From Falsirhodobacter xinxiangensis (GTDB lineage Bacteria > Pseudomonadota > Alphaproteobacteria > Rhodobacterales > Rhodobacteraceae): a stretch of 64,000 nt of DNA. Both the position numbers and the translations under genes were made by a program. Location: contig NZ_SMYN01000005.1 of the NCBI RefSeq assembly GCF_004959935.1, forward strand, positions 1 to 64,000, written 5' to 3'. Of this stretch, positions 1 to 64,000 are shown piece after piece. The notes beneath the pieces are model-generated. The model saw nothing but the letters and a program-made list of their open reading frames with translations, did no database searches and was not told where the DNA came from. Positions within the stretch are counted from its first letter, which is position 1. Every line of letters starts with the position of its first letter.

Positions 1-79
1 TCCGTCACTGTCCGATTTCAGGGGAGTAGCTCAATCATCACGGCACACAAAGAAAAAGCCCCTTGCCGAATATTTTTCG

Positions 80-105
80 GGAACTAGCGCGCGGGCATCG
101 TCGTT
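80..105 (+). promoter_or_regulatory. Putative ECF-type promoter upstream of rpoH
   Basis: GGAAC at 80-84 is followed after exactly 17 bases by CGTT at 102-105. This matches the -35/-10 pattern recognised by EcfG-type extracytoplasmic-function sigma factors of Alphaproteobacteria (GGAAC-N16/17-CGTT). It lies about 115 bases before the rpoH start codon. The match is seen in the sequence; the responsible sigma factor is inferred and no ECF sigma gene is in the window. The rest of 1-218 holds no convincing coding sequence. Confidence 0.4.
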
Positions 106-218
106 GAGACGGCAGAACCCGGGTGGGCACCGACACTGATACATGTGGCTGTGCTTCCTAACGTCAAGCGAGATGGCAACGACCATCGCGATGGCTCAAA
201 AAACTGAGGGAGTGCCGG

Positions 219-1094
219 ATGCCACTTGATGCTTTCAGCGACCAGACGATGTCCCGCAAGGCCATGAAGGCCGAATTGCTGGATGCCGAAACCGAGCTTC
301 GCCTTGCCTATGCGTGGCGCGACCAACGCGACGAGGCGGCGCTGCATCGCCTCATCACCGCCTATATGCGACTTGCGATTTCCATGGCGTCGAAGTTCCG
401 CCGCTATGGCGCGCCGATGAACGATCTGATCCAGGAGGCGAGCCTTGGGCTGATGAAGGCCGCCGACAAGTTCGACCCCGATCGCGGCGTGCGATTCTCG
501 ACCTATGCCGTATGGTGGATCAAGGCGTCGATCCAGGATTACGTCATGCGGAACTGGTCGATGGTCCGCACCGGGTCCACGTCCAGCCAGAAGGCGCTGT
601 TCTTCAACCTGCGCCGCGTTCAGGCCAAGCTGGAGCGCGAGGCCGAGAGCCGGGGCGAGACGCTGGACGCACATCAGTTGCGCCACATGATCGCCACCGA
701 AGTGGGCGTGCCGCTGGCCGATGTCGAGATGATGGAAGGCCGCCTTTCGGGCACCGACTTTTCGCTCAACGCGACGCAATCCGCCGAGGATGAAGGCCGC
801 GAATGGATCGACGCGCTGGAAGACGACAGCGCGCAGGCCGCCGAGACGGTCGAAGGTGCCCATGACGCCGCGCATCTGCGCAACTGGTTGATCATCGCGA
901 TCCAGGGGCTGAATCAGCGCGAGCGGTTCATCGTGACCGAACGCAAACTGCGCGAGGCGCCCCGCACGCTGGAATCGCTGGGCGAGGAGCTTGGACTGTC
1001 AAAGGAACGCGTCCGCCAGTTGGAAGCCGCCGCCTTCGGCAAGATGCGCCGCAGCCTTGAAACCCAAAGCCGGGAGGTGCATCACTTCCTGTGA
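219..1094 (+). CDS. rpoH: RNA polymerase sigma-32 family factor (RpoH)
   Basis: Alternative sigma factor of the heat-shock class, 291 residues, close to the usual length of about 285-300. Region 2 is intact, including the RpoH box QKALFFNLRR at about residues 124-133, which in RpoH proteins is tied to core binding and regulation. The C-terminal region 4 helix-turn-helix lies around residues 250-275 (LGLSKERVRQLE). Rhodobacterales typically carry two RpoH paralogues; this one resembles the RpoHII type linked to oxidative stress, but I cannot separate the two with certainty. The ATG at 219 has a purine-rich GAGGGAG about 6-12 bases upstream. The next gene starts within its stop codon, so the two are probably translationally coupled. 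A GGAAC-N17-CGTT motif lies upstream. Confidence 0.92.
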   Translation: MPLDAFSDQTMSRKAMKAELLDAETELRLAYAWRDQRDEAALHRLITAYMRLAISMASKFRRYGAPMNDLIQEASLGLMKAADKFDPDRGVRFSTYAVWWIKASIQDYVMRNWSMVRTGSTSSQKALFFNLRRVQAKLEREAESRGETLDAHQLRHMIATEVGVPLADVEMMEGRLSGTDFSLNATQSAEDEGREWIDALEDDSAQAAETVEGAHDAAHLRNWLIIAIQGLNQRERFIVTERKLREAPRTLESLGEELGLSKERVRQLEAAAFGKMRRSLETQSREVHHFL

Positions 1095-1840
1095 TGCGCA
1101 TCCTTGCCTTGCTCTTGCTGGCGACCCCGCTCCGGGCCGAGGAAATTGGGCCGGAGCGTTTGCATTCCCTGCCCGCCGCCGACGTGGTGATCCTGGGCGA
1201 GGTGCATGACAATCCCCTCCATCATCGGCATCAGGCCGCCGCCGTCGCGGCGATACAGCCCGCCGCGCTGGTGTTCGAGATGCTGACCCCCGCGCAGGCA
1301 GGGGCCTATGACGGCACATGGGACAGCCTTGGCTGGACATGGCCGAATTCCGACATGTATCGGCCAATCTTCGACGCCACCGATGCGCCGATCTTCGGCG
1401 GCGATCCGGGGCGCGAGGTGATCCGCCGCGCGATGACCGAAGGCGCCGCGTCCGTGTTCGGCGAAGATTCCGCGCGGTTCGGGCTTGCCCGCGCTTTGCC
1501 GGATCAGGCGGCGCTGGAGGCGGAACAGCAGGCTGCCCATTGCAACGCCCTGCCGGACGAGGCGTTGCCCGGCATGGTCGAGGCCCAGCGTCTGCGGGAT
1601 GCGGAGCTTGCCCGCGCGGTGATCGCGGCCCATGTCGAAACGGGCGGGCCGGTGGTGCTGATTGCCGGGTCCGGCCATGCGCGGCTGGATGCGGTGCCGG
1701 CGGTTCTGGCCGAAGCCGCCCCCGATCTGCGCGTGCTGTCCGTCGGGCAGGTCGAAGGCGAGGGCGATCAGCCGTTCGATCTGTGGCTGACCGCGCCCGC
1801 GCCGGACCGCGAGGACCCCTGCGCCGCCTTTGGCGGTTGA
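1094..1840 (+). CDS. ChaN-family haem-binding protein
   Basis: A 248-residue secreted protein of the ChaN/Cofac_haem_bdg family, whose Campylobacter member ChaN is a haem-binding lipoprotein. The N-terminus MRILALLLLATPLRAEE is a signal peptide with an Ala-X-Ala-like cut. There is no lipobox cysteine, so a soluble periplasmic protein is likely. The family signature LGEVHDNPLHH sits at about residues 35-46, and a GSGHARLDAVP segment near the C-terminus is also typical. I place the start at ATG 1094, which overlaps the rpoH stop codon by one base; a GTG one codon upstream is possible. Haem trafficking is inferred from the family; no haem-uptake genes are adjacent. Co-transcription with rpoH suggests stress-linked expression. 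Confidence 0.8.
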   Translation: MRILALLLLATPLRAEEIGPERLHSLPAADVVILGEVHDNPLHHRHQAAAVAAIQPAALVFEMLTPAQAGAYDGTWDSLGWTWPNSDMYRPIFDATDAPIFGGDPGREVIRRAMTEGAASVFGEDSARFGLARALPDQAALEAEQQAAHCNALPDEALPGMVEAQRLRDAELARAVIAAHVETGGPVVLIAGSGHARLDAVPAVLAEAAPDLRVLSVGQVEGEGDQPFDLWLTAPAPDREDPCAAFGG

Positions 1841-1886
1841 AGCGCCGCGTCGCCACGCCTAAAGCTTGGGAAAACGAGAGGCTCCT

Positions 1887-3071
1887 ATGCGCGGCAAACG
1901 TATCCTTCTGGTGATCGGCGGCGGCATCGCGGCCTTCAAGGCGCTGGACCTGATCCGGCGGCTGCGTGAACGTGGTGCATCCGTGACCCCGGTGCTGACC
2001 CGCGCGGCCGAGGAATTCGTGACCCCGCTTTCGGTGTCCGCACTGGCGGCGAACAAGGTTTACCGTGACCTGTTCGACCTGACGGACGAGGCCGAGATGG
2101 GCCATATCCAGCTTTCGCGTTCGGCGGACCTGATCGTGGTGGCCCCGGCCACGGCGGATCTGCTGGCTAGGATGGCGCAGGGGCGGGCGGACGACCTTGC
2201 CTCGACCCTGCTGCTTGCCACGGATACGCGGGTGCTGGTGGCCCCGGCCATGAACGTGCGGATGTGGAACCACCCTGCGACGCAGCGCAACCTCGCGGTG
2301 CTGCGCGGCGACGGCGTGCTGTTCACCGGCCCGAACGAAGGCGATATGGCCTGCGGCGAATACGGTCCGGGCCGCATGTCGGAACCGCTGGAGATCGTCG
2401 CAGCGGTGGAGGCGGCTTTCGCGGCGGGGCCGCTGGCGGGGCGGCATGTGCTTGTCACCTCCGGCCCGACGCATGAGCCGATCGACCCGGTGCGTTATAT
2501 CGCCAACCGATCTTCGGGGGCGCAGGGGACGGCACTGGCGCGGGCGCTGCTGGCGCTGGGCGCGCGGGTGACCTTCGTGACCGGCCCCGCCACCGTGCCG
2601 CCGCCCGAGGGCGCGCATGTCGTGCGGGTGGAAACGGCGAGCCAGATGCTGGCCGCCGTGCAGGCGGCGCTGCCTGCGGATGCGGCGGTCTTTGCGGCGG
2701 CGGTGGCGGATTGGCATGTCGCCAATGCCAGCGAATCCAAGATGAAGAAGCAGGCGGGCAATGCCCCGGCGCTTGAATTTGCCGAAAACCCGGACATCCT
2801 CGCCACCATTTCCAAGGGGCCGCAGCGGCCCGCGCTGGTCGTCGGCTTCGCGGCCGAAACCGATGACGTGATCGCCCATGCCACGGCCAAGCTGGCCCGC
2901 AAGGGCTGCGACTGGATCGTGGCCAATGACGTCTCGCCCGCCACCGGGATCATGGGCGGGACCGAGAATGCCGTGACGATCATCCGGCAGGACGGGTCGG
3001 ACACATGGCCGCGCATGACCAAGGATCTGGTCGCCCGCCGCCTTGCCGAAGAAATCGCAAAGACATTGTAA
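1887..3071 (+). CDS. coaBC: CoaBC: phosphopantothenoylcysteine synthetase/decarboxylase
   Basis: Bifunctional coenzyme A biosynthesis enzyme, 394 residues. The N-terminal CoaC half is a flavin-dependent decarboxylase (about residues 1-185, beginning [17 protein letters not shown], with the [12 protein letters not shown] loop that carries the active-site Asn). The C-terminal CoaB half ligates cysteine to phosphopantothenate (about residues 190-394, with [20 protein letters not shown] and the AAVADWHV and NDVS segments). I chose ATG 1887 because GAGAGG lies 5-10 bases upstream; an open frame extends back to a TTG at 1866 but has no ribosome site. The dut start codon follows by about 10 bases, which indicates one transcription unit. 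The protein acts in the cytoplasm. Confidence 0.95.
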
Positions 3072-3081
3072 GGAGATGACG

Positions 3082-3549
3082 ATGGCACCGCTTCTGCGCG
3101 TGATGTGGGACGAGGGCGCAGACCGCGCCATCCCGCTGCCCGAATATGCGACCCATGGCGCGGCGGGGGCGGATCTGCGCGCGAACCTTGCGCCCGAACT
3201 GCGCCATGGTGGCATCTTCCTTGCGCCGATGCAGCGCGCGCTGATCCCGACCGGGCTGCGGCTGGAAATTCCCGAAGGGTTCGAGGTGCAGATACGCCCG
3301 CGTTCCGGCCTTGCGCTGAAATACGGCATCAGCCTGCCGAACACGCCCGGCACGATCGACCATGACTATCGCGGCCTGCTTGGGGTGATCCTCATCAACC
3401 TTGGCTATGACCCCTATACCGTCGCGCATGGCGAGCGGATCGCGCAGATGATCGTTGCCCCCGTGGTGCAGGCCCGGTTCGAATTGGTGGACAGCCTGTC
3501 CGAAACGGTGCGCGGCGCGGGCGGCTTCGGGTCCACCGGCACGAAATGA
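3082..3549 (+). CDS. dut: dUTP diphosphatase
   Basis: Homotrimeric dUTPase, 155 residues, hydrolysing dUTP to dUMP to keep uracil out of DNA and feed dTMP synthesis. The five conserved motifs are recognisable: AGADLRA (motif 1), RSGLALKYG (motif 3, with the Arg-Ser-Gly loop), a GTIDHDYRG segment carrying the catalytic Asp (within motif 3 to 4) and the C-terminal GAGGFGSTG glycine-rich arm (motif 5). AAGGAG at 3070-3075 is well spaced for ATG 3082; the ATG at 3076 would be too close. The stop codon overlaps the next start by four bases (ATGA). The coaBC-dut neighbourhood is common in bacteria. Confidence 0.95.
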
Positions 3550-4586
3550 TCGCCGTCATCGCCCTTGCCGCGGCGCTTTGGGGGCTGGGCCGTCTGGTCG
3601 GGGCGCCGACTCGGCTGCGCTGGGCGATGGTGGGGGCGGTCTGGCTGGGGGCTGTGCTGCTGCATCTGGTGCTGCCGCCGGATGCGCCCTTGCGGCTGGC
3701 AACGGGGGGCGATGCGCGGGTCTGGCTGGCGCTGGGCGTGGTGGGCGCGGGCATCGCGGGGTATCGCGCACTGCTTCTGCGCCTGCGCGCGCGGGCGCGG
3801 CCTGCCGAGGCACCGCGCCGCGGGCTGTTTTCCGACACGGAGCTCGACCGTTATTCCCGCCATATCCTGCTGCGAGAGGTTGGCGGCCCCGGCCAGCGTG
3901 CGTTGAAACAGGCGAACGTGCTGGTGGTGGGCGCGGGAGGGCTTGGCGCGCCCGTGCTGCTTTACCTTGCGGGCGCGGGGGTGGGGCGGATCACCGTGAT
4001 GGATGGCGACGCGGTGGAGAACTCCAATCTTCAGCGGCAGGTCATCCACGCCGATGCGCGGATCGGAATGAACAAGGCAGAGTCCGCGGCAATGGCGATG
4101 CGGGCGCTGAACCCGTTCGTCGCGGTCACGGCGCTGGCGCGGCATCTCGGGCCGCAGGATGACCTGTCCGCCTATGACCTGATCCTCGACGGGACCGACA
4201 ACTTCGACACGCGATACCTTGTGAACCGGCTTGCGGCACAGGCGGGGCGTCCGTTGATCGCCGGTGCGATCACGCAATGGGAAGGGCAGATCGGGCTTTA
4301 CGATCCTGCGCGGGGCACGGCCTGCTATGAATGCGTCTTTCCGGTCCGGCCCGCGCCCGGACTGGTGCCTTCCTGTGCCGAGGCGGGGGTCGCGGCCCCG
4401 CTTCCCGGCATCCTCGGTGCGATGATGGCGACCGAAGCGGTGAAGCACCTGACCGGCGCGGGGCAGGGGCTCGCGAACCGCCTGATCCTGCACGATGCGC
4501 TCTATGCCGAAACGCGGTCGATAACCGTGCGCTCACGCGCGGAATGTCCGATCTGCGGGGAACATGGGATGGTTTCGCGCAGTTGA
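3546..4586 (+). CDS. Membrane-anchored MoeB/ThiF/HesA-family adenylyltransferase
   Basis: A 346-residue protein with an unusual two-part layout. Residues 1 to about 85 hold two to three hydrophobic segments, and the remainder is an E1-like domain of the MoeB/ThiF family. The nucleotide-binding loop [19 protein letters not shown] is near residues 129-147, followed by the acidic [13 protein letters not shown] segment that contacts ATP and the [11 protein letters not shown] motif. Cys pairs in CYEC and CPIC could bind zinc as in MoeB. MoeB activates the MoaD C-terminus in molybdopterin synthesis and ThiF activates ThiS; no MoaD, ThiS or rhodanese partner is nearby, so the substrate is unknown. 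Translation is coupled to dut by an ATGA overlap. The membrane anchor is the odd feature. Confidence 0.85.
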
Positions 4587-4610
4587 GGGGCTGCAAGCAA
4601 GGAGCCCCCG

Positions 4611-5609
4611 ATGACAGAAGTCTCCGTTCCCGAAGGTCTTGTTTACGTCGAAGACAGGATGCCGGGTATCCGACGAAAGCGGTCGGGGCGGGGATTCACC
4701 TATATCGGTCCGAACGGACGCCGCATCGATGACACGGAGCGCGCCCGCGTGCTCGCCCTTGCCGTTCCACCCGCCTATGAGCGCGTCTGGATCTGCCCTT
4801 TGCCCAACGGCCACCTTCAGGCGACGGGATACGATGTGCGCGGTCGCAAGCAGTATCGGTATCATCCCGACTGGGGCCTTTGGCGGTCGGGAGCGAAATA
4901 CGACCATCTGCCGCAATTCGGGCAGGGGCTGGGCCGCCTGCGCCGCCGCGTGCTGCGCGATCTGAAGGGCGAGGCTGGCGATCTGGACTTCAGCCTTGCC
5001 GCGATGACGATGCTGATCGACCGCGCGTATCTTCGCATCGGCACCCCGGCCTATACGTTGGAAAACAAGACCTTCGGCGCAACGACGCTGCTGCCGCGCC
5101 ATGTCTCGTTGTCCGATGGGGCGGTGCGGCTGAAATTCCGCGCCAAGGGCGGCAAGCCGGTCACGCAGATCCTGCGCGACAAACGGCTGCACCGGATCAT
5201 GCAGGAGATCGGCGATCTGCCCGGCCGCCACCTTTTTTCGTGGATCGACGAGGAAGGCGAGCCGCGTCCGGTCTCCTCGCAGCATCTGAACAGCTATATC
5301 GCGGAAGGGTCGGGCGTGGTGGGGGCGACGGCGAAGACTTTCCGGACATGGGGCGGATCGCTGGCAGCGTTCGGCGCGGCACGGGCGGCGGAAGGGGCGC
5401 TACCGATCCGGATGATGGCGAATGCCGCCGCCGACGTTCTGGCCAATACCGCAGCCATCGCGCGCAAATCCTACATCCACCCCCGCATCCTTGCACTTTC
5501 GACGCTGACCCCCGAGGACCGCATCACCCTTTTGGAAGGCGTGACCCCCGAGGGCGATGCGGAATTGCGGGCCGAGGAACGGCGGATGCTGGGCTTTCTT
5601 ACCTCTTGA
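4611..5609 (+). CDS. DNA topoisomerase IB
   Basis: Poxvirus-like bacterial type IB topoisomerase, 332 residues, which relaxes supercoils through a 3'-phosphotyrosyl intermediate. The nucleophile is probably Tyr288 in KSYIHP. Supporting catalytic residues are visible: Arg in YLRIG, Lys in RAKGGK and Arg in FRTWGG. The N-terminal domain carries the family segment RRKRSGRGFTYIGPNGR. These enzymes are accessory in bacteria and patchily distributed. The start ATG 4611 has AAGGAG just upstream. The last 11 bases overlap the stop end of the convergent DUF3008 gene. The enzyme is distinct from the essential TopA encoded at about 38.1-40.7 kb. Confidence 0.92.
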   Translation: MTEVSVPEGLVYVEDRMPGIRRKRSGRGFTYIGPNGRRIDDTERARVLALAVPPAYERVWICPLPNGHLQATGYDVRGRKQYRYHPDWGLWRSGAKYDHLPQFGQGLGRLRRRVLRDLKGEAGDLDFSLAAMTMLIDRAYLRIGTPAYTLENKTFGATTLLPRHVSLSDGAVRLKFRAKGGKPVTQILRDKRLHRIMQEIGDLPGRHLFSWIDEEGEPRPVSSQHLNSYIAEGSGVVGATAKTFRTWGGSLAAFGAARAAEGALPIRMMANAAADVLANTAAIARKSYIHPRILALSTLTPEDRITLLEGVTPEGDAELRAEERRMLGFLTS

Positions 5610-5784
5610 CGTGGTCGGGCTTGCCCTTGCGGCTGGTGGAGGCCATCTCCTCCAGCTCTTTTTCCGACATGGACTGCGCCATCTGCTTCGACGCGCCCTT
5701 CAACTCGCTTTTCTTGGTGTCGCCGCGTTTTGCCGACAGGGCGGCGCCAGCCGCCTTTTGCTGGGATTTCGATTTTGCGGGCAT
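5599..5784 (-). CDS. DUF3008 family small basic protein
   Basis: A 61-residue, strongly basic protein (starting MPAKSKSQQKAAGAALSAKR) with an SMSEKELEEMA segment and a Lys/Arg-rich tail ending KPDHVKR. This matches the DUF3008 family of small uncharacterised bacterial proteins. There is no signal peptide or membrane helix. The charge would allow nucleic-acid binding, but that is inference only. A purine-rich AGGAGTG lies just upstream of the start on this strand. It converges with and overlaps the topoisomerase IB gene by 11 bases. DUF3008 genes are often found near stress genes; here the neighbours are a topoisomerase and, further on, a DNA glycosylase. Confidence 0.8.
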   Translation of the reverse strand: MPAKSKSQQKAAGAALSAKRGDTKKSELKGASKQMAQSMSEKELEEMASTSRKGKPDHVKR

Positions 5785-5883
5785 GATGCACTCCTTTCAT
5801 CGCTGGACAACTGCGGACGGGGCGGGGTGTTCCGGGAACCCTCGCCCATGCCCGGCGTTGATCGGCAAAAGGGGAGAAGAACG

Positions 5884-6228
5884 ATGAGCCAACCCGAATC
5901 CGACCTCGACCGCCAGAAAAGACGCCATGCGGGGCCGTTGATAGGCATCACGGCGGTTCTGATCTTCGTTGCGATCATCCTGACATGGTGGTTCGGCCAG
6001 GAGGCGACCGAGGGGAATGCCCCCGCCGGGGCCGAAACGCAGATCGACGGGCGCACCGGTGCCGAGGAGCCGCAGAGCGGCGGCACCGCAGGCGCGCCCC
6101 GGGTTACGCCCGAGGCCGAGGTGACGCGTCCGGAGACCAACTCTGCCGAACCCGCCGCGCCGAACGCCACGTCGCCGAACAGCCCGGCGGATGCCGATGC
6201 GCCGCCCGCAGGCAGCACCAGCCCATAG
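5884..6228 (+). CDS. Hypothetical single-helix membrane protein
   Basis: A 114-residue protein with a charged cytoplasmic N-terminus (SQPESDLDRQKRRHAG), one hydrophobic helix at about residues 17-37 (LIGITAVLIFVAIILTWWFG) and a long, low-complexity periplasmic tail rich in Ala, Pro, Glu, Gly and Thr. I do not recognise a functional domain. GGGGAGAAG at 5870-5878 gives a good ribosome site for ATG 5884. A strong GC hairpin follows the stop. The tail composition resembles a disordered linker. The gene is free-standing between DUF3008 and a proline-rich micro-protein gene on the opposite strand. Confidence 0.75.
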   Translation: MSQPESDLDRQKRRHAGPLIGITAVLIFVAIILTWWFGQEATEGNAPAGAETQIDGRTGAEEPQSGGTAGAPRVTPEAEVTRPETNSAEPAAPNATSPNSPADADAPPAGSTSP

Positions 6229-6233
6229 CGAAA

Positions 6234-6256
6234 GGCGCGCCCACAAGGGGCGCGCC
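6234..6256. terminator. GC-rich hairpin between convergent genes
   Basis: A perfect 9-bp stem (GGCGCGCCC at 6234-6242 with GGGCGCGCC at 6248-6256) and a 5-base loop lie between the stops of the + gene ending at 6228 and the - gene ending at 6262. There is no T-tract, so it may act as a weak bidirectional terminator or an mRNA-end stabiliser. Confidence 0.5.
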
Positions 6257-6261
6257 ATGCG

Positions 6262-6420
6262 TCAACCGTGGATGGGCGGGATCACCTCGCCCGGCTGGGG
6301 CAGGTTGGGGTCCTCGCCCGGTGGGATCGGGTCGGGGTCCGGCATCGGATCGGGATAGGTGTCGGGGTCCGGGCCGGGTGCCGGATCGCCGGGTTGGACG
6401 GGGTCGCGCGGGCCTGTCAT
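6262..6420 (-). CDS. Proline/aspartate-rich micro-protein
   Basis: A 52-residue reading frame starting at ATG 6420 with GGAGG located about 5 bases upstream on the minus strand. The product is dominated by Pro, Asp and Gly, with PDP/PDPxP repeats in the middle and a C-terminus GEVIPPIHG. It has no membrane segment and is probably disordered and acidic. I do not recognise a function. Support comes from the clean ribosome site, the convergent hairpin placed just after its stop and the lack of any competing gene. It is short enough to be missed by many gene callers. Confidence 0.5.
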   Translation of the reverse strand: MTGPRDPVQPGDPAPGPDPDTYPDPMPDPDPIPPGEDPNLPQPGEVIPPIHG

Positions 6421-6444
6421 TGGGGCCTCCTTTCCTTGCATGGA

Positions 6445-7005
6445 TCAACGGAGTGCCCTGCCGCTATGTTCCCGGAACGGGCGGCTGAGGAAGGGCGAGC
6501 CTTTTTCGCCGAAGCGCCACGGGACGTCGACCGCGCGGGTGATGCCGATGCGGGGACCGGCGATCACGGCGCAGGGCAGGCCAGCATCGATGCACAGATC
6601 GCCGCCGTCATCATCCAGCCCGATGCCAAGCGCCTGACCGAGTTTTCCCGGCCCGGAACACAGCGCGCGCAAGGCATCCGTGCCGCGCCGCGCGGCCATT
6701 TCAGTCACCCCATGCGTTGGCTCCATCGCGCGGATCAGCACCGCCTCGCCGGCGCGGCAGACGACATTCAGGCACCAGTGGATACCATACGATCGGTAGA
6801 CATAGGCGCGCCCAGGCGGCCCGAACATCGAACGGTTGCGAAGCCCCGGCCCGCGAAAGCTGTGCGAGGCAGGATCGGTCTGCGTATAGGCCTCCGTTTC
6901 CACGATGCGGCCGCCCGCACCGCGTAGGGTCAGCACCGCGCCCACAAGATCGCGGGCCACGGCGGGGGCGTCGCGGTCGAACCATTCGGGGAGAAGACAG
7001 GTCAT
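6445..7005 (-). CDS. mpg: DNA-3-methyladenine glycosylase (AAG/MPG type)
   Basis: A base-excision repair enzyme of the alkyladenine glycosylase family, 186 residues, removing alkylated purines such as 3-methyladenine. The family signatures are clear: [10 protein letters not shown]-like N-terminus ([10 protein letters not shown]), the IVETEAY motif whose Glu activates the attacking water, [20 protein letters not shown], and [16 protein letters not shown], the segment that intercalates and flips the damaged base. [11 protein letters not shown] near residue 125 is also typical. I chose ATG 7005 because upstream sequence in the same frame has no homology and belongs to the BON gene region. A divergent promoter region of about 75 bases separates it from the BON protein gene. 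Confidence 0.92.
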
Positions 7006-7080
7006 CGGGCATCCTTTGCAACCGGGGGGAACAATGAAGGCGGCATCGTTGTTCCTTCGGCAGCGCAAGGAGGATGTGCC

Positions 7081-7575
7081 ATGGCCCATATGCATGACCC
7101 CGAGGAAACGCCGCTTTACCGTGGCCAACGGCTTCGGACCGGCGGATACGACGATTTCGGCACCAGCCGTATTGCGGATTACGGCGACAGGCGGGCGGGC
7201 TATGGGGCCTATTACAACGACCGGGACGGCTTTGCCGCGCGCCATCCGCGAAAGGACCGGGGGATGATCCAAAGGGCTGCGGACGAGGTCGCGTCGTGGC
7301 TCGGCGATCACAATGCCGAATTGCGGCGGGTGGACGACATCTCGGCTCCAAGCGGCGCGCGGGATGCGGCGCTGCTGGATGCCGTTGCCGCGCGGTTGTC
7401 GGATGCGGACGGGATCGCGATCGGCGGAATAGAGATACGTGCCGACCGCGGCATCGTCACGCTGACCGGGCGGGTCGCGAGCCTTGCCGAACGCGAAAGG
7501 GCCGGGCGGCTGCTGGCAGAGATCCACGGGCTTCGTGCCTTGCGGAACGAGTTGACGATCGGGTCTTCGATCTGA
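7081..7575 (+). CDS. BON domain protein
   Basis: A 164-residue protein. The first 60 residues are Tyr/Asp/Arg/Gly-rich and probably disordered. The C-terminal BON domain lies at about residues 95-160 ([18 protein letters not shown] ... [28 protein letters not shown]). BON domains occur in OsmY-like proteins and are thought to bind lipid or other envelope ligands. No signal peptide is present, so a periplasmic site is not supported and a cytoplasmic or membrane-peripheral role is possible. AAGGAGG precedes ATG 7081. The stop codon overlaps the next start by one base, so the two genes are coupled. Confidence 0.8.
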
Positions 7576-7832
7576 TGCGCGCGCTGCTGATCCTGCTGCT
7601 GACCACAGGCGCCGCATCTGCCGCGCAATGGCCCGAATCGGTAACGACGGCTCTTTTCTCGGACGCCGATTTCACCACCCTGCGCCCGGCTGAGGAGGTC
7701 GCGCAGAACTGGGCACTTCTGACCGAAGAAGACCGCGCCACCGTGCGCCGGGATTGCGCCGCCGATCCGACCGAAGGCACCCCCGGTCCCGAGGCGGTGC
7801 GGCAAGCCTGCGCGGCGTTGCCCGCCGAGTGA
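7575..7832 (+). CDS. Small secreted hypothetical protein
   Basis: An 85-residue protein with a clear signal peptide ([16 protein letters not shown]) cleaved before AQWPES, leaving a mature part of about 68 residues. The mature protein is acidic and contains two Cys residues (in RRDCAADP and RQACAAL) that could form a disulfide in the periplasm. I do not recognise the family. Its start codon overlaps the stop of the BON gene (TGATG), which suggests coupled expression and perhaps a shared envelope-stress role. Confidence 0.7.
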
Positions 7833-7920
7833 TGTCCGAAATGGACGCCGGAATGTCGAGTTCCGGCACGTCGGCGCCATCCGGCAGCCTATCCTGATCC
7901 CATCCACCGCGGGCCTTTCG

Positions 7921-7954
7921 CGGCAGATGTCGCGTCCCGACCGGCAAATGTCGC
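7921..7954 (+). promoter_or_regulatory. Paired TGTCGC direct repeats upstream of gbcA
   Basis: CGGCAGATGTCGC at 7921-7933 and CGGCAAATGTCGC at 7942-7954 are identical at 12 of 13 positions and start 21 bases apart, two helical turns. A third, weaker ATGTCG is at 7853-7858. Tandem sites two turns apart fit an AraC-family activator, and TGTCGC cores are known for GlxA-subfamily AraC regulators such as Pseudomonas ArgR. The activator here is inferred and not encoded in the window. The second repeat ends about 97 bases before the oxygenase start. The rest of the 7833-8051 gap holds nothing else I can support. Confidence 0.5.
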
Positions 7955-8051
7955 CCCAAAGCGCAAGTCCCGATGCGGCGCGGATTATGTCAGGCGAAAG
8001 GCTTACGCCTGCTGCAACCCACTTCGGCCCTTGTGGCCTTCGGAGGCAAAG

Positions 8052-9290
8052 ATGCTGGACGGACATGAGATGCTTTCGGCCCTGAACCGGCGCAAGCCGG
8101 CCCATGCGCTGGAACGGGATCTGTATTGCGATCCCGGCGTGTTCCAGCTGGACATGGAGAACCTGTGGTATCGTGAATGGCTGTTCGCCATTCCGGCCTG
8201 CGAAATCCCCAAGACCGGCAATTTCGTCACGCTTCAGGTCGGCGCCTATCCGGTGGTCATCACGCGCGGGTCGGACAAGCAGTTGCGCGCCTTCCACAAC
8301 GTCTGCCGTCACCGCGGGCAACGGCTGTGTTCGAAACTGGTGGGATCAACGCCGAAGCTGGTCTGCCCCTATCACCAGTGGACCTATGAACATGACGGGC
8401 GGCTTTTGTTCGCCCGCGACATGGGGCCGGATTTCGATCCCTCCAAATACAGCCTGAAGCCGATCGCCCTGCGCGAAGTCAACGGGATGGTCTTCATCTG
8501 CCTGAACGAGACGCCGCCCGATTTCGACACCGTGGCAGGCAAGCTGACGGAATATGTCGCGCCCTCGGGTCTGGCGGATGCCAAGGTGGCGTTCTCGTCC
8601 ACCATCGTGGAGAACGGCAACTGGAAGCTGGTGTTCGAGAACAACCGCGAATGCTACCACTGCGGCGGGGCGCATCCGTCGCTGTGCCGGACCTATTCCG
8701 ACAACCCGAACATGACCGCGATGGAAGGCCCCGACAGTGCCAGCCCCGACATTCTGGAACATTGGCACCGCTGCGAAGCGGCGGGTCTGCCGTCGCGTTT
8801 CGTCAACGATCCGGGGTTCCAGTGGCGTCTGGCGCGCATTCCGCTGCTGAACAACGCCGAAAGCTATACCATGAGCACGAAGGCGGCGGTGAAGAAGCGC
8901 ATGGGCGCGATGCCCTTCAACGACGCGGGCGCGCTGCTGTTCTATCACTATCCCAACACCTGGAACCACTTCCTTGGCGATCATGCCATCGTCTTCCGCA
9001 TCGTGCCGCTGTCGCCCACCACGACCGAGGTGACAACGAAATGGCTGGTCCACAAGGACGCGGTCGAGGGCGTGGACTATGATCTGACGGATCTGACCAC
9101 CGTCTGGTTGAACACCAATGACGAAGACCGGCTGGTGGTCGAGGAGAACCAGAAGGGCATCCTGTCGCCCGCCTATGAACCCGGCCCCTATTCCAAGCTG
9201 CAAGAGGAAGGCGTGATCCAGTTCATCGACTGGTATGCGAACACGATGACCGACCGTCTGACCCCGCGCACGGCGATGGCCGCAGAATGA
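8052..9290 (+). CDS. gbcA: Rieske oxygenase, glycine betaine monooxygenase-like (GbcA)
   Basis: A 412-residue aromatic-ring-hydroxylating-type oxygenase subunit. The Rieske [2Fe-2S] motif is C85-x-H87 ... C105-x-x-H108, and the mononuclear iron site is in NRECYHCGGAH (Glu200, His203, His208). Together with the reductase gene that overlaps it, it most resembles GbcA, which oxidatively demethylates glycine betaine to dimethylglycine and formaldehyde. Related enzymes act on stachydrine, carnitine or choline, so the substrate is inferred, though choline-to-betaine genes at 43.6-47.3 kb fit. GGAGG at 8042-8046 supports ATG 8052. Paired TGTCGC repeats upstream suggest substrate-responsive activation. 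Confidence 0.82.
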   Translation: MLDGHEMLSALNRRKPAHALERDLYCDPGVFQLDMENLWYREWLFAIPACEIPKTGNFVTLQVGAYPVVITRGSDKQLRAFHNVCRHRGQRLCSKLVGSTPKLVCPYHQWTYEHDGRLLFARDMGPDFDPSKYSLKPIALREVNGMVFICLNETPPDFDTVAGKLTEYVAPSGLADAKVAFSSTIVENGNWKLVFENNRECYHCGGAHPSLCRTYSDNPNMTAMEGPDSASPDILEHWHRCEAAGLPSRFVNDPGFQWRLARIPLLNNAESYTMSTKAAVKKRMGAMPFNDAGALLFYHYPNTWNHFLGDHAIVFRIVPLSPTTTEVTTKWLVHKDAVEGVDYDLTDLTTVWLNTNDEDRLVVEENQKGILSPAYEPGPYSKLQEEGVIQFIDWYANTMTDRLTPRTAMAAE

Positions 9291-10366
9291 ACGCGACATT
9301 CGGCCCCGCCCGCACCGCCCCCTGGCGCGACAGCGAAGAAATTGAATGCGTGATGGTGGTGCCGGAGGCGCCGAACGTCGCGACCTTCGTCTTCCGCGCC
9401 CCTTCGGGGGCGTGGTTCGACTATCTTCCCGGCCAGTTCCTGACGTTGGAGATTCCGGCGGAATCGGGGACGGTCTGGCGGACCTACACGATCTCGTCCT
9501 CGCCCTCGCGCCCGCTGTCGATCTCGATCACGGCCAAGGCGCAGCCCAATACCAGCATCGGCACGCGCTGGATGCTGGACAATCTTGCGCCCGGCGTGCG
9601 GCTGAAGGCGGTGGGGCCGGGTGGGCTGTTTTCGACCGCCCATCACCCGTCGCCGAAATACCTGTTCATCAGCGCAGGGTCGGGCGTGACGCCGATGTAT
9701 TCGATGTCCACCTTCCTGTGGGATCAGGGGACCGAGCCGGACATCGTCTTCATCAACGCGGCCAAGCGCCCGTCCGAGATCATCTTCCGCGAACAGCTTG
9801 AACATATGGCGACGCGGGTTCCCGGCTTCGTCGTCCGTTTCGTGGTCGAGGAACCCGACCGCTGGCGCGCATGGACCGGGTATCGCGGCTTCTTCAACCA
9901 GCTGATGCTGGGCCTGATGGCGCCAGACTATCTGGAACGCGAGGTGTTCTGCTGTGGCCCCGAGCCGTTCATGCAGGCCGTGCGCGACATGCTGAACGCG
10001 CTTGGCTATGACATGAGCCGGTATCACCAGGAAAGCTTCCAGGCCCCGATCGAGACGGACGGCGATTCGCCGCTTCTGGACGATGTGGTGCCCGATGCCG
10101 ATACCAGCGCCGAGATCACGTTCAGCGCCTCGGGCAAGACGGTGTCCTGTGCGCAGACCGACACGGTGCTGGCGGTGGCGCGGGCCAGCGGGTTGAACAT
10201 TCCGTCCGGCTGCACCTTTGGTTTGTGCGGCACCTGCAAGATCATGAAGACCGAAGGCGAGGTCCACATGGTCCATAACGGCGGGATTTCCGACGAGGAT
10301 ATCGAAGAAGGCTATATCCTCGCCTGTTGTTCCAACCCGATCGGGAAGGTCGTGGTCGAGGTCTAA
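9287..10366 (+). CDS. gbcB: Reductase subunit of glycine betaine monooxygenase (GbcB-like)
   Basis: A 359-residue flavodoxin-reductase/ferredoxin fusion that passes electrons from NAD(P)H to the Rieske oxygenase. In order: FAD domain with RTYTISS (residues 65-71), NAD-binding domain with SAGSGVTPMYSM (about 129-140) and the CCGPEPFM segment (about residue 222), and a C-terminal plant-type [2Fe-2S] domain with Cys309, Cys314, Cys317 and a Cys at 347/348. This order matches hybrid-cluster-type reductases such as GbcB. The ATGA overlap with the oxygenase gene means the two subunits are translated together. Its stop codon abuts that of the convergent membrane-protein gene, with no terminator between them. 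Confidence 0.85.
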   Translation: MNATFGPARTAPWRDSEEIECVMVVPEAPNVATFVFRAPSGAWFDYLPGQFLTLEIPAESGTVWRTYTISSSPSRPLSISITAKAQPNTSIGTRWMLDNLAPGVRLKAVGPGGLFSTAHHPSPKYLFISAGSGVTPMYSMSTFLWDQGTEPDIVFINAAKRPSEIIFREQLEHMATRVPGFVVRFVVEEPDRWRAWTGYRGFFNQLMLGLMAPDYLEREVFCCGPEPFMQAVRDMLNALGYDMSRYHQESFQAPIETDGDSPLLDDVVPDADTSAEITFSASGKTVSCAQTDTVLAVARASGLNIPSGCTFGLCGTCKIMKTEGEVHMVHNGGISDEDIEEGYILACCSNPIGKVVVEV

Positions 10367-11032
10367 TCACTCGGCCGGGATGGCTTTGGGATGCAGGATG
10401 GCGGCGTATTTCACCGCCGTCATCCGCGCGATCGTGATACACAGCATCCAGTAGCACAGAAGCTCCAACGCTTCCTCGGTGCGTCCTGCGAACATGTCGA
10501 TGTTCTGCGGCACCGCGACGCCCAGCGGTTCCAGCTTGCGGGCCAGACCGTCCAGCCCCTTGGCCAGAACGCCCGTCAGGAACGCACCAAGGATCAGGAA
10601 CGCATCGGCATGTCCTTCGCGCAGCCGCACCCACCAGAAGGGCAGGTTGCGACGAAGCAGGCGATAGCTGGCCACCAGCACCAGAAGGATGATCGCGCCG
10701 CCCACCAGTTTGGTCATCATCGGCGCATCGCCGGTATAGGTGCGCAGCTTCAGCAGGCCCGCATCGGTGAAGCGTTTGTCGAAATCCAACTCGCGCGCGG
10801 CCATCAACGTCAAAAGTGCCGGGATCTGCCATTCGGACAGGGCATAGCGTCCAGCCAGCGTGAACCACAGCACCACGCCCACCGCCAGAAGCAGGACCGA
10901 GACGACTTCGATGGAATGGTCTTCCTTGAAGATCAGGGCGATGTCGTCCAGCCGCGACGCATCCCAGATCAGCAGGGCCAGCGGAAGGATGACGAGAAAG
11001 ACGGCGAGCGACCGAAAGCTGGGGCGTGGCAT
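10367..11032 (-). CDS. Hypothetical multi-pass membrane protein
   Basis: A 221-residue integral membrane protein with five to six predicted helices (for example LAVFLVILPLALLIW, VVSVLLLAVGVVLWFTL, LVGGAIILLVLVASY, AFLILGAFLTGVLA and ELLCYWMLCITIA). A cytoplasmic or periplasmic loop with LTLMAARELDFDKRF separates the first helices. I do not recognise the family. ATG 11032 was chosen because the hydrophobic N-terminus follows at once and a promoter lies just upstream; the frame remains open further back. The promoter holds a 14-bp palindrome, so the gene is probably controlled by a dimeric repressor. It converges on the gbcB-like gene, with stops adjacent. Confidence 0.7.
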   Translation of the reverse strand: MPRPSFRSLAVFLVILPLALLIWDASRLDDIALIFKEDHSIEVVSVLLLAVGVVLWFTLAGRYALSEWQIPALLTLMAARELDFDKRFTDAGLLKLRTYTGDAPMMTKLVGGAIILLVLVASYRLLRRNLPFWWVRLREGHADAFLILGAFLTGVLAKGLDGLARKLEPLGVAVPQNIDMFAGRTEEALELLCYWMLCITIARMTAVKYAAILHPKAIPAE

Positions 11033-11059
11033 GGCGACGATCCTGATGGTTGAGGACCT

Positions 11060-11087
11060 AAGATATATCCGAACGTTCGGACTGCAA
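11060..11087 (-). promoter_or_regulatory. Promoter with 14-bp palindromic operator
   Basis: On the minus strand a -35-like TTGCAG (11087-11082) and a -10-like TATCTT (11065-11060) are 16 bases apart. The spacer contains a perfect palindrome, TCCGAACGTTCGGA at 11068-11081. A palindrome wedged between the promoter elements is the usual place for a repressor site. The regulator is unknown. The remaining 80 bases up to the CbiX-like gene hold no other clear signal. Confidence 0.5.
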
Positions 11088-11167
11088 TTATTTTCGTTAC
11101 ATTTCCGTCGTGGTGTTGTCATCCTGCCACGGCTGGTATCGGCGCCCCGTGGCGCTATGGTTGCGGC

Positions 11168-11824
11168 ATGAAGCGCGCACTCATCATCGCCCACGGGCAG
11201 CCCTCGGACCCCGGGCCCGCGGCGGCAGAGATCGCCCTGCTTGCGGGCAAGGTGCAGGACCATCTGACGGGGTGGGATGTCCGCTCGGTCACGCTGGCCG
11301 AAGGGGAGGCTTTGCGCGAAGCTGTCGCGGGGGCGGGGCTGGTCTATCCCCTGTTCATGGCGGGCGGCTGGTTCACGCAGGTCCATCTGCCGCAACGCCT
11401 TCGCGATGCCGGGGGCGAGGGATGGCGCATCCTGCCGCCCTTCGGCACCGATCCGGCGATCGAGGCGCTGACGCTGGATCTTGCCCGTGGCGCGGGGCGA
11501 CCGATCCTTTTGGCTGCGCATGGGTCGTTCCGCAGCAAGGCCCCGTCGCAGATCGCCCATGACATCTGCGCCAAGATCGAGGCGATGGGCGTTCCCGCCC
11601 GCGCCGCCTTCATCGACCAGCAGCCGCAGATCGCCGAAGTGGCCGCCGCGATGCCGGACGCCGCCTGTCTGCCCTTCTTCGCCGCGCGGGGCGGTCATGT
11701 GATCGAGGATCTGCCCAAAGGACTGGCGGCGGGCGGCTTTCGCGGGCCGCTGCTGGACCCCGTCGGGCTGCACCCATCCGTGCCGGGCATCATCGCCGCG
11801 GCGCTAGACGGTGTGCAGGTATAG
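11168..11824 (+). CDS. CbiX/SirB-like chelatase-family protein
   Basis: A 218-residue protein with two half-domains of the CbiX/SirB chelatase fold. The first starts MKRALIIAHGQPSDPG and the second contains LLAAHGSFRSKAPSQIAHDI around residues 117-136; the AHG histidines correspond to metal-binding positions in sirohydrochlorin cobalto- and ferrochelatases. I see no other cobalamin or sirohaem genes nearby, so the substrate is open: it may be a chelatase or a metal-delivery paralogue. The start ATG has a weak ribosome site. Its last 21 bases overlap the end of the convergent glutamine-synthetase-like gene. Confidence 0.75.
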   Translation: MKRALIIAHGQPSDPGPAAAEIALLAGKVQDHLTGWDVRSVTLAEGEALREAVAGAGLVYPLFMAGGWFTQVHLPQRLRDAGGEGWRILPPFGTDPAIEALTLDLARGAGRPILLAAHGSFRSKAPSQIAHDICAKIEAMGVPARAAFIDQQPQIAEVAAAMPDAACLPFFAARGGHVIEDLPKGLAAGGFRGPLLDPVGLHPSVPGIIAAALDGVQV

Positions 11825-13150
11825 GTCGAAATCGAGTTCAGGGATCGTGCGCGACACGCGCGCCAGTTCCGCCGCCTTGATGGCGGTGAAGGTGCGGTGC
11901 AGATCATCGCCCAGCGCATCCTTCAGAAAGGCCGAGCCTTGGGCCGCCCGGATCGCCTCGCGCCAGTCGGTCGGCATGGTCGGATCGGGCGCGGCTTCAT
12001 AGCCGTTGCCGACGGTTTCCGCCCCCGGATCGATCCGGTTCGCGATGCCGTGGCGAATGCCCGCCAGCACCGTCGCTGCCACCAGATAGGGGTTCGCGTC
12101 CACCCCGGCGGGCCGATGTTCGATCCGCCGGGCGCGCACGTCGCCCGCAGGAATACGCAGTGCGACGGATCGGTTGTTGACCCCCCATGTCGGCGAGACG
12201 GGGGCATAGCTTTGCGAAGCGAACCGGCGCCACGAATTTGCATGGGGCGCGAAGACCAGCATGGACTCCGCCATCGTCTCGCGCAGCCCGCCGATGGCAT
12301 GACGGATCGTGTCGGACCAGCCTTTGCCTGTTTCGGCAAAGACGTTACCTCCATCGCCCTGAAGCGAGACGTGGAAATGCATCCCCGATCCCGCGAACTG
12401 TTCGAACGGTTTGGCCATGAAGCAGGCGGTCACGCCATGCGCCCGCGCCTGCGCCCGCACGATGCGTTTCAGCCGCACCAGATCGTCGGCAGACTGCATC
12501 ACGTCGGTGCGGTAATGCAGCGTCAGCTCGTATTGCCCCGGCGCGAATTCCGAGATCATCGTCTCGGCCCTGATCCCCGCCTTGGCCGCCCCGGCATAGA
12601 TGTCGTTAAACAGCGGCAGCATCCCGTGCAGGTGATCGACGGAATAGACTTCGGTCCGCGTCGTCGCGCGCCCGTCCAGCACGTCGCGGGCGGGCTGGAT
12701 GCGGCCATGGGCGTCACGCTCGTTCGCCAGCAGAAAGAACTCCAGCTCGAACGCACCTGCGGGGCGCAAACCTTCGGCGGCGAAGGCATTCACCTGTCGT
12801 TGCAAGGCATGACGCGGGTCCGATCCGGCGGGGGTGCCGTCCAGCTCGTGCACCGACATCAGCACTTCGGCCCGGTTGGTGCCGTGCAGCGGAACAAGCG
12901 TGCCGGGAATGGGCCATGCGCGCTGATCGCCGTCGCCCTTGTCCCAGATCAGCCCCGTCTCGTGCACATCCTCGCCGCAGATATCGAGGCCCAGGATCGA
13001 GACCGGAAGATGCCGCCCCTGTTCGTAAAGCCCCGCCAGTTCGTGCCGCCGGATGATCTTGCCACGCCCGACGCCGTTCGCATCGTGCAGGACGATGTCG
13101 ATGGCCTCGATATCGGGATGGGCGGCAAGGAAGGATTCGGCTTCGCTCAT
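11804..13150 (-). CDS. Glutamine synthetase family protein (PuuA/GlnT-like)
   Basis: A 448-residue type-I-fold glutamine synthetase relative. The N-terminal beta-grasp part is about residues 1-110 (IDIVLHDANGVGRGKIIRR), followed by the catalytic domain with FELEFFLL (metal-binding Glu), EFAPGQYELTLHY, GSGMHFHVSLQ (the HxH-containing ATP/metal site), NNRSVALRIP and RIEHRPAGVDANPYL. Length and motifs fit gamma-glutamylputrescine synthetases and other gamma-glutamyl-amide ligases rather than GlnA, so the acceptor is probably a polyamine or other amine; this is not provable from sequence alone. No aminotransferase or Puu genes are adjacent. Its start overlaps the stop of the upstream cation efflux gene (ATGA), an unusual pairing. 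Confidence 0.85.
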   Translation of the reverse strand: MSEAESFLAAHPDIEAIDIVLHDANGVGRGKIIRRHELAGLYEQGRHLPVSILGLDICGEDVHETGLIWDKGDGDQRAWPIPGTLVPLHGTNRAEVLMSVHELDGTPAGSDPRHALQRQVNAFAAEGLRPAGAFELEFFLLANERDAHGRIQPARDVLDGRATTRTEVYSVDHLHGMLPLFNDIYAGAAKAGIRAETMISEFAPGQYELTLHYRTDVMQSADDLVRLKRIVRAQARAHGVTACFMAKPFEQFAGSGMHFHVSLQGDGGNVFAETGKGWSDTIRHAIGGLRETMAESMLVFAPHANSWRRFASQSYAPVSPTWGVNNRSVALRIPAGDVRARRIEHRPAGVDANPYLVAATVLAGIRHGIANRIDPGAETVGNGYEAAPDPTMPTDWREAIRAAQGSAFLKDALGDDLHRTFTAIKAAELARVSRTIPELDFDLYLHTV

Positions 13151-14019
13151 CTTGCGACGTCCTTGTGGATGATGACATCGGCCTGCGGATAGGCCAGCAG
13201 GATCGTGCGTTTCAGCCCCGCGCCGATCTCATGCGCCTCGCGCAGGGTCAGATCGCCGTCCAGCTCGATATGCAGATTGATGAATACGCGGCTTCCGGCA
13301 GTGCGGCTTTTCAGGTCGTGAAACCCGCGCACGCCGGGCCAGTTATCTGCCAGCGTGTGGATGCCGCGCAGCAGTTCGGGGTCGGCCTGACGGTCCATCA
13401 GCGCGTCGAACGCCCCGCGCCCGATCCGCAGCGCGCCGATGGCCAGCATCGCCGCCGCGCCAAGGGCCACCACGCTGTCGATCTGCGCAAGCCCAAGGCG
13501 GCTGGCCGCGAACAGCGACACGATGGCCCCGATATTCGGCACCAGATCGCCCAGATAATGCAGACGGTCGGCGGCCACGACCTTGCTGCCCGTGGCCCGC
13601 GCGATGCGCCCCTGCCACCAGACCAGCGCCAACGTCAGCAGGATCGACACGCCCATGACGGCCATGCCGCGCGCCTCGGATTGCAGCGGCGCCGGATCGT
13701 CGGACAAAAGCCGCAGCACTGCGGCGACCGCGATCACGGCGGCCGAGATCAGGATGAACACCGCCTGACCCAAAGCCGCAATATCCTCGGCCGAGGAATG
13801 GCCGAAGGCGTGATCGTCATCGGCGGGGCGGGCGGCATAGAAGATGGCCGCCATCGCGCCCAGCGACATCATCAGGTCCATCGCACTGTCGGCCAACGAG
13901 GCCGCGATCGACAGCGCCCCCGTCTCGCCCATCGCCCACAGCTTCAACCCCACCAGCGTGGAGGCGACCAGCAGCGAGGCAAGACCGGCCTGAAGGTTCA
14001 ACTTGGTGCGCGATTCCAT
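13147..14019 (-). CDS. Cation diffusion facilitator (FieF-like)
   Basis: A 290-residue CDF-family metal/proton antiporter. Six membrane helices occupy about residues 12-205, followed by a cytoplasmic metal-binding domain of about 80 residues ending AYPQADVIIHKDVAR. The transport-site residues match FieF (YiiP): DSAMD in helix 2 (DxxxD) and HYLGD in helix 5 (HxxxD), which points to Zn2+ or Fe2+ efflux. The cytoplasmic domain carries SRVFINLHIELDGDLTLREAHEIG, where CDF proteins dimerise and sense metal. The stop overlaps the start of the glutamine-synthetase-like gene by four bases, so both come from one mRNA. Substrate metal cannot be fixed from sequence. Confidence 0.88.
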   Translation of the reverse strand: MESRTKLNLQAGLASLLVASTLVGLKLWAMGETGALSIAASLADSAMDLMMSLGAMAAIFYAARPADDDHAFGHSSAEDIAALGQAVFILISAAVIAVAAVLRLLSDDPAPLQSEARGMAVMGVSILLTLALVWWQGRIARATGSKVVAADRLHYLGDLVPNIGAIVSLFAASRLGLAQIDSVVALGAAAMLAIGALRIGRGAFDALMDRQADPELLRGIHTLADNWPGVRGFHDLKSRTAGSRVFINLHIELDGDLTLREAHEIGAGLKRTILLAYPQADVIIHKDVAR

Positions 14020-14028
14020 GGCGGCAGG

Positions 14029-14568
14029 TTACTCGACGATCTCGCCCGGATCGACACCCCAAAGCGCGGCCTTGCGGACCCAGCCGCGCGTGCCTTCGAT
14101 GTTCAGGCGGCACCAGTCGGGATCGCATTCCATCAGCCGCGCCAGCACGTTGTGTTCGGCCTTCATCACCACCGGGGCATCGTCGCCGGGGCGGGAGTGC
14201 AACTCGGCCAGATCGACCGCGATCAGGACGGACCGAACGCCGGACAGCAGCGCGTAATGCATCCAGCCCCCCGCACCCTCGGCATCCTCGACCCGGCGCC
14301 AGTGGCCGTGTTCGGCGGTCAGCTTCAGCGGCATGCCGTCGCGCTTGAACACCCAGTCGATGCGGTGGGTCAGGCCGGGGCCGCGCCGGGCATTGCCCTC
14401 GTTCGTCTTCAGCGTGACATAGCGGGGCAGGGGCAGGTTGGTGACCGCGCCCCGGTTCGGGTCATGCTCGGCCCCTTCGGTGGGCGGGTCCTCGGCCCCG
14501 GTTTCCTGCGCCAGCGCCGCGCTGCCCATCAGCGCCGCCAGCGCCGCGATGCGAAGAAAGCGTTTCAT
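14029..14568 (-). CDS. Secreted SH3 domain protein
   Basis: A 179-residue exported protein. The signal peptide MKRFLRIAALAALMGSAALA is followed by an acidic linker and two SH3b-like stretches: about residues 48-115 (YVTLKTNEGNARRGPGLTHRIDWVF) and about 117-175 (VDLAELHSRPGDDAPVVMKAE). Bacterial SH3 domains bind peptidoglycan or envelope ligands; the ligand here is unknown. I chose ATG 14568 because it starts the signal peptide; an in-frame ATG 60 bases upstream would add a basic extension. It sits 9 bases before the CDF gene start and may share its transcript. The mre operon products encoded next door also act on the wall. Confidence 0.8.
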   Translation of the reverse strand: MKRFLRIAALAALMGSAALAQETGAEDPPTEGAEHDPNRGAVTNLPLPRYVTLKTNEGNARRGPGLTHRIDWVFKRDGMPLKLTAEHGHWRRVEDAEGAGGWMHYALLSGVRSVLIAVDLAELHSRPGDDAPVVMKAEHNVLARLMECDPDWCRLNIEGTRGWVRKAALWGVDPGEIVE

Positions 14569-14646
14569 CGGTCTGCCCTTTGCCTTCGCGGGTCTTATGC
14601 CCGCCTTTCGCGCGTAACTAATCACCCTGCGGGCGATCTTTCCAGA

Positions 14647-15561
14647 TCAATACCCGCGCGTGCGATCCACCAGATGCAGGAATGGCTCGCCCGCCTCGCC
14701 GCGCCGGATGTTTTCGGCGATGCTGTGCGACACGCCGGACGCGCGGGTCGAGGCCGCGACATGCGGCGTCACGGTGACGTTCGGGTGGTGCCAATAAGGG
14801 TGCTCCGCTGGCAGGGGTTCCTGGCGGAACACATCCAGCGTCGCATGGGCGACCTGCCCGCTTTCCAGCGCCGCCAGCAGCGCGTCATCGTCGATCAGCG
14901 GGCCGCGACCGGGGTTGATGACGGCCGCACCGGGGGCAAGCCGTGCCAGCGTTTCGGCATTCAGCACGTTCTGCGTATCGGGCGTGTTCGGCAGAAGCAG
15001 GACGACGATCTGCGCGCCGTCCAGCGCATCGCCGACATCGCCCGACAGGCAACGGATGCCCGGCACATCGCGCGGGGTGCGAGACCAGCCTGTGACGGGA
15101 AAGTTCAGCCCGGCCAGCACCTGCCCGCAGGCCGCGCCCAGCTCGCCCATACCCAGCACTGCCACCGGACGCTCGCGTGCCAGCGGTGGGACATGTTGGT
15201 CCCAATGCGGCGCGCGGGCGATGAAACGGTCCAGCCCCAGATGGAACCGCAGCACTTGGCCCGTCACCCATTCAACCATCCCCTCGGTCAGCGAGGGGTC
15301 CACCATGCGGCACAACGGCTGCGTCAGGGTCGGGTTGCCGACGATCTTTTCCACTCCAGCCCAAAGGTTCAGCACCGCCTTGGCGCGGGTGAAGGGGGTG
15401 AAATCCTCGATATCGCCGCCGGGGGCGAAGATGATGTAATCCACCGCCGCGGGATCGGGTGCCTCGGTCACGATGGTCGCGCCGGTGCCCGCCAGCGCCT
15501 TTGTCAGCGGGGCTTCATATTCGGGCCACGCCTTGGCCCCTGCTGCGAAGTAAACGATCAT
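14647..15561 (-). CDS. ghrA: Glyoxylate/hydroxypyruvate reductase A-like dehydrogenase
   Basis: A 304-residue NAD(P)-dependent D-2-hydroxyacid dehydrogenase. The Rossmann motif VAVLGMGELGAACGQ is near residues 133-147, followed by WSRTPR, which suggests NADPH preference. The catalytic triad is Arg in INPGRGP, Glu in RQEPLP and His in TPHVAAS. Sequence and length fit GhrA, which reduces glyoxylate and hydroxypyruvate, though related 2-ketoacids are possible. It is the last gene of the cell-shape operon, and its ATG overlaps the rodA stop (ATGA). A metabolic reductase coupled to wall elongation genes is unexpected and may be only positional. Confidence 0.85.
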   Translation of the reverse strand: MIVYFAAGAKAWPEYEAPLTKALAGTGATIVTEAPDPAAVDYIIFAPGGDIEDFTPFTRAKAVLNLWAGVEKIVGNPTLTQPLCRMVDPSLTEGMVEWVTGQVLRFHLGLDRFIARAPHWDQHVPPLARERPVAVLGMGELGAACGQVLAGLNFPVTGWSRTPRDVPGIRCLSGDVGDALDGAQIVVLLLPNTPDTQNVLNAETLARLAPGAAVINPGRGPLIDDDALLAALESGQVAHATLDVFRQEPLPAEHPYWHHPNVTVTPHVAASTRASGVSHSIAENIRRGEAGEPFLHLVDRTRGY

Positions 15562-16697
15562 CTCGGCCTGTGGACATGGGCGCTCTGCACGATGCCGAAC
15601 GCGGTCAGAAGCACCATCATGGCCGATCCGCCATAGCTTACAAGCGGCAGCGGCACGCCCACGACCGGGGCAAAGCCCATCACCATCAGCATGTTCACCG
15701 CAAACAGGAAGAAGAAGCTGGCCGCGATGCCCAGCGTCACGAGCGAGGCGAAACGGTCCTTGTTCTGGATCGCGGACGAGATGCAGAAGGCGATGATCAG
15801 CGCATAAAGCACCAGAAGCGAGCAGGCACCGACGAAGCCGAACTCCTCGGCCAGCGACGTGAAGATGAAGTCGGTGTGTTTCTCGGGCAGGAAGTTCAGC
15901 CGGCTTTGCGTGCCCTGCATGTATCCGCGCCCCGTCCAGCCGCCCGAGCCGAGCGCGATCTTGGCCTGGCTGATATGGTATCCCGCGCCCAGAGGGTCGG
16001 TCGAGGGGTCGAGGAAGGTGTCGATCCGCTTGTATTGGTAATCGCGCAGCATCTGCCACGGCGTGCCCCGGCTGGCCAGCACGGCGGCGATCAGCCCCGC
16101 CGCGCCGCCAATGACCACCGCGAAATAGATCCAGCTGACCCCCGCGCAGAACATGACCACCGCCCCGCCGCCCATCAGCAGGATCGCGGTCCCAAGGTCC
16201 GGCTGCACTAGAACCAGCGCCACGGGAAGCAGGATCAGCAGCACCGGGATCATCACCCAAAGCGGGCGCGAGGTCTTCTGCGTCGGCAGCCAGTCGTAAT
16301 AGGCCGCCAGCATCATAACCAAGGTGATCTTCATCAACTCGGACGGTTGCAGCATGATGAAGCCAAGGTTCAGCCAGCGCTGCGCCCCCATCCCCACATG
16401 GCCCATCAGGTCCACCGTCACCAGCAGCCCGACCGAGATCAGGTAGGCCACCGCGGATATGTTGCGCCAGAACCAGATCGGCACGAAGCCCACCGCGATC
16501 ATGATGGTCAGGCCCACGGCGAAACGCTTCATCTGCGGCTCGGCCCATGTGGACAGATCGCCCCCCGCCACGGAATAGAGCATCAGCCAGCCGACTGAAC
16601 AGACGGCGGTCAAAAGCAGGATCAGCGCCCAGTTCAGGTGCAGGACCTTGCGCAGCCCCGTCGGCACGGTCTGAAGGCGATATTCAAGAAAGCTCAT
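15558..16697 (-). CDS. rodA: Rod-shape peptidoglycan glycosyltransferase RodA
   Basis: SEDS-family glycan polymerase of the elongasome, 379 residues with about ten membrane helices. Characteristic segments include WLNLGFIMLQPSELMKI (containing the conserved QPSEL motif), LVQPDLGTAI and GSGGWTGRGYMQGTQS, with FLPEKHTDFIFTSLAEEFGFVG in the C-terminal third. RodA polymerises lipid II in the inner membrane and works with the transpeptidase PBP2, whose gene ends two bases upstream. The order mreB-mreC-mreD-mrdA-rodA is the canonical elongasome operon and shows that the organism elongates as a rod at least part of the time. Confidence 0.95.
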   Translation of the reverse strand: MSFLEYRLQTVPTGLRKVLHLNWALILLLTAVCSVGWLMLYSVAGGDLSTWAEPQMKRFAVGLTIMIAVGFVPIWFWRNISAVAYLISVGLLVTVDLMGHVGMGAQRWLNLGFIMLQPSELMKITLVMMLAAYYDWLPTQKTSRPLWVMIPVLLILLPVALVLVQPDLGTAILLMGGGAVVMFCAGVSWIYFAVVIGGAAGLIAAVLASRGTPWQMLRDYQYKRIDTFLDPSTDPLGAGYHISQAKIALGSGGWTGRGYMQGTQSRLNFLPEKHTDFIFTSLAEEFGFVGACSLLVLYALIIAFCISSAIQNKDRFASLVTLGIAASFFFLFAVNMLMVMGFAPVVGVPLPLVSYGGSAMMVLLTAFGIVQSAHVHRPR

Positions 16698-16698
16698 G

Positions 16699-18651
16699 TC
16701 ACGCCCGCGAGTTCGAGGCCACGGTGGCCAGAGGCCCGCCGAAATCGCGCAGCTTCAGCTCCGACAGCGCGGTTTCGATCCGCGCGCGCTGGCTTTCGGG
16801 ATAGGCGGTCAGCGGCGGCATCTTTCCGGCCAGAATACGGATCAGAACGTCGCGCACGATCGGCCCCGCGACGGTGGACCCGCCGCCGCCATGTTCCACC
16901 ACACAGGCCACCGCGACCTTGGGGTTGTCATAGGGGGCATAGCCGACGAACAGCGCGTGGTCGCGCCGGTTCCACGGAAGCTGGTCGTTGGAGATCACCC
17001 CCCGCGCGCGTTCGGCGGCGGTGATGTTGCGGACCTGACTGGTGCCTGATTTGCCGGCCATGATCATGGTGGGGTCCACGATCCGGTTGGAATAGCCGGT
17101 CATGTGCTGTTTGTTCGACACGGTGTGCATCCCCTCGCGCACGGCGCGCAGCCATGCTGGGGCGATGTCCAGCGGGGCGGCTTCCGGGGCAGGGACCTCC
17201 TGATCGCCGATCATGCGCACCAGACGCGGCAGCACCTGCCGTCCCGAAGCGATCCGCGCCGTCATCACCGCCAGTTGCAGGGGCGAGGCCAGAACGTAAC
17301 CCTGCCCGATGGAGGCGTTGATCGTATCGCCGATCCGCCATTCCTGACCGTAGCGCTCCGATTTCCACGCCTTGTCGGGCATGATGCCTTCGGTGATCGC
17401 GGACATGGGCAGGTCGTGCCGTTCGCCCAGCCCCAGCTTGCGCCCCACCTCGGCCATCTTGTCGATGCCGACCTTTTGCGACACGTCATAGAAATACACG
17501 TCGCAGCTTTTGCCCAAGGCGGTGTCGAGGTTCACATGCCCGTGCCCGCCACGCGAATGGCAGTGGAACCGCCGCCCGCCCAGTTCGTAATATCCGGGGC
17601 AATAGACGGTGGTATTGGCGTTGATGATCCCCGCCTCCATCGCCGCGATGGCGGTGACCATCTTGAAGGTCGATCCCGGCGGATAGGCCCCCTGCACCGA
17701 TTTGTTCGACAGCGGGCGGTGGTCGTTTTCCGTCAGCACGGCATAGTCGCGATAGCTTATGCCGCGCACGAAAAGGTTCGGATCGAAAGACGGGGCCGAG
17801 GCGACGGCCAGAAGATCGCCGTTGGTGACGTCGATGGCCACAACGGATGCGCTTTCGCTGCCCAGACGCGCCTGACAGAAATTCTGCACCTCGGCGTCGA
17901 TGGTCAGGCGCAGGTCGGCCCCTGCCTGTCCCTCGATCCGGTCAAGCTCTCGCATCACGCGGCCGACGGCGTTCACCTCGATCCGGCGGTTGCCTGCGGA
18001 CCCGCGCAGGGTGTCCTCCATCCAGGTTTCCACCCCGATCTTGCCGATCTGGAACTGCGGGATCTGCAAAAGGGGATCGGGCGCTTCCTGCGCGGCAAGG
18101 TCGCGGTCCGACACCGGGCCGACATAGCCGACGATATGCGCGAAATCGGTGTCCAGCGGATAGGCGCGCGACAGGCCCACCTCGGGCGTGACGCCGGGAA
18201 GCGAGGGGGCGTTGATCGCGACCTTGGACATGTCGTCCCACGAAATCCGGTCGGCCACCACGATCGGCACGAAGGCGGACCGTTTCTTCGATTCCTCGAT
18301 GCTGTGACGGATGCTTTCGGGGGGCAGCGGGATGACCTGCGCCAGACGGTGCATGACCTCCTCGACATCGCCCGCATCCTCGCGCGTGATGACCACGCGG
18401 TAGTTCTGTTCGTTCCCCGCGATCAGCCGTCCGTTGCGGTCGAAGATCTGACCCCGGTTCGGCGGGATCAGCCGGATGGACACGCGGTTTTCTTCGGCCA
18501 GCATGCGGAACTGGTCGGCCTGATCGACCTGCATATACCGCAGCCTTGCGCCCAGAACGGCCACCACGGCGGACATCGCGCCCCCCATGAACAGGGCGCG
18601 GCGGGTGATGGTGCGGCTGCTGTCGTCGGTGTCGCGGGCGCTGCGTTTCAC
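16699..18651 (-). CDS. mrdA: Penicillin-binding protein 2 (elongasome transpeptidase)
   Basis: Class B PBP, 650 residues, which crosslinks lateral-wall peptidoglycan with RodA. It has a short basic cytoplasmic tail, one membrane helix at about residues 18-38 (ALFMGGAMSAVVAVLGA), a pedestal domain (about 50-260) and the transpeptidase domain. The active-site Ser327 is in PPGSTFK (SxxK); KSCD provides the SxN-type motif and KSGTS the KTG-type motif. I place the start at a GTG (18651) that overlaps the mreD stop codon (GTGA); the frame is open much further back, but that stretch is mreD read in the wrong frame. The protein acts in the periplasm, anchored in the inner membrane. Confidence 0.93.
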   Translation of the reverse strand: MKRSARDTDDSSRTITRRALFMGGAMSAVVAVLGARLRYMQVDQADQFRMLAEENRVSIRLIPPNRGQIFDRNGRLIAGNEQNYRVVITREDAGDVEEVMHRLAQVIPLPPESIRHSIEESKKRSAFVPIVVADRISWDDMSKVAINAPSLPGVTPEVGLSRAYPLDTDFAHIVGYVGPVSDRDLAAQEAPDPLLQIPQFQIGKIGVETWMEDTLRGSAGNRRIEVNAVGRVMRELDRIEGQAGADLRLTIDAEVQNFCQARLGSESASVVAIDVTNGDLLAVASAPSFDPNLFVRGISYRDYAVLTENDHRPLSNKSVQGAYPPGSTFKMVTAIAAMEAGIINANTTVYCPGYYELGGRRFHCHSRGGHGHVNLDTALGKSCDVYFYDVSQKVGIDKMAEVGRKLGLGERHDLPMSAITEGIMPDKAWKSERYGQEWRIGDTINASIGQGYVLASPLQLAVMTARIASGRQVLPRLVRMIGDQEVPAPEAAPLDIAPAWLRAVREGMHTVSNKQHMTGYSNRIVDPTMIMAGKSGTSQVRNITAAERARGVISNDQLPWNRRDHALFVGYAPYDNPKVAVACVVEHGGGGSTVAGPIVRDVLIRILAGKMPPLTAYPESQRARIETALSELKLRDFGGPLATVASNSRA

Positions 18652-19187
18652 ATCCGTCTCCCATAGGCGTCGACCTCGCCGGTGGCGGGCTTGTGGAGTT
18701 TGAGGACCATGACCGAAATCCAGACGACGAAAGGATAGCACAGGATCGACGCCACGACCTGCATCATCGCAAAGCCGAAGGGCGGCTGCGGCAGGAAGGC
18801 GATGCCGAAGGCAAAACGATAGGCCAGCGCGACGGCGATCATCGTGCCCGACATCAGCACCCATTCCGCGGGAAAGGTCAGCTCGCGCGTGAATGCGGTG
18901 CGGCTGCGCAAGAATTCGGTCGCCAGCACCACGACGGCGGTCCACAGCCCCGGCGGGCGCATCAGCAGCAGATCCTCTGCCAGCACGATCAGCGCGATCA
19001 GCCACGGCGCCATGTAGTCGGGCCGCCGCAGCATCCATGCCAGCGTGAAGCACAAAAGCACGTCCGGCCCCGGCCACGCGCCCGGCGCCTGCCCCAAGGG
19101 CAGCAGCCGCGCAACGACCAGAACCAGCGCGATCACCACATAGGCCGACCGGAACAGCCACAGCCTTGCGTGCGCGCCTTCAACCAT
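18648..19187 (-). CDS. mreD: Rod shape-determining protein MreD
   Basis: A 179-residue integral membrane protein with five to six helices, weakly conserved in sequence but typical in length, hydrophobicity and position. It links MreC and the RodA-PBP2 complex to cytoplasmic MreB. Family assignment rests on context (between mreC and mrdA) and on segments such as WPGPDVLLCFTLAWMLRRPDY near residues 38-58. It overlaps mreC by eight bases and the mrdA GTG start by four bases. Confidence 0.88.
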   Translation of the reverse strand: MVEGAHARLWLFRSAYVVIALVLVVARLLPLGQAPGAWPGPDVLLCFTLAWMLRRPDYMAPWLIALIVLAEDLLLMRPPGLWTAVVVLATEFLRSRTAFTRELTFPAEWVLMSGTMIAVALAYRFAFGIAFLPQPPFGFAMMQVVASILCYPFVVWISVMVLKLHKPATGEVDAYGRRM

Positions 19188-20064
19188 TTCCCGCCTCGGC
19201 GGTGACGGGCGGGGCCACGAGGCCGCCCGGATCGGTCAGGGGTGCAAGCTCGTGGCTGCGCAGGACGCGCAGGAATTCCAGCCGTCCGTAATCGGCGGCA
19301 AGGCGCACGCGCAGACGGCGGTCGGGGGATTGCGCGACCTCTCCCACCAACAGGTCGGCGGGCAGCACCTCGCCATCGCCCGAGGTTACGACGCGATCGC
19401 CCGGACGCACCAGATCGGGCTTGTCGAGGAACTCCAGCAGCGGCCCGGTCGAATTGTCGCCCGTCAGCAGCGCGCGTTGCCCCGAGGGCTGCACCACCAC
19501 CGGCACGCGGCTGTTGGAATCCGTCAGCAGGATCACGCGGCTGGTCTGGCTGCCGACGCCTGCGATGCGGCCCACAAGACCGATACCGTCCATCGTCGCC
19601 CAACCGTCGCGGATGCCGTCGCGCTGGCCCACGTTCAGCAGCACCGACTGGCGGAAGGGCGAGCCGGAATCCGCCAGAACCACGCCCGTCACATGCGTCA
19701 GCTTGGCGTCCAGCCGCACCTGATTCAGCTCCAGCAGGCGCGCGTTCTGCTGTTCCAGTTGCAGCGCGGCTTCCTTCCACGCGCGCATCTGCTGCAATTC
19801 GCGCCGCAGTTCCTGGTTCTGTTCATAGATGCGGGTATAGGACTGGAAGTTGTCCACCATGTCGGTGGCTTTGGTCACGGGCACCATGACCCAGCCGAAA
19901 CCCGGCACGAAACGGTCGATCAGCGCCGCGCGAAGCTGTTCCACGCGCGGGCTGTCGATACGCCAGATCATGAAGATCGCCAGAAGCAGAAGAACCATCC
20001 CGCCGACAAGGATGCGGCGCAGCGGGCGGGTGAACTGTTCCGGTCCGTTGCGGTCCCTTGCCAC
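19180..20064 (-). CDS. mreC: Rod shape-determining protein MreC
   Basis: A 294-residue bitopic protein. It has a basic cytoplasmic N-terminus, one helix at about residues 18-34 (ILVGGMVLLLLAIFMIW), a coiled-coil stretch at about 70-115 (YEQNQELRRELQQMRAWKE), and then the periplasmic beta-barrel-type MreC domain (about 120-270, with VLLNVGQRDGI, GLVGRI and VVTSGDGEVLPADLLVGEV). MreC scaffolds the elongasome by activating PBP2. The Pro/Ala-rich C-terminal tail is probably disordered. It starts 10 bases after mreB ends. Confidence 0.93.
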   Translation of the reverse strand: MARDRNGPEQFTRPLRRILVGGMVLLLLAIFMIWRIDSPRVEQLRAALIDRFVPGFGWVMVPVTKATDMVDNFQSYTRIYEQNQELRRELQQMRAWKEAALQLEQQNARLLELNQVRLDAKLTHVTGVVLADSGSPFRQSVLLNVGQRDGIRDGWATMDGIGLVGRIAGVGSQTSRVILLTDSNSRVPVVVQPSGQRALLTGDNSTGPLLEFLDKPDLVRPGDRVVTSGDGEVLPADLLVGEVAQSPDRRLRVRLAADYGRLEFLRVLRSHELAPLTDPGGLVAPPVTAEAGNG

Positions 20065-20074
20065 GCTGGCCCTC

Positions 20075-21121
<1,047 letters not shown>

Positions 21122-21277
21122 TTACGCAAAGAAGGCCCGCGACTCGCGCGGTTCGCGGGCGGTTCCTTATAGAAAGGGTGCCTTGCAAGCGGAAGTAGGG
21201 GTTCGGCGGCTGTGGTGGCGCAAACGGCCCCCCGGCAGGGTTTCGCCCAAGTCGAAAAGACGCAAGATTGCCGTATT

Positions 21278-21305
21278 TCCCTAGGTTTTCTACGCCAATC
21301 GTCAA
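21278..21305 (-). promoter_or_regulatory. Candidate mreB promoter
   Basis: On the minus strand TTGACG (21305-21300) and TAGGGA (21283-21278) are 16 bases apart, about 170 bases before the mreB start. The -35 element is good and the -10 weak. The rest of 21110-21372 shows A/T-rich AAAAAGT repeats at about 21316-21337 and no coding potential. Confidence 0.3.
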
Positions 21306-21372
21306 GATCGGCGCAGAAAAAGTCGCAAAAAGTAAAGTCGTCACGCTTGTGCGAGCAGGTGAAAAAACCGGG

Positions 21373-22935
21373 TCAACCCGCGTCGCGATAGCTGACGGAC
21401 TTCACATCGTGATCCGGCGCGGTCTTCTGGCGGCGCAGAATCAGACGGTTCAGCGCGTTCACATAGGCGCGGGTCGAGGCGACGACCGTGTCGGTATCGG
21501 CGGCCTGACCCGTCGCGATCTTGCCGTCTTCCTCCAGCCTGACGGACACGGTGGCCTGCGCGTCGGTGCCTTCGGTGATCGCCTGCACCTGATAAAGCTG
21601 CAGCCGCGCCTCGTGCGGGAAGATCATCTTGACCGCGTTGAAGGCCGCATCCACCGGGCCGTCGCCCGTCGCATCCACCGTATGCTCCACCCCATCGACG
21701 GACAGGGTCAGTTCCGCCTCTTGCGGGCCTTCGGTGCCGCAGACGACGCGCAGCCGCTTGATCTGAAGCGTGTCATAAGCCGCCGAGGTGTCGGCATCCT
21801 GCATCAGCGCCAGCAGGTCTTCGTCGAAGACTTCTTTCTTGCGGTCGGCCAGTGCCTTGAAGCGCACGAAGACATCGGCCAGCTGGTTGTCGGCCAGCTC
21901 GAACCCCAGATCCTTCAGCTTGGCGCGCAGTGCGGCGCGGCCCGAATGCTTGCCCATGACCAGCGAGGTTTCGGACAGACCCACATCGGCGGGGCGCATG
22001 ATCTCGAACGTCTCGGCGTTCTTGAGCATCCCGTCCTGATGGATGCCGGATTCGTGCGCGAAGGCGTTCTTGCCGACGATGGCCTTGTTGAACTGCACCG
22101 GAAAGCCCGAGACGGTCGCGACCTTGCGGCTGATGTTCATCAGCTTGGTCGAATCGATCCCGGTGGCATAGGGCATGATGTCGTTGCGCACCTTCAGGGC
22201 CATCACGACCTCCTCCAGCGCGGTGTTGCCGGCGCGTTCGCCCAGACCGTTGATGGTGCATTCGATCTGGCGCGCGCCAGCTTCGACCGCGGCCAGAGAG
22301 TTCGCGGTCGCCATGCCCAGGTCGTTGTGGCAGTGGGTGGCGAAGATGATCTGGTCCGCGCCCGGCACCCGTTCCAGCAGCATGCGGATCAGGGCGGCGG
22401 ATTCGCGCGGCGCCGTGTAGCCCACGGTGTCGGGGATGTTGATCGTGGTCGCGCCCGCCTTGATCGCGATTTCCACCACACGGCACAGATAGTCATGCTC
22501 GGTCCGCGTCGCATCCATCGGCGACCATTGCACGTTGTCGCACAGGTTGCGGGCGTGGGTCACGGTCTCGAAGATGCGTTCGGCCATCTGGTCCATGTCG
22601 AGGTTCGGGATCGCGCGGTGCAGGGGCGAGGTGCCGATGAAGGTATGGATGCGCGGGCGGGCGGCGTGTTTCACCGCCTCCCAGCAGCGGTCGATGTCCT
22701 TGAAATTCGCGCGGGACAGGCCGCAGATCACCGAATTCTTCGAGTTCTTGGCGATTTCCGACACAGCCTCGAAATCGCCGATGGAGGCGATGGGGAAGCC
22801 AGCCTCGATGATGTCCACGCCCATTTCGTCCAGCATGGCGGCGATTTCCAGCTTTTCGGCATGGGTCATCGTCGCGCCGGGGGATTGTTCGCCGTCGCGC
22901 AGGGTGGTGTCGAAGATGAATACTTTGTCTTGCAT
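21373..22935 (-). CDS. leuA: 2-isopropylmalate synthase
   Basis: First committed enzyme of leucine synthesis, 520 residues, condensing 2-ketoisovalerate with acetyl-CoA. The catalytic TIM barrel (about residues 1-280) opens with DTTLRDGEQSPGATM and carries the metal-binding HCHND motif and the CTINGLGERAGN segment. The C-terminal domain (about 390-505, with a CGTEGPQEAELTLSVDG start) is the leucine-binding regulatory LeuA dimer domain, so feedback inhibition by leucine is expected. The ribosome site is AGAGAGAAG. A leucine-rich leader peptide gene and paired RNA stems precede it, giving a second, translational layer of control. Confidence 0.96.
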   Translation of the reverse strand: MQDKVFIFDTTLRDGEQSPGATMTHAEKLEIAAMLDEMGVDIIEAGFPIASIGDFEAVSEIAKNSKNSVICGLSRANFKDIDRCWEAVKHAARPRIHTFIGTSPLHRAIPNLDMDQMAERIFETVTHARNLCDNVQWSPMDATRTEHDYLCRVVEIAIKAGATTINIPDTVGYTAPRESAALIRMLLERVPGADQIIFATHCHNDLGMATANSLAAVEAGARQIECTINGLGERAGNTALEEVVMALKVRNDIMPYATGIDSTKLMNISRKVATVSGFPVQFNKAIVGKNAFAHESGIHQDGMLKNAETFEIMRPADVGLSETSLVMGKHSGRAALRAKLKDLGFELADNQLADVFVRFKALADRKKEVFDEDLLALMQDADTSAAYDTLQIKRLRVVCGTEGPQEAELTLSVDGVEHTVDATGDGPVDAAFNAVKMIFPHEARLQLYQVQAITEGTDAQATVSVRLEEDGKIATGQAADTDTVVASTRAYVNALNRLILRRQKTAPDHDVKSVSYRDAG

Positions 22936-22948
22936 GGTGCTTCTCTCT

Positions 22949-22976
22949 GGTCAGCGGTAGGTCGGGCGCTGATACC
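22949..22976 (-). promoter_or_regulatory. RNA stem next to leuA ribosome site
   Basis: GGTATCAGCG (22976-22967) pairs with CGCTGACC (22956-22949) with a two-base bulge, ending about six bases before the leuA AGAGAGAAG ribosome site. Its 3' arm with the following CAGAG is also partly complementary to the 5' arm of the larger upstream leader stem, so the structures could be alternatives. Seen in sequence; the switching is inferred. Confidence 0.35.
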
Positions 22977-23009
22977 TCTGAGCGTTCGCGCCCGGGGGCA
23001 CGCTCAGAG
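22976..23009 (-). promoter_or_regulatory. Leader stem-loop overlapping leu leader peptide stop
   Basis: A perfect 10-bp stem, CTCTGAGCGT (23009-23000) with ACGCTCAGAG (22985-22976), and a 14-base GC-rich loop. The 5' arm includes the last Leu codon and stop codon of the leader peptide, so ribosome position decides whether it can form. No U-tract follows, so it is not a standard intrinsic terminator; regulation could be at Rho-dependent termination or leuA translation. Confidence 0.6.
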
Positions 23010-23084
23010 CAGAGTAAGAAGAAGCAGGCCGCGGGTGCGGATCAGGGCGCTTGCGCCGAATGCGATATGTTGGTCCCGTGCCAT
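23004..23084 (-). CDS. leuL: leuA leader peptide (Leu-rich)
   Basis: A 26-residue reading frame starting MARDQHIAFG and ending GLLLLTLL just before TGA: six of its last seven residues are Leu, encoded CTG CTT CTT CTT (Thr) CTG CTC. This is the hallmark of a leucine attenuation peptide, whose translation stalls when charged tRNA-Leu is scarce. A TTGCAT-N16-TATAGT promoter places the transcription start at or within a base of the ATG, so the peptide is probably translated from a leaderless mRNA, as reported for the trpL peptide of Sinorhizobium. The stop codon lies within the following stem-loop. Function is inferred from position and composition. Confidence 0.75.
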   Translation of the reverse strand: MARDQHIAFGASALIRTRGLLLLTLL

Positions 23085-23091
23085 GGGGCGG

Positions 23092-23119
23092 ACTATAGGC
23101 GGCATGCGCGGCCATGCAA
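23092..23119 (-). promoter_or_regulatory. Promoter of the leu leader and leuA
   Basis: TTGCAT (23119-23114) and TATAGT (23097-23092) on the minus strand are 16 bases apart. Seven bases separate the -10 element from the leader ATG at 23084, so transcription should begin almost exactly at the start codon. It lies directly after the corA terminator. Confidence 0.6.
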
Positions 23120-23122
23120 CCC

Positions 23123-23148
23123 CAAATAAAGGACAGCTTTTCTGCCCT
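23123..23148 (-). terminator. Putative corA terminator
   Basis: On the minus strand AGGGCAG (23148-23142) and CTGTCCT (23136-23130) form a 7-bp stem with one G-U pair and a 5-base loop, followed by TTATTT. The stem begins at the corA stop codon. Confidence 0.5.
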
Positions 23149-24133
23149 AGAGCCACTTTTTCCGGCGGAACCAGATATAGGGAAGCAGCGCCGACAGCAC
23201 CATCGCGGCGATGGCCAGCGGATAGCCATAGCGCCAGTCCAGTTCCGGCATGTTGCGGAAGTTCATGCCATAGATGGTGCCGACCAGCGTGGGCGGCAGG
23301 AACAGGGCGGTCGCGACCGACAGGACCTTGATGATCTGGTTCTGCTCCACCCCGATCAGGCCGATGGTGGCGGAATGCAGGAAGGTCAGTTCCTGTTCGA
23401 CCTGCGATTCATAGGCCGACAGGGACCGCAGGTCGCGTTCGATCCCTTTCAGGCGTGCGGTGCCTTTCGGGGTCGGGCGGTCGCTTTCCTTGGACCCGGC
23501 GGTGCGCAGGAACGGGATCAGCCGATCGAGCGAGAGCATGCTTTCGCGCAGGATCGACAGGGTGCGGCTTTTGCGGCCAAGGCGGCGGACCAGCGATTGC
23601 AGGTCATGGCCGGGCTTGGGTTTGCGGGCGCTTTCCTCCTCGGTGAAGAAGATCGTGTCCGACAGGTCGGACAGGTCCGCCGAGGTCTGCTCCAGCACGT
23701 CTGCGATGCGTTCGACCACGGCTTCGAGGATCGTCGCCATCAGGCGTGGGGCCGTGTCGCATTCATGCGGGGCGCGGGCGATGCGGGCGGCGACGGTGCG
23801 CAGGGGCAGGGGGTTGGTGTAGCGCACCGTGATCAGCACATGCGGCAGCAGCACGAAGGTCAGTTGCGCGCGTTTCGGGCGGCCGTCCTGCACGCCTTCG
23901 ATCACCACAGCGGTCATCACCAGCGCGTCGCCTTCGACGTAAAGGCGGGACGAATCCTCAATATCGGCCATTTCCGCGCGGGTGGGAACCTGCACACCCA
24001 TCCGGTCCTCGATCAGCTTTTCTTCCCAGCGGGTGGGATTGCACAGATCGACCCAGAGAATGCCTTCGGCGGAGGGCGGGGCACCTTCGACGGATTTGAG
24101 GCCCTGCGGCGTCAGGAAGTGGTGTTCGATCAT
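23147..24133 (-). CDS. corA: CorA-family magnesium/divalent metal transporter
   Basis: A 328-residue CorA-type channel. A long cytoplasmic domain (about residues 1-265) ends in the pore helix region, followed by two C-terminal membrane helices with the signature YGMNF (GMN) at about residue 284 and a basic end FRRKKW. The N-terminal domain contains PTRAEMADIEDSSRLY, typical of CorA. It forms a pentamer in the inner membrane and takes up Mg2+ or Co2+; some relatives export. The start ATG lies only six bases beyond a terminator hairpin for the upstream gene, so its ribosome site (GGGGGC) falls inside that hairpin. Confidence 0.9.
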   Translation of the reverse strand: MIEHHFLTPQGLKSVEGAPPSAEGILWVDLCNPTRWEEKLIEDRMGVQVPTRAEMADIEDSSRLYVEGDALVMTAVVIEGVQDGRPKRAQLTFVLLPHVLITVRYTNPLPLRTVAARIARAPHECDTAPRLMATILEAVVERIADVLEQTSADLSDLSDTIFFTEEESARKPKPGHDLQSLVRRLGRKSRTLSILRESMLSLDRLIPFLRTAGSKESDRPTPKGTARLKGIERDLRSLSAYESQVEQELTFLHSATIGLIGVEQNQIIKVLSVATALFLPPTLVGTIYGMNFRNMPELDWRYGYPLAIAAMVLSALLPYIWFRRKKWL

Positions 24134-24138
24134 GCCAA

Positions 24139-24164
24139 AGCCCCCGCAGGTGTTTGCGGGGGCT
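24139..24164 (-). terminator. Rho-independent terminator before corA
   Basis: A perfect 10-bp stem (AGCCCCCGCA and TGCGGGGGCT) with a 6-base loop, followed on the minus strand by TTT. It lies 33 bases after the stop of the sugar dehydrogenase gene. The corA start codon begins five bases after the stem, so the same hairpin covers the place where its ribosome site should be. Confidence 0.75.
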
Positions 24165-24196
24165 TCAGACCGCGTCGCGCAGATTCGCGCAAGGGG

Positions 24197-25474
24197 TTAT
24201 CCCTTGGTGATGCGCACGATCTCGGACGATCCGGTGTCGCGATCCTCGGTCACGGCATAGATCGCGCCGTCCGGGCCGACGCGCACATCGCGAACGCGGG
24301 CATCCAGCGGGATGCGTTCCTCGAATGCCACGCTGTCGCCATTCAGATGCAGCACCACGACGCCGGTGGACACGAGGCCGCCGACAAGGGCCGCGCCGTT
24401 CCATTCCGGGAACTCCTCGCCGTCATAGAAGGCCATGCCCGACGGGGCGATGACGGGATCCCAGTAATAGATCGGCTGCTGGGTGCCTTCGCGCTGCGTG
24501 ATGCCCTCGCCCACGGGATCGCCGGAATATTCGATGCCATAGGTGACTTCTGGCCACCCGTAGTTCAGGCCTGCCTCGGGACGGTTCAACTCGTCGCCGC
24601 CTTTCGGGCCGTGTTCGACCATCCAGAAGCGGCCTTCGCTGTCCAGCGCGGCGGACTGGGTGTTGCGGTGGCCGAGGGACCAGATCTCGGGCATCGCGCC
24701 TTCTTCGTTGACGAACGGGTTGCCGTCGGCCGGGGTGCCGTCGGTGTTGATGCGGATGACCTTGCCGAAATGGCTGCCCAGATCCTGCGCCTGAATGCGC
24801 GGCTCTTCGTCGGAACGCTCGCCCACGGTCAGCCAGACCACGTCGTTTTCGTCGATGTTGATGCGGCTGCCGAAATGCTTGTCGCCGTCATAGGTGGGGC
24901 GCTGGCTGAAGATCACCTCGACATCTTCGAGGCTGGCGTTGGTTCCATCCTCGACCAGCCGCGCCTTGGCCAGTGCGGTGCCGTTCCCATCCTCGCGCGG
25001 TTCGGCGAAGGAGAAGAAGATGGTTCCGTTTTCTTCGAAGTCATTGCCCAGCGCGACGTCCAGAAGGCCGCCTTGGCCGCCGAAATCGACCTCCGGCACG
25101 CCGGCGATGGCGGGGCCGGGGGTGCCGTCCGCGATGATGTGCATCGCGCCTTCCTTGGCGGTGACGAGCATCCGGCCATCGGGCAGGAACTCCATCGCCC
25201 AAAGGTGGGGCAGACCTTGGGCGACGACCTCGGTCGCGACCGTCGCGGTCTGTTCGGGCTGCGGCGCGCGGGTCTGACCTTCGAAGGCGGGCTGCTGGTC
25301 GGGGGCGTTGGGGGCCGCGGTTTCGACCGGCTGGCCCGCGGGCGTATCGGCTGCGCCCGAGGCGGGGGCGCTGCCGTCGGCCTGATCCTGCGGAACGGCA
25401 TTGCCGGTCTGCTGGGCCAGAAGCGGGGAGGTGGAGAGGATGGTCGCGGCGAGCAGAAGCGCAATGCGTGACAT
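24197..25474 (-). CDS. Secreted PQQ-dependent aldose sugar dehydrogenase
   Basis: A 425-residue exported beta-propeller of the soluble aldose sugar dehydrogenase (YliI/Asd) family. The signal peptide MSRIALLLAATILSTSPLLA is followed by a disordered Ala/Pro/Gln-rich linker (about residues 21-80), then the propeller with GLPHLWAMEFLPDGRMLVT, GGQGGLLDVAL, KHFGSRI and SLGHRNTQ, which line the PQQ/Ca2+ pocket in relatives. It would oxidise aldoses in the periplasm, feeding electrons to quinone or cytochrome. PQQ biosynthesis genes are not in the window, so cofactor supply is unverified. The long linker after the signal peptide is longer than usual. A terminator follows. Confidence 0.85.
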   Translation of the reverse strand: MSRIALLLAATILSTSPLLAQQTGNAVPQDQADGSAPASGAADTPAGQPVETAAPNAPDQQPAFEGQTRAPQPEQTATVATEVVAQGLPHLWAMEFLPDGRMLVTAKEGAMHIIADGTPGPAIAGVPEVDFGGQGGLLDVALGNDFEENGTIFFSFAEPREDGNGTALAKARLVEDGTNASLEDVEVIFSQRPTYDGDKHFGSRINIDENDVVWLTVGERSDEEPRIQAQDLGSHFGKVIRINTDGTPADGNPFVNEEGAMPEIWSLGHRNTQSAALDSEGRFWMVEHGPKGGDELNRPEAGLNYGWPEVTYGIEYSGDPVGEGITQREGTQQPIYYWDPVIAPSGMAFYDGEEFPEWNGAALVGGLVSTGVVVLHLNGDSVAFEERIPLDARVRDVRVGPDGAIYAVTEDRDTGSSEIVRITKG

Positions 25475-25603
25475 GGAAGCTCCGGGATGTGTCGGGTCCG
25501 AGGTCAACGCGCGCGTCTGCTTTGGGTTGCGGTGGCCGATTGTCGCAGGTGGGGCGCCCTCGGGGGGCATCGAGCCCCCGCTCGGGCGCGGCCGCAGGGG
25601 CGG

Positions 25604-27001
25604 CTACTGCGCCTCTGCCGGAGAGGTCAGGATTCCTTCGGACCATGTGCCGCTGCTGACCTGACCGGAGGCATAGGTCAGGGTGCCGGTCCCGTGCGGG
25701 CGGTTGGCCGCGAACTCGCCTTCATAGACGTCGCCGGTGGCGTAGGTCAGCTTGCCCGTGCCGTCGAACTGCCCGGCCTTCCAGCCGCCGATGTAATGAT
25801 AACCGTCCGGGCGCTTCAACTCGCCCTGGCCCTCGCGCAGGCCTTTCGCCCAGCCGCCGGTATAGATCATTCCGTCGGCATAGGTCGCGGTGCCGGTGCC
25901 CTCGCGTTCGCCCGCCTTCCAGTCGCCGTCATAGCGGTATCCGTCGGGCATGGTCATCACGCCGCGGCCTTCGTATTTGCCCTGCACGAAGGCGCCCTCA
26001 TAGACGGTGCCGCCGTGATCGGCACGGCCTTGCCCTTCGATGCGCCCCTCCACCCAGTCGCCGTCATAGGTCGATCCGTCGGCATAGGTGATCTTGCCCT
26101 TGCCTTGCGGCTGACCGCCCGCGAAAGCGCCCTGATAGGTCGAACCGTCGGCATAGCTGGCGCGGCCCTGACCCTCGATCCGGCCTTCGGCCCAGTCGCC
26201 GTCATAGGAATAGCCGTCCTTGCGGGTGAAGACGCCCTTGCCCTGCCGCTGGTCATGCACGAACTGCCCGCCATAGGTGTCGCCATTGGCATAGGTCACG
26301 CGCCCGACGCCATGACGCTGGCCGTTCTCCAGCGGGCCTTCATAGATGTCGCCATTCGCCTGCGTCAGCTTGCCGGTGCCGTTGATCTGGCCGCCCGTCC
26401 AGCCGCCGACATAGCGCAGCCCTTCGGTGGTCGTCAGGCTGCCCTGACCTTCGGGCTGCCCGCCGACCAGCGCGCCTTCATAGACCGAGCCGTTGGAATA
26501 GGTGATGCGGCCATTGCCTTCCTTGGCCCCGTCCAGCCATTCGCCGTCATAGACATAGCCGTCGGGGGTCTGGATGCGCCCGCGTCCTTCCTGGCGCCCG
26601 CCCGCGAAACCGCCGGTATAGGTCGAGCCGTCGGCATAGGTCGCAACGCCCTCGCCCGTCCGCTCGCCCGCCAGCCAGTCGCCCTCATAGGTCGAGCCGT
26701 CGGCAAAGGTAATCTTCCCGCGACCCTCGGGGCGGCCGGCGACGAAATCGCCCTCATAGACCGAACCGTTGGGATAGCGGGCGGTGCCTTTGCCGCTGAT
26801 CTGACCGTTTTCCCAAGTGCCGGTGTATTCATAGCCGCTGGGCAGCCGGTAGGTGCCGGTTCCATGCTGAAGCCCGTTCAGGAACGTGCCCTCATAGACC
26901 GAGCCGTCGTCATACTGTTTCGTCTCGACCGCGCCCTGCGCGGTGGACATATGGGCAAGGCCGATCGCAAGGATGCCGCCGATCCAGAACCGTTTTGCCA
27001 T
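25604..27001 (-). CDS. Secreted MORN-repeat protein
   Basis: A 465-residue protein made of a signal peptide (about residues 1-24, ending STAQGA) and about 18 consecutive 23-residue MORN repeats, with a short non-repeat tail. Typical units read [20 protein letters not shown]; one unit, ending ADHGG, is a residue short. Eukaryotic MORN repeats bind phospholipids or act as rigid spacers; bacterial functions are mostly unknown. GGAGGTG directly precedes ATG 27001. A TTGCAC-N17-TAGGTC promoter lies upstream in the region shared with wrbA. The 129 bases between its stop and the sugar dehydrogenase gene hold only a small GC hairpin at 25563-25579. Confidence 0.88.
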
Positions 27002-27028
27002 GCCATCACCTCCGGGAGTTTTCGGGCC

Positions 27029-27130
27029 AAGACCTAGTGAAATCGTCGGGTTCGTGCAACCCGTGCAGCTTTGCACAGATACATTGCGGATTTGGCGAAT
27101 GGTGTTTCGCAATCGGCGGGGCTAGGTCTT
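27029..27130. promoter_or_regulatory. Divergent control region with 9-bp inverted repeat
   Basis: AAGACCTAG at 27029-27037 and CTAGGTCTT at 27122-27130 are perfect inverted copies, each beginning about 36-38 bases before the start codon it faces (MORN gene and wrbA). On the minus strand TTGCAC (27059-27054), a 17-base spacer and TAGGTC (27036-27031) form a plausible promoter for the MORN gene. The second copy provides the same TAGGTC towards wrbA, but with a weak -35. Confidence 0.4.
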
Positions 27131-27159
27131 CGGCCAAGGAACATCCAAAGGACAAGACC

Positions 27160-27750
27160 ATGACGAAGCTTGCGATTCTGTTCTACTCCACCTACGGCAC
27201 CAACCACCAGATGGCGGAAATCGCCGCCGAGGCCGCGCGCGCGACGGGGGCTGAGGTCCGCCTGCTGCGCATCGCCGAAACCGCGCCGGAAGCGGTGGTG
27301 AACGGCCAGGACGCGTGGAAGGCACAGGCCGAACGCACTGCCGACATCCCGGTCGCCACGGTCGAGGATATGGAATGGGCGGATGCGTATCTGTTCTCCT
27401 CGCCCACCCGGTTCGGCGGGGCGTCCAGCCAGGTGCGGGCGTTCATCGACACGCTGGGCGGCGCATGGTTCACCGGCAAGCTGGCGAACAAGGCGATCAG
27501 CGCAATGTCTTCGTCGCAATCGCGCCATGCGGGGCAGGAGGCCACGATCCTTGGCCTTTACACCACGTTCATGCATTGGGGCGCCGTGATCGTCGCGCCG
27601 GGCTTCACCGACGAATCCATCGCGAAGTCGGGCGGCAACCCCTATGGCTACAGCCACACCCAGGGCGACGAGTTCACCGAGGATGCGAAGACTGCAATCG
27701 GCCACCAGACCCGCCGTCTGATCGAGTTTGCGGGCAAGATCCGCGGCTGA
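27160..27750 (+). CDS. wrbA: NAD(P)H:quinone oxidoreductase WrbA
   Basis: A 196-residue flavodoxin-like FMN enzyme that reduces quinones by two electrons and so limits oxidative cycling. The FMN phosphate loop [11 protein letters not shown] is at residues 9-19. [21 protein letters not shown] (about 79-99) and the [11 protein letters not shown] segment are also family signatures. Length is standard (about 198). The start ATG 27160 gives the expected [10 protein letters not shown]; an upstream in-frame start has no ribosome site. A GC hairpin follows the stop. It is divergent from the MORN gene. Confidence 0.93.
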
Positions 27751-27769
27751 CGCGGGCTCTGGACCGCCA

Positions 27770-27798
27770 CATGCCCCGCGCGTATAAGCCGGGGCATG
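27770..27798 (+). terminator. Hairpin after wrbA
   Basis: CATGCCCCG (27770-27778) pairs perfectly with CGGGGCATG (27790-27798) around an 11-base loop, 20 bases beyond the wrbA stop. No T-tract follows, so termination may be partial or Rho-assisted. Confidence 0.45.
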
Positions 27799-27830
27799 AA
27801 ATATCGCATCGCGATCCTTCGAATTAGCCG

Positions 27831-27862
27831 CCCGGCGCGCTGAGTAGCCTTCAGCCGCCGGG
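27831..27862 (+). promoter_or_regulatory. Structured leader hairpin upstream of ileS
   Basis: CCCGGC...GCTGA (27831-27843) pairs with TCAGC...GCCGGG (27851-27862) as 6-bp and 5-bp stems with a small internal loop and a 7-base apical loop. It ends 46 bases before the ileS start. It may be a 5' UTR structure; I see no T-box signature and no known riboswitch fold. Confidence 0.3.
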
Positions 27863-27908
27863 TTCGCTTGCATGGCCCCCACGCATTATTCCCGAAGGAC
27901 CGACCCGA

Positions 27909-30785
27909 ATGACGACGCCCGCCCCGACCGCCACGCCCGACTACCGCGACACCGTTTTCCTGCCAGAGACCGACTTTCCCATGCGCGCCGGCCTGCCGCA
28001 GCGCGAGCCCGAATGGCTGGCCCATTGGGAAAAGATCGGCATCTATGACCGCTTGCGGGAAAAGGCGGGCCGCGCGCCCTTCACGCTGCATGACGGCCCC
28101 CCCTATGCCAACGGGCATCTGCATATCGGCCACGCGCTGAACAAGACGATCAAGGACATGATCGTCCGCTCGCACCAGATGATGGGCTTCGATGCACGTT
28201 ACGTTCCCGGCTGGGACTGCCACGGGCTGCCGATCGAATGGAAGATCGAGGAGCAATACCGCGCCAAGGGGCTGGACAAGGACGCCGTGGACATCGTCGA
28301 TTTCCGTCAGGAGTGCCGCGCCTTTGCCAAGGGCTGGGTGGACATCCAGCGCGACGAGTTCAAGCGCCTTGGCATTACCGGCAACTGGGCCGACCCCTAC
28401 CTGACCATGGACTTCCACGCCGAGGCGGTGATCGCCGACGAGTTCATGAAGTTCCTGATGAACGGCACGCTCTATCAGGGCTCGAAACCCGTGATGTGGT
28501 CGCCGGTCGAAAAGACCGCGCTGGCCGAGGCGGAGGTCGAGTATCACGACCATACCAGCCATACGATCTGGGTGCGGTTCCGCGGCACGGTTTCGGGCGA
28601 AGATGTGTCCGTCGTCATCTGGACCACCACCCCGTGGACCATTCCGCAGAACCGGGCCGTCGCCTTCGGACCGGGCATCGGCTATGGCCTCTATCGCGTC
28701 GGCGAGGTGGCGGAGAACGCGCTGGCGAAGCCGGGCGAGATGCTGGTGCTGGCCGATGGGCTGGCCGAAGGCGTGATGGCGCAGGGCAAGGTCGCGGCGT
28801 TCGAGCGTGTTCGCGATGTGGCGGCTTCCGAATTCGAGGATGTGATCCTTGCCCACCCCTATCGCGGGATCGAGGGCGGCAATGGCGAATGGGATTACGA
28901 CGTCCCCATGCTGCCGGGCGATCACGTTACGGACGAGGCGGGGACGGGGTTCGTGCATACCGCGCCCAGCCATGGCGATGACGACTATCAGCTCGGGCTG
29001 AAATTCGGCCTGCCGATGACCTATAACGTGACCGAGGACAGCTCCTATCGCGCGGACCTGCCGCTGTTCGGCGGGCAGCACATCATCACGGCCGAAGGCA
29101 AGGAAGGCCCGGCCAACGTGTCGAACATCAAGGCGCTGGCGGCGTCGGGTGGGCTCTTGGCAAAGGGGAAGGTCAAGCACTCCTATCCGCATTCGTGGCG
29201 CTCGAAGGCGCCGCTGATCTTCCGCAACACGCCGCAATGGTTCGCGGGGATCGACCGGCCGCTGGACGATGGCATGGGCGAATATGGCGACACGATCCGC
29301 AAACGGGCGCTGGCCTCGATCGAGCGGTTGGTGAAGTTCACCCCCGTTTCGGGGCGCAACCGTCTGCATTCGATGATGGAGGCGCGGCCCGACTGGGTTC
29401 TGTCGCGCCAGCGCGCATGGGGCGTGCCGCTGACCTGCTTCACCAAGGTCGGCGCGAAGCCGGACGATGCGGATTTCCTGCTGCGCGACGCCGAGGTGAA
29501 CGCGAAGATCGTCGCGGCGTTCGAGGCCGAAGGCGCGGATGTCTGGTATAAGGACGGCTTCAAGCAGCAGGTGCTGGGCGATCGGGCGGACGACTACAAC
29601 CAAGTCTTCGACGTGCTGGATGTGTGGTTCGACTCTGGCTCGACCCATGCCTTCGTGCTGCGCGACCGGGCGGACGGGACGGCGGACGGAATCGCGGACG
29701 TCTATCTGGAAGGGACCGACCAGCATCGCGGCTGGTTCCATTCCTCGCTTCTGCAAGCCTGCGGGACGACCGGGCGCGCGCCTTACCGCAATGTCGTGAC
29801 CCACGGCTTCACGCTGGACGAGAAGGGCATGAAGATGTCCAAATCGCTTGGCAATACCGTGGTGCCGGAGCAGATCGTCAAGGAATACGGTGCCGATATC
29901 CTGCGGCTGTGGGTGGCGCAGGCGGATTACACCGCCGACCAGCGCATCGGGAAAGAAATCCTGAAAGGCACGGCGGACAGCTATCGCCGTCTTCGCAACA
30001 CGCTGCGGTTCCTTCTGGGCGCGCTGAAGGGCTTCGACGAGGCCGAGCGGGTCGAGCCTGCGGATATGCCGGAGCTGGAACGCTGGGTGCTGCACCGTCT
30101 GGCCGAGATGGATGCCGAGGTGCGCGCGGGTTACAAGGCGTTCGACTTCCAAGGCGTGTTCCAGAAGCTGTTCACCTTCTGCACGACGGACCTGTCGGCG
30201 GTCTATTTCGACATCCGCAAGGACGCGCTTTATTGCGACGGGCCGGACAGCCTGCGCCGCCGTTCGGCGCGGACCGTGCTGGATCTGATCTTCCACCGTC
30301 TGGTGACGTGGCTGGCCCCAGTTCTGGTCTTCACGACCGAGGATGTGTGGCTGTCGCGCTTCCCCGGCGATGCGTCTTCGGTGCATCTTCTGGACATGCC
30401 GGAAACGCCCGCCGCATGGCTGGACGAGGCACTGGCTGCGAAATGGCAGACGATCCGCGCCGCCCGCCGCGTGGTGACTGCCGCGCTGGAGGTGCAGCGC
30501 ACCGCCAAGGTCATCGGTGCCAGCCTTGAGGCCGCGCCGGTGGTGCGGGTGGCGGACGATCTGCGCGGGGTGCTGGCCTCGGTCGATTTCGCGGAAATCT
30601 GCATCACCTCGGGTCTGGTGCTGGAAGGCGCGGGCGAGGGGTTCACCCTGCCGGACGTTCCGGGCGTCGCAGTGGAATTCCGCGAGGCGGAGGGGCATAA
30701 ATGCGCCCGCTGCTGGCAGATCCTGCCGGATGTGGGCACGCACCAGCATCCCGAAACCTGCGCCCGCTGCGACAGCGTCCTGTGA
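27909..30785 (+). CDS. ileS: Isoleucyl-tRNA synthetase
   Basis: Class I aminoacyl-tRNA synthetase, 958 residues. The HIGH motif is in PPYANGHLHIGHAL (about residues 61-74), the CP1 editing domain includes WTTTPWTIP (about 238-246), and the KMSKS loop is KGMKMSKSLGN (about 640-650). The C-terminal zinc site is formed by CARCW and CARCDS at the extreme end. This is the usual bacterial form with a C-terminal zinc finger. It forms its own transcription unit: a hairpin leader before it and a strong terminator after it. Confidence 0.97.
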   Translation: MTTPAPTATPDYRDTVFLPETDFPMRAGLPQREPEWLAHWEKIGIYDRLREKAGRAPFTLHDGPPYANGHLHIGHALNKTIKDMIVRSHQMMGFDARYVPGWDCHGLPIEWKIEEQYRAKGLDKDAVDIVDFRQECRAFAKGWVDIQRDEFKRLGITGNWADPYLTMDFHAEAVIADEFMKFLMNGTLYQGSKPVMWSPVEKTALAEAEVEYHDHTSHTIWVRFRGTVSGEDVSVVIWTTTPWTIPQNRAVAFGPGIGYGLYRVGEVAENALAKPGEMLVLADGLAEGVMAQGKVAAFERVRDVAASEFEDVILAHPYRGIEGGNGEWDYDVPMLPGDHVTDEAGTGFVHTAPSHGDDDYQLGLKFGLPMTYNVTEDSSYRADLPLFGGQHIITAEGKEGPANVSNIKALAASGGLLAKGKVKHSYPHSWRSKAPLIFRNTPQWFAGIDRPLDDGMGEYGDTIRKRALASIERLVKFTPVSGRNRLHSMMEARPDWVLSRQRAWGVPLTCFTKVGAKPDDADFLLRDAEVNAKIVAAFEAEGADVWYKDGFKQQVLGDRADDYNQVFDVLDVWFDSGSTHAFVLRDRADGTADGIADVYLEGTDQHRGWFHSSLLQACGTTGRAPYRNVVTHGFTLDEKGMKMSKSLGNTVVPEQIVKEYGADILRLWVAQADYTADQRIGKEILKGTADSYRRLRNTLRFLLGALKGFDEAERVEPADMPELERWVLHRLAEMDAEVRAGYKAFDFQGVFQKLFTFCTTDLSAVYFDIRKDALYCDGPDSLRRRSARTVLDLIFHRLVTWLAPVLVFTTEDVWLSRFPGDASSVHLLDMPETPAAWLDEALAAKWQTIRAARRVVTAALEVQRTAKVIGASLEAAPVVRVADDLRGVLASVDFAEICITSGLVLEGAGEGFTLPDVPGVAVEFREAEGHKCARCWQILPDVGTHQHPETCARCDSVL

Positions 30786-30788
30786 CGG

Positions 30789-30812
30789 AAAGGCCCCGCG
30801 AGGGGCCTTTTT
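30789..30812. terminator. Rho-independent terminator after ileS
   Basis: AAAGGCCCC (30789-30797), a GCGA tetraloop and GGGGCCTTT (30802-30810) followed by further T residues. Because A-runs and T-runs flank the stem, it can end both ileS and the convergent GNAT gene, which stops at 30812. Confidence 0.85.
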
Positions 30813-31249
30813 CACACCCGCTTTTCGAAGAAGACGCGGTCGAACCCATCCTCGGTTCGGCAGCCCGTCCGCGTATAGCCAAGGCGTGGATAGATCGACA
30901 GGTTCGCCACCATCGCCGCGTTGGTGTAAAGCCGAACCGAGGCGAGGCCGCGCCGCCGCGCTTCGGCCTCGCAGAACGCCACGAGCGCCTTGCCGATGCC
31001 GCGCCCTGACGCCTCGGGCAGGACGGCGACGTTTTCCAGCAGCATGTTATCGTCATGGGGATGGAGGACGATGAACCCCAGCACATCCCCGTCCGCAGCG
31101 ACATGAACCGCACCGTCCGCGATCAGCGCCGCGTAATCCGCAAGCATGGGCGCGGGCTTGCGTCCAATCGCCGGGATATAGCCGGAATAGGCCGCCTCGG
31201 CGCAGGCGCGGATGGCGGGCTCGTCCTGCGGAACGGCGGGGCGTATCAT
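30812..31249 (-). CDS. GNAT-family N-acetyltransferase
   Basis: A 145-residue acetyltransferase of the GNAT fold. The acetyl-CoA loop VLPEASGRGIGKALVAFCE (about residues 78-96) is canonical, and the C-terminal YPRLGYTRTGCR completes the fold. N-terminal MIRPAVPQDEPAIRAC is typical of small stand-alone GNAT enzymes. The acceptor is unknown. Its start overlaps the stop of the phosphatidylcholine synthase gene (ATGA), so both are made from one mRNA. The shared ileS terminator follows. Confidence 0.85.
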   Translation of the reverse strand: MIRPAVPQDEPAIRACAEAAYSGYIPAIGRKPAPMLADYAALIADGAVHVAADGDVLGFIVLHPHDDNMLLENVAVLPEASGRGIGKALVAFCEAEARRRGLASVRLYTNAAMVANLSIYPRLGYTRTGCRTEDGFDRVFFEKRV

Positions 31250-31938
31250 GCCCGTTTGGGGAACAGTTCCTGCACGATGCCGGCGAACAGCAGATAGACC
31301 GAGGTCACGACCAGCCCCCAATGCGCCCAGCTTTGTGGATGGAAGTCGACCCACGCCGCCCATCCCGCGAACAGCGTCCATGCGATCGCCATCGGCAGGG
31401 ACAGCCAGCGCCAGCGTTCGGTCCGCACGGGGTGGATGAACTTCAGGTTCAGGAACATCGCCACCGTCAGCGCCAGCGAGATCAGCAGGATCACCATCTC
31501 GCCCGGTTTGATCGCGAACAGGACCAGCACGACCATGTTCCAGCAGCCGGGAAAACCCGCAAAGCTGTAATCCTTGGTCTTCATCCGCGTATCGGCGAAA
31601 TAGATGACCGAGCCGTAGACGATCAGGATGATCGTGAGCCAGCCTTCCCACCCTTCCAGCAGCCCCGATTTGAACAGGGCATAGGCCGGAATGAACACAT
31701 AGGTCAGATAGTCGATGATCAGGTCCATCAGGACGCCGTCATAATTCGGCCAGTTCCGCGTCACGTCGTAGCGCCGCGCCAGCGGGCCGTCGATCCCGTC
31801 GACGATCAGCGCCACCACCAGCCACAGGAACATCAGGGACCACTTCTCCTCGACCGCGGCAAGCATGGCCAGCATCGACAGGACCGCGCCGGTGGCGGTC
31901 AGAAGGTGGACGGAGAGGGCTTTGATGCGAAGATCCAT
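31246..31938 (-). CDS. pcs: Phosphatidylcholine synthase
   Basis: A 230-residue CDP-alcohol phosphotransferase that condenses CDP-diacylglycerol directly with choline to make phosphatidylcholine, in the inner membrane. About eight helices are visible. The family motif D-G-x2-A-R...G-x3-D-x3-D is met by Asp50-Gly51, Ala54-Arg55, Gly68, Asp72 and Asp76. The DGIDGPLAR and IIDYLTYVFIPAYAL segments distinguish Pcs from PgsA and PssA. ATG 31938 gives the expected N-terminus; an in-frame ATG 36 bases upstream adds a basic extension. It needs free choline, which fits the choXWV uptake genes at 40.7-43.6 kb. Confidence 0.9.
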   Translation of the reverse strand: MDLRIKALSVHLLTATGAVLSMLAMLAAVEEKWSLMFLWLVVALIVDGIDGPLARRYDVTRNWPNYDGVLMDLIIDYLTYVFIPAYALFKSGLLEGWEGWLTIILIVYGSVIYFADTRMKTKDYSFAGFPGCWNMVVLVLFAIKPGEMVILLISLALTVAMFLNLKFIHPVRTERWRWLSLPMAIAWTLFAGWAAWVDFHPQSWAHWGLVVTSVYLLFAGIVQELFPKRA

Positions 31939-31975
31939 GGCGGGGATGATGGCCTTTCGGGGCAGGGGTGGCAAG

Positions 31976-32887
31976 TCAGGCGCGCGGATGGGCGCGAGAA
32001 TAGACTTCCATCAGCCGCGCGCTGTCCACCGAAGTATAGACCTGGGTCGAGGAAAGCGAGGCGTGGCCAAGCAATGTCTGGATGGTGCGCAGATCGCCGC
32101 CCGCGTTCAGAAGGTGGGTCGCGAAGGAGTGGCGGAAGGCATGCGGCGTTGCCGAAGCTGGAAGACCAAGCCGCGCGCGGGCCTGCGCCACCGCCTTCGC
32201 GACGATGGCCGCATTCAGCGGCCCGCCCCGCGCGCCGCGGAAGGTCGGCCCGGTCGTCAGATCGAAGGGGCACAGGCGGACGTAATGGGCCACCGCCTCG
32301 CGCGCGACGGGCAGGGTAGGGACCAGTCGTTCCTTGCCACCCTTGCCGGTCACGCGCAGCACTTCGGGCAGGGCGGTCCCGGTCAGGGCCAGCGCCTCGG
32401 ATATGCGCAGCCCGCAACCATAAAGCAGCGTGACGACGGCCTGGTCGCGGGCGGCGATCCACTCCTCGGGGTGGTGGGCCACCTCGGTCATCATTTCCCG
32501 CGCGGCGGCTTCGGGCAGGGGGCGTGGCAACGAACGGCGGTATTTCGGCGCGCGGGCCGACAGCATCACGGTCGCATCGCCCCCATGCCGTTCCACCAGC
32601 CAGTCGGTGAAGTTCTTGACCGCCGAAAGCCGCCGCGCCAGCGACCGCGACCCCAGACCCGAGGCGCGTTCGGATGCCATCCATGCCCGGATGTCGCCCT
32701 GCGGCACCGCGATCAGCGCCGGGATGCCGTAGCCTTCGCCCCAATGGCGCGCAAGAAAGTCCAGCCAGCGCGTCACATCCGCGCCGTAAGCCTTCACCGT
32801 CGCCGGGGATGCGCCGTCGAGGCTGCTCAGATGCAGCAGCCACCGGCCCATCGCGTCGCGCGCGGCCGGGGGGATGGCAAGGCTCAT
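31976..32887 (-). CDS. xerC: Tyrosine recombinase XerC
   Basis: A 303-residue site-specific recombinase acting with XerD at dif to resolve chromosome dimers. The N-terminal SAM-like domain is at about residues 8-105. The catalytic domain contains Arg in CGLRISEAL, Lys in GKGGKERLVP, His-x-x-Arg in HAFRHSFATH, His in LLGHASLSS and the nucleophile Tyr284 in QVYTSVD. The pairing with an upstream DUF484 gene is usual for xerC and argues against a mobile-element integrase. Its start overlaps the DUF484 stop by four bases. Confidence 0.92.
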   Translation of the reverse strand: MSLAIPPAARDAMGRWLLHLSSLDGASPATVKAYGADVTRWLDFLARHWGEGYGIPALIAVPQGDIRAWMASERASGLGSRSLARRLSAVKNFTDWLVERHGGDATVMLSARAPKYRRSLPRPLPEAAAREMMTEVAHHPEEWIAARDQAVVTLLYGCGLRISEALALTGTALPEVLRVTGKGGKERLVPTLPVAREAVAHYVRLCPFDLTTGPTFRGARGGPLNAAIVAKAVAQARARLGLPASATPHAFRHSFATHLLNAGGDLRTIQTLLGHASLSSTQVYTSVDSARLMEVYSRAHPRA

Positions 32888-33579
32888 GACAGCCAGCGGC
32901 GCATCACGCGCTCGAACACGCCGGCGAAGAAGGTCAGAAGGTCGGCGCCATGGGTCGCCTTGAACTGTTCGGGGTCTTCGGAGCCCATCGCCAGCATCCC
33001 CGGAAGCCGCCCGCGCCCAAGATCCAGCACCAGAAGCGCCTCGGACCGGATCCAGCCCGCGTGATCGCCATAGACGGCTTCGGAGCCCTGATCGGTCTGG
33101 CGCAGGGTCACGCGGCGGTCGCGCATCGACCGCCCGCCCGCGACGTAATCGGCAATGAGCCCCGGCTGCGCCATCCGCAGAACGTCCAGCTTGGTCAGCG
33201 CCGGGTCCGCATCCTGCGACGTCTCCAGCACCAGCCGCATGTGATCGACCCGCAGCGTGTCCGACAAATCGCCCGACAGCATGGTCAGCAGCGCCGGAAA
33301 GCTGTGCGGGTCCAGAAGCTGCAGGATCGCGCGGTGGATCTGGTTCGTGCCGGCAAGATTCTCGTATGCCGCCGCGATGACCGAACGGTGGGTATCCTCC
33401 AGCCGGTCCAGCCGCGTCTCCAGCCGTTCCATCGCGATGCCGCGCATGTCGATCACGTTGGTGCCGCGCGCGTTGTCCGTCGCGTCGATCAGCGCGCGCA
33501 TCACGTCGCGATCCTCCAGCACCAGTTCGGGGGCCGAGATGATCCGCTCGCGCAGCTGCGCAAGGATGGGGTCTGACAT
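32884..33579 (-). CDS. DUF484 family protein
   Basis: A 231-residue protein of the DUF484 family, a GAF-like fold of unknown function found next to xerC in many Proteobacteria. The N-terminal helix region starts MSDPILAQLRERIISAPELVLEDRDVM-like with the conserved RDVMRAL stretch (about 24-30). The C-terminal part includes RSEALLVLDLGRGRLPGMLAMGS (about 181-203), a typical DUF484 segment. It has no signal or membrane segment. Translation is coupled to xerC. A 116-base divergent region separates it from gltX. Confidence 0.85.
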   Translation of the reverse strand: MSDPILAQLRERIISAPELVLEDRDVMRALIDATDNARGTNVIDMRGIAMERLETRLDRLEDTHRSVIAAAYENLAGTNQIHRAILQLLDPHSFPALLTMLSGDLSDTLRVDHMRLVLETSQDADPALTKLDVLRMAQPGLIADYVAGGRSMRDRRVTLRQTDQGSEAVYGDHAGWIRSEALLVLDLGRGRLPGMLAMGSEDPEQFKATHGADLLTFFAGVFERVMRRWLS

Positions 33580-33695
33580 GCCTGCTCTCGTTCTTTTGTT
33601 TTGGCGCAGGGTAACGGCGGAAGCCCTTTGCCGCAATGGTGGACAAGGCGGGCCTTCTGTGAAACAGGTTCGCGCGAAGAACCGGAGAGTTTTCC

Positions 33696-35021
33696 ATGAC
33701 CGTCGTCACCCGTTTCGCCCCTTCCCCCACCGGCTATATCCATGTGGGCAACCTGCGCACCGCGCTGATGAACTGGATGATCGCCCGCAAGGCCGGCGGC
33801 ACCTTCATCCTGCGGCTGGACGATACGGACCAGGAACGCTCGAAACAGGAATATGTCGACGCGCTGAAGGAAGACCTCGAATGGCTGGGCCTGACCTGGG
33901 ACCGCGAGGAGACGCAGTCGGCGCGGCTTGATCGGTATGCCGAGGCGGCGCAGCACCTGAAGGATGCGGGGCGGTTCTATGAGTGCTTCGAATCCCCGAC
34001 CGATCTGGACCTGAAGCGCAAGAAGCTGCTGAACATGGGCAAGCCGCCGGTCTATGACCGCGCCGCCCTGAAGCTCACGGCCGAGGAAAAGGACCGTCTG
34101 CGCGAGAAGGATGGCGGCTACTGGCGCTTCCTGCTGGATCAGGAGCGGATCGAGTGGACGGACGGCATCCTCGGCCCGATCTCCATCGACGCGGCGTCGG
34201 TGTCGGACCCGGTGCTGATCCGCGCGGACGGGCAGGTGCTGTATACCTTCGCGTCTTCGGTGGACGACATCGACATGGGCGTTTCGTTCATCGTGCGCGG
34301 GGCGGATCACGTCACCAACACGGCGACGCAGATCCAGATCATGAAGTCGCTGGGCGGCACGCCTCCCGATTTCGCGCACCATTCACTGCTGACCGGCCCG
34401 CAGGGCGAGGCGCTGTCGAAACGGCTTGGCACCCTGTCGCTGCGCGATCTGCGTGCGCGCGGGGTGGAGCCGATGGCGCTTTTGTCGATGATGGCGCGTC
34501 TGGGTTCGTCCAAGCCCATCGAGGTCGCCCGCAGCCATGATGAGTTGATCGCCGGGTTCGAAATCGGTTCCTTTGGCGCGGCACCGACGAAGTTCGACGC
34601 CGAGGATCTGTTCCCGCTGACGAAGACCTGGGTGCAGGGGCTGTCCTTCGAGGAAGTCGCGCCGAAGATCGACGCGATCGGCGTTCCCGCCCCGCTGGCA
34701 GAAGGCTTCTGGCGTGTCGCCAAGGACAACGTGACGGTTCTGGACGATCTGAAGGGCTGGTGGCAGCTGTTCCACGAAGGGGCCGAGCCGCAGATCGACC
34801 CCGAGGATGCCGAATTCGTCGCTCAGGCGCTGGCGTTGCTGCCCGAGGGGCCGTTCACGCCCGCCACATGGGGCGAATGGACCGCCGCCGTGAAGGAGGC
34901 GACGGGCCGCAAGGGCAAGGGGCTGTTCATGCCGCTGCGCAAGGCTCTGACCGGGCAGGCGCATGGGCCGGACATGTCGGACGTGATGCCGCTTTTGCAG
35001 CGGGTCCGGGCGAAGGAATAA
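33696..35021 (+). CDS. gltX: Glutamyl-tRNA synthetase
   Basis: Class I synthetase, 441 residues. The HIGH-type motif is PSPTGYIHVGNLRTAL (about residues 9-24, with His-Val-Gly) and the KMSKS-type loop is GEALSKRLGT (about 235-244). It lacks the SWIM zinc segment of some GluRS. Alphaproteobacteria often have two GltX paralogues, one of which may charge tRNA-Gln for later amidation; this one cannot be assigned to either role by eye. GGAGAG precedes ATG 33696. A strong terminator follows the stop at once. Confidence 0.93.
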   Translation: MTVVTRFAPSPTGYIHVGNLRTALMNWMIARKAGGTFILRLDDTDQERSKQEYVDALKEDLEWLGLTWDREETQSARLDRYAEAAQHLKDAGRFYECFESPTDLDLKRKKLLNMGKPPVYDRAALKLTAEEKDRLREKDGGYWRFLLDQERIEWTDGILGPISIDAASVSDPVLIRADGQVLYTFASSVDDIDMGVSFIVRGADHVTNTATQIQIMKSLGGTPPDFAHHSLLTGPQGEALSKRLGTLSLRDLRARGVEPMALLSMMARLGSSKPIEVARSHDELIAGFEIGSFGAAPTKFDAEDLFPLTKTWVQGLSFEEVAPKIDAIGVPAPLAEGFWRVAKDNVTVLDDLKGWWQLFHEGAEPQIDPEDAEFVAQALALLPEGPFTPATWGEWTAAVKEATGRKGKGLFMPLRKALTGQAHGPDMSDVMPLLQRVRAKE

Positions 35022-35022
35022 G

Positions 35023-35047
35023 AAAAGGCCCCCGCGGGGGCCTTTTT
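35023..35047. terminator. Rho-independent terminator after gltX
   Basis: AAAAGGCCCCC (35023-35033) pairs with GGGGGCCTTTT (35036-35046) and is flanked by A and T runs. It serves gltX on + and probably bioY, which ends at 35047, on -. Confidence 0.85.
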
Positions 35048-35595
35048 CATGCGCGCGACAGGATCGCCTGCGGACGGGCACGGGCCAGCGACCGGGTGAT
35101 CGCCGCCGCAAGCACCGCCTTCAGGATGTCGCCCGGCAGGAACACCGCCATCGCGGCGGTCGCGGTGGCAAAGGACGTCTCTTTGGTGGCGAACAGCACC
35201 AATCCGGTGATCCCGAAGGCATAGAGCACCGGGATCGCCCCGAAGACCGAGGCGACGAAAGCCACCGTGCCGATCCCCGCGCGCCAGCGTTCCACGATCC
35301 AGCCGATGACGAAGGCCGCGACCGGGAAGCCGATCAGGAAGCCCGCCGACGGCCCGAAGAACGGTGCAAGGCCCCCGCGTCCTCCCGACAGGATCGGCAG
35401 GCCCATCGCCGCCACCGCCAGATAGAGCAGCACCGCCAGCGCCCCGCGTTTTGCACCCAGCACCGTGCCGCACAGCATGATGCCAAGCCCCTGCGCCGTG
35501 ATCGGCACGCCGAAGGGCAGGTGGATCTGCGGCACAAGCGTCAGAACCGCGATCAGCGCGGCGAACAGCGCGATCATCGAAAGGTTGCGTTCCAT
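35047..35595 (-). CDS. bioY: Biotin transporter substrate-binding subunit BioY
   Basis: S-component of the energy-coupling-factor biotin importer, 182 residues with six helices. The family features are IHLPFGVPITAQGLGIML (about residues 24-41) and GRGGLAPFFGPSAGFLIGF (about 72-90). AAGGAGG five bases upstream fixes the start at ATG 35595, not an in-frame ATG 24 bases earlier. It is the last gene of bioMNY; BioY alone can bind biotin, and with BioM and BioN gives high-affinity uptake. Biotin synthesis genes are absent from the window. Confidence 0.93.
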   Translation of the reverse strand: MERNLSMIALFAALIAVLTLVPQIHLPFGVPITAQGLGIMLCGTVLGAKRGALAVLLYLAVAAMGLPILSGGRGGLAPFFGPSAGFLIGFPVAAFVIGWIVERWRAGIGTVAFVASVFGAIPVLYAFGITGLVLFATKETSFATATAAMAVFLPGDILKAVLAAAITRSLARARPQAILSRA

Positions 35596-35615
35596 GTATC
35601 CTCCTTGCGACGGTT

Positions 35616-36215
35616 TCATGACAGCCCGCCGCGTGCGCGCAATGCTTCCGACACCTGCTCGGCATCGTCAAGCGCGGCGAGCGCGGCGGGCATGACGATC
35701 CGCCAGCCGGGGCGGCGGCGCGAGCGGGCGCGCCATGCGTCGCCGATCTGCGCGACACGGGTGGACATGACGGGGATGAAGCGGATCATCAGCGCGATGG
35801 CCAGCGCCAGAGCCTCGGGGCGCAGGCCGATATGGCGCAGGGGGGCGGCGACGCGCTGCACAACGGCGATCATCTGGTCCAGCCGGGTCGTCATGGTGAC
35901 GAGGTTCGCCGCCACCATCGCCACCAGCATCCGCAGGATCATCACCAGCCCCGCTTCGGGCGCGCGAAGCCACAGGTGCCACGCCATCAGCACCGCCACC
36001 AACGGCAGGACGGGCCGCATCACCCGCAGGCCGTGCCGCGCGAAACCCGCGCCCCCCGCCGCGAACAGCACCGCCACTGCCAGCAGCAGCGCCGCCAGCG
36101 GCACCGGGTCCGCCAGCGCCATCGTCCCCCCCGCCACCAGCAGCAGCGCCAGCAGTTTCGGCCCTGCCGGGATGCGGTGGAACGGCGTGCGGATCGGCGA
36201 GGTGAGGCTCAGCAC
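35616..36215 (-). CDS. bioN: ECF transporter membrane subunit BioN
   Basis: Transmembrane T-component, 199 residues with four to five helices. The C-terminal cytoplasmic stretch holds the two short Ala-Arg-Gly-type coupling motifs (AWRARSRRRPGWR around residues 158-170, and SEALRARGGLS at the end) that contact the ATPase. I infer a GTG start at 36215 overlapping the bioM stop; no ATG fits. Assignment rests on the ARG motifs and its place between bioM and bioY. Confidence 0.85.
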   Translation of the reverse strand: MLSLTSPIRTPFHRIPAGPKLLALLLVAGGTMALADPVPLAALLLAVAVLFAAGGAGFARHGLRVMRPVLPLVAVLMAWHLWLRAPEAGLVMILRMLVAMVAANLVTMTTRLDQMIAVVQRVAAPLRHIGLRPEALALAIALMIRFIPVMSTRVAQIGDAWRARSRRRPGWRIVMPAALAALDDAEQVSEALRARGGLS

Positions 36216-36901
36216 AGCAGCGCGTCCGAATCTTCGGACAAACGCGCCATTTCGGCGGAGAAGGCGGGCAGGACGGTGCCCGGCGGGCCATCCATCCTCA
36301 GCCGCCCCTCGTCGATCCAGAGCACCCGCTCGCATCCCGCCGTCGCCGCCGGGTCGTGGGTAATGGTGATCAACCGCTGCGGCAGCGCCGCCAGACGCCG
36401 CGCCAGCCGCGCCTGCGTCGGCAGGTCCAGCCCCGCGAACGGCTCGTCCAGCAGGATCGTCTCCGGCCCCATCAACAGGATCGACATCAGGCACAGATAT
36501 TGCTTCTGCCCTTGCGACAGGCTTTGCGTCGGGGCGTCCGCCCAGTGGCTGCGGCCTTCGGCAGCCAGAAGCGTCGTCACGGCGGCGGTGTCCCGGCCCA
36601 TCTGGCGCAGGCCGAAGGACAGTTCCTCGGTCACGGTGGGGAAAAGGATCTGGTGGTCGGGGTTCTGGAACAGGATTCCGATGCGCGACAGCATCGCGCG
36701 GCGATTGTCCGGCGCCGTGCCGTCCACCGTCACCCGCCCCGAAGTCGGTGCGATCAGCCCCGCCATCAACCGCAGCAGCGTCGTCTTGCCCGATCCGTTG
36801 CGTCCGATGATCGCGATGCGGCTTTCGTCCAATCGGGCCGAGATGCCGTGCAGGATCGTCCGGCCCTGTATGGCGAAGGTTGCGTCTTCGAGGTGGATCA
36901 T
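36209..36901 (-). CDS. bioM: ECF transporter ATPase BioM
   Basis: ABC ATPase, 230 residues, energising biotin uptake. Walker A is GRNGSGKTT (about residues 34-42), the Q-loop is FQNPDHQ, the signature is LSQGQKQ, Walker B is TILLDEPFAGLD and the H-loop His is in ITHDP. The FQNPDHQILFPTV stretch is characteristic of ECF ATPases. The ATG at 36901 gives the normal N-terminus; an ATG 27 bases upstream is an alternative, and neither has a strong ribosome site. It is first in bioMNY, with a divergent 103-base gap to dprA. Confidence 0.9.
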   Translation of the reverse strand: MIHLEDATFAIQGRTILHGISARLDESRIAIIGRNGSGKTTLLRLMAGLIAPTSGRVTVDGTAPDNRRAMLSRIGILFQNPDHQILFPTVTEELSFGLRQMGRDTAAVTTLLAAEGRSHWADAPTQSLSQGQKQYLCLMSILLMGPETILLDEPFAGLDLPTQARLARRLAALPQRLITITHDPAATAGCERVLWIDEGRLRMDGPPGTVLPAFSAEMARLSEDSDALLC

Positions 36902-37004
36902 CTTCGGGCCCTGCTGCGATCCGGGCATATTCCCCTTTACGTCGGGCGGGTTCAAGCGGGCGGGCGTTAACGCCGGGTTAACCTTCGCGCGGGAATGAAA
37001 GGCG

Positions 37005-38069
37005 ATGGAACAGAATGCGCTGAACATGCTGCGGTTGATTCGCTCGCGCCGGGTGGGGGCGGTGACGTTCCACCGGCTGCTGGCGGAACATGGCGGTGCG
37101 GCGGCGGCGCTGGACGCGCTGCCCGGCATCGCGCGGGCGGCGGGGGTGTCGGGATACGAGGCCTGCCCCGAGGGCGTCGCGCGGGCCGAAATCGCCAAGG
37201 GTCACGCGGCGGGGGCGCGGCTTTTGTGTTTCGGGGATGCGGATTATCCCGGATCGCTGGCGGACCTGCCGGATGCGCCCGCGGTGCTTTGGGCGATCGG
37301 CGATGTGTCGCTGTTGTCGCAGCCCATGGTGGCGCTGGTGGGCGCGCGGAACGCCTCCAGCCTTGGCATCCGCATGGCGCGGAAACTGGCGTGGTCCTTG
37401 GGCGAGGCGGGGCATGTCGTCGTCTCCGGCCTTGCGCGCGGCATTGATGCCGAAGCGCATGAGGCGGCGCTGGACAGCGGCACGGTCGCGGTTCTGGGCG
37501 GCGGGGTGGATGTCGTCTATCCGCAGGAAAACGCGGGGCTGCATGCGCGGATCGCCGAAAAGGGCTGCCTGTTGTCCGAACAGCCGCCGGGGACCGAGCC
37601 GCAGGCGCGGCATTTTCCGCTGCGCAACCGAATCGTGTCGGGGATTTCCCGCGCCGTGGTGGTGGTGGAGGCGGCGGCGCGGTCGGGCAGCCTGATCACT
37701 GCGCGCAACGCCTTGGATCAGGGGCGCGACGTGTTCGCCGTGCCGGGCCATCCGTTCGATGCGCGTGCGGCGGGCTGCAACCTCTTGATCCGCGAAGGGG
37801 CGATCCTTGTCCGGTCCGCTGCCGACGTGATCGAGGGGACGGGCCATGTGCAGCGCCCGCTGCCGCTGGAGCAGCCCGCGCCAAAGGTCGATCCCGGCCC
37901 ACTGGACGGGCGCATCCTGTCGCTGCTTGGTCCCAGCCCGGTGGCCGAGGATCAGCTGATCCGCGACCTTGGCCTGCCTGCCGAAACGCTGGCCACGGCA
38001 CTGCTGTCGTTGGAACTGGACGGGGTGATAGAACGTCAGGCCGGAGGGCTGCTTGCGCGGGTCGGTTGA
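37005..38069 (+). CDS. dprA: DNA-processing protein DprA
   Basis: A 354-residue DprA/Smf protein that loads RecA on incoming single-stranded DNA during natural transformation. The Rossmann-like core carries the signatures VALVGARNAS, SGLARGIDAEAHEAAL and LGGGVDVVYPQEN, followed by FPLRNRIVSGIS and SGSLITA. The C-terminal DprA winged-helix-like domain (about 290-354) is present. DprA alone does not prove competence; no com genes are in the window. It is adjacent to topA, a common alphaproteobacterial pair. The 61 bases between the genes hold no obvious terminator. Confidence 0.94.
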   Translation: MEQNALNMLRLIRSRRVGAVTFHRLLAEHGGAAAALDALPGIARAAGVSGYEACPEGVARAEIAKGHAAGARLLCFGDADYPGSLADLPDAPAVLWAIGDVSLLSQPMVALVGARNASSLGIRMARKLAWSLGEAGHVVVSGLARGIDAEAHEAALDSGTVAVLGGGVDVVYPQENAGLHARIAEKGCLLSEQPPGTEPQARHFPLRNRIVSGISRAVVVVEAAARSGSLITARNALDQGRDVFAVPGHPFDARAAGCNLLIREGAILVRSAADVIEGTGHVQRPLPLEQPAPKVDPGPLDGRILSLLGPSPVAEDQLIRDLGLPAETLATALLSLELDGVIERQAGGLLARVG

Positions 38070-38130
38070 CAAACCCGTGGCTTCATCCCCATGTAGCCGC
38101 GCTGTCGAGCAAAGAAAAATGGGTGGGTGA

Positions 38131-40713
38131 ATGGCCGTCGTCGTCGTCGAATCTCCGGCCAAGGCCAAGACGATCAACAAATATCTGGGGTCGGACTTTA
38201 CCGTTCTGGCATCCTATGGCCATGTGCGCGATCTGCCGCCCAAGGACGGATCGGTCGATACGGATGCCGAATTCGCCATGAAATGGGAGGTCGCGGCGGA
38301 CAGCAAGAAGCATGTCCGCGCGATCGCCGAGGCGCTGAAGACCGACGACACGCTGATCCTTGCCACCGACCCCGATCGCGAGGGCGAGGCGATCTCGTGG
38401 CACCTGCAGGAGGCGCTGGCGTCTTCGCTGAAGAAGGGCAAGACGGTCCAGCGCGTGACCTTCAACGCCATCACCAAGGCGGCGGTGCAGGAGGCGATGA
38501 AGAACCCCCGGCAGGTCGATGCGCCGCTGGTGGAGGCATATCTGGCCCGCCGCGCGCTGGATTATCTGGTGGGATTCAACCTGTCGCCCGTGCTGTGGCG
38601 CAAGCTGCCCGGCGCGAAATCGGCGGGGCGGGTGCAGTCGGTCTGTCTGCGCCTGATCGTCGAGCGGGAGATGGAGATCGAAGCCTTCCGCGCGCGCGAG
38701 TTCTGGACCGTCAAGGCGCTGATGGCGACCCCGCGCGGCGCGGAATACGAGGCGCGGCTGACCGTGCTCGGCGGCAAGAAGCTGGACAAGTTCGACATTG
38801 CCACGACCGAGGCGGCGGAGCTTGCGGTGCAGGCCGTCAACTCGCGCGATTTCACCGTCAAGGCGGTGGAGGCGAAGCCCGCCTCGCGCAACCCGTCGGC
38901 GCCCTTCATGACATCCACCCTGCAACAGGAAGCCAGCCGAAAGTTCGGCATGGGGGCCAAGGCCTGCATGTCGGCGGCCCAGCGGCTGTATGAGGCGGGG
39001 CACATCACCTATATGCGGACCGACGGCATCGACATGGCCCCCGAGGCCGTGATGTCCGCGCGGGACGAGATCAAGCGCCGCTTCGGGGCGGATTACGTGC
39101 CGGACAGCCCGCGCATGTACAAGAACAAGGCCAAGAACGCGCAGGAAGCGCATGAGTGCATCCGCCCGACCGAGATGTCCGCATCGCCCGAAAAGCTGCG
39201 GCTGGAGGCGGACCAGTTCAAACTGTATGACCTGATCTGGAAACGCACGATCGCGTCCCAGATGGCGGCGGCGCGGCTGGAGCGGACGGTGGTGGACCTG
39301 ACCAGCGCGGACGAGCAGGTGGTGCTGCGCGCCACGGGTCAGGTCGTGCTGTTCGACGGGTTCCTGAAGATCTATGAGGAAGGCCGCGACGACGAGGGCG
39401 AGGATGATGGCCGCCTGCCGCAGATCATGCAGGGCGAGAAAACCGACAAACGCGACGTCACGCCCGAGCAGCATTTCACCCAGCCCCCGCCGCGTTACAC
39501 CGAAGCGACGCTGGTCAAACGCATGGAGGAGTTGGGGATCGGGCGTCCGTCCACCTATGCCTCGGTGCTGACCACGATTCAGGACCGCGAATACGTCCGC
39601 AAGGACAAGAACCGCCTGTTCCCCGAGGACAAGGGGCGACTAGTGACGGCCTTCCTGACCAACTATTTCCGCCGCTATGTCGAATACGATTTCACCGCGG
39701 ATCTGGAGAATGAACTCGACGATGTGTCGGCCGGGGACCGCAGCTACAAGGAAGTCCTTGCGCGGTTCTGGCGCGATTTTTCCGCCGCCATCGCCGAAAC
39801 CGCCGATCTGCGCATCGGAGAGGTTCTGACGACCATCGACGAATTCCTTGCGCCGCATCTGTATCCTCCGCGCGAGGATGGGTCCGATCCGCGCATCTGT
39901 CCGACCTGCGGCACGGGGCGGCTGCATCTGAAGACGGCGCGGGGCGGCGGGGCCTTCATCGGCTGCGGCAACTATCCCGAATGCCGCTTCACCCGCCCGA
40001 TTTCGGGCGGCGATGAAGGCGGCACGGCCGAGCGTATCCTTGGCGACGATCCGAACGGCGTTCCGGTCTGGCTGAAGGCCGGGCGGTTCGGCCCCTATGT
40101 GCAGCTGGGCGAGGCGACGGCGGATGTGCCGAAACCGCCGCGGTCCAGCCTGCCCAAAGGCTGGTCGCCCGAGATCATGGATCTGGAACGCGCCCTGCGT
40201 CTTCTGGCCCTTCCGCGCCCCATCGGCCCGCACCCGGAGGATGGCGAGCTGGTCGAGGCCGGGATCGGGCGGTTCGGCCCCTATGTGAAGCATGGGTCCA
40301 AATATGCGAACCTGCCGGATGTGGAGGAAGTGTTCGAGATCGGCATGAACCGCGCGGTTGAGGTTCTGGCATCCAAGGTCGTGCGCGGGCAGCGGGCGGC
40401 GACCGAGCCGCTGCGCGCCCTGGGCGATCACCCCGATGGCGGTGCGATCTCGGTCATGCCGGGGCGCTATGGGCCGTATGTGAAGTGGGAGAAGGTCAAC
40501 GCGACCCTGTCCAAGGATCAGACGCCCGAGACGATCACGCTGGAAGATGCAATCGCACTGGTGAACGAGAAGGCGTCGAAAGGCGGCAAGAAGAAGGCCG
40601 CCCCCAAGAAGGCGGCGGCCCCGAAGAAAGCTGCGGCGAAGAAACCGGCGGCGAAGAAGCCCGCCGCCAAGAAACCCGCGGCGAAGAAGGCCTCCTCTAC
40701 CCCCGAGGGTTGA
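38131..40713 (+). CDS. topA: DNA topoisomerase I (type IA)
   Basis: An 860-residue type IA topoisomerase relaxing negative supercoils. The Toprim domain at the N-terminus has VVVESPAKAKTI and ATDPDREGEAISWHL (the acidic metal triad). The nucleophile is Tyr294 in ITYMRTDG. One topoisomerase zinc finger is visible (CPTCG ... GCGNYPEC at about residues 590-621), followed by repeat domains with RFGPYV. The C-terminus ends in a Lys/Ala/Pro-rich tail of about 45 residues (repeated KKPAA units) that probably binds DNA electrostatically. ATG 38131 is preceded by GGGTG. The last 17 bases overlap the convergent choV gene. Confidence 0.96.
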   Translation: MAVVVVESPAKAKTINKYLGSDFTVLASYGHVRDLPPKDGSVDTDAEFAMKWEVAADSKKHVRAIAEALKTDDTLILATDPDREGEAISWHLQEALASSLKKGKTVQRVTFNAITKAAVQEAMKNPRQVDAPLVEAYLARRALDYLVGFNLSPVLWRKLPGAKSAGRVQSVCLRLIVEREMEIEAFRAREFWTVKALMATPRGAEYEARLTVLGGKKLDKFDIATTEAAELAVQAVNSRDFTVKAVEAKPASRNPSAPFMTSTLQQEASRKFGMGAKACMSAAQRLYEAGHITYMRTDGIDMAPEAVMSARDEIKRRFGADYVPDSPRMYKNKAKNAQEAHECIRPTEMSASPEKLRLEADQFKLYDLIWKRTIASQMAAARLERTVVDLTSADEQVVLRATGQVVLFDGFLKIYEEGRDDEGEDDGRLPQIMQGEKTDKRDVTPEQHFTQPPPRYTEATLVKRMEELGIGRPSTYASVLTTIQDREYVRKDKNRLFPEDKGRLVTAFLTNYFRRYVEYDFTADLENELDDVSAGDRSYKEVLARFWRDFSAAIAETADLRIGEVLTTIDEFLAPHLYPPREDGSDPRICPTCGTGRLHLKTARGGGAFIGCGNYPECRFTRPISGGDEGGTAERILGDDPNGVPVWLKAGRFGPYVQLGEATADVPKPPRSSLPKGWSPEIMDLERALRLLALPRPIGPHPEDGELVEAGIGRFGPYVKHGSKYANLPDVEEVFEIGMNRAVEVLASKVVRGQRAATEPLRALGDHPDGGAISVMPGRYGPYVKWEKVNATLSKDQTPETITLEDAIALVNEKASKGGKKKAAPKKAAAPKKAAAKKPAAKKPAAKKPAAKKASSTPEG

Positions 40714-41719
40714 GGAGCTTTGCCATCACCGCTTCCGAACGGATGGTGCCGATCTTGGCGCCATTCTCCAGCACGGCAAGCTCGTCCGCGCCGGTTGCGA
40801 ACATCTCCATCACCTGTTTGACGGGCATTTCGGCATCGACGCCCCGGTCGGCGGTCGATGCGCCGGGCACCATCACGTCCCGCGCCGTCAGCACCGACAG
40901 CGGATTCATGTGCCCGACGAAATCGGCGACGTAATCCGACACGGGGTTCGCGATGATCTCGCGCGCGGTGCCGCATTGGACGATCCGCCCGCCTTCCATC
41001 AGCGCGATGCGGTTGCCGATCTTGAACGCCTCGTCCAGATCGTGCGACACGAAGATGATCGTGCGTTTCAGCTTCTTTTGCAGGTCCAGAAGCTCGTCCT
41101 GAAGCCGGGCGCGGATCAGCGGGTCCAGCGCCGAGAACGGCTCGTCCATCAGCAGGATCGGCGCCTGGGTCACGAAGGCGCGGGCAAGGCCGACGCGCTG
41201 CTGCATCCCGCCCGACAGATCCCCCACCTTGCGGTCGGCCCATTGCTTCAGGTTCACCAGCGTCAGCTGTTCGTCCACCTTGTCGCGGCGGTCCTTGGCG
41301 GACATGCCGGCCAGTTCCAGGCCAAGGCCGACGTTTTCCCGCACCGTGCGCCATGGCAGCAGGCCGAACTGCTGGAACACCATGGCGATGCGCGACAGGC
41401 GCAGGCGACGCAGCTCGGAGGACGATGCCTTGGTGACGGACACCATTTCCTTGCCGTTATGGACCCGCACATCGCCCCGCACGACAGGGTTCAGCCCGTT
41501 GACGCCGCGCAGCAGCGTGGACTTGCCGGACCCGGACAAACCCATCAGCACGAGGATCTCGCCCTCGTTCACCGTCAGCGAACAATCGTGCACGCCAAGG
41601 ATCTGGCCGGTTTCCTTCTGCACCTCGGTCCGGGTCTTGCCCTGATCCATCAGCGGCAGCGCGCGTTCGGGATAATCGCCGAAGACGATGGAGACCTTGT
41701 CGAAAATCACTGCGGTCAT
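40697..41719 (-). CDS. choV: Choline/betaine ABC transporter ATPase (ChoV/ProV-like)
   Basis: A 340-residue quaternary-amine ABC ATPase. Walker A is GLSGSGKST (about residues 59-67), the signature is LSGGMQQR, Walker B is ILLMDEPFSALD and the H-loop His is in VSHDLDE. After the ATPase core (about 1-265) there is a shorter C-terminal regulatory region of about 75 residues with CBS-like character (ARDVMVP and TIRSEAVMAK). It energises ChoW. The stop end overlaps topA by 17 bases. The start overlaps the choW stop (ATGA). Substrate is inferred from the neighbouring choX and bet genes; glycine betaine or proline betaine is also possible. Confidence 0.9.
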   Translation of the reverse strand: MTAVIFDKVSIVFGDYPERALPLMDQGKTRTEVQKETGQILGVHDCSLTVNEGEILVLMGLSGSGKSTLLRGVNGLNPVVRGDVRVHNGKEMVSVTKASSSELRRLRLSRIAMVFQQFGLLPWRTVRENVGLGLELAGMSAKDRRDKVDEQLTLVNLKQWADRKVGDLSGGMQQRVGLARAFVTQAPILLMDEPFSALDPLIRARLQDELLDLQKKLKRTIIFVSHDLDEAFKIGNRIALMEGGRIVQCGTAREIIANPVSDYVADFVGHMNPLSVLTARDVMVPGASTADRGVDAEMPVKQVMEMFATGADELAVLENGAKIGTIRSEAVMAKLLNPRG

Positions 41720-42552
41720 TTGCGGTGCACCTTCAGCATGCGGTCAAGGATGATCGCCACGACGACGATGATGAAACCCGATTCGAAGCCCAGCGCGGTG
41801 TTCACGGTGTTCAGCGCCCGCACGACCGGAACGCCAAGCCCATTGGCCCCGACCAGTGCCGCGATGACCACCATCGACAACGACAGCATGATCGCCTGCG
41901 TCAGCCCCGCCATGATCTGCGGCAGCGCATAGGGCAGCTCCACCTTCCACAGCCGCTGGCGTGGCGTCGCGCCGAAGCTTTCGGCCGCCTCCATCAGCGC
42001 GGGCGGGGTCGAGGCGATGCCAAGCGTCGTCAGCCGGATCGGCGCCGGCAGCACGAAGATCACCGTTGCCAGCAGCCCCGGCACCATCCCCAGGCCGAAG
42101 AACACGATGGCCGGAATCAGATAGACGAAGGTCGGCAGCGTCTGCATCAGGTCCAGCAGCGGCGTGATCGCTGCTTGCAGCCGCGGGCGGTGCGCGGCGG
42201 CGATGCCGATGGGAACGCCGATGGCCATGCAGGTCGCGCAGGCGATCAGGATCAGCGTCAGGCTTTCCATCGTCGGCTTCCAATAGCCCTGATTCAACAC
42301 GAACAGGAATCCGACCAGCACGAAAAGGCAGGTCTTCCAGTTGCGCTGGAACAGCCATGTCAGCGCGACCATCGCCGCGATGATGACGAAGGGATGCGCG
42401 CCCTGAAGCACGAACATCACGCCGTCGATCAGCCCTTGCATCACCCAGCGGATCGCTTCGAACACCGGGCCGCCATTGGCGTTAAGCCAGTCGAAGGCGA
42501 TCTTGGCCCATCGGCCCACGGGAATCTTGTAATCTGTAAACCAGTCGAGCAT
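41716..42552 (-). CDS. choW: Choline/betaine ABC transporter permease (ChoW/ProW-like)
   Basis: A 278-residue permease of the ProW/OpuAB family with six to seven helices. The permease EAA-like loop is around AAESFGATPRQRLWKVELPYALPQI (about 188-212, Glu-Ser-Phe-Gly-Ala), which docks with the ATPase. The LMQTLPTFVYLIPAIVFFGLG segment is typical of this family. It forms the inner-membrane channel with ChoV. A perfect 10-bp hairpin in the 80 bases before it separates it from choX. Confidence 0.9.
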   Translation of the reverse strand: MLDWFTDYKIPVGRWAKIAFDWLNANGGPVFEAIRWVMQGLIDGVMFVLQGAHPFVIIAAMVALTWLFQRNWKTCLFVLVGFLFVLNQGYWKPTMESLTLILIACATCMAIGVPIGIAAAHRPRLQAAITPLLDLMQTLPTFVYLIPAIVFFGLGMVPGLLATVIFVLPAPIRLTTLGIASTPPALMEAAESFGATPRQRLWKVELPYALPQIMAGLTQAIMLSLSMVVIAALVGANGLGVPVVRALNTVNTALGFESGFIIVVVAIILDRMLKVHRK

Positions 42553-42598
42553 TCGGGCCCCTTGCTGTGGATGGACGCGGGCGGGGACGCCCTGAATG

Positions 42599-42623
42599 GC
42601 CCCGCCGCCTCATGCGGCGGGGC
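42599..42623 (-). promoter_or_regulatory. Intercistronic stem-loop between choX and choW
   Basis: GCCCCGCCGC (42599-42608) and GCGGCGGGGC (42614-42623) form a perfect 10-bp stem with a 5-base loop. It lies 10 bases after choX and has no T-tract on either strand, so an mRNA-end protector or partial terminator is more likely than a full terminator. Such stems often raise binding-protein mRNA above permease mRNA. Confidence 0.6.
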
Positions 42624-42632
42624 GGCGTGGGA

Positions 42633-43550
42633 TCAGAGCCCGAGAGCTTCCTTCACCACCGGCAGGCCTTCTTCGCCGTCCACGGTGGTCACGCCCGCCA
42701 GCCACGGATCGACGGTGCCCGGGTGTTCCTGCAGCCATTGCAGAACGGCGGCGTCCGGTTCCATCCCGTCATCGAGGATCAGACCCATCATCTCGTTCTC
42801 CATCGGCAGGGTGAACATCTGCTGCGACAGAAGCTTGGCCACGTTCGGGCATTCGTCTGCGAAACCCTTGCGGATGACGGTGTTGACGACGCCTTCTTCG
42901 CCGAAGAACTCCTCGCCGCCCTTCAGGTATTTGATGTCATAGGTGGCGTTCATCGGATGCGGCTCCCACGCAAGGAAGGCCACGGCCTGTTCCTGCGGAT
43001 AGAAGCGGCTGACCTGCGCCAGCATCCCCTGTTCCGAGGACTGCACGATCTCCCACCCTTCGAGGATCTGGCCCGGCTGCGTCAGGCTGGTCAGAAACTC
43101 GTTCGCCTCGTTGCCCGGCTCGATGCCATAGACGGTGGATTGCAACTGGTCCTTGAACTTGGGCAGGTCTTCGTAGGTCTGAAGCCCCGCGTCATAAAGA
43201 TAGGTCGGCACGGCGATGTTGTATTTCGTGCCTTCGAGGTTGACCTTCAGCGTCTCGATGCTGCCCGAGTCGAGATAGGGTTGCAGCGCGCCTTGCTGCG
43301 CTGGCATCCAGTTGCCGAGGAACACGTCGATATCGCCCGAATCCATCGAGGCATAGGTGACCGGCACGCCGATGATGTCGACCTCCACGTCATAGCCCAG
43401 TGCTTCGAGGATCTGGCGCGTGGCCGAAGTGGTCGAGGTGATGTCGGTCCAGCCCACATCCGAAAAGGTCACGGCGGTGCATTCGGACTGCGCCAGCGCC
43501 GGGGCGGCAAGGGCCAGAGTGCAGGCCGTGGCGAGGAGGGTTGTCTTCAT
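42633..43550 (-). CDS. choX: Choline/betaine-binding periplasmic protein (ChoX-like)
   Basis: A 305-residue substrate-binding protein of the OpuAC/ProX class. The signal peptide MKTTLLATACTLALAAPALA is followed by a mature part with the aromatic segments SDVGWTD, FLGNWMP, VYGIEPG and LAWEPHPMN. Aromatic residues in these positions form the cation-pi box for trimethylammonium groups in ChoX and ProX. Length and segments resemble ChoX of rhizobia, which prefers choline. Two Cys (SECTAV and DECPNV) could form a disulfide. It is first in choXWV, divergent from betI, so BetI probably regulates uptake too. Confidence 0.9.
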   Translation of the reverse strand: MKTTLLATACTLALAAPALAQSECTAVTFSDVGWTDITSTTSATRQILEALGYDVEVDIIGVPVTYASMDSGDIDVFLGNWMPAQQGALQPYLDSGSIETLKVNLEGTKYNIAVPTYLYDAGLQTYEDLPKFKDQLQSTVYGIEPGNEANEFLTSLTQPGQILEGWEIVQSSEQGMLAQVSRFYPQEQAVAFLAWEPHPMNATYDIKYLKGGEEFFGEEGVVNTVIRKGFADECPNVAKLLSQQMFTLPMENEMMGLILDDGMEPDAAVLQWLQEHPGTVDPWLAGVTTVDGEEGLPVVKEALGL

Positions 43551-43577
43551 TGGAATCTCCCTGAGAGTTTTTTGTTG

Positions 43578-43591
43578 ATTGACTGATCAAT
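43578..43591. promoter_or_regulatory. Probable BetI operator
   Basis: A dyad ATTGA-N4-TCAAT lies in the 86-base gap between the divergent choX and betI genes. Arm sequence, length (14 bases) and spacing resemble the BetI site of Escherichia coli. It is placed to repress both directions until choline is present; binding is inferred. Confidence 0.65.
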
Positions 43592-43636
43592 AAACTTCAC
43601 GCTAGGCCCGGCATTGCAAGAAAAATTGGGGGCGCG

Positions 43637-44221
43637 ATGCCGAAACTTGGTATGGAGCCTATTCGAAAGGCAGAGCTTATCAAGGCGACGATCATCGAGA
43701 TCGGCCATCGGCGGAGCCTTGACGTGACGGTGGGGCAGATCGCCAAGCGCGCGGGAATGTCCACCGCGCTGGCCCATCACTATTTCGGCGGCAAGGAAGC
43801 GATCTTTCTGGCCGCGATGCGCCACATCCTGACGCTTTACGGCGCCGAAGTCCGGGACGAGCTGGCCCGGGCCGCCGGGCCCGAGGAACGTCTTGTCGCA
43901 ATCCTTCGGGCCTCCTTCTCGGCGGAGAATTTCCGGCGCGAGATCATCAGCGCCTGGCTGAATTTTTATGTGCTGGCCCAGACCGTGCCGGAGGCAAAGC
44001 GACTGCTGATGATCTATCAGCGACGTCTTCACTCCAATCTGGTGGACTGTCTGCGCCCCATGGCCGGCGCAAGGGCGACTTCGATAGCCGCTGGTGTCGG
44101 TGCTCTGATCGATGGCGTTTACTTGCGGCACGCCTTGGCCGAGGTCAACCCCGATCCCGCCGCATCGGTCGCGCTGGTGCGAAGCCACATCCAATTCGAA
44201 CTGAAGGGAATTCCGAAATGA
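43637..44221 (+). CDS. betI: Choline-responsive repressor BetI
   Basis: A 194-residue TetR-family repressor. The N-terminal helix-turn-helix is [24 protein letters not shown] (about residues 31-54), and the ligand-binding domain fills the rest. The [19 protein letters not shown] start is the canonical BetI N-terminus. BetI represses bet genes and releases DNA when choline binds. The last four bases overlap betB (ATGA), as in a coupled operon. A dyad resembling its site lies upstream. Confidence 0.93.
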
Positions 44222-45651
44222 AGGCGCAACCGCAGGGAAGCCATTTCATCGACGGTGCTTATGTCGAGGACGAGGGCGGTGCGCCCATCGAGGTGATCTT
44301 CCCCGCCACCGGCGAAGTGATCGCGCGGCTGCACGAAGCGACCCCGGCGCTGGTGGACCGCGCCCTTGCATCCGCTGCGCGGGCGCAGAAGACATGGGCG
44401 GCGCTGCGCCCGGTGGATCGCGCCCGCATCCTGCGCCGCGCCGCCGACATCATCCGGGACCGGGGCGACGATCTGGCCCTGCTGGAGACGCTGGACACCG
44501 GCAAGCCCATTCAGGAAACGACGGTGGCCGACTGGCCTTCGGGGGCGGACGCGCTGGAATATTTCGCGGGCCTTGCGCCTTCGGTGACGGGTGAAACCGT
44601 GCCGCTTGGGCAGGACTTCGTCTATACCCTGCGCGAGCCGATTGGCGTCTGCGTCGGGATCGGCGCGTGGAACTATCCCAGCCAGATCGCCTGCTGGAAG
44701 GCCGCGCCCGCGCTGGCGATGGGCAATGCGATGGTGTTCAAACCGTCCGAGACGACGCCGCTCGGCGCGCTGAAGCTGGCCGAGATTCTTGTCGAGGCGG
44801 GGCTGCCGCCGGGGCTGTTCAACGTGGTGCAGGGGTTCGGCAGCGTCGGCGCGGCGCTTGTGACCGATCCGCGCGTGGCAAAGGTGTCGCTGACGGGATC
44901 GGTGCCGACCGGGCGCCGCGTCTATGCCGCCGCCGCCGAAGGCCTGCGTCATGTGACGATGGAGCTTGGCGGCAAATCGCCCCTGATCGTGTTCGAGGAT
45001 GCCGACCTTGATTCGGCGGTCGGCGCGGCGATGCTGGGCAACTTCTATTCCGCGGGGCAGGTCTGTTCCAATGGCACCCGCGTCTTCGTGCAGGCGGGGA
45101 TCAAGGAGGAGTTCCTGTCGCGTCTGAAAGCGCGCGCGGAAAAGATCGTGATGGGCGATCCCCTGGACCCGGCGACGCAGATGGGGCCGCTGGTGTCTGC
45201 CGCGCAGGCCGACAAGGTCATGGCCTATGTCAGCGCTGCGACGGGGCGGCTGGTGACAGGGGGCATGCGCGACGGAAACTTCGTGCAGCCGACCGTGTTC
45301 GCCGATGTGACCGACGACATGCAGCTTGCCTCCGAGGAGGTCTTCGGCCCGGTGATGGCCGTGCTGGATTTCCAGACCGAAGAGGAAGTCGTCGCGCGCG
45401 CCAATGCCACCCAGTTCGGGCTGGCGGCGGGGGTGTTCACGCGCGATCTGGCGCGCGGCCACCGGGTGATCGCGGCGCTGGAGGCGGGAACCTGCTGGAT
45501 CAACGCCTATAACCTGACGCCGGTGGAAAGCCCGTTCGGCGGGGTGAAGATGTCGGGCGTCGGGCGCGAGAATGGGCGCGCGGCGATCGAGCACTATTCG
45601 CAGGTGAAATCCGTCTATGTGGGGATGGGACCAGTCGATGCACCCTACTGA
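44218..45651 (+). CDS. betB: Betaine aldehyde dehydrogenase
   Basis: A 477-residue NAD(P)-dependent aldehyde dehydrogenase converting betaine aldehyde to glycine betaine. Motifs in order: [21 protein letters not shown] with the catalytic Asn (about 155), nucleotide-binding [11 protein letters not shown], the general-base Glu in MELGGKSP (about 246) and the nucleophile Cys in [11 protein letters not shown] (about 283). NFYSAGQVC and [10 protein letters not shown] are the BetB-type segments. It follows betI and overlaps betA by 14 bases. Choline sulfatase (betC), often inserted here, is absent. Confidence 0.94.
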
Positions 45652-47290
45652 TTACGTCATCATCGGCGCGGGGTCGGCGGGCTGCGCCATGGCCTACCGG
45701 CTGGCCGAGGCGGGCAAGACCGTCACCGTCATCGAATATGGCGGCACCGACTGGGGGCCGTTCATCCAGATGCCGGGGGCGCTGTCCTTTCCGATGAACA
45801 TGGCGCGATACGACTGGGGGCTGCATTCGACGCCGCAGCCCAATCTGGGCGGGCGCAGTCTGGTCACGCCGCGCGGCAAGGTGATCGGGGGGTCGTCATC
45901 GATCAACGGCATGGTCTTTGTCCGCGGCCATGCCTGCGATTTCGACCATTGGGCGGATCAGGGGGCGGACGGGTGGTCCTATGCCGATGTGCTGCCCTAT
46001 TATCGCCGGATGGAAAGCTGGCACGGGGGTGGCGCATCCGAATGGCGTGGCGCGGACGGCCCATTGCACATCACGCGAGGGCCACGCCGCAACCCGCTGT
46101 TCAACGCCTTCATCGAGGCGGGGAAGCAGGCGGGATATCCGCTGACCGAGGATTACAACGGCCAGCAGCAGGAAGGCTTCGGTCCGATGGAGGCGACGAT
46201 CTGGAAGGGTCGCCGCTGGTCCGCCGCCAACGCCTATCTGCGGCCCGCGATTCAAACGGGCAAGGTGCGGCTGGTCCGCGCATTGGCCCGGAAGGTCGTG
46301 ATCGAGGACGGCCGCGCCGTGGGGGTCGAGGTCTCTCGTCACGGGCACGTCGAGGTGATCCGGGCGGGGCAGGAGGTCGTCGTCGCCGCGTCGTCGATCA
46401 ACACGCCGAAGATCCTGATGCACTCGGGCATCGGCGATGGGGAGCAGTTGGCGCGGCACAGCATCCCGGCGGTGGCCGACCGTCCGGGCGTGGGCGCGAA
46501 CCTTCAGGACCATCTGGAGGTCTACATGCAGTTCGCGGCGCTGCAACCGATCACGCTGTTCCGCTATTGGAACCTGCCGGGCAAGCTGCGGGTGGGGCTG
46601 CAATGGGTGTCGTTGCATACGGGTCTTGGCGCGTCGAACCAGTTCGAGGCTTGCGGGTTCATCCGGTCGAGCGCGGGGGTGCAATATCCCGACATCCAGT
46701 ATCATTTCCTGCCGCTGGCGGTGCGCTATGACGGCAAGGTGGCGGCGGAAGGGCACGGTTTCCAGGTTCATGTCGGGCCGATGCGGTCGAAATCGCGCGG
46801 GGCGGTGACGCTGGCATCCAGCGATCCCGAAGCCGCGCCGCTGATCGACTTCAACTATATGTCGCATCCGGACGACTGGGCCGAGTTCCGCGCCTGCATC
46901 CGCCTGACGCGCGAGGTCTTCGCCCAGCCTGCCATGGCCGCGCATGTGAAGCACGAGATACAGCCGGGCAGGGGCATCGAGACGGATGCCGAGATCGACG
47001 CCTTCATCCGCGACCATGCCGAAAGCGCCTATCACCCCTGCGGAACGGCACGGATGGGGCGGCGGGACGATCCCATGGCGGTGGTCGATCCCGAATGCCG
47101 GGTCATCGGGGTGGACGGGCTGCGTGTGGCGGACAGCTCGATCTTCCCGAGGGTCACGAATGGCAATCTGAACGCACCGTCGATCATGGTGGGCGAAAAG
47201 GCCGCCGATCACATCCTTGGCCGCGCGATGCTGGCACCGATGAATCAGGAGCCGTGGATAAATCCGGCATGGCAGGTGGCACAGCGTTGA
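45638..47290 (+). CDS. betA: Choline dehydrogenase
   Basis: A 550-residue FAD-dependent GMC oxidoreductase oxidising choline to betaine aldehyde, membrane-associated and feeding electrons to the respiratory chain. The dinucleotide motif [12 protein letters not shown] is at residues 5-16. GMC signatures [20 protein letters not shown] (about 83-102) and the C-terminal HPCGTARMG (catalytic His about 468) are present, with a second active-site Asn in [14 protein letters not shown] 45638 gives the expected start. It is the last gene of betIBA. Confidence 0.95.
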
Positions 47291-47339
47291 TTCGGCGCGG
47301 GAAGCGGATAAACCTTCGGTTGAAATGTCGGAGGGCCGA

Positions 47340-47672
47340 ATGGACGATCCCATCCCCGTGCCGTCGGGACAGACGGTGACGCTGATCGACACGGTCAGCG
47401 ATGCCGCCGGCCCCGCTGGGCTGACGCTGCGCTTCCGCTTTCTTGCGCCGGACCTTGCCGGGGTGGATTTCGATCTGGCAGCCGAAGACATGCGGGCGCT
47501 TTGCGAAAGCTACGCCCTGCCGCGCGTGTCGCAAACCGGACCGACACCACAGCAAATCGTGATTTCGCTGGCGGATATCAGCCTTCCATTCGGTGATTCC
47601 AACCCCGACGCAACCCAGTTTTTCGAGGCTTTCAGCATCGAGGATGACCACTGCATCTGGGAGCCGTTTTAG
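47340..47672 (+). CDS. DUF6497-like hypothetical protein, apparently lacking a signal peptide
   Basis: A 110-residue protein resembling a Rhodobacterales family (DUF6497) of small proteins usually exported. Matching segments are IPVPSGQTVTL at the start, GLTLRFRFLAPDL, MRALCESYALPRV and TQFFEAF with CIWE at the C-terminus. GGAGGG at 47332-47337 supports ATG 47340, so here the protein starts directly at the mature-like region and no signal peptide is encoded. Two Cys residues (ALCESY and DHCIWE) are conserved-looking. Function is unknown. It stands 50 bases after betA on the same strand. Confidence 0.6.
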   Translation: MDDPIPVPSGQTVTLIDTVSDAAGPAGLTLRFRFLAPDLAGVDFDLAAEDMRALCESYALPRVSQTGPTPQQIVISLADISLPFGDSNPDATQFFEAFSIEDDHCIWEPF

Positions 47673-47886
47673 GCAAACCACTATAGATGGTAGGATTTGC
47701 AAAATGATGGCGCCCACCTGATGTAAGCCCGCCACAGGGGCACGGGCCGCTCACATTCCAGTGTCAAACCGTTTCGGATTGGGCTAGGATTCGCACAGGC
47801 CGAACCCGAGCGGTCTGCGCCTCGCAGTGGGGGGCGGCCGCGGAATGGTCTTGCGAGCCGACTTCCCAAGAATACAGGAGAGAAAA

Positions 47887-48012
47887 ATGTCGAAAGTTGT
47901 TTTCGCAATGTGCATGGTTGCTTTCGTTGCCGCTTGCGCAAAGAAAGAAGAAGAAGTCACCTACGTCGAGCCCGTCACGACCGAGCCGGTCTACACTGGC
48001 AAATACAAGTGA
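47887..48012 (+). CDS. Very small lipoprotein
   Basis: A 41-residue protein with a signal peptide and a lipobox (MVAFVAACAKK, Cys at about residue 17), leaving a mature lipoprotein of about 25 residues with an acidic EEE stretch and a Thr/Val/Tyr-rich end. CAGGAGAG precedes ATG 47887 and a strong terminator follows the stop. Its function is unknown; small lipoproteins of this kind are common in Rhodobacterales. The 214-base gap before it contains no other feature I can support. Confidence 0.65.
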   Translation: MSKVVFAMCMVAFVAACAKKEEEVTYVEPVTTEPVYTGKYK

Positions 48013-48016
48013 TTTG

Positions 48017-48058
48017 AAAGGGCGGGTTGCGGGCCTTTGGGCCCGGCCCGCCCTTTTT
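48017..48058 (+). terminator. Rho-independent terminator after the small lipoprotein gene
   Basis: AAAGGGCGGG (48017-48026) pairs with CCCGCCCTTT (48047-48056), with an inner GGGCC/GGCCC-type stem, followed by TT. It is a strong intrinsic terminator. Confidence 0.85.
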
Positions 48059-48084
48059 CTTTCCATCCGGAGGAGGTGCACTTC

Positions 48085-48477
48085 ATGCTGAAGCACCGCG
48101 GCTTTCCCAGCCGCCTGACCGGAACCGACTTCCAGTTCACGATCCGTCGCGCCTCCAAAGAGGGGCCGACCAAGATCATCCGGCGCGAAAGATTCCGTGA
48201 TCGCAAGAGCATGGACCGCGCCGCCGACGAAGGGTTTATGGCCGCACTGTGGTATCAGTTCGGCGAGGAAACATTCGAACGGGGCAACCTTGACGCCGGA
48301 CGCCTGTCCTGGCTGTTCGGGCGCGAAGTCGTTCCTGCCGAGGATCCTTTCGATCCGCAAAGTTACGACGCCTTGATGCGCATCGACCGTGCCAAGGCCG
48401 AGGCATCCTTTCCTGCGGTTTTCGCGGGCGATGTCGAATTGCCCGAAGAAGACGACGACGATGACTGGGACGAGTGA
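48085..48477 (+). CDS. Hypothetical protein with acidic tail
   Basis: A 130-residue protein. The N-terminal half is basic (LKHRGFPSRLTG, KIIRRERFRDRKSMDRAAD), the middle has WYQFGEETFERGNLDAGRLSWLFGRE, and the C-terminus is a run of Asp/Glu (PEEDDDDDWDE). GGAGGAGG at 48069-48076 precedes ATG 48085. I do not recognise the family. The charge asymmetry resembles nucleic-acid or histidine-free chaperone-like small proteins, but this is speculation. It lies between two terminators, so it is probably a single-gene unit. Confidence 0.6.
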   Translation: MLKHRGFPSRLTGTDFQFTIRRASKEGPTKIIRRERFRDRKSMDRAADEGFMAALWYQFGEETFERGNLDAGRLSWLFGREVVPAEDPFDPQSYDALMRIDRAKAEASFPAVFAGDVELPEEDDDDDWDE

Positions 48478-48605
48478 CCGGCATCTGTAACATTCTGGGC
48501 CGGGAACCGCCGATCATCACGGCGGTTCACGTAAATCTCTCTTTTCCCTGCCGACCGTTCGGATAAAATCGCCTCATAATAAAACACGAACGGAGGCCGA
48601 GCATC

Positions 48606-48914
48606 ATGGTCAAAGCGAAATTTCTGGTTCTGGCGGCAGTCATGGCGACGGCGGTTGCCGGCTGCACCGACCCCTATGGCAACAACTATGGCGGCGGCTA
48701 CGGCAATGCTGGCTATGGCAATGCCGGTTACGGCGGCGGTTATGGCGCTGCGAACAGCCCGACCAACAGCGCGGCGATCCGCACGCTGGGCGGCGCGGCG
48801 GCTGGTGCTGTGATCGCGGATGCGACCGGCGGCAGCAAGACGCGCGGCGCGATGATCGGCGCCCTTGCAGGCGGCGTGTCCTGCGGCGTCCCCGGCCTTC
48901 CGGCCTGCCACTGA
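48606..48914 (+). CDS. Glycine-zipper lipoprotein
   Basis: A 102-residue probable lipoprotein: signal peptide with lipobox AVAGC (Cys at about residue 20), a Tyr/Gly/Asn repeat stretch (GNAGYGNAGYGGGYG, about 30-44), then a glycine-zipper segment ([16 protein letters not shown] ... GAMIGALAGGV, about 61-90) that can insert in or pack against a membrane. This is the layout of outer-membrane 17-kDa-antigen-like/OsmB-type lipoproteins. Terminal Cys residues (SCGVPGLPACH) are unusual. The role is unknown; envelope stabilisation is likely. Confidence 0.7.
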   Translation: MVKAKFLVLAAVMATAVAGCTDPYGNNYGGGYGNAGYGNAGYGGGYGAANSPTNSAAIRTLGGAAAGAVIADATGGSKTRGAMIGALAGGVSCGVPGLPACH

Positions 48915-48918
48915 ACCG

Positions 48919-48943
48919 AAAGGCCGCCTTCGGGCGGCCTTTT
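48919..48943. terminator. Rho-independent terminator (TTCG tetraloop)
   Basis: AAAGGCCGCC (48919-48928), TTCG loop, GGCGGCCTTT (48933-48942) and a further T. It serves the lipoprotein gene on + and the DUF4174 gene ending at 48943 on -. Confidence 0.85.
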
Positions 48944-49347
48944 CAATACCGCCCGGCGTCCTCGATCTCTTGACGGCGCAGCGGGAACTTGTCGATGGCG
49001 CGAACGATCTCGCGCACATGCCAAGGCATCGGTTTCCGCAGCGCGACCTTGCCGTCCTTTTCCAGAATCACCAGCGAAAACCCACGCGGGCGCAGCTTTT
49101 CGCGCACGGCGCTGCGGGCGGCGGGGTCCGTGTCGGTGATGATCACGACGTCGCGATCCTCCAGCGACTGCGCATCGCGGGCAAGATAGTCCATCTGCGT
49201 GCGGAAGGCCGGGTCTTCGGCGCTGTCGGCAAAGACGACGACCGGGCGCTTCTGCCACAGATAGTCGTCCAGCGTCACGCCGCTTGCCGGAACTTGGGCC
49301 AATGCCGCCGCTGGCAGCAGCCAAAGGATCATGAACAGAAATTTCAT
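48943..49347 (-). CDS. DUF4174 family secreted protein
   Basis: A 134-residue exported protein: signal peptide MKFLFMILWLLPAAALA, then a thioredoxin-like DUF4174 domain (WQKRPVVVFADSAEDPAFRTQ, about residues 31-51; VVIITDTDPAARS, about 68-80; LRPRGFSLVILEKDGKVALRKP, about 84-105). There is no CxxC, so it is not a classical redox protein. It is conserved and probably periplasmic, with function unknown. It converges on the glycine-zipper gene and shares its terminator. Confidence 0.8.
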   Translation of the reverse strand: MKFLFMILWLLPAAALAQVPASGVTLDDYLWQKRPVVVFADSAEDPAFRTQMDYLARDAQSLEDRDVVIITDTDPAARSAVREKLRPRGFSLVILEKDGKVALRKPMPWHVREIVRAIDKFPLRRQEIEDAGRY

Positions 49348-49394
49348 CGCGCCTCCCAAAGGCAATATAGGGGCGGATGGGGCAGGACCGAAGC

Positions 49395-50078
49395 CTAAGC
49401 CGCCTGCTTGGCGTTGATTTCTTCCCAGGCGGTGTTGATGTCGATCAACCGACGCTCGGCCAGCCGGATCGCTTCGGGCGGAACGCCGCGGGCAATCATC
49501 CGGTCGGGATGGCTTTCGCGCACTGCCTTCTTCCACGCATTGCGCACCTGCGAGATCGGCGCACCGTGATCCACCCCCAGCACGTCATAGGGATCGCGCG
49601 GCGCGCCCGGCACGACGCGGGCCCGGATCGCGCGATGGCAGGCGTCGCCCAGCCCGAAGATACGCGCGACTTCCGTCAGGAAGGCATCCTCGGCCGGGTG
49701 GAAGCCGCCATCGGCGACGGCCACGTGGAACAGCCCTTCAAGGATGTCGATACGCACCTGTTTCTGATGGTCGAACATACGCGCGATCTTGCGGGCGTAA
49801 TGCTCGAACCCGGCGACGTCTTGCCGCGCAAGGTTGAAGACGCGGGCGGCGTTCGCTTCCTCTCCCGGCGGGATGGCGAAGATGCAGCGGAAGGCGGACA
49901 CCTCGGTGCGCGAGACCTCCCCATCCGCCTTTGCCATCTTGGCGCCGAGGCTGATGATCGCGATGGTAAAGGCGACGGACCGTTCGGGGGGGGATTTCAG
50001 GCGACCGAACACATCCGACAGCGACTCGCCGCTGGCCAGCGCCGCAAGGGCCTCGGATATGCGTGTCCAGATCGACAT
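49395..50078 (-). CDS. TerB-DnaJ domain co-chaperone (DjlA-like)
   Basis: A 227-residue protein with a TerB-like helical domain (about residues 32-145, AFTIAIISLGAKMAKADGEVS) and a C-terminal J domain (about 163-222) carrying the HPD motif at 190-192, needed to stimulate DnaK ATPase. DjlA of Escherichia coli has a membrane helix before TerB; here none is evident, so the protein is probably cytosolic. The J-domain start DPYDVLGVDHGAP is normal. It is likely to recruit DnaK to specific clients. Confidence 0.85.
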   Translation of the reverse strand: MSIWTRISEALAALASGESLSDVFGRLKSPPERSVAFTIAIISLGAKMAKADGEVSRTEVSAFRCIFAIPPGEEANAARVFNLARQDVAGFEHYARKIARMFDHQKQVRIDILEGLFHVAVADGGFHPAEDAFLTEVARIFGLGDACHRAIRARVVPGAPRDPYDVLGVDHGAPISQVRNAWKKAVRESHPDRMIARGVPPEAIRLAERRLIDINTAWEEINAKQAA

Positions 50079-50103
50079 TATGCAACCATAGCGCGAACGC
50101 GCC

Positions 50104-50589
50104 CTAAAGAAACTTCTGCATCAGGACCAGATCGAGCCACTGGCCCCATTTGAAGCCCGAACGCGGCACCACCGCCGTGTGCTCATAGCCCAGAGCGGCA
50201 TGGAATGCGAGGCCTTCGGGGTTCTGCGCACTGACGCCGGCGATCATGGAATGCGCGCCCATGGTCCGCGCGTGATCCTCGACCGCCGTCATCAATGCGC
50301 GCCCGATCCCGCGCCCCTTGGCGGCGGGCAGCAACGCGACGGTGTTCTCCATCGTGAAGCGATAGCCGTAACCGCCCCGAAACTGGGCATAGGTGGCAAA
50401 GCCGAGGATGCCGTCCTCTTCCTCGGCCACGAAGAAGGCAAATCCCTGTTCGGGCCGTTCGCGGATCGCTGCTTCCACCTCGGCTGCGGTCTTCTCGATC
50501 TCGGAGAAATTTGCCAGCGAGTCGCGGATCATCGTGTTCCAGACCTCGCGCACCTGCGGGGCATCGGCAAGCGTGGCGTGGCGGATCAT
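50104..50589 (-). CDS. GNAT acetyltransferase, phosphinothricin-acetyltransferase-like
   Basis: A 161-residue GNAT enzyme resembling the PAT/YncA subgroup. Typical parts are MIRHATLADAPQVREVWN, FATYAQFRGGYGYRFTMENTV (about 65-85), the acetyl-CoA loop LPAAKGRGIGRALMTAVEDHA (about 87-107) and a GYEHTAVVPRSGFKWGQWLDLVLMQ C-terminus. Relatives acetylate phosphinothricin, methionine sulfone or other small amines; the substrate here is unknown. It lies 25 bases from the TerB-J gene, same strand. Confidence 0.85.
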   Translation of the reverse strand: MIRHATLADAPQVREVWNTMIRDSLANFSEIEKTAAEVEAAIRERPEQGFAFFVAEEEDGILGFATYAQFRGGYGYRFTMENTVALLPAAKGRGIGRALMTAVEDHARTMGAHSMIAGVSAQNPEGLAFHAALGYEHTAVVPRSGFKWGQWLDLVLMQKFL

Positions 50590-50652
50590 CGGCGGCTCCG
50601 TGGGGAAGGGCGGGGGGCCAATGATTAGGCCCGCCGCCGCGCCGCCGCAAGC

Positions 50653-52188
50653 CTAGTCGGCAACGATTTCGCTGGAGGCTTTCAGCGCCGAGACCAGTGA
50701 CTTGAACCGTGCCTGCGCCACTTCGCCGAACAGGCCCTGACCTTCGCGCGTCAGTTTCAGCGTCAGGATGCGCTTTTTCGGCTTCCAATGCAGCGATCCG
50801 GCGTCGGATGGATCGTCCATGGTGAACATCGCACCGAAGCGCATCGCCTTGCCCAGAACCTCGGCCTCCTGAACTTCCTCGTCGGGCAGCAGCTTGAACA
50901 GCGGCTCCAGCCGCGATCCGGCGCGGTTGTTCTTGTAACGGTGCAGCAAGGCGAGGCCCAGAAACACGCGCCCCGGATGATCCAGCCCGCCAAGGTTGGC
51001 GCGGGTGGCATTGTCGAAGCAGACCTCGGCCCGGTAATCGGGGTGGGCGCGCCAAGTGGTGTCGTGCAGCAGGCAGGCCGCGCGGATCAGCCGTTCGCGT
51101 TCAGGGCTCGCGCCATCGAAGATCGGCGACAGGAAGTGGAACAGCTTCTTTCCGAAACCGGGAATGCGGGCCGACGTCATCTCGGCCGCCCGCGCCGCTT
51201 CGATCAGCGGATCGCGCGCACGCAGTTTCGCGGGCATGACCTCATAGAGCAGACCCTCACGGATGCCATAGGAGGAAACGTCGATCTCGGATGGTTTGAA
51301 GATGCGGACCAACTCGCGCAGAACCTCGCAAGCCAGCGGCACAAGTTCCATCCGTTCGGCCGAGGTGCCGGTCGCGCTGCGCAGGGCGGACAGGTCGGAT
51401 TGGCCGATCCAGTCCAGCGTCTCCAGCAATTCCTTGGGCTGCATCCGGTATTCGTGCAGCACGGTCAGGGGATAGCCGCGCCGCTCCATGTCCAGCCGCG
51501 CGATCACCCGCCACGAGCCACCGACAAGGAAGATGCGGTCGCCATCGGGCTGGATGATCTCGCGCAGGTCCTTCAGGATGCGTTCGATATGCGCCAGCCG
51601 GTCCTTGGCGCTGCCCGGCACCTGTTGCAGTCGGAACGGCCCCAGCGGCGACGTCGCTCGCGCGCCCACCGTGCCGCCGCCGATCCGCGCAAGCTCCATC
51701 GAGTTGCCGCCGATGTCGCAGGCAATCCCCGAGGCGTCCGGCCAGCCCAGTAGCACGCCCTGCGCCGAAAGCCGTGCTTCCTCGTCGCCGTCCACGACCC
51801 ACAGCTTCAGCCCGGTTTCGCGCAGCACAAGCTTCTGGAATTCGGGCCCGTCCTCGGCCTCGCGCACGGCGGCGGTGGCAACGACGGTCAGCGGTGCGAT
51901 GCCCATGCCCTTGGCCAGCAGCGCAAAGCGTTTCAGCGCAGCCAGCGCCCGCTCGCGCCCCTGCGGGTGCAGGCGGCCCGTTTCCGCCAGCCCTTGTCCC
52001 AGCCCGCACATGACCTTTTCGTTGAAGAAATAGGCCGGGCTGCGCGCCGCCCCGTCGAACACGACCATACGGACCGAGTTCGATCCGACATCGACGACTC
52101 CCACCCGGGTAAGTGCGCGGATCGACGGATCGTCGAACAGATGCCCCCCGAAAAGCTCGTCGCTGTCCTTTGTCTTGGTTGGCGTCAT
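50653..52188 (-). CDS. ppx: Exopolyphosphatase / guanosine pentaphosphatase family (Ppx)
   Basis: A 511-residue Ppx/GppA enzyme that shortens polyphosphate or converts pppGpp to ppGpp. The ASKHA ATPase-like signatures are VGVVDVGSNSVRMVVFDG (about residues 28-45) and ACDIGGNSMELARIGGG (about 150-166). A C-terminal HD-type helical domain of about 190 residues includes ACLLHDTTW. GGAGGAG seven bases upstream fixes ATG 52188. It lies just downstream of ppk on the same strand, so polyphosphate synthesis and breakdown are coordinated. Confidence 0.93.
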   Translation of the reverse strand: MTPTKTKDSDELFGGHLFDDPSIRALTRVGVVDVGSNSVRMVVFDGAARSPAYFFNEKVMCGLGQGLAETGRLHPQGRERALAALKRFALLAKGMGIAPLTVVATAAVREAEDGPEFQKLVLRETGLKLWVVDGDEEARLSAQGVLLGWPDASGIACDIGGNSMELARIGGGTVGARATSPLGPFRLQQVPGSAKDRLAHIERILKDLREIIQPDGDRIFLVGGSWRVIARLDMERRGYPLTVLHEYRMQPKELLETLDWIGQSDLSALRSATGTSAERMELVPLACEVLRELVRIFKPSEIDVSSYGIREGLLYEVMPAKLRARDPLIEAARAAEMTSARIPGFGKKLFHFLSPIFDGASPERERLIRAACLLHDTTWRAHPDYRAEVCFDNATRANLGGLDHPGRVFLGLALLHRYKNNRAGSRLEPLFKLLPDEEVQEAEVLGKAMRFGAMFTMDDPSDAGSLHWKPKKRILTLKLTREGQGLFGEVAQARFKSLVSALKASSEIVAD

Positions 52189-52241
52189 GGCTCCTCCGGG
52201 ACGCAGTCTGGCTTTGCGCGCCCGCCATGTGGCGGAAAGCA

Positions 52242-54437
52242 CTATTCTTCCTCCGGTCCGCGCGCGTCGTCGCGGGAATGGGCAAGGCGCGGCACGTCCT
52301 TGGCCCCGGCGCTGCCACGGCCCGACAATGACGGGTTTTCCATGAAGAACCTATGGCATGAGAAAGGTTCGTCCCCGTCGGATTTCGGACGGATGAACCG
52401 CCCATCGGCCTGCAAGATCCAGCTTTGCGCCTCGTCCGCCATGTTGGCGGCCATGATCTGCCCGGTGATCTGCGCCTTCACGGTGGGGTTCATCGCCTCG
52501 ACCAGCGTTTCGACGCGGCGGTTGAGGTTGCGGCCCATCCAGTCGGCAGAGGAGAAGAACACCCGCGCCTTTTTCGACGGCAGGCCCATCCCGTTGCCGA
52601 AGCAGACGATGCGGCTGTGTTCAAGGAACCGGCCCACGATGGATTTCACGCGGATGTTTTCCGACAGCCCATTCACGCCGGGGCGCAGGGCGCAGATGCC
52701 GCGGATCACAAGGCTGATCTTCACCCCCGCCTGCGACGCGGCATAAAGCGCCTCGATCACCTCGGGTTCGACCAGCGAGTTCATCTTGGCCCAGATTTCC
52801 GCCGGACGGCCCACCTTGGCGTGTTCGACCTCGGCGGCGATCATCTCCAGCAGGCGCGGTTTCAGCCCGCTGGGCGCGATGGCAAGGTTTTCCAGCCCCT
52901 GCGGCTGGACATAGCCGGAGAGGTAGTTGAACACCTTGGTCGCATCCCGGCCCAGCGCCGCATCGCAGGTGAAGAAGGACAGGTCGGTATAGATCCGCGC
53001 CGTGATCGGGTGGTAGTTGCCAGTGCCGTAATGGGTATAGGTGACCAGCTGGTCCCCCTCGCGCCGGACGACGGTGCTGATCTTGGCATGGGTCTTGTAG
53101 TTGACGAAGCCATAGACGACATGCGCGCCCGCCCGTTCAAGGCGGCGGCTTTGCCGGATGTTCGCAGCCTCGTCGAAGCGGGCGGCAAGTTCGACCAGCG
53201 CGGTCACGGATTTCCCGGCCTCGGCCGCTTCGCACAGGGCGGCGACGATGGGGCTGTCGGTGGATGTGCGATACAGCGTCTGCTTGATCGCCAGCACGTT
53301 CGGATCGGTCGCTGCCTGTTGCAGGAAGCGGACGACCATGTCGAACGTCTCGTAAGGGTGATGCAGCAGCATGTCCTTCTGCCGGATCGCGGCGAACATG
53401 TCGTTGTCGTGATCCAGGACCCGCTCCGGCACGCGCGGGGTGAAGGACGGCCACAGCAGGTCCGGGCGGGAGGACAGCACCAGTTCCTTCACGTCGGCCA
53501 TGCCGATCAGGCCGCGCACCTCGACCACCTCGTCGTCGGAAACGCCGAGTTCTTCCTTGATGATGTCGAACAGCTCGTCCGGGGCGCCGGCGCTGATCTT
53601 CAGGCGGATCACGTCGCCGCGGCGGCGGCGTTTCAGTGCCGTCTCGAATTCGCGGACCAGATCCTCGGCTTCCTCCTCGACCTCCAGATCGCTGTCGCGC
53701 AGCACGCGGAAGGTGCAGTGGCCGCGGTCGGTATAGCCGGGGAACAGCATGTCCAGATGCAGCAGCAGCAGTTCTTCCAGCGGAACGAAGCGGTTTTCGC
53801 CCGCGCGGCCCGGCAGGGCGACGAAACGCGCGATCTGCGCCGGGATCGGCAGGATGGCCTGCAGACGGCGGCGGTCCGTCACCCGCTCCAGCTCCAGCCC
53901 AAGGCAGAAGCCGGTGTTGGGAATGAAGGGGAAGGGGTGCGCCGGGTCGATCGCCAGCGGCGACAGCACCGGGAACACCTTGTTCAGAAAGTGATCCTCA
54001 AGGTGCCGATGGTCGCGCTGCGTCAGCTTGGACCGGGTCAGCAGGGTGATCCCCTCGGCCTCCATCAGCTTCTTCAGCTTGTTGTAGACCGTTTGCTGCG
54101 TGTGCATCAGCTTGCGCGCGTCGGCGTTGATCAGCGCAAGCTGCTCTGCCGGGCTGCGGCCATCTTCGGACAGACCCGGATTGGACCGCCGCGCCAATGC
54201 GCGCAGCCCCGCCACCCGGACGGTATAGAATTCATCGAGGTTCGTGGCCGAGATCGACAGGAACCGCAGCCGTTCCAGCAGCGGAACCGAGGGGTTGGAC
54301 GCCTCCTCCAGCACACGCCAGTTGAAAGCCAGCCAGCTCAACTCGCGATTGAAGAAACGGCGCGGACCGGCAACTTCCGCCATAGGCAGCGTAACCGGTT
54401 GAGGAAACGGGGATTTGAGGAAGTCAGCGAGGGTCAT
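52242..54437 (-). CDS. ppk: Polyphosphate kinase 1
   Basis: A 731-residue enzyme making inorganic polyphosphate from ATP. The N-terminal domain starts FFNRELSWLAFNWRVLEEA (about residues 28-46); the catalytic domains contain HHPYETFDMVVRFLQQAA and YKTHAKISTVV with the phosphorylated His, and HYGTGNYHP (ATP/polyP tunnel). Length fits PPK1. ATG 54437 is my choice; a GTG 18 bases upstream is possible. Only 53 bases separate it from ppx downstream. Polyphosphate would serve stress survival and phosphate storage. Confidence 0.95.
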   Translation of the reverse strand: MTLADFLKSPFPQPVTLPMAEVAGPRRFFNRELSWLAFNWRVLEEASNPSVPLLERLRFLSISATNLDEFYTVRVAGLRALARRSNPGLSEDGRSPAEQLALINADARKLMHTQQTVYNKLKKLMEAEGITLLTRSKLTQRDHRHLEDHFLNKVFPVLSPLAIDPAHPFPFIPNTGFCLGLELERVTDRRRLQAILPIPAQIARFVALPGRAGENRFVPLEELLLLHLDMLFPGYTDRGHCTFRVLRDSDLEVEEEAEDLVREFETALKRRRRGDVIRLKISAGAPDELFDIIKEELGVSDDEVVEVRGLIGMADVKELVLSSRPDLLWPSFTPRVPERVLDHDNDMFAAIRQKDMLLHHPYETFDMVVRFLQQAATDPNVLAIKQTLYRTSTDSPIVAALCEAAEAGKSVTALVELAARFDEAANIRQSRRLERAGAHVVYGFVNYKTHAKISTVVRREGDQLVTYTHYGTGNYHPITARIYTDLSFFTCDAALGRDATKVFNYLSGYVQPQGLENLAIAPSGLKPRLLEMIAAEVEHAKVGRPAEIWAKMNSLVEPEVIEALYAASQAGVKISLVIRGICALRPGVNGLSENIRVKSIVGRFLEHSRIVCFGNGMGLPSKKARVFFSSADWMGRNLNRRVETLVEAMNPTVKAQITGQIMAANMADEAQSWILQADGRFIRPKSDGDEPFSCHRFFMENPSLSGRGSAGAKDVPRLAHSRDDARGPEEE

Positions 54438-54479
54438 GCGCCGTGCCTTAGTCACGCCAAAGATGAATGTCTTGTGAAG

Positions 54480-55175
54480 TTATTGTAACAGGCCGTTTGT
54501 GACACTGTCATATTCCAGAACCTCGGCGGCAAGTTGCCGGGTGATGGGTCGATGCTCCTGCAACGAGCGCGAATCCAGCGCCGCGACAAGCGCGCGGGCC
54601 GCTCCGATGGATCGATCCATCCGCGCCACCAGATAGGGCACGAGCGGGGGCGGGACGGCGATCTGGCGATCCGCGAACAGCTTCACCAGAACGGCGGACA
54701 GCATCGCGTCATCGGGCGATTCGATCCGGGCCACCGATGCGGCCATCATCCGGCTGAGCACGTCCGGCACCATCAGCCCCCAATCGCGCGGCGGGGCCGA
54801 AGCGGTCAGCAGGAAGGGTTTGCGCGCGGCGGCCATGAGGTTGTGCAGGTGGAACAGCGCCTCTTCTGCCTCCCGCTCGCCCGCCAGACGGTCGGCGTCC
54901 TCCAGCACGACGGCATCTTCGCGGGTCAGCGCCTCCAGATCGGCGCCGGGCATCGCACCGCTGTCCACCAGCACCGCATTCGCCTCGGCGGCCCAGACAT
55001 GGGCCAGATGCGTCTTGCCCGCCCCACGGGGGCCGACCAGCACCATCTTGCCCCCCGGCCATGCGCGCCAGCCCTCAAGGCTTGCCAGCGCCAGCGCATT
55101 GGACGGCGCGACGAACAGATCGTCGCGGCCAAGCGCAGGCCGTGCCGGCAGGTCGAAGGCCAGCTGGCGGATCAA
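54480..55175 (-). CDS. DnaA-related replication regulator (Hda-like)
   Basis: A 231-residue AAA+ protein with the DnaA ATPase domain but no DNA-binding domain, like Hda/HdaA, which with the clamp stimulates DnaA-ATP hydrolysis. The N-terminus [21 protein letters not shown] holds the clamp-binding-like QLAFDLP motif at about residues 4-10. Walker A is GPRGAGKTHL (about 48-57) and the Walker-B-like segment is AVVLEDADRL. I infer a TTG start at 55175 that overlaps the stop of the upstream gene (TTGA); no ATG exists before the Walker A region. The Arg finger is not obvious. Confidence 0.85.
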   Translation of the reverse strand: MIRQLAFDLPARPALGRDDLFVAPSNALALASLEGWRAWPGGKMVLVGPRGAGKTHLAHVWAAEANAVLVDSGAMPGADLEALTREDAVVLEDADRLAGEREAEEALFHLHNLMAAARKPFLLTASAPPRDWGLMVPDVLSRMMAASVARIESPDDAMLSAVLVKLFADRQIAVPPPLVPYLVARMDRSIGAARALVAALDSRSLQEHRPITRQLAAEVLEYDSVTNGLLQ

Positions 55176-56251
55176 CCCTGCTCTTCCCGATAGGGGGCTG
55201 CCTCGATCCCGTGATAGAGGCGGCTGGCCTTGTATTGCGCGATGCCGAAGCGGGCGACCACGCCGATCGCGGCGGCAACCGGCACGGCGATCAGCATTCC
55301 GACGAAGCCGAACAGCGCCCCGAAGGCCGACAGCGCGAACAGCAGCCAGACCGGATGCAGGCCCACCGAATTGCCGACGAGGCGGGGCGTCAGGATGTTG
55401 CCCTCGACGAACTGGCCGGATTGGAAGATCGCCCAGATGATGATGATCGACCACCAGTCGCCCCAGAACTGGAACAGCGCCAGACCGATGGCCAGACCGC
55501 CGCCCACCAGCGCGCCGACATAAGGAATGAAGGTCAGGAACCCCGCGATCGCGCCGACGATGGCGCCGAAGTTCAGCCCCGCCGCCATCAGCGCAAAGGC
55601 GTAATAGGTGCCGAGGATGATGCAGACCGTCATCTGCCCGCGCACGAAACCGGCAAGAACGTGGTCGATCTCGCGGAACAGCTCCCGGATCGTCGGCGCG
55701 TGGTCCAGCGGCAGAAGCGTGTCGATCTTGGCCACCATCTTGTCCCAGTCCAGCAGCAGATAGAAGGCGACGACCGGGGCCACGATCATGAACACGACCG
55801 CGTTGATGACCGAGAAGAACGAGGTGATCAGCGTATTCGCCATCTGCCCGCCGCGTTGCTGGATCGTCTGGCCCAGCGAATCGAGCGTCTGTCGGATGGT
55901 CGAGGTTTCGTCGCTCAGCTGCGGGAACTTGTTCATCACGAAGGTCTGAAGCTGGCTGAAGATCGCGGGGGCCGAGTTGATCAGCTGAGTCAGCTGATTC
56001 ACCAGCGTCGGGATGACGGCCAGCACCAGCAGCACGAAGATCAGCACGGTGGCGACCGCGATCACCGCCGTCGCCAGCGCCCGGCTCAGCCCCAGCCGTT
56101 CCAGCCGGTCCGCGATGGGGTCGAGGAAATAGGCGATCGCGCCGCCCACCAGAAACGGCAGGATCACGTTCCCCAGCAGCCAGAGCGTGACGAGGAAGAC
56201 GAGCGCGGCGATGCCCCACCATTTCGCCTGGCTGAAGCGTGAAATTCCCAT
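55172..56251 (-). CDS. AI-2E family transporter (PerM/YhhT-like)
   Basis: A 359-residue membrane protein of the AI-2 exporter (AI-2E) family with about eight helices. The family features are the N-terminal pair with [21 protein letters not shown], a cytoplasmic or periplasmic coiled region around residues 90-140, and the C-terminal segment with [14 protein letters not shown] and [18 protein letters not shown]. Members export AI-2 or act as Na+/H+ antiporters; function here is undecided. AAGGGG six bases before ATG 56251 supports this start; ATGs 12 and 39 bases further upstream are less likely. Coupled to the Hda-like gene, a common alphaproteobacterial pair. Confidence 0.85.
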
Positions 56252-56324
56252 CGTCGGCCCCTTCATGGTCTTGGGCAACACATCGCCCATGCCGCCACCC
56301 CATGCAAGCGAAAGCGCGCGGCGC

Positions 56325-56353
56325 TTGCCTGTTAGGGGCGATCCGCCTAAACC
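56325..56353 (+). promoter_or_regulatory. Candidate proS promoter
   Basis: TTGCCT (56325-56330), a 17-base spacer and TAAACC (56348-56353) lie about 30 bases before the proS ATG at 56385. An inverted repeat GCAAGCG/CGCTTGC (56304-56310 and 56322-56328) touches the -35 element. Confidence 0.4.
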
Positions 56354-56384
56354 CCGTGCTGACCCTGTTCTTATGAGGCACCTT

Positions 56385-57722
56385 ATGCGCCTGAGCCGCT
56401 ACTTCCTGCCCGTCCTGAAGGAAAACCCGTCCGAGGCGCAGATCGTCTCGCACCGTTACATGCTGCGTGCGGGCATGATCAAGCAGCAGTCGGCGGGGAT
56501 TTATTCCTGGCTGCCGATGGGCTTCAAGGTTCTGAAGCGGATCGAACAGATCGTCCATGAGGAACAGATCCGCGTCGGCCACCTGCCGCTTCTGATGCCC
56601 ACGCTGCAAACGGCGGACCTGTGGCGCGAATCCGGCCGTTACGACGATTACGGGCAGGAAATGCTGCGCATCAAGGACCGTCAGGGCCGCGAGATGCTGT
56701 ATGGCCCGACCAACGAGGAGATGATCACCGACATCTTCCGCGCCCATGTGAACAGCTACAAGGACCTGCCGCTGACGCTGTATCAGATCCAGTGGAAGTT
56801 CCGCGACGAGGTGCGTCCGCGCTTCGGCGTCATGCGGGGACGCGAGTTCCTGATGAAGGACGGGTATTCCTTCGACATCGACCGGGATTCGGCGCTGCAC
56901 GCCTATAACCGTCACATGGTCAGCTATCTGCGGTCCTATGAACGCATGGGACTGACGGCAATTCCGATGCGCGCGGCCTCCGGCCCCATCGGCGGCGACA
57001 ACACGCATGAATTCCTGGTTCTGGCCTCGACGGGCGAGAGCGAGGTCTTCTATGACAGCGCCGTGACCGACCTGAAACTGGGCGCGCGCGAGGTCGATTT
57101 CGACGATCGCGCCGCCGTGGCCGGCATCTGCGAGGAGTTCACCTCGGTCTATGCCCGCACGGATGAAACCCATGACGAGGCGCTGTTCAACGCCGTTCCC
57201 GAAGAACGCCGCAAGGTGGGCCGCGGGATCGAGGTCGGTCAGATCTTCTATTTCGGCACCAAATATTCGGAATCCATGGGCGCGAATGTCGTGACCGCCG
57301 ATGGCAGCCGCGTGCCGGTCGAAATGGGCTCGCACGGGATCGGCGTGTCCCGCCTTCTGGGCGCGATCATCGAAGCCAGCCATGACGACAAGGGCATCAT
57401 CTGGCCCGAGGGCGTCACCCCGTTCCATGTCGGCATCGTCAATCTGAAACAGGGCGACGCCGCCACCGACAGCGCCTGCAACGCGCTGTATGCAGCATTG
57501 GTCGGCAAGGGGCTGGAGCCGCTTTATGACGACCGCGACGAACGGGCAGGGGCGAAATTCGCGACGATGGACCTGATCGGCCTGCCGTGGCGCGTGACCA
57601 TCGGCCCGCGCGGGCTGGCGAACGGCAAGGTCGAACTGACCTCGCGCCGCACCGGGGAATCCGAGGAAGTCTCGCTTGAGGCCGCCGTGGACCGCCTGAC
57701 GCAGATCTACGCAGGCGTCTGA
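56385..57722 (+). CDS. proS: Prolyl-tRNA synthetase (short alphaproteobacterial type)
   Basis: Class II synthetase, 445 residues, of the shortened alphaproteobacterial type that lacks the INS editing domain found in the Escherichia coli enzyme (about 570 residues). Motif 2 is seen in [23 protein letters not shown] (about residues 138-160) and motif 3 in [18 protein letters not shown] (about 312-329). The anticodon-binding domain closes the protein. Without INS, mischarged Ala-tRNA-Pro must be cleared in trans. Stop and lolC-type start overlap (TGATG). Confidence 0.95.
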
Positions 57723-58990
57723 TGTTTGCCCCGTTCGAATGGATGATCGCCTGGCGCTATCTTCGCGCCAAGCGGGCCGAGGGCGGGGTTTCCGTCATGA
57801 CATGGATCAGCCTGATCGGCATCACGCTTGCCGTCTTCGCGCTGATCGCGACGCTTTCGGTCCGCGCGGGGTTTCGCGCGGAACTGGTGGACACGATCCT
57901 TGGGGCCAACGCGCATGTGACCGTCTATTCCGCCGGGCAGGTGGATCAGAACGGCGTGCTGACGCGCGGCTTTCCCGATTATGACGAGGTGGCCGGGCGG
58001 CTGGCCGGGGTGCAGGGCGTCACGCGCGCGGCCCCGCTGGTCAAGGGGCAGGTCATGGTCACCAACCGCGAACAGTCCGGCCTTGGCGATGTGTTCGGCA
58101 TCCGCGAGGCCGATCTGCGGTCGATCCCCCGCATCGGCGACGGAGCGGACGCGCAGGGCGATCTGTCCCGCTTCGGCGAAGGCATCGCCATCGGCAGCCA
58201 GCTTGCCCGCGATCTGGGCATCCAGCTTGGCGACCGCATCCGCCTGACATCGGCCAACGGCGTGCGGACGGCGTTTGGCGTGACCCCCCGCGCGAATGCG
58301 TATGAGGTCGTCTATATCTTCACCGCCGGTCGCTACGACATCGACAAGGTCCGCGTCTATATGCCCTTCGACGAGGCGCAGAGCTATTTCAACCGCGAGG
58401 GTTTCGCGGACGAGATCGAGGTGATGGTGGACCGCCCCGAAGCCGTGGACAGCTACATCCCTGCGCTGGCCGAAGCGGGCGGACCTGCGGCGATGTTCTG
58501 GACGTGGCGCGACAGTTCCGGCGGCTACCTGCGCGCCTTGGATGTCGAGGATAACGTGATGTTCGTCATCATGTCGGTTCTGGTGCTGATCGCGGCGATG
58601 AACATCGTGTCGGGCCTCATCATGCTGGTCAAGAACAAGGGCCGCGACATCGGCATCCTGCGCACGATGGGCCTGACCGAAGGGTCGATCCTGCGCGTGT
58701 TCTTCATCTGCGGCGCGGCGACGGGGATCATCGGCACAGTCTGCGGCGTGATCCTTGGCTGCCTGTTCGCGATCTATATCGACCCGATCTTCAGCCTCGT
58801 GAACTATGTCTCGGGCGGCGGGGTCTGGGACCCGGAGATCCGCGGCATCTATGCGTTGCCGGCAAAGTTGCAGGTGCAGGACGTGATCTCGGCCATCGCG
58901 CTGTCGCTGGGGCTGTCCTTCATCGTCACGATCTTTCCCGCGCGCCGCGCTGCCCGCATGAACCCGGTGGAGGCCCTGCGTTATGAGTGA
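57722..58990 (+). CDS. Lipoprotein-releasing ABC permease (LolC/LolE type)
   Basis: A 422-residue permease of the LolC/LolE family with an N-terminal helix (MTWISLIGITLAVFALIATLSV, about residues 25-46), a large periplasmic domain (about 50-275) and three C-terminal helices, ending in the coupling segment FPARRAARMNPVEALRYE. It extracts lipoproteins from the inner membrane for LolA. Only one permease is present here, so a homodimeric LolF-like use is possible, as in many Alphaproteobacteria. It overlaps lolD by eight bases. Confidence 0.9.
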   Translation: MFAPFEWMIAWRYLRAKRAEGGVSVMTWISLIGITLAVFALIATLSVRAGFRAELVDTILGANAHVTVYSAGQVDQNGVLTRGFPDYDEVAGRLAGVQGVTRAAPLVKGQVMVTNREQSGLGDVFGIREADLRSIPRIGDGADAQGDLSRFGEGIAIGSQLARDLGIQLGDRIRLTSANGVRTAFGVTPRANAYEVVYIFTAGRYDIDKVRVYMPFDEAQSYFNREGFADEIEVMVDRPEAVDSYIPALAEAGGPAAMFWTWRDSSGGYLRALDVEDNVMFVIMSVLVLIAAMNIVSGLIMLVKNKGRDIGILRTMGLTEGSILRVFFICGAATGIIGTVCGVILGCLFAIYIDPIFSLVNYVSGGGVWDPEIRGIYALPAKLQVQDVISAIALSLGLSFIVTIFPARRAARMNPVEALRYE

Positions 58991-59657
58991 CATGCTGGTT
59001 CTGGACGGTGTCACCAAAGGCTACAACCGCGGCAAACCGGGCGAGGTGAACGTGCTGAACGGCGCGTCGCTGCGGGTCGCGGCGGGCGAGGTCGTGGCGC
59101 TGGTCGCCCCGTCAGGCGCAGGGAAATCGACGCTGCTGCATATCGCGGGCCTGCTGGATACGCCGGATGATGGCGTGGTCGAGATCGGCGGCACGCGGAT
59201 GAACGGTCTGGGCGACAAGGCCCGGACCGAGACGCGGCGGCGTGAGGTCGGCTTCATCTATCAGTTCCACCACCTGCTGCCGGAGTTCACGGCTGCCGAG
59301 AATATCGTGCTGCCGCAGCTTGCGAACGGGACCTCGCGCCGGGATGCGGATGCGCGGGCGCTGGACCTGCTGGGCCATGTCGGCGTTGCGCAGCGGGCGG
59401 GGCATCGCCCGGCTGCCATGTCGGGCGGCGAACAACAACGGGTCGCCTTCTGCCGCGCGTTGGCGAACAAGCCGCGCCTGCTGCTGGCGGACGAGCCGAC
59501 GGGGAACCTCGACCCCGCCACCTCGGACCGGGTGTTCGACGCGCTGATGACATTGGTGCGTGAAACCGGGCTGTCGGCGCTGATCGCGACGCACAATCTG
59601 GAACTGGCCTCACGGATGGACCGGGTGGTTCGGCTGGATGCTGGCCGTCTGGGTTGA
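58983..59657 (+). CDS. lolD: Lipoprotein-releasing ABC ATPase LolD
   Basis: A 224-residue ABC ATPase. Walker A is APSGAGKST (about residues 41-49), the Q-loop is YQFHHLLPEFTAAENI (a LolD-typical segment), the signature is MSGGEQQR, Walker B is LLLADEPTGNLD and the H-loop His is in ATHNLEL. It energises the Lol permease encoded upstream. The stop end overlaps the convergent DUF1194 gene by 48 bases, unusually long for this window. Confidence 0.94.
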   Translation: MSDMLVLDGVTKGYNRGKPGEVNVLNGASLRVAAGEVVALVAPSGAGKSTLLHIAGLLDTPDDGVVEIGGTRMNGLGDKARTETRRREVGFIYQFHHLLPEFTAAENIVLPQLANGTSRRDADARALDLLGHVGVAQRAGHRPAAMSGGEQQRVAFCRALANKPRLLLADEPTGNLDPATSDRVFDALMTLVRETGLSALIATHNLELASRMDRVVRLDAGRLG

Positions 59658-60335
59658 CGGGGTCAGCCCCGCAATCTCCAGCACCAGCTTGCGGCGGACG
59701 GCATCGGCGAAATTCTCGCCATCCTCCGCCGCGATGACGAAGGCGCCGGGGCCGCCGATGATCCGGTCGGTGTAAAGCTGCACCAGATCGCCGCCGGTGG
59801 ACGAGAAGCACCGCTCGCACAGGATCGGCAGCCCGTTGATGGTGATACCTGCCGCCAGCACCCGCGCGCGCGAGGTCTCGACGGACGGGCCGGTGAAGCT
59901 GGAGGCGCTGTCGCCGGAAAAGTCGATCACCTGACGCATGGACTTGATGTCGTTCGTCTCGATCAACCGCAATCCTTCCAGCAGCGCCGCGCCGATGGCA
60001 TTGCGCCCGAAGGCAAGGCGCGGCTGGTCGAGGATGCCGCCCGCGAACATCGCCGCCGATGCCTGCCCGTCGATGATCGTCCAGTCCACCACGGTCGCCT
60101 GATTGGCCGCCCATTCGACATAGGTGACGGCGATGCGCCCGGTCATCGTGGTCGATATCGCCTCCAGCACCTCCGGATGGACGATGGCGGCGGCATAGCT
60201 TTCGCGCTGGAAGTCGATTTCGGGCTGGCTGATGGACCCCGAGCTGTCGGCCAGCAGCACAAGCTCCAGATCCACCTCCTCGGCCCATATGGGCGAGGCG
60301 AGGCAGAGGAGGAGTGGCGCCATCCATATCCGCAT
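59610..60335 (-). CDS. DUF1194 von Willebrand factor A-like secreted protein
   Basis: A 241-residue exported protein. The signal peptide MRIWMAPLLLCLASPIWA leads to a vWA-like domain with the metal-adhesion DSSGSIS (DxSxS, about residues 30-36), and further vWA positions FSGDSASS and an Asp in YTDRII. It is the DUF1194 family. The Cys pair (LCERC) is distinctive. Function unknown; a vWA fold suggests metal-dependent protein binding in the periplasm. Its last 16 codons are antisense to the end of lolD. Confidence 0.85.
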   Translation of the reverse strand: MRIWMAPLLLCLASPIWAEEVDLELVLLADSSGSISQPEIDFQRESYAAAIVHPEVLEAISTTMTGRIAVTYVEWAANQATVVDWTIIDGQASAAMFAGGILDQPRLAFGRNAIGAALLEGLRLIETNDIKSMRQVIDFSGDSASSFTGPSVETSRARVLAAGITINGLPILCERCFSSTGGDLVQLYTDRIIGGPGAFVIAAEDGENFADAVRRKLVLEIAGLTPSTQTASIQPNHPVHP

Positions 60336-60362
60336 ACCCTTATGGTAGCACGGATTGCGCTG

Positions 60363-61064
60363 TTACAAGGCTGATACATTCGTATTGTTGGGCCAGCCCG
60401 AAATTTCAGCCGCGACCAGTTCCTGAAGCCGCCAGAGGTTGCGGTCGCGCAGCCCGTGTTCCTCCAGCTTCATCACCGTGTTGTGCAGGTATTCGGCGCC
60501 CGATCCGCCATGGCCGCAGGCATGGGCCAGCCGCCACGCGACCTGATCTTCGGGCAGGCTGACGACCATCGGCCCTTTCGGCCCCGCCCAGAAGGTCAGG
60601 GCGCGTTCGGTGCCACGTTCGGTGCGCAGATTGATCCAGCGCAGGTTCCCGGCCATTTCCTTGGCGACCAGCTCGCGTTTCAAAAGCGCATGCAGCGCCT
60701 CGTCCTCGTGGCCGGCCGCGATCTCCATCACCAGCCCGGTGGTCGATCCGCCGCGCTCCAGCGCCATCATCAGGCCGGGGATTTCTTCGGACCCGCGCCA
60801 CTGGCGAATTTCAAGGCAGAAGCTGCGATGCCAGCCATGGGCGACGCCCTGCCGCACCGGCCCGACCGCAAAGCCGGGGTTCCAGATCAGCGAGCCATAG
60901 GCGAAGACGGGGATCGGGCCGTCCGCCTCGGCCCGGATCGCGGCGGCCATCGCGGCGTAATCACCGTCCGTCAGCGGCGTCCATGACGGATCGGGGCCGG
61001 GATCTGGGACATGGCGAAGCGAACGACGAACATGTTCGGCGGTAAGGGAAAGCGAGCGGGGCAT
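60363..61064 (-). CDS. chaC: ChaC-like gamma-glutamylcyclotransferase
   Basis: A 233-residue enzyme of the ChaC family, which degrades glutathione to 5-oxoproline and Cys-Gly. The signature is PVFAYGSLIWNPGF (about residues 51-64), with the catalytic Glu probably in MALERGG and WINLRTERG further on. The C-terminal SGAEYLHNTVMKLEEHGLRDRNLWRLQELV is typical. A glutathione transferase gene is at 63.1-63.8 kb. It converges on nothing; upstream is parE, 25 bases away, so readthrough is possible. Confidence 0.88.
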   Translation of the reverse strand: MPRSLSLTAEHVRRSLRHVPDPGPDPSWTPLTDGDYAAMAAAIRAEADGPIPVFAYGSLIWNPGFAVGPVRQGVAHGWHRSFCLEIRQWRGSEEIPGLMMALERGGSTTGLVMEIAAGHEDEALHALLKRELVAKEMAGNLRWINLRTERGTERALTFWAGPKGPMVVSLPEDQVAWRLAHACGHGGSGAEYLHNTVMKLEEHGLRDRNLWRLQELVAAEISGWPNNTNVSAL

Positions 61065-61088
61065 GACCCTTACATGGCACTTCGGACG

Positions 61089-63038
61089 TCAGACGTCCAG
61101 TTCCTCCACGAATTTTGCGTTTTCCTGAATGTATTGGAAGCGCAATTCGGGCTTCTTGCCCATCAGCCGTTCGACCAGATCGCCGGTCTGGCCGGGTTCG
61201 TCCTCGTCGATGGACACGCGGATCAGCTTGCGGGTTTCGGGGTTCATCGTCGTGTCCTTCAGGTCCTTGGCGTCCATCTCGCCCAGACCCTTGAAGCGTT
61301 GCACGTCGATCTTGCCCTTGCCGCCCAGACCCTTCTTCAGCCACTTTTCCTTTTCCGCATCGTCCGCGACATAGCGGCGGCGCGCGCCTTGCGTCAGACG
61401 ATACAGCGGCGGGCAGGCGAGGTAGAGGTGCCCCTTGTCGATCAGCGGGCGCATCTGGGTGAAGAAGAACGTCATCAGAAGCGATGCGATATGCGCGCCG
61501 TCCACGTCTGCGTCGGTCATGATGATGATCTTGTCATAGCGCAGATCATCCACGTTGAACCGCGTGCCCATGGAAACGCCAAGCGCCTCGCAGATGTCGC
61601 GGATTTCCGTGTTGTCGTTCAGCTTGCCGGATGCAGCGCCCAAGACGTTCAGGATCTTGCCCTTCAGCGGCAGAAGGGCCTGCGTCTCGCGGTTGCGCGC
61701 GCCTTTGGCCGAACCGCCGGCCGAATCGCCCTCGACGATGAACAGTTCGGTATTTTCGCGGTTCTTGGCGGTGCAATCGGTCAGCTTGCCCGGAAGACGC
61801 AGTTTCTTGGTGGCCGATTTGCGCTGCGTTTCCTTTTCGGCGCGGCGGCGCAGGCGTTCCTCGGCCCGCAGCACCAGAAAGTCGAGGATCGCGCCCGCCG
61901 ATTTCGTGTCCGCCGCCAGCCAGTTGTCGAAATGGTCGCGGACCGAGGATTCGACGTATTTCGCCGCTTCTTCGGTGGACAGGCGGTCCTTGGTCTGGCC
62001 GACGAAGGACGGCTCGCGGATGAAGATGGAGATGAGGGCGCAGCCGCCGGTCAGCATGTCCTCGCGCGTGATCTCGGACGCCTTGCGGTTCTTGACCAGC
62101 TCCCCATACGCCTTGATGCCCTTCAGCATCGCGGACCAGAAGCCGGATTCATGCGTGCCGCCCTCGGGGGTGGGGACGGTGTTGCAGTATGAATGGATGA
62201 ACCCGTCGCGGGTGGGCGTCCAGTTGATCGCCCATTCGACCGAACCGGGGACGTTGAACTTTTCGAAGCTGACCTTCCCGGCAAAGGGCTTGTCGGCATA
62301 GGTCGTCGTGCCCTCCATCACCTCGCCCAAGTAATCGGCAAGGCCGTTCGGATACTGGAACGTCGCCTCCAGCGGGGTTTCCCCATCGGCGACGGCGGTT
62401 TTCCAGCGGATTTCCACCCCCGAGAACAGATAGGCCTTGGACCGCACCATCTTGAACAGGCGCGCGGGCTTCAGTTGCAGATGGCCGAAGATTTCCGCAT
62501 CCGGGTGGAAGGTGATCGTGGTGCCGCGCCGGTTCGGGGCGGGGCCGACCTTGGCGACCGGGCCTTGCGGCACGCCGCGGGCAAATTCCTGCACGAACAA
62601 TTCGCGGTTGCGCGCCACCTCGACCCGCATGTGATCCGACAGCGCGTTCACCACCGAAGACCCTACGCCGTTCAGACCTCCCGAGGTCGAATAGGCCTTG
62701 TTGGAGAACTTGCCCCCCGCGTGCAGCGTGCAGAGGATCACCTCCAGCGCCGACTTGCCGGGGAACTTGGGGTGCGGATCGACCGGGATGCCGCGTCCGT
62801 TGTCGCGCACGGTCACGGAATGGTCGGCGTGAAGCTCCACCTCGATGCGGTTCGCATGGCCAGCCACCGCCTCGTCCATCGAGTTGTCGAGGATTTCGGC
62901 AACCAGATGGTGCAGGGCGCGTTCGTCCGTGCCGCCGATATACATGCCCGGGCGTTTGCGGACCGGCTCCAGCCCCTCCAGCACCTCGATGCTGGATGCG
63001 TCATAGGTTTCCAGGGGCTGGGAGAGGAGGTCGTTCAT
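61089..63038 (-). CDS. parE: DNA topoisomerase IV subunit B
   Basis: A 649-residue GHKL-type ATPase subunit. ATP-binding motifs are EILDNSMDEA, VRDNGRGIPV and GLNGVGSSVVNALS in the N-terminal third. The Toprim domain holds ELFIVEGDSAGGSAKGARN (about 438-456) and IIIMTDADVDGAHIASLL. The VHPHPKF-like segment GIPVDPHPKFPGKSALEVI is typical of ParE rather than GyrB, as is the shorter length (about 650). With ParC it decatenates daughter chromosomes. The C-terminus ends FQYIQENAKFVEELDV. Confidence 0.95.
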   Translation of the reverse strand: MNDLLSQPLETYDASSIEVLEGLEPVRKRPGMYIGGTDERALHHLVAEILDNSMDEAVAGHANRIEVELHADHSVTVRDNGRGIPVDPHPKFPGKSALEVILCTLHAGGKFSNKAYSTSGGLNGVGSSVVNALSDHMRVEVARNRELFVQEFARGVPQGPVAKVGPAPNRRGTTITFHPDAEIFGHLQLKPARLFKMVRSKAYLFSGVEIRWKTAVADGETPLEATFQYPNGLADYLGEVMEGTTTYADKPFAGKVSFEKFNVPGSVEWAINWTPTRDGFIHSYCNTVPTPEGGTHESGFWSAMLKGIKAYGELVKNRKASEITREDMLTGGCALISIFIREPSFVGQTKDRLSTEEAAKYVESSVRDHFDNWLAADTKSAGAILDFLVLRAEERLRRRAEKETQRKSATKKLRLPGKLTDCTAKNRENTELFIVEGDSAGGSAKGARNRETQALLPLKGKILNVLGAASGKLNDNTEIRDICEALGVSMGTRFNVDDLRYDKIIIMTDADVDGAHIASLLMTFFFTQMRPLIDKGHLYLACPPLYRLTQGARRRYVADDAEKEKWLKKGLGGKGKIDVQRFKGLGEMDAKDLKDTTMNPETRKLIRVSIDEDEPGQTGDLVERLMGKKPELRFQYIQENAKFVEELDV

Positions 63039-63098
63039 GGCCGCTCGATTCGTTTTGGAAGCCCCACATAAAACATTTCATGCGGGGCGGGGGCAAGG

Positions 63099-63758
63099 TC
63101 AGGCGGGCTCGGCCTCCCGCGCGGCCATCATCGACAGGAAGGCGGGGCGGGACTGGCAGCGGCCCAGCCATGCGCCCAGCGCCGGGAATTCCGCGATCAG
63201 GGCCGTCGCGCCCTGCGAATACCGGACGCATTCGGCCACGTTGATGTCGGCCACGGTGAAACGGTCGCCCACCAGCCAGTCGTTGCCCCCGAAGTGACGC
63301 TCCAGCCGGGCGAAGGGGCGGCGCAGCTTTTCGGACGCGATGGCGATGGCGGCCTGACCCTCGGGCTGCACGCCGCCGCCATTGGCAAGGATCCTCTGGA
63401 TCTCCAGCGCGCAGGCCTCGATGCTGGTGGCGGCCAGCAGCGTCCATTGCGAGATCAGCGCCTCCTCGGCCGCGTCCTGCGGGCCAAGAGCGCCGCCGTG
63501 GACGCGGGCGATATGCTGCGTGATGGCCAGCGATTCCGTCAGGATCAGGCCCTCGTCCTCCATGCAGGGTACCTGTCCCAGCGGGTTCACGGCCAGATAT
63601 TCCGGGGACGCGGTGTTGAACGGCGCATCTTCGGCCCGCGGGTTCGGCAGGCGATAGGCCTGGATCACCGGGACATGGTTGAAGGGCAGCGCGATTTCGG
63701 CCAGCAGCCACAGCGGGCGCGTCGCACGCGATCTGTAGACGCCGTAGATGGTCAGCAT
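63099..63758 (-). CDS. Glutathione S-transferase family protein
   Basis: A 219-residue cytosolic GST. The N-terminal thioredoxin fold has IYGVYRSRATRPLWLLAEI (about residues 4-22, with a Ser at the usual activating position) and the cis-Pro region NPLGQVPCMEDEGLILTESLAIT (about 58-80; Glu-Ser binds the glutathione gamma-glutamyl group). The C-terminal all-helical domain contains FTVADINVAE, the N-capping box. AGGAGAAG precedes ATG 63758. Substrate is unknown. Between it and the next gene are about 175 bases with no clear signal. Confidence 0.9.
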   Translation of the reverse strand: MLTIYGVYRSRATRPLWLLAEIALPFNHVPVIQAYRLPNPRAEDAPFNTASPEYLAVNPLGQVPCMEDEGLILTESLAITQHIARVHGGALGPQDAAEEALISQWTLLAATSIEACALEIQRILANGGGVQPEGQAAIAIASEKLRRPFARLERHFGGNDWLVGDRFTVADINVAECVRYSQGATALIAEFPALGAWLGRCQSRPAFLSMMAAREAEPA

Positions 63759-63933
63759 CGGTCTTCTCCTTTTGCCTGCGCGCGCATCAGACCACGCCGC
63801 GCCGCGCTGCGGAAGGGGTTCGGAACAAATCCGCGCCGGGTCGTTTATCTGGGGAATGAAATGCATTTACCGCTTGCCGGTGACGCCGCGCTGCGGCAGG
63901 GAAAGATTGGCCGAAACCGCGTAGACGGGGCAT

Positions 63934-64000
63934 ATGACACCACCCGAAGATCATGAACACCGGGCAGAAATCGTCGACCGCCTGTATGACGTGGCGCTCG
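63934..64000 (+). CDS. Start of a probable LuxR-family regulator (cut off by the window)
   Basis: Only the first 22 codons are visible (starting MTPPEDHEHR and reaching RLYDVAL). This beginning resembles the N-termini of LuxR-type helix-turn-helix regulators of Rhodobacterales, in which EIVDRLYDVALD-like starts are common. The assignment rests on this short similarity alone. No strong ribosome site is visible; GGGG lies three bases before the ATG. Confidence 0.45.
   Translation, partial: MTPPEDHEHRAEIVDRLYDVAL

Follow-up and report, generated by a model that had tools for sequence, protein, structure and literature searches.

A leucine-rich leader upstream of leuA in Rhodobacterales, a probable ribosome-mediated translational attenuator

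The window analysed here (a whole stretch of 64,000 nucleotides of Falsirhodobacter xinxiangensis DNA) contains a leuA gene whose ATG is found at position 22935 of the minus strand, the strand that carries all the features described below. Its product matched solved 2-isopropylmalate synthases with a best E value of 8.8e-121. Upstream of leuA, the initial annotation had reported a 26-codon frame ending in GLLLLTLL, with its ATG placed 7 nt past a TATAGT hexamer, and this is indeed what the sequence contains. The run of leucine codons at the end of this frame carries the 5′ strands of a predicted helix called P3 below, and the last codon of the run is the start of another helix, P1. Coordinates are collected in Table 1.

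Table 1. Features of leuA and its leader in the window
Feature	Position	Strand	Basis
leuA, 2-isopropylmalate synthase, 520 aa, LeuA1 type, presumed regulated gene	21373..22935	-	ORF and homology
Leader ORF, 26 codons and UGA, MARDQHIAFGASALIRTRGLLLLTLL then stop, probably leaderless	23004..23084	-	sequence
Leu codon run CTG CTT CTT CTT ACT CTG CTC, proposed sensor codons	23007..23027	-	sequence
-10 element TATAGT, 7 nt ahead of the leader ATG	23092..23097	-	sequence, spacing kept in relatives
Possible -35 element TTGCAT, 16-nt spacer	23119-23114	-	by eye only
P1 5′ arm CUCUGAGCGU (CTCTGAGCGT in DNA), contains the last codon and the UGA stop	23000..23009	-	sequence, covariation
P1 3′ arm ACGCUCAGAG (ACGCTCAGAG in DNA)	22976..22985	-	sequence, covariation
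P2 5′ arm CGGGCGC, in the P1 loop	22988..22994	-	best loop-to-downstream helix in relatives
P2 3′ arm GCGCCCG	22963..22969	-	scored against swapped and shuffled
P3 5′ strand UGCUUCU (23026-23020) and CUCUG (23014-23010), in the Leu codons	23010..23026	-	minimum free energy; native against swapped or shuffled
P3 3′ strand CAGAG and AGAAGCA, leuA Shine-Dalgarno region	22938..22949	-	predicted accessibility

No U-tract is present 3′ of P1 or of P2 before leuA in the window sequence, as had been annotated, and a terminator scan of the window gave no entry at the leader element. The same scan reported a promoter-like site within leuA (22913-22884) and a terminator-like site where the upstream gene ends (23148-23130), neither of which accounts for the leader element. 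The TATAGT -10 was not listed by a generic promoter scan of the window. Total folding energy of the leader was ordinary (z of -1.14, with 21 of 200 shuffles equally stable), and the case is therefore built on comparison between species.

Distribution of the leader and conservation of its reading frame

Using the first 50 residues of LeuA as a query, 30 leuA regions were obtained from relatives, and a common core, CTNCTTCTTAGC-CGCCTCTGAGCGTGCC-n-GGCGCGACCGCTCAGAGG-TGACCAGCGCC, was found upstream of leuA. A covariance model, R1, was built from 28 of these 30 loci, leaving out a near-duplicate (L003) and a locus where the element stands ahead of an inserted gene (L028). R1 matched all 390 genomes sampled in the order, each at least 90% complete, and all of its 139 genera (139/139). 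There was one match per genome, the window's own genome included, except in G261, the sole genome of the 390 to have two. Searches of Rfam 15 gave no match at E≤5 for the corresponding region of the window (22850-23250, 401 bases) and none at E≤1 for nine relatives; with ten further loci, a single match below the gathering score was returned (P17, E 0.47), within the leuA coding stretch of L241. The leader is a real element: all the genomes sampled in the order carry it, and no Rfam match was obtained. Parsing of 124 loci yielded 119 unique cores, and 118 leaders with a start.

Outside the order the element was found less widely. R1 matched 18 of 289 genomes of the class, 4 of them belonging to the home family; among the 14 matches outside this family, a LeuA motif was present downstream in 12, leuA was recognised by eye in a further one (L073), and the last one (L074), which has no leuA nearby, was taken as a chance hit. 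A broader model, R2, made of 37 sequences, matched 94 of 385 genomes of the class (5 from the home family), a count that includes by construction the genomes whose R1 matches were used to build it. Among 150 genomes drawn from the phylum, R2 matched 19, all within the class. We then considered 87 class loci outside the home family, namely 84 of the 89 R2 class matches found there (G536, G576, G685, L075 and L172 are missing) and 3 from the phylum draw. All 87 stand ahead of a leuA gene: a LeuA1 motif was found within 520 nt in 83 of them, and the next frame is LeuA2-like in the other 4, as read from comparison with an alignment.

In Rhodobacterales, 14 to 191 nt separate P1 from the leuA start. 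In three loci (L028, L061 and L064), a small gene of about 120 aa, cupin-like by eye, sits between the leader and leuA, so that the attenuator would control both. Three others (L092, L110 and L137), in which the piece ends ahead of any leuA motif, may resemble them.

The rule used to pick leader starts was permissive, and it clearly placed a few of them too far upstream (e.g. L019, L114). Of the 118 Rhodobacterales leaders, 116 have 4 to 6 leucines among their last 8 residues, and 79 end in SRL, SCL or SSL before the stop. The body of the peptide differs between relatives; the leucine run is kept. CUU and CUC account for 468 of the 592 leucine codons of the leaders in relatives, and for 34 of 197 in the frames of five neighbouring genes of the window. 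The leuA genes mostly use CUG (633 of the 981 leucine codons counted over their first 200 codons), CUU and CUC together reaching 252. At the 87 class loci outside the home family, reading by script gave a stop where one was expected in 82 and none there in 5. These 82 readable leaders end in a proline before the stop in 79 cases; 49 of them have an LRL core near the end, instead of an unbroken leucine run, and 17 have only two leucines among the last ten residues.

Conservation extended to the putative -10 element. A TANNNT motif ending 5 to 9 nt ahead of an in-frame ATG or GTG was found for 100 of the 119 leaders of the order (58 at 7 nt and 30 at 8 nt). When the same candidate starts were examined at three wrong distances, 11, 6 and 7 of 119 were scored, and the background in the window was 21 of 2121 ATGs. 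Because the spacing between TANNNT and the start is kept in the order, leaderless transcription is likely in Rhodobacterales, and we infer from the motif that transcription starts at or beside the leader AUG. The leaderless, leucine-rich leader that had been annotated is thus supported by both the spacing (100/119) and the leucine run (116/118).

Two minor features of the leader frame were noticed. In 69 of the 118 leaders the first 36 nt contain CATATC or CATATT, apart from helices P1 to P3; in the window it occupies 23069-23064, as His-Ile codons. A small early hairpin is predicted within the frame by minimum free energy folding of the window's leader (23057-23046). Its sequence differs among species by eye, and it could be a pause hairpin holding ribosome and polymerase in step.

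Helices P1, P2 and P3

The end of the leader frame overlaps a perfect 10-bp stem, P1, as stated in the initial annotation: the arms 23009-23000 and 22985-22976 are fully complementary, and the 5′ arm takes in the last codon and the UGA stop (23006-23004). All 10 pairs are present in 110 of the 119 unique Rhodobacterales cores, with hardly any variation within the order (9.88 for native and 9.73 for swapped arms). Across the class, 97.6% of the alignment cells are paired, and both-side changes are found in 7 of the 10 pairs, compared to 1.4 in shuffles. When the alignment was taken to 89 rows fitted to the model, of which 87 are distinct and two spurious (reverse or partial hits), pairing was 97.2%, again with 7 of 10 pairs changed on both sides, and 3.3 in shuffles. 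In two loci (L073, L077) UAG replaces UGA as the stop, and the opposite arm still pairs. Covariation in P1 is class-wide. An inner extension of P1, GUGCC:GGCGC, was seen by eye on the alignment; its GUGCC, after the 5′ arm, is present in 116 of the 119 cores.

The initial annotation had proposed alternative stems. This was supported by conservation, but P2 was missing from its list. When the P1 loop was paired with the 28 nt that come next, the best helix reached at least 6 bp in 118 of 119 Rhodobacterales cores, and contained GG(C/T)GC in 116 of 119. Its mean score was 20.2 for native pairs, 17.8 for swapped and 12.7 for shuffled ones, 67% of native scores being above the 95th percentile of shuffles. 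At 81 loci of other Alphaproteobacteria, outside the order, P2 was unsupported (13.8 native versus 13.9 swapped), and it was rejected as a helix common to Alphaproteobacteria; in 76 actinobacterial leaders a small effect was observed (13.9 versus 13.1, p 0.001). The GGCGC of the P2 5′ arm can alternatively pair with the GUGCC of the P1 inner extension. Since both use the same GGCGC, P2 could be an alternative helix, or else a pseudoknot partner of P1. In a pseudoknot, a loop would have to cross P1; its commonest length is 6 nt (67 of 119 cores), which is short by pseudoknot geometry for a 10-bp stem.

The third helix, P3, brings in the leuA ribosome binding site. It had been annotated that the stem arm is partly complementary to this site; in the minimum free energy structure of the window's leader, a partner for the site was indeed found, but the main partner is the leucine codon run immediately preceding the arm, with UGCUUCU (23026-23020) pairing with AGAAGCA (22944-22938) and CUCUG (23014-23010) with CAGAG (22949-22945). 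Duplexes between the leucine region and up to 45 nt ahead of leuA were computed for 113 of the 119 Rhodobacterales cores (three with leuA more than 300 nt away and three without a leuA motif in the piece were omitted) and for 77 of the 87 class loci (omitting the four LeuA2 loci, the partial L224, and the near-duplicates L180, L193, L202, L212 and L217). The leuA starts were chosen by rule, as those with the best Shine-Dalgarno score, and some are doubtful (e.g. L017, L022). Native duplexes were more stable than controls in Rhodobacterales (-15.85 kcal/mol, compared to -13.63 swapped and -13.67 shuffled; p 3e-10 versus swapped) and in the other Alphaproteobacteria (-17.87 kcal/mol, compared to -13.22 and -13.30; p 3e-11 versus swapped). 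A leader's own partner was within the best 10% of all partners in only 24 of 113 and 37 of 77 cases, so that P3, clearly seen in the averages, gives a weak signal in many individual species.

The signal was then located. Limiting the test to the Shine-Dalgarno region (108 of the 113 and 76 of the 77 loci, the rest overlapping P1), native pairing was -12.00 versus -10.42 for the control in Rhodobacterales, and -12.42 versus -9.90 in the others. In the spacer further upstream, Rhodobacterales gave no signal (39 loci, p 0.37), and other Alphaproteobacteria gave some (55 loci, -10.54 versus -9.07, p 0.007). Upon redrawing the leucine codons according to leuA usage, pairing to the Shine-Dalgarno region became weaker (p 0.0017), and the wider upstream region paired equally well (p 0.10). 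That leucine codon choice serves pairing is thus supported, in these comparisons, for the Shine-Dalgarno region only. In some leaders of other Alphaproteobacteria with the LRL core (e.g. L071, L148, L177), most of the CUUCGACUUAG stretch pairs with the sequence preceding the leuA start, as one long stem.

In the window, the predicted probability of an unpaired Shine-Dalgarno was 0.02 when the leucine codons were folded, and 0.42-0.51 when they were left out; the start codon was no freer upon masking of these codons (0.26 to 0.15). Masking raised the predicted accessibility of the Shine-Dalgarno in 82 of 113 Rhodobacterales and 61 of 77 other Alphaproteobacteria, and dropped it by more than 0.2 in 7 of 113 and 3 of 77. 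With a shuffled leucine region in place of the native one, the Shine-Dalgarno was predicted to be more open in 68 of the 113 leaders (p 0.011) and in 52 of the 77 (p 4e-6). By simple folding, the mean probability of P3 was only 0.28 and 0.33 in the 113 and 77 leaders.

Proposed mechanism and alternatives

Conservation, covariation, the pairing signal and gene context, as established by the comparisons above, point to a leucine-sensing, ribosome-mediated translational attenuator of the kind called "LEU element", which we consider the probable nature of this leader. Transcription would begin at or next to the leader AUG. With charged tRNA-Leu plentiful, ribosomes would traverse the leucine codons up to the UGA inside P1 and then leave; P1 would form, and the freed leucine codon run, a CUU/CUC run being expected to be anti-Shine-Dalgarno-like by nature, would pair with the leuA Shine-Dalgarno through P3, resulting in low leuA translation. 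When leucine is short, a ribosome would stall on the leucine codons and cover the 5′ strand of P3 as well as the start of P1, leaving the Shine-Dalgarno free, and leuA would be translated. P2 would form upon blocking of the P1 5′ arm, or else together with P1 as a pseudoknot. Stalling, and the sign and size of regulation, are what we infer from this model. Several observations count against it: the low mean probability of P3, the leaders in which masking lowers the predicted accessibility, the start codon that masking does not free in the window, the equal pairing of redrawn leucine codons over the wider upstream region, the LRL cores and two-leucine ends outside the order, the five class loci lacking a stop where expected, the unsupported P2 of other Alphaproteobacteria, and the S. 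coelicolor mutations discussed below.

In translation attenuation of the ermC type, a ribosome stalled by an antibiotic frees the Shine-Dalgarno of the next gene, by way of a separate sequestering stem. The mechanism proposed here likewise has a stalled ribosome freeing a Shine-Dalgarno, but the stall would be due to an amino acid and not to an antibiotic, and the sensor codons themselves are predicted to pair with the Shine-Dalgarno. The design would be economical, the leucine codons being sensor and lid together, in a leader that no Rfam entry matched.

Because no terminator was listed and pairing is centred on the Shine-Dalgarno, translational control is the simplest reading. The initial annotation had already favoured a non-standard type of control, Rho-linked or translational, and conservation together with the pairing between leucine codons and Shine-Dalgarno now supports the translational one. 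Rho could act downstream of such control. A transcriptional attenuation by Rho itself, terminating on untranslated leuA or on bare leader RNA unless stalled or initiating ribosomes prevent it, is in our opinion unlikely. It would agree with the lack of a listed intrinsic terminator at the leader and with the wide range of P1-to-leuA spacers in Rhodobacterales, and Rho is proposed for other terminator-less leaders (cys) in the passages of Seliverstov et al. 2005 (PMC1262725) cited here. Nevertheless, the pairing signal of Rhodobacterales is at the Shine-Dalgarno region and absent from the spacer, and pure Rho control needs none; if Rho was the effector, P3 may act only via translation-coupled polarity.

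The passages cited from the same work describe the actinobacterial "LEU element" ahead of leuA, and report that mutations of the S. coelicolor leuA leader had some effect, inconsistent with classical attenuation; elsewhere in the text, leucine codon mutations are said to be without influence on regulation. As these mutations misfit classical attenuation, the authors lean to a bound protein in Actinobacteria. For the present leader, a regulator binding P1 and P2 and stabilising the sequestration of the Shine-Dalgarno, the leader peptide being incidental, is a quite improbable explanation. Parts of P1 and of its loop are more conserved in sequence than pairing requires, as for GUGCC in 116 of 119 cores, which would suit a bound protein. 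However, the in-frame leucine run is kept across the order and the class, P1 varies with compensation across the class, and the distance from the -10 to the AUG is kept in the order. The same layout in 390 of 390 genomes of another order, with covariation and a kept leader frame, argues for sensing by the ribosome over a clade-specific bound protein.

In a classical transcription attenuation, P1 would be the intrinsic terminator and P2 the antiterminator, and the GGCGC common to the P1 inner extension and P2 would make them possibly mutually exclusive. We hold this to be very improbable, as no U-tract follows P1 or P2 in the window, the terminator scan gave no entry there, and P2 is without support in other Alphaproteobacteria. 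Least credible of all is a leader-derived small RNA or peptide acting in trans, which had been put forward initially by reference to rnTrpL/peTrpL of Sinorhizobium: the leader is probably leaderless, like trpL, but no terminator was listed for its release and the peptide body is variable, so that this claim found no support.

Relation to leader elements of other bacteria

The leuA leader described here is best read, from its sequence features, as a variant of the LEU-element attenuator, with the stop codon inside P1 and placed before a different LeuA type. The likeness to the LEU element, as presented in the cited parts of PMC1262725, consists of a leader ORF with a leucine run, a base stem between leucine codons and the leuA Shine-Dalgarno (here computed only), and the missing of other attenuator parts. 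The LEU element belongs to Actinobacteria, and to LeuA2 genes in those that were fetched, whereas the present leader belongs to Alphaproteobacteria and mainly to LeuA1 genes. The stop codon, inside P1 here, is in the loop after the P1 5′ arm in four actinobacterial leaders inspected by eye. The LEU element has a two-helix pseudoknot within the base stem; here, P1 and P2 are each supported in Rhodobacterales, and P2 is unsupported in the other Alphaproteobacteria.

Other leaders have partial likeness. LeuL1 of Streptomyces lividans is, according to the parts of PMC8079986 cited here, MRFGLLLLSCRGEGL followed by the stop, transcribed leaderless and without a typical Rho-independent terminator; it has GLLLLSC in common with some Rhodobacterales leaders (e.g. 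L006, L036), from a different phylum. The leuA leader of Corynebacterium glutamicum, another actinobacterium, has four consecutive leucine codons, as here before leuA, and is discussed under transcriptional attenuation in the cited part of PMC4046766. As for trpL (rnTrpL) of Sinorhizobium, described in the cited part of PMC10117765 as a tryptophan attenuator yielding an sRNA, it too is an alphaproteobacterial leader ORF, leaderless and belonging to an amino-acid gene; for the present leader no terminator was listed, and no role in trans is known.

Actinobacterial leuA regions were taken from Tsukamurella, Nocardia, Microbacterium and Nonomuraea, and a further set consisted of the best 80 of more than 580 loci, mostly Microbacteriaceae and other Micrococcales by their titles. 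A frame with a leucine run was found upstream in 79 of these best 80, two of the frames being clearly wrong. We kept 76 leaders, after dropping the two wrong frames (L295, L314) and L309, the latter by eye and with no strict rule. With these 76 loci, P3 was again stronger for native than for swapped partners (-16.29 versus -14.53, p 5e-4). The Rhodobacterales leader L006 and the Microbacterium leader L237 (as well as L283) share 23 identical nucleotides, CGGCCTGCTTCTTCTTAGCTGCC, in the same frame. R2 matched L237 with an E value of 7.5e-4 and L238 weakly (0.042), and did not match the actinobacterial leaders L234 and L236. In a leuA copy carried by a Streptomyces plasmid (L239), no such leader was found by script, and R2 was at chance level (E 1.7). 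The LeuA of the window is 27% identical to LeuA2 of Tsukamurella. By eye, LEU-type leaders were also found ahead of LeuA2 in Sinorhizobium meliloti (pSymB), Rhizobium leguminosarum, Sphingomonas parapaucimobilis and the betaproteobacterium Cupriavidus metallidurans.

A module shared by Actinobacteria and Proteobacteria, by descent or transfer, is a tentative interpretation, which we regard as somewhat less than an even chance: it would be a portable cassette, placed before LeuA1 and LeuA2 genes in Alphaproteobacteria, a betaproteobacterium and Actinobacteria, in which the leucine sensor codons are also the anti-Shine-Dalgarno. Alternatively, codon and pairing constraints could have produced convergence between the phyla.

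Among the literature matches listed, considered through titles, abstract starts and term counts, no leuA leader of Alphaproteobacteria was found; Vitreschak et al. 2004 may mention one. In two RNA-motif surveys covering Alphaproteobacteria (PMC1273637 and PMC8632094), the term count for the word leuA was 0. The question of the mechanism of the LEU element, unsettled in 2005, becomes testable with this leader, and Paracoccus and its relatives are indicated as tractable hosts.

As a minor observation, the four proteobacterial LeuA2 loci mentioned above (L240, L241, L242 and L243) lie on plasmids or megaplasmids, and a P2-like pair, GAGGAGC/GCUCCUC, was noticed by eye in the Sinorhizobium one.
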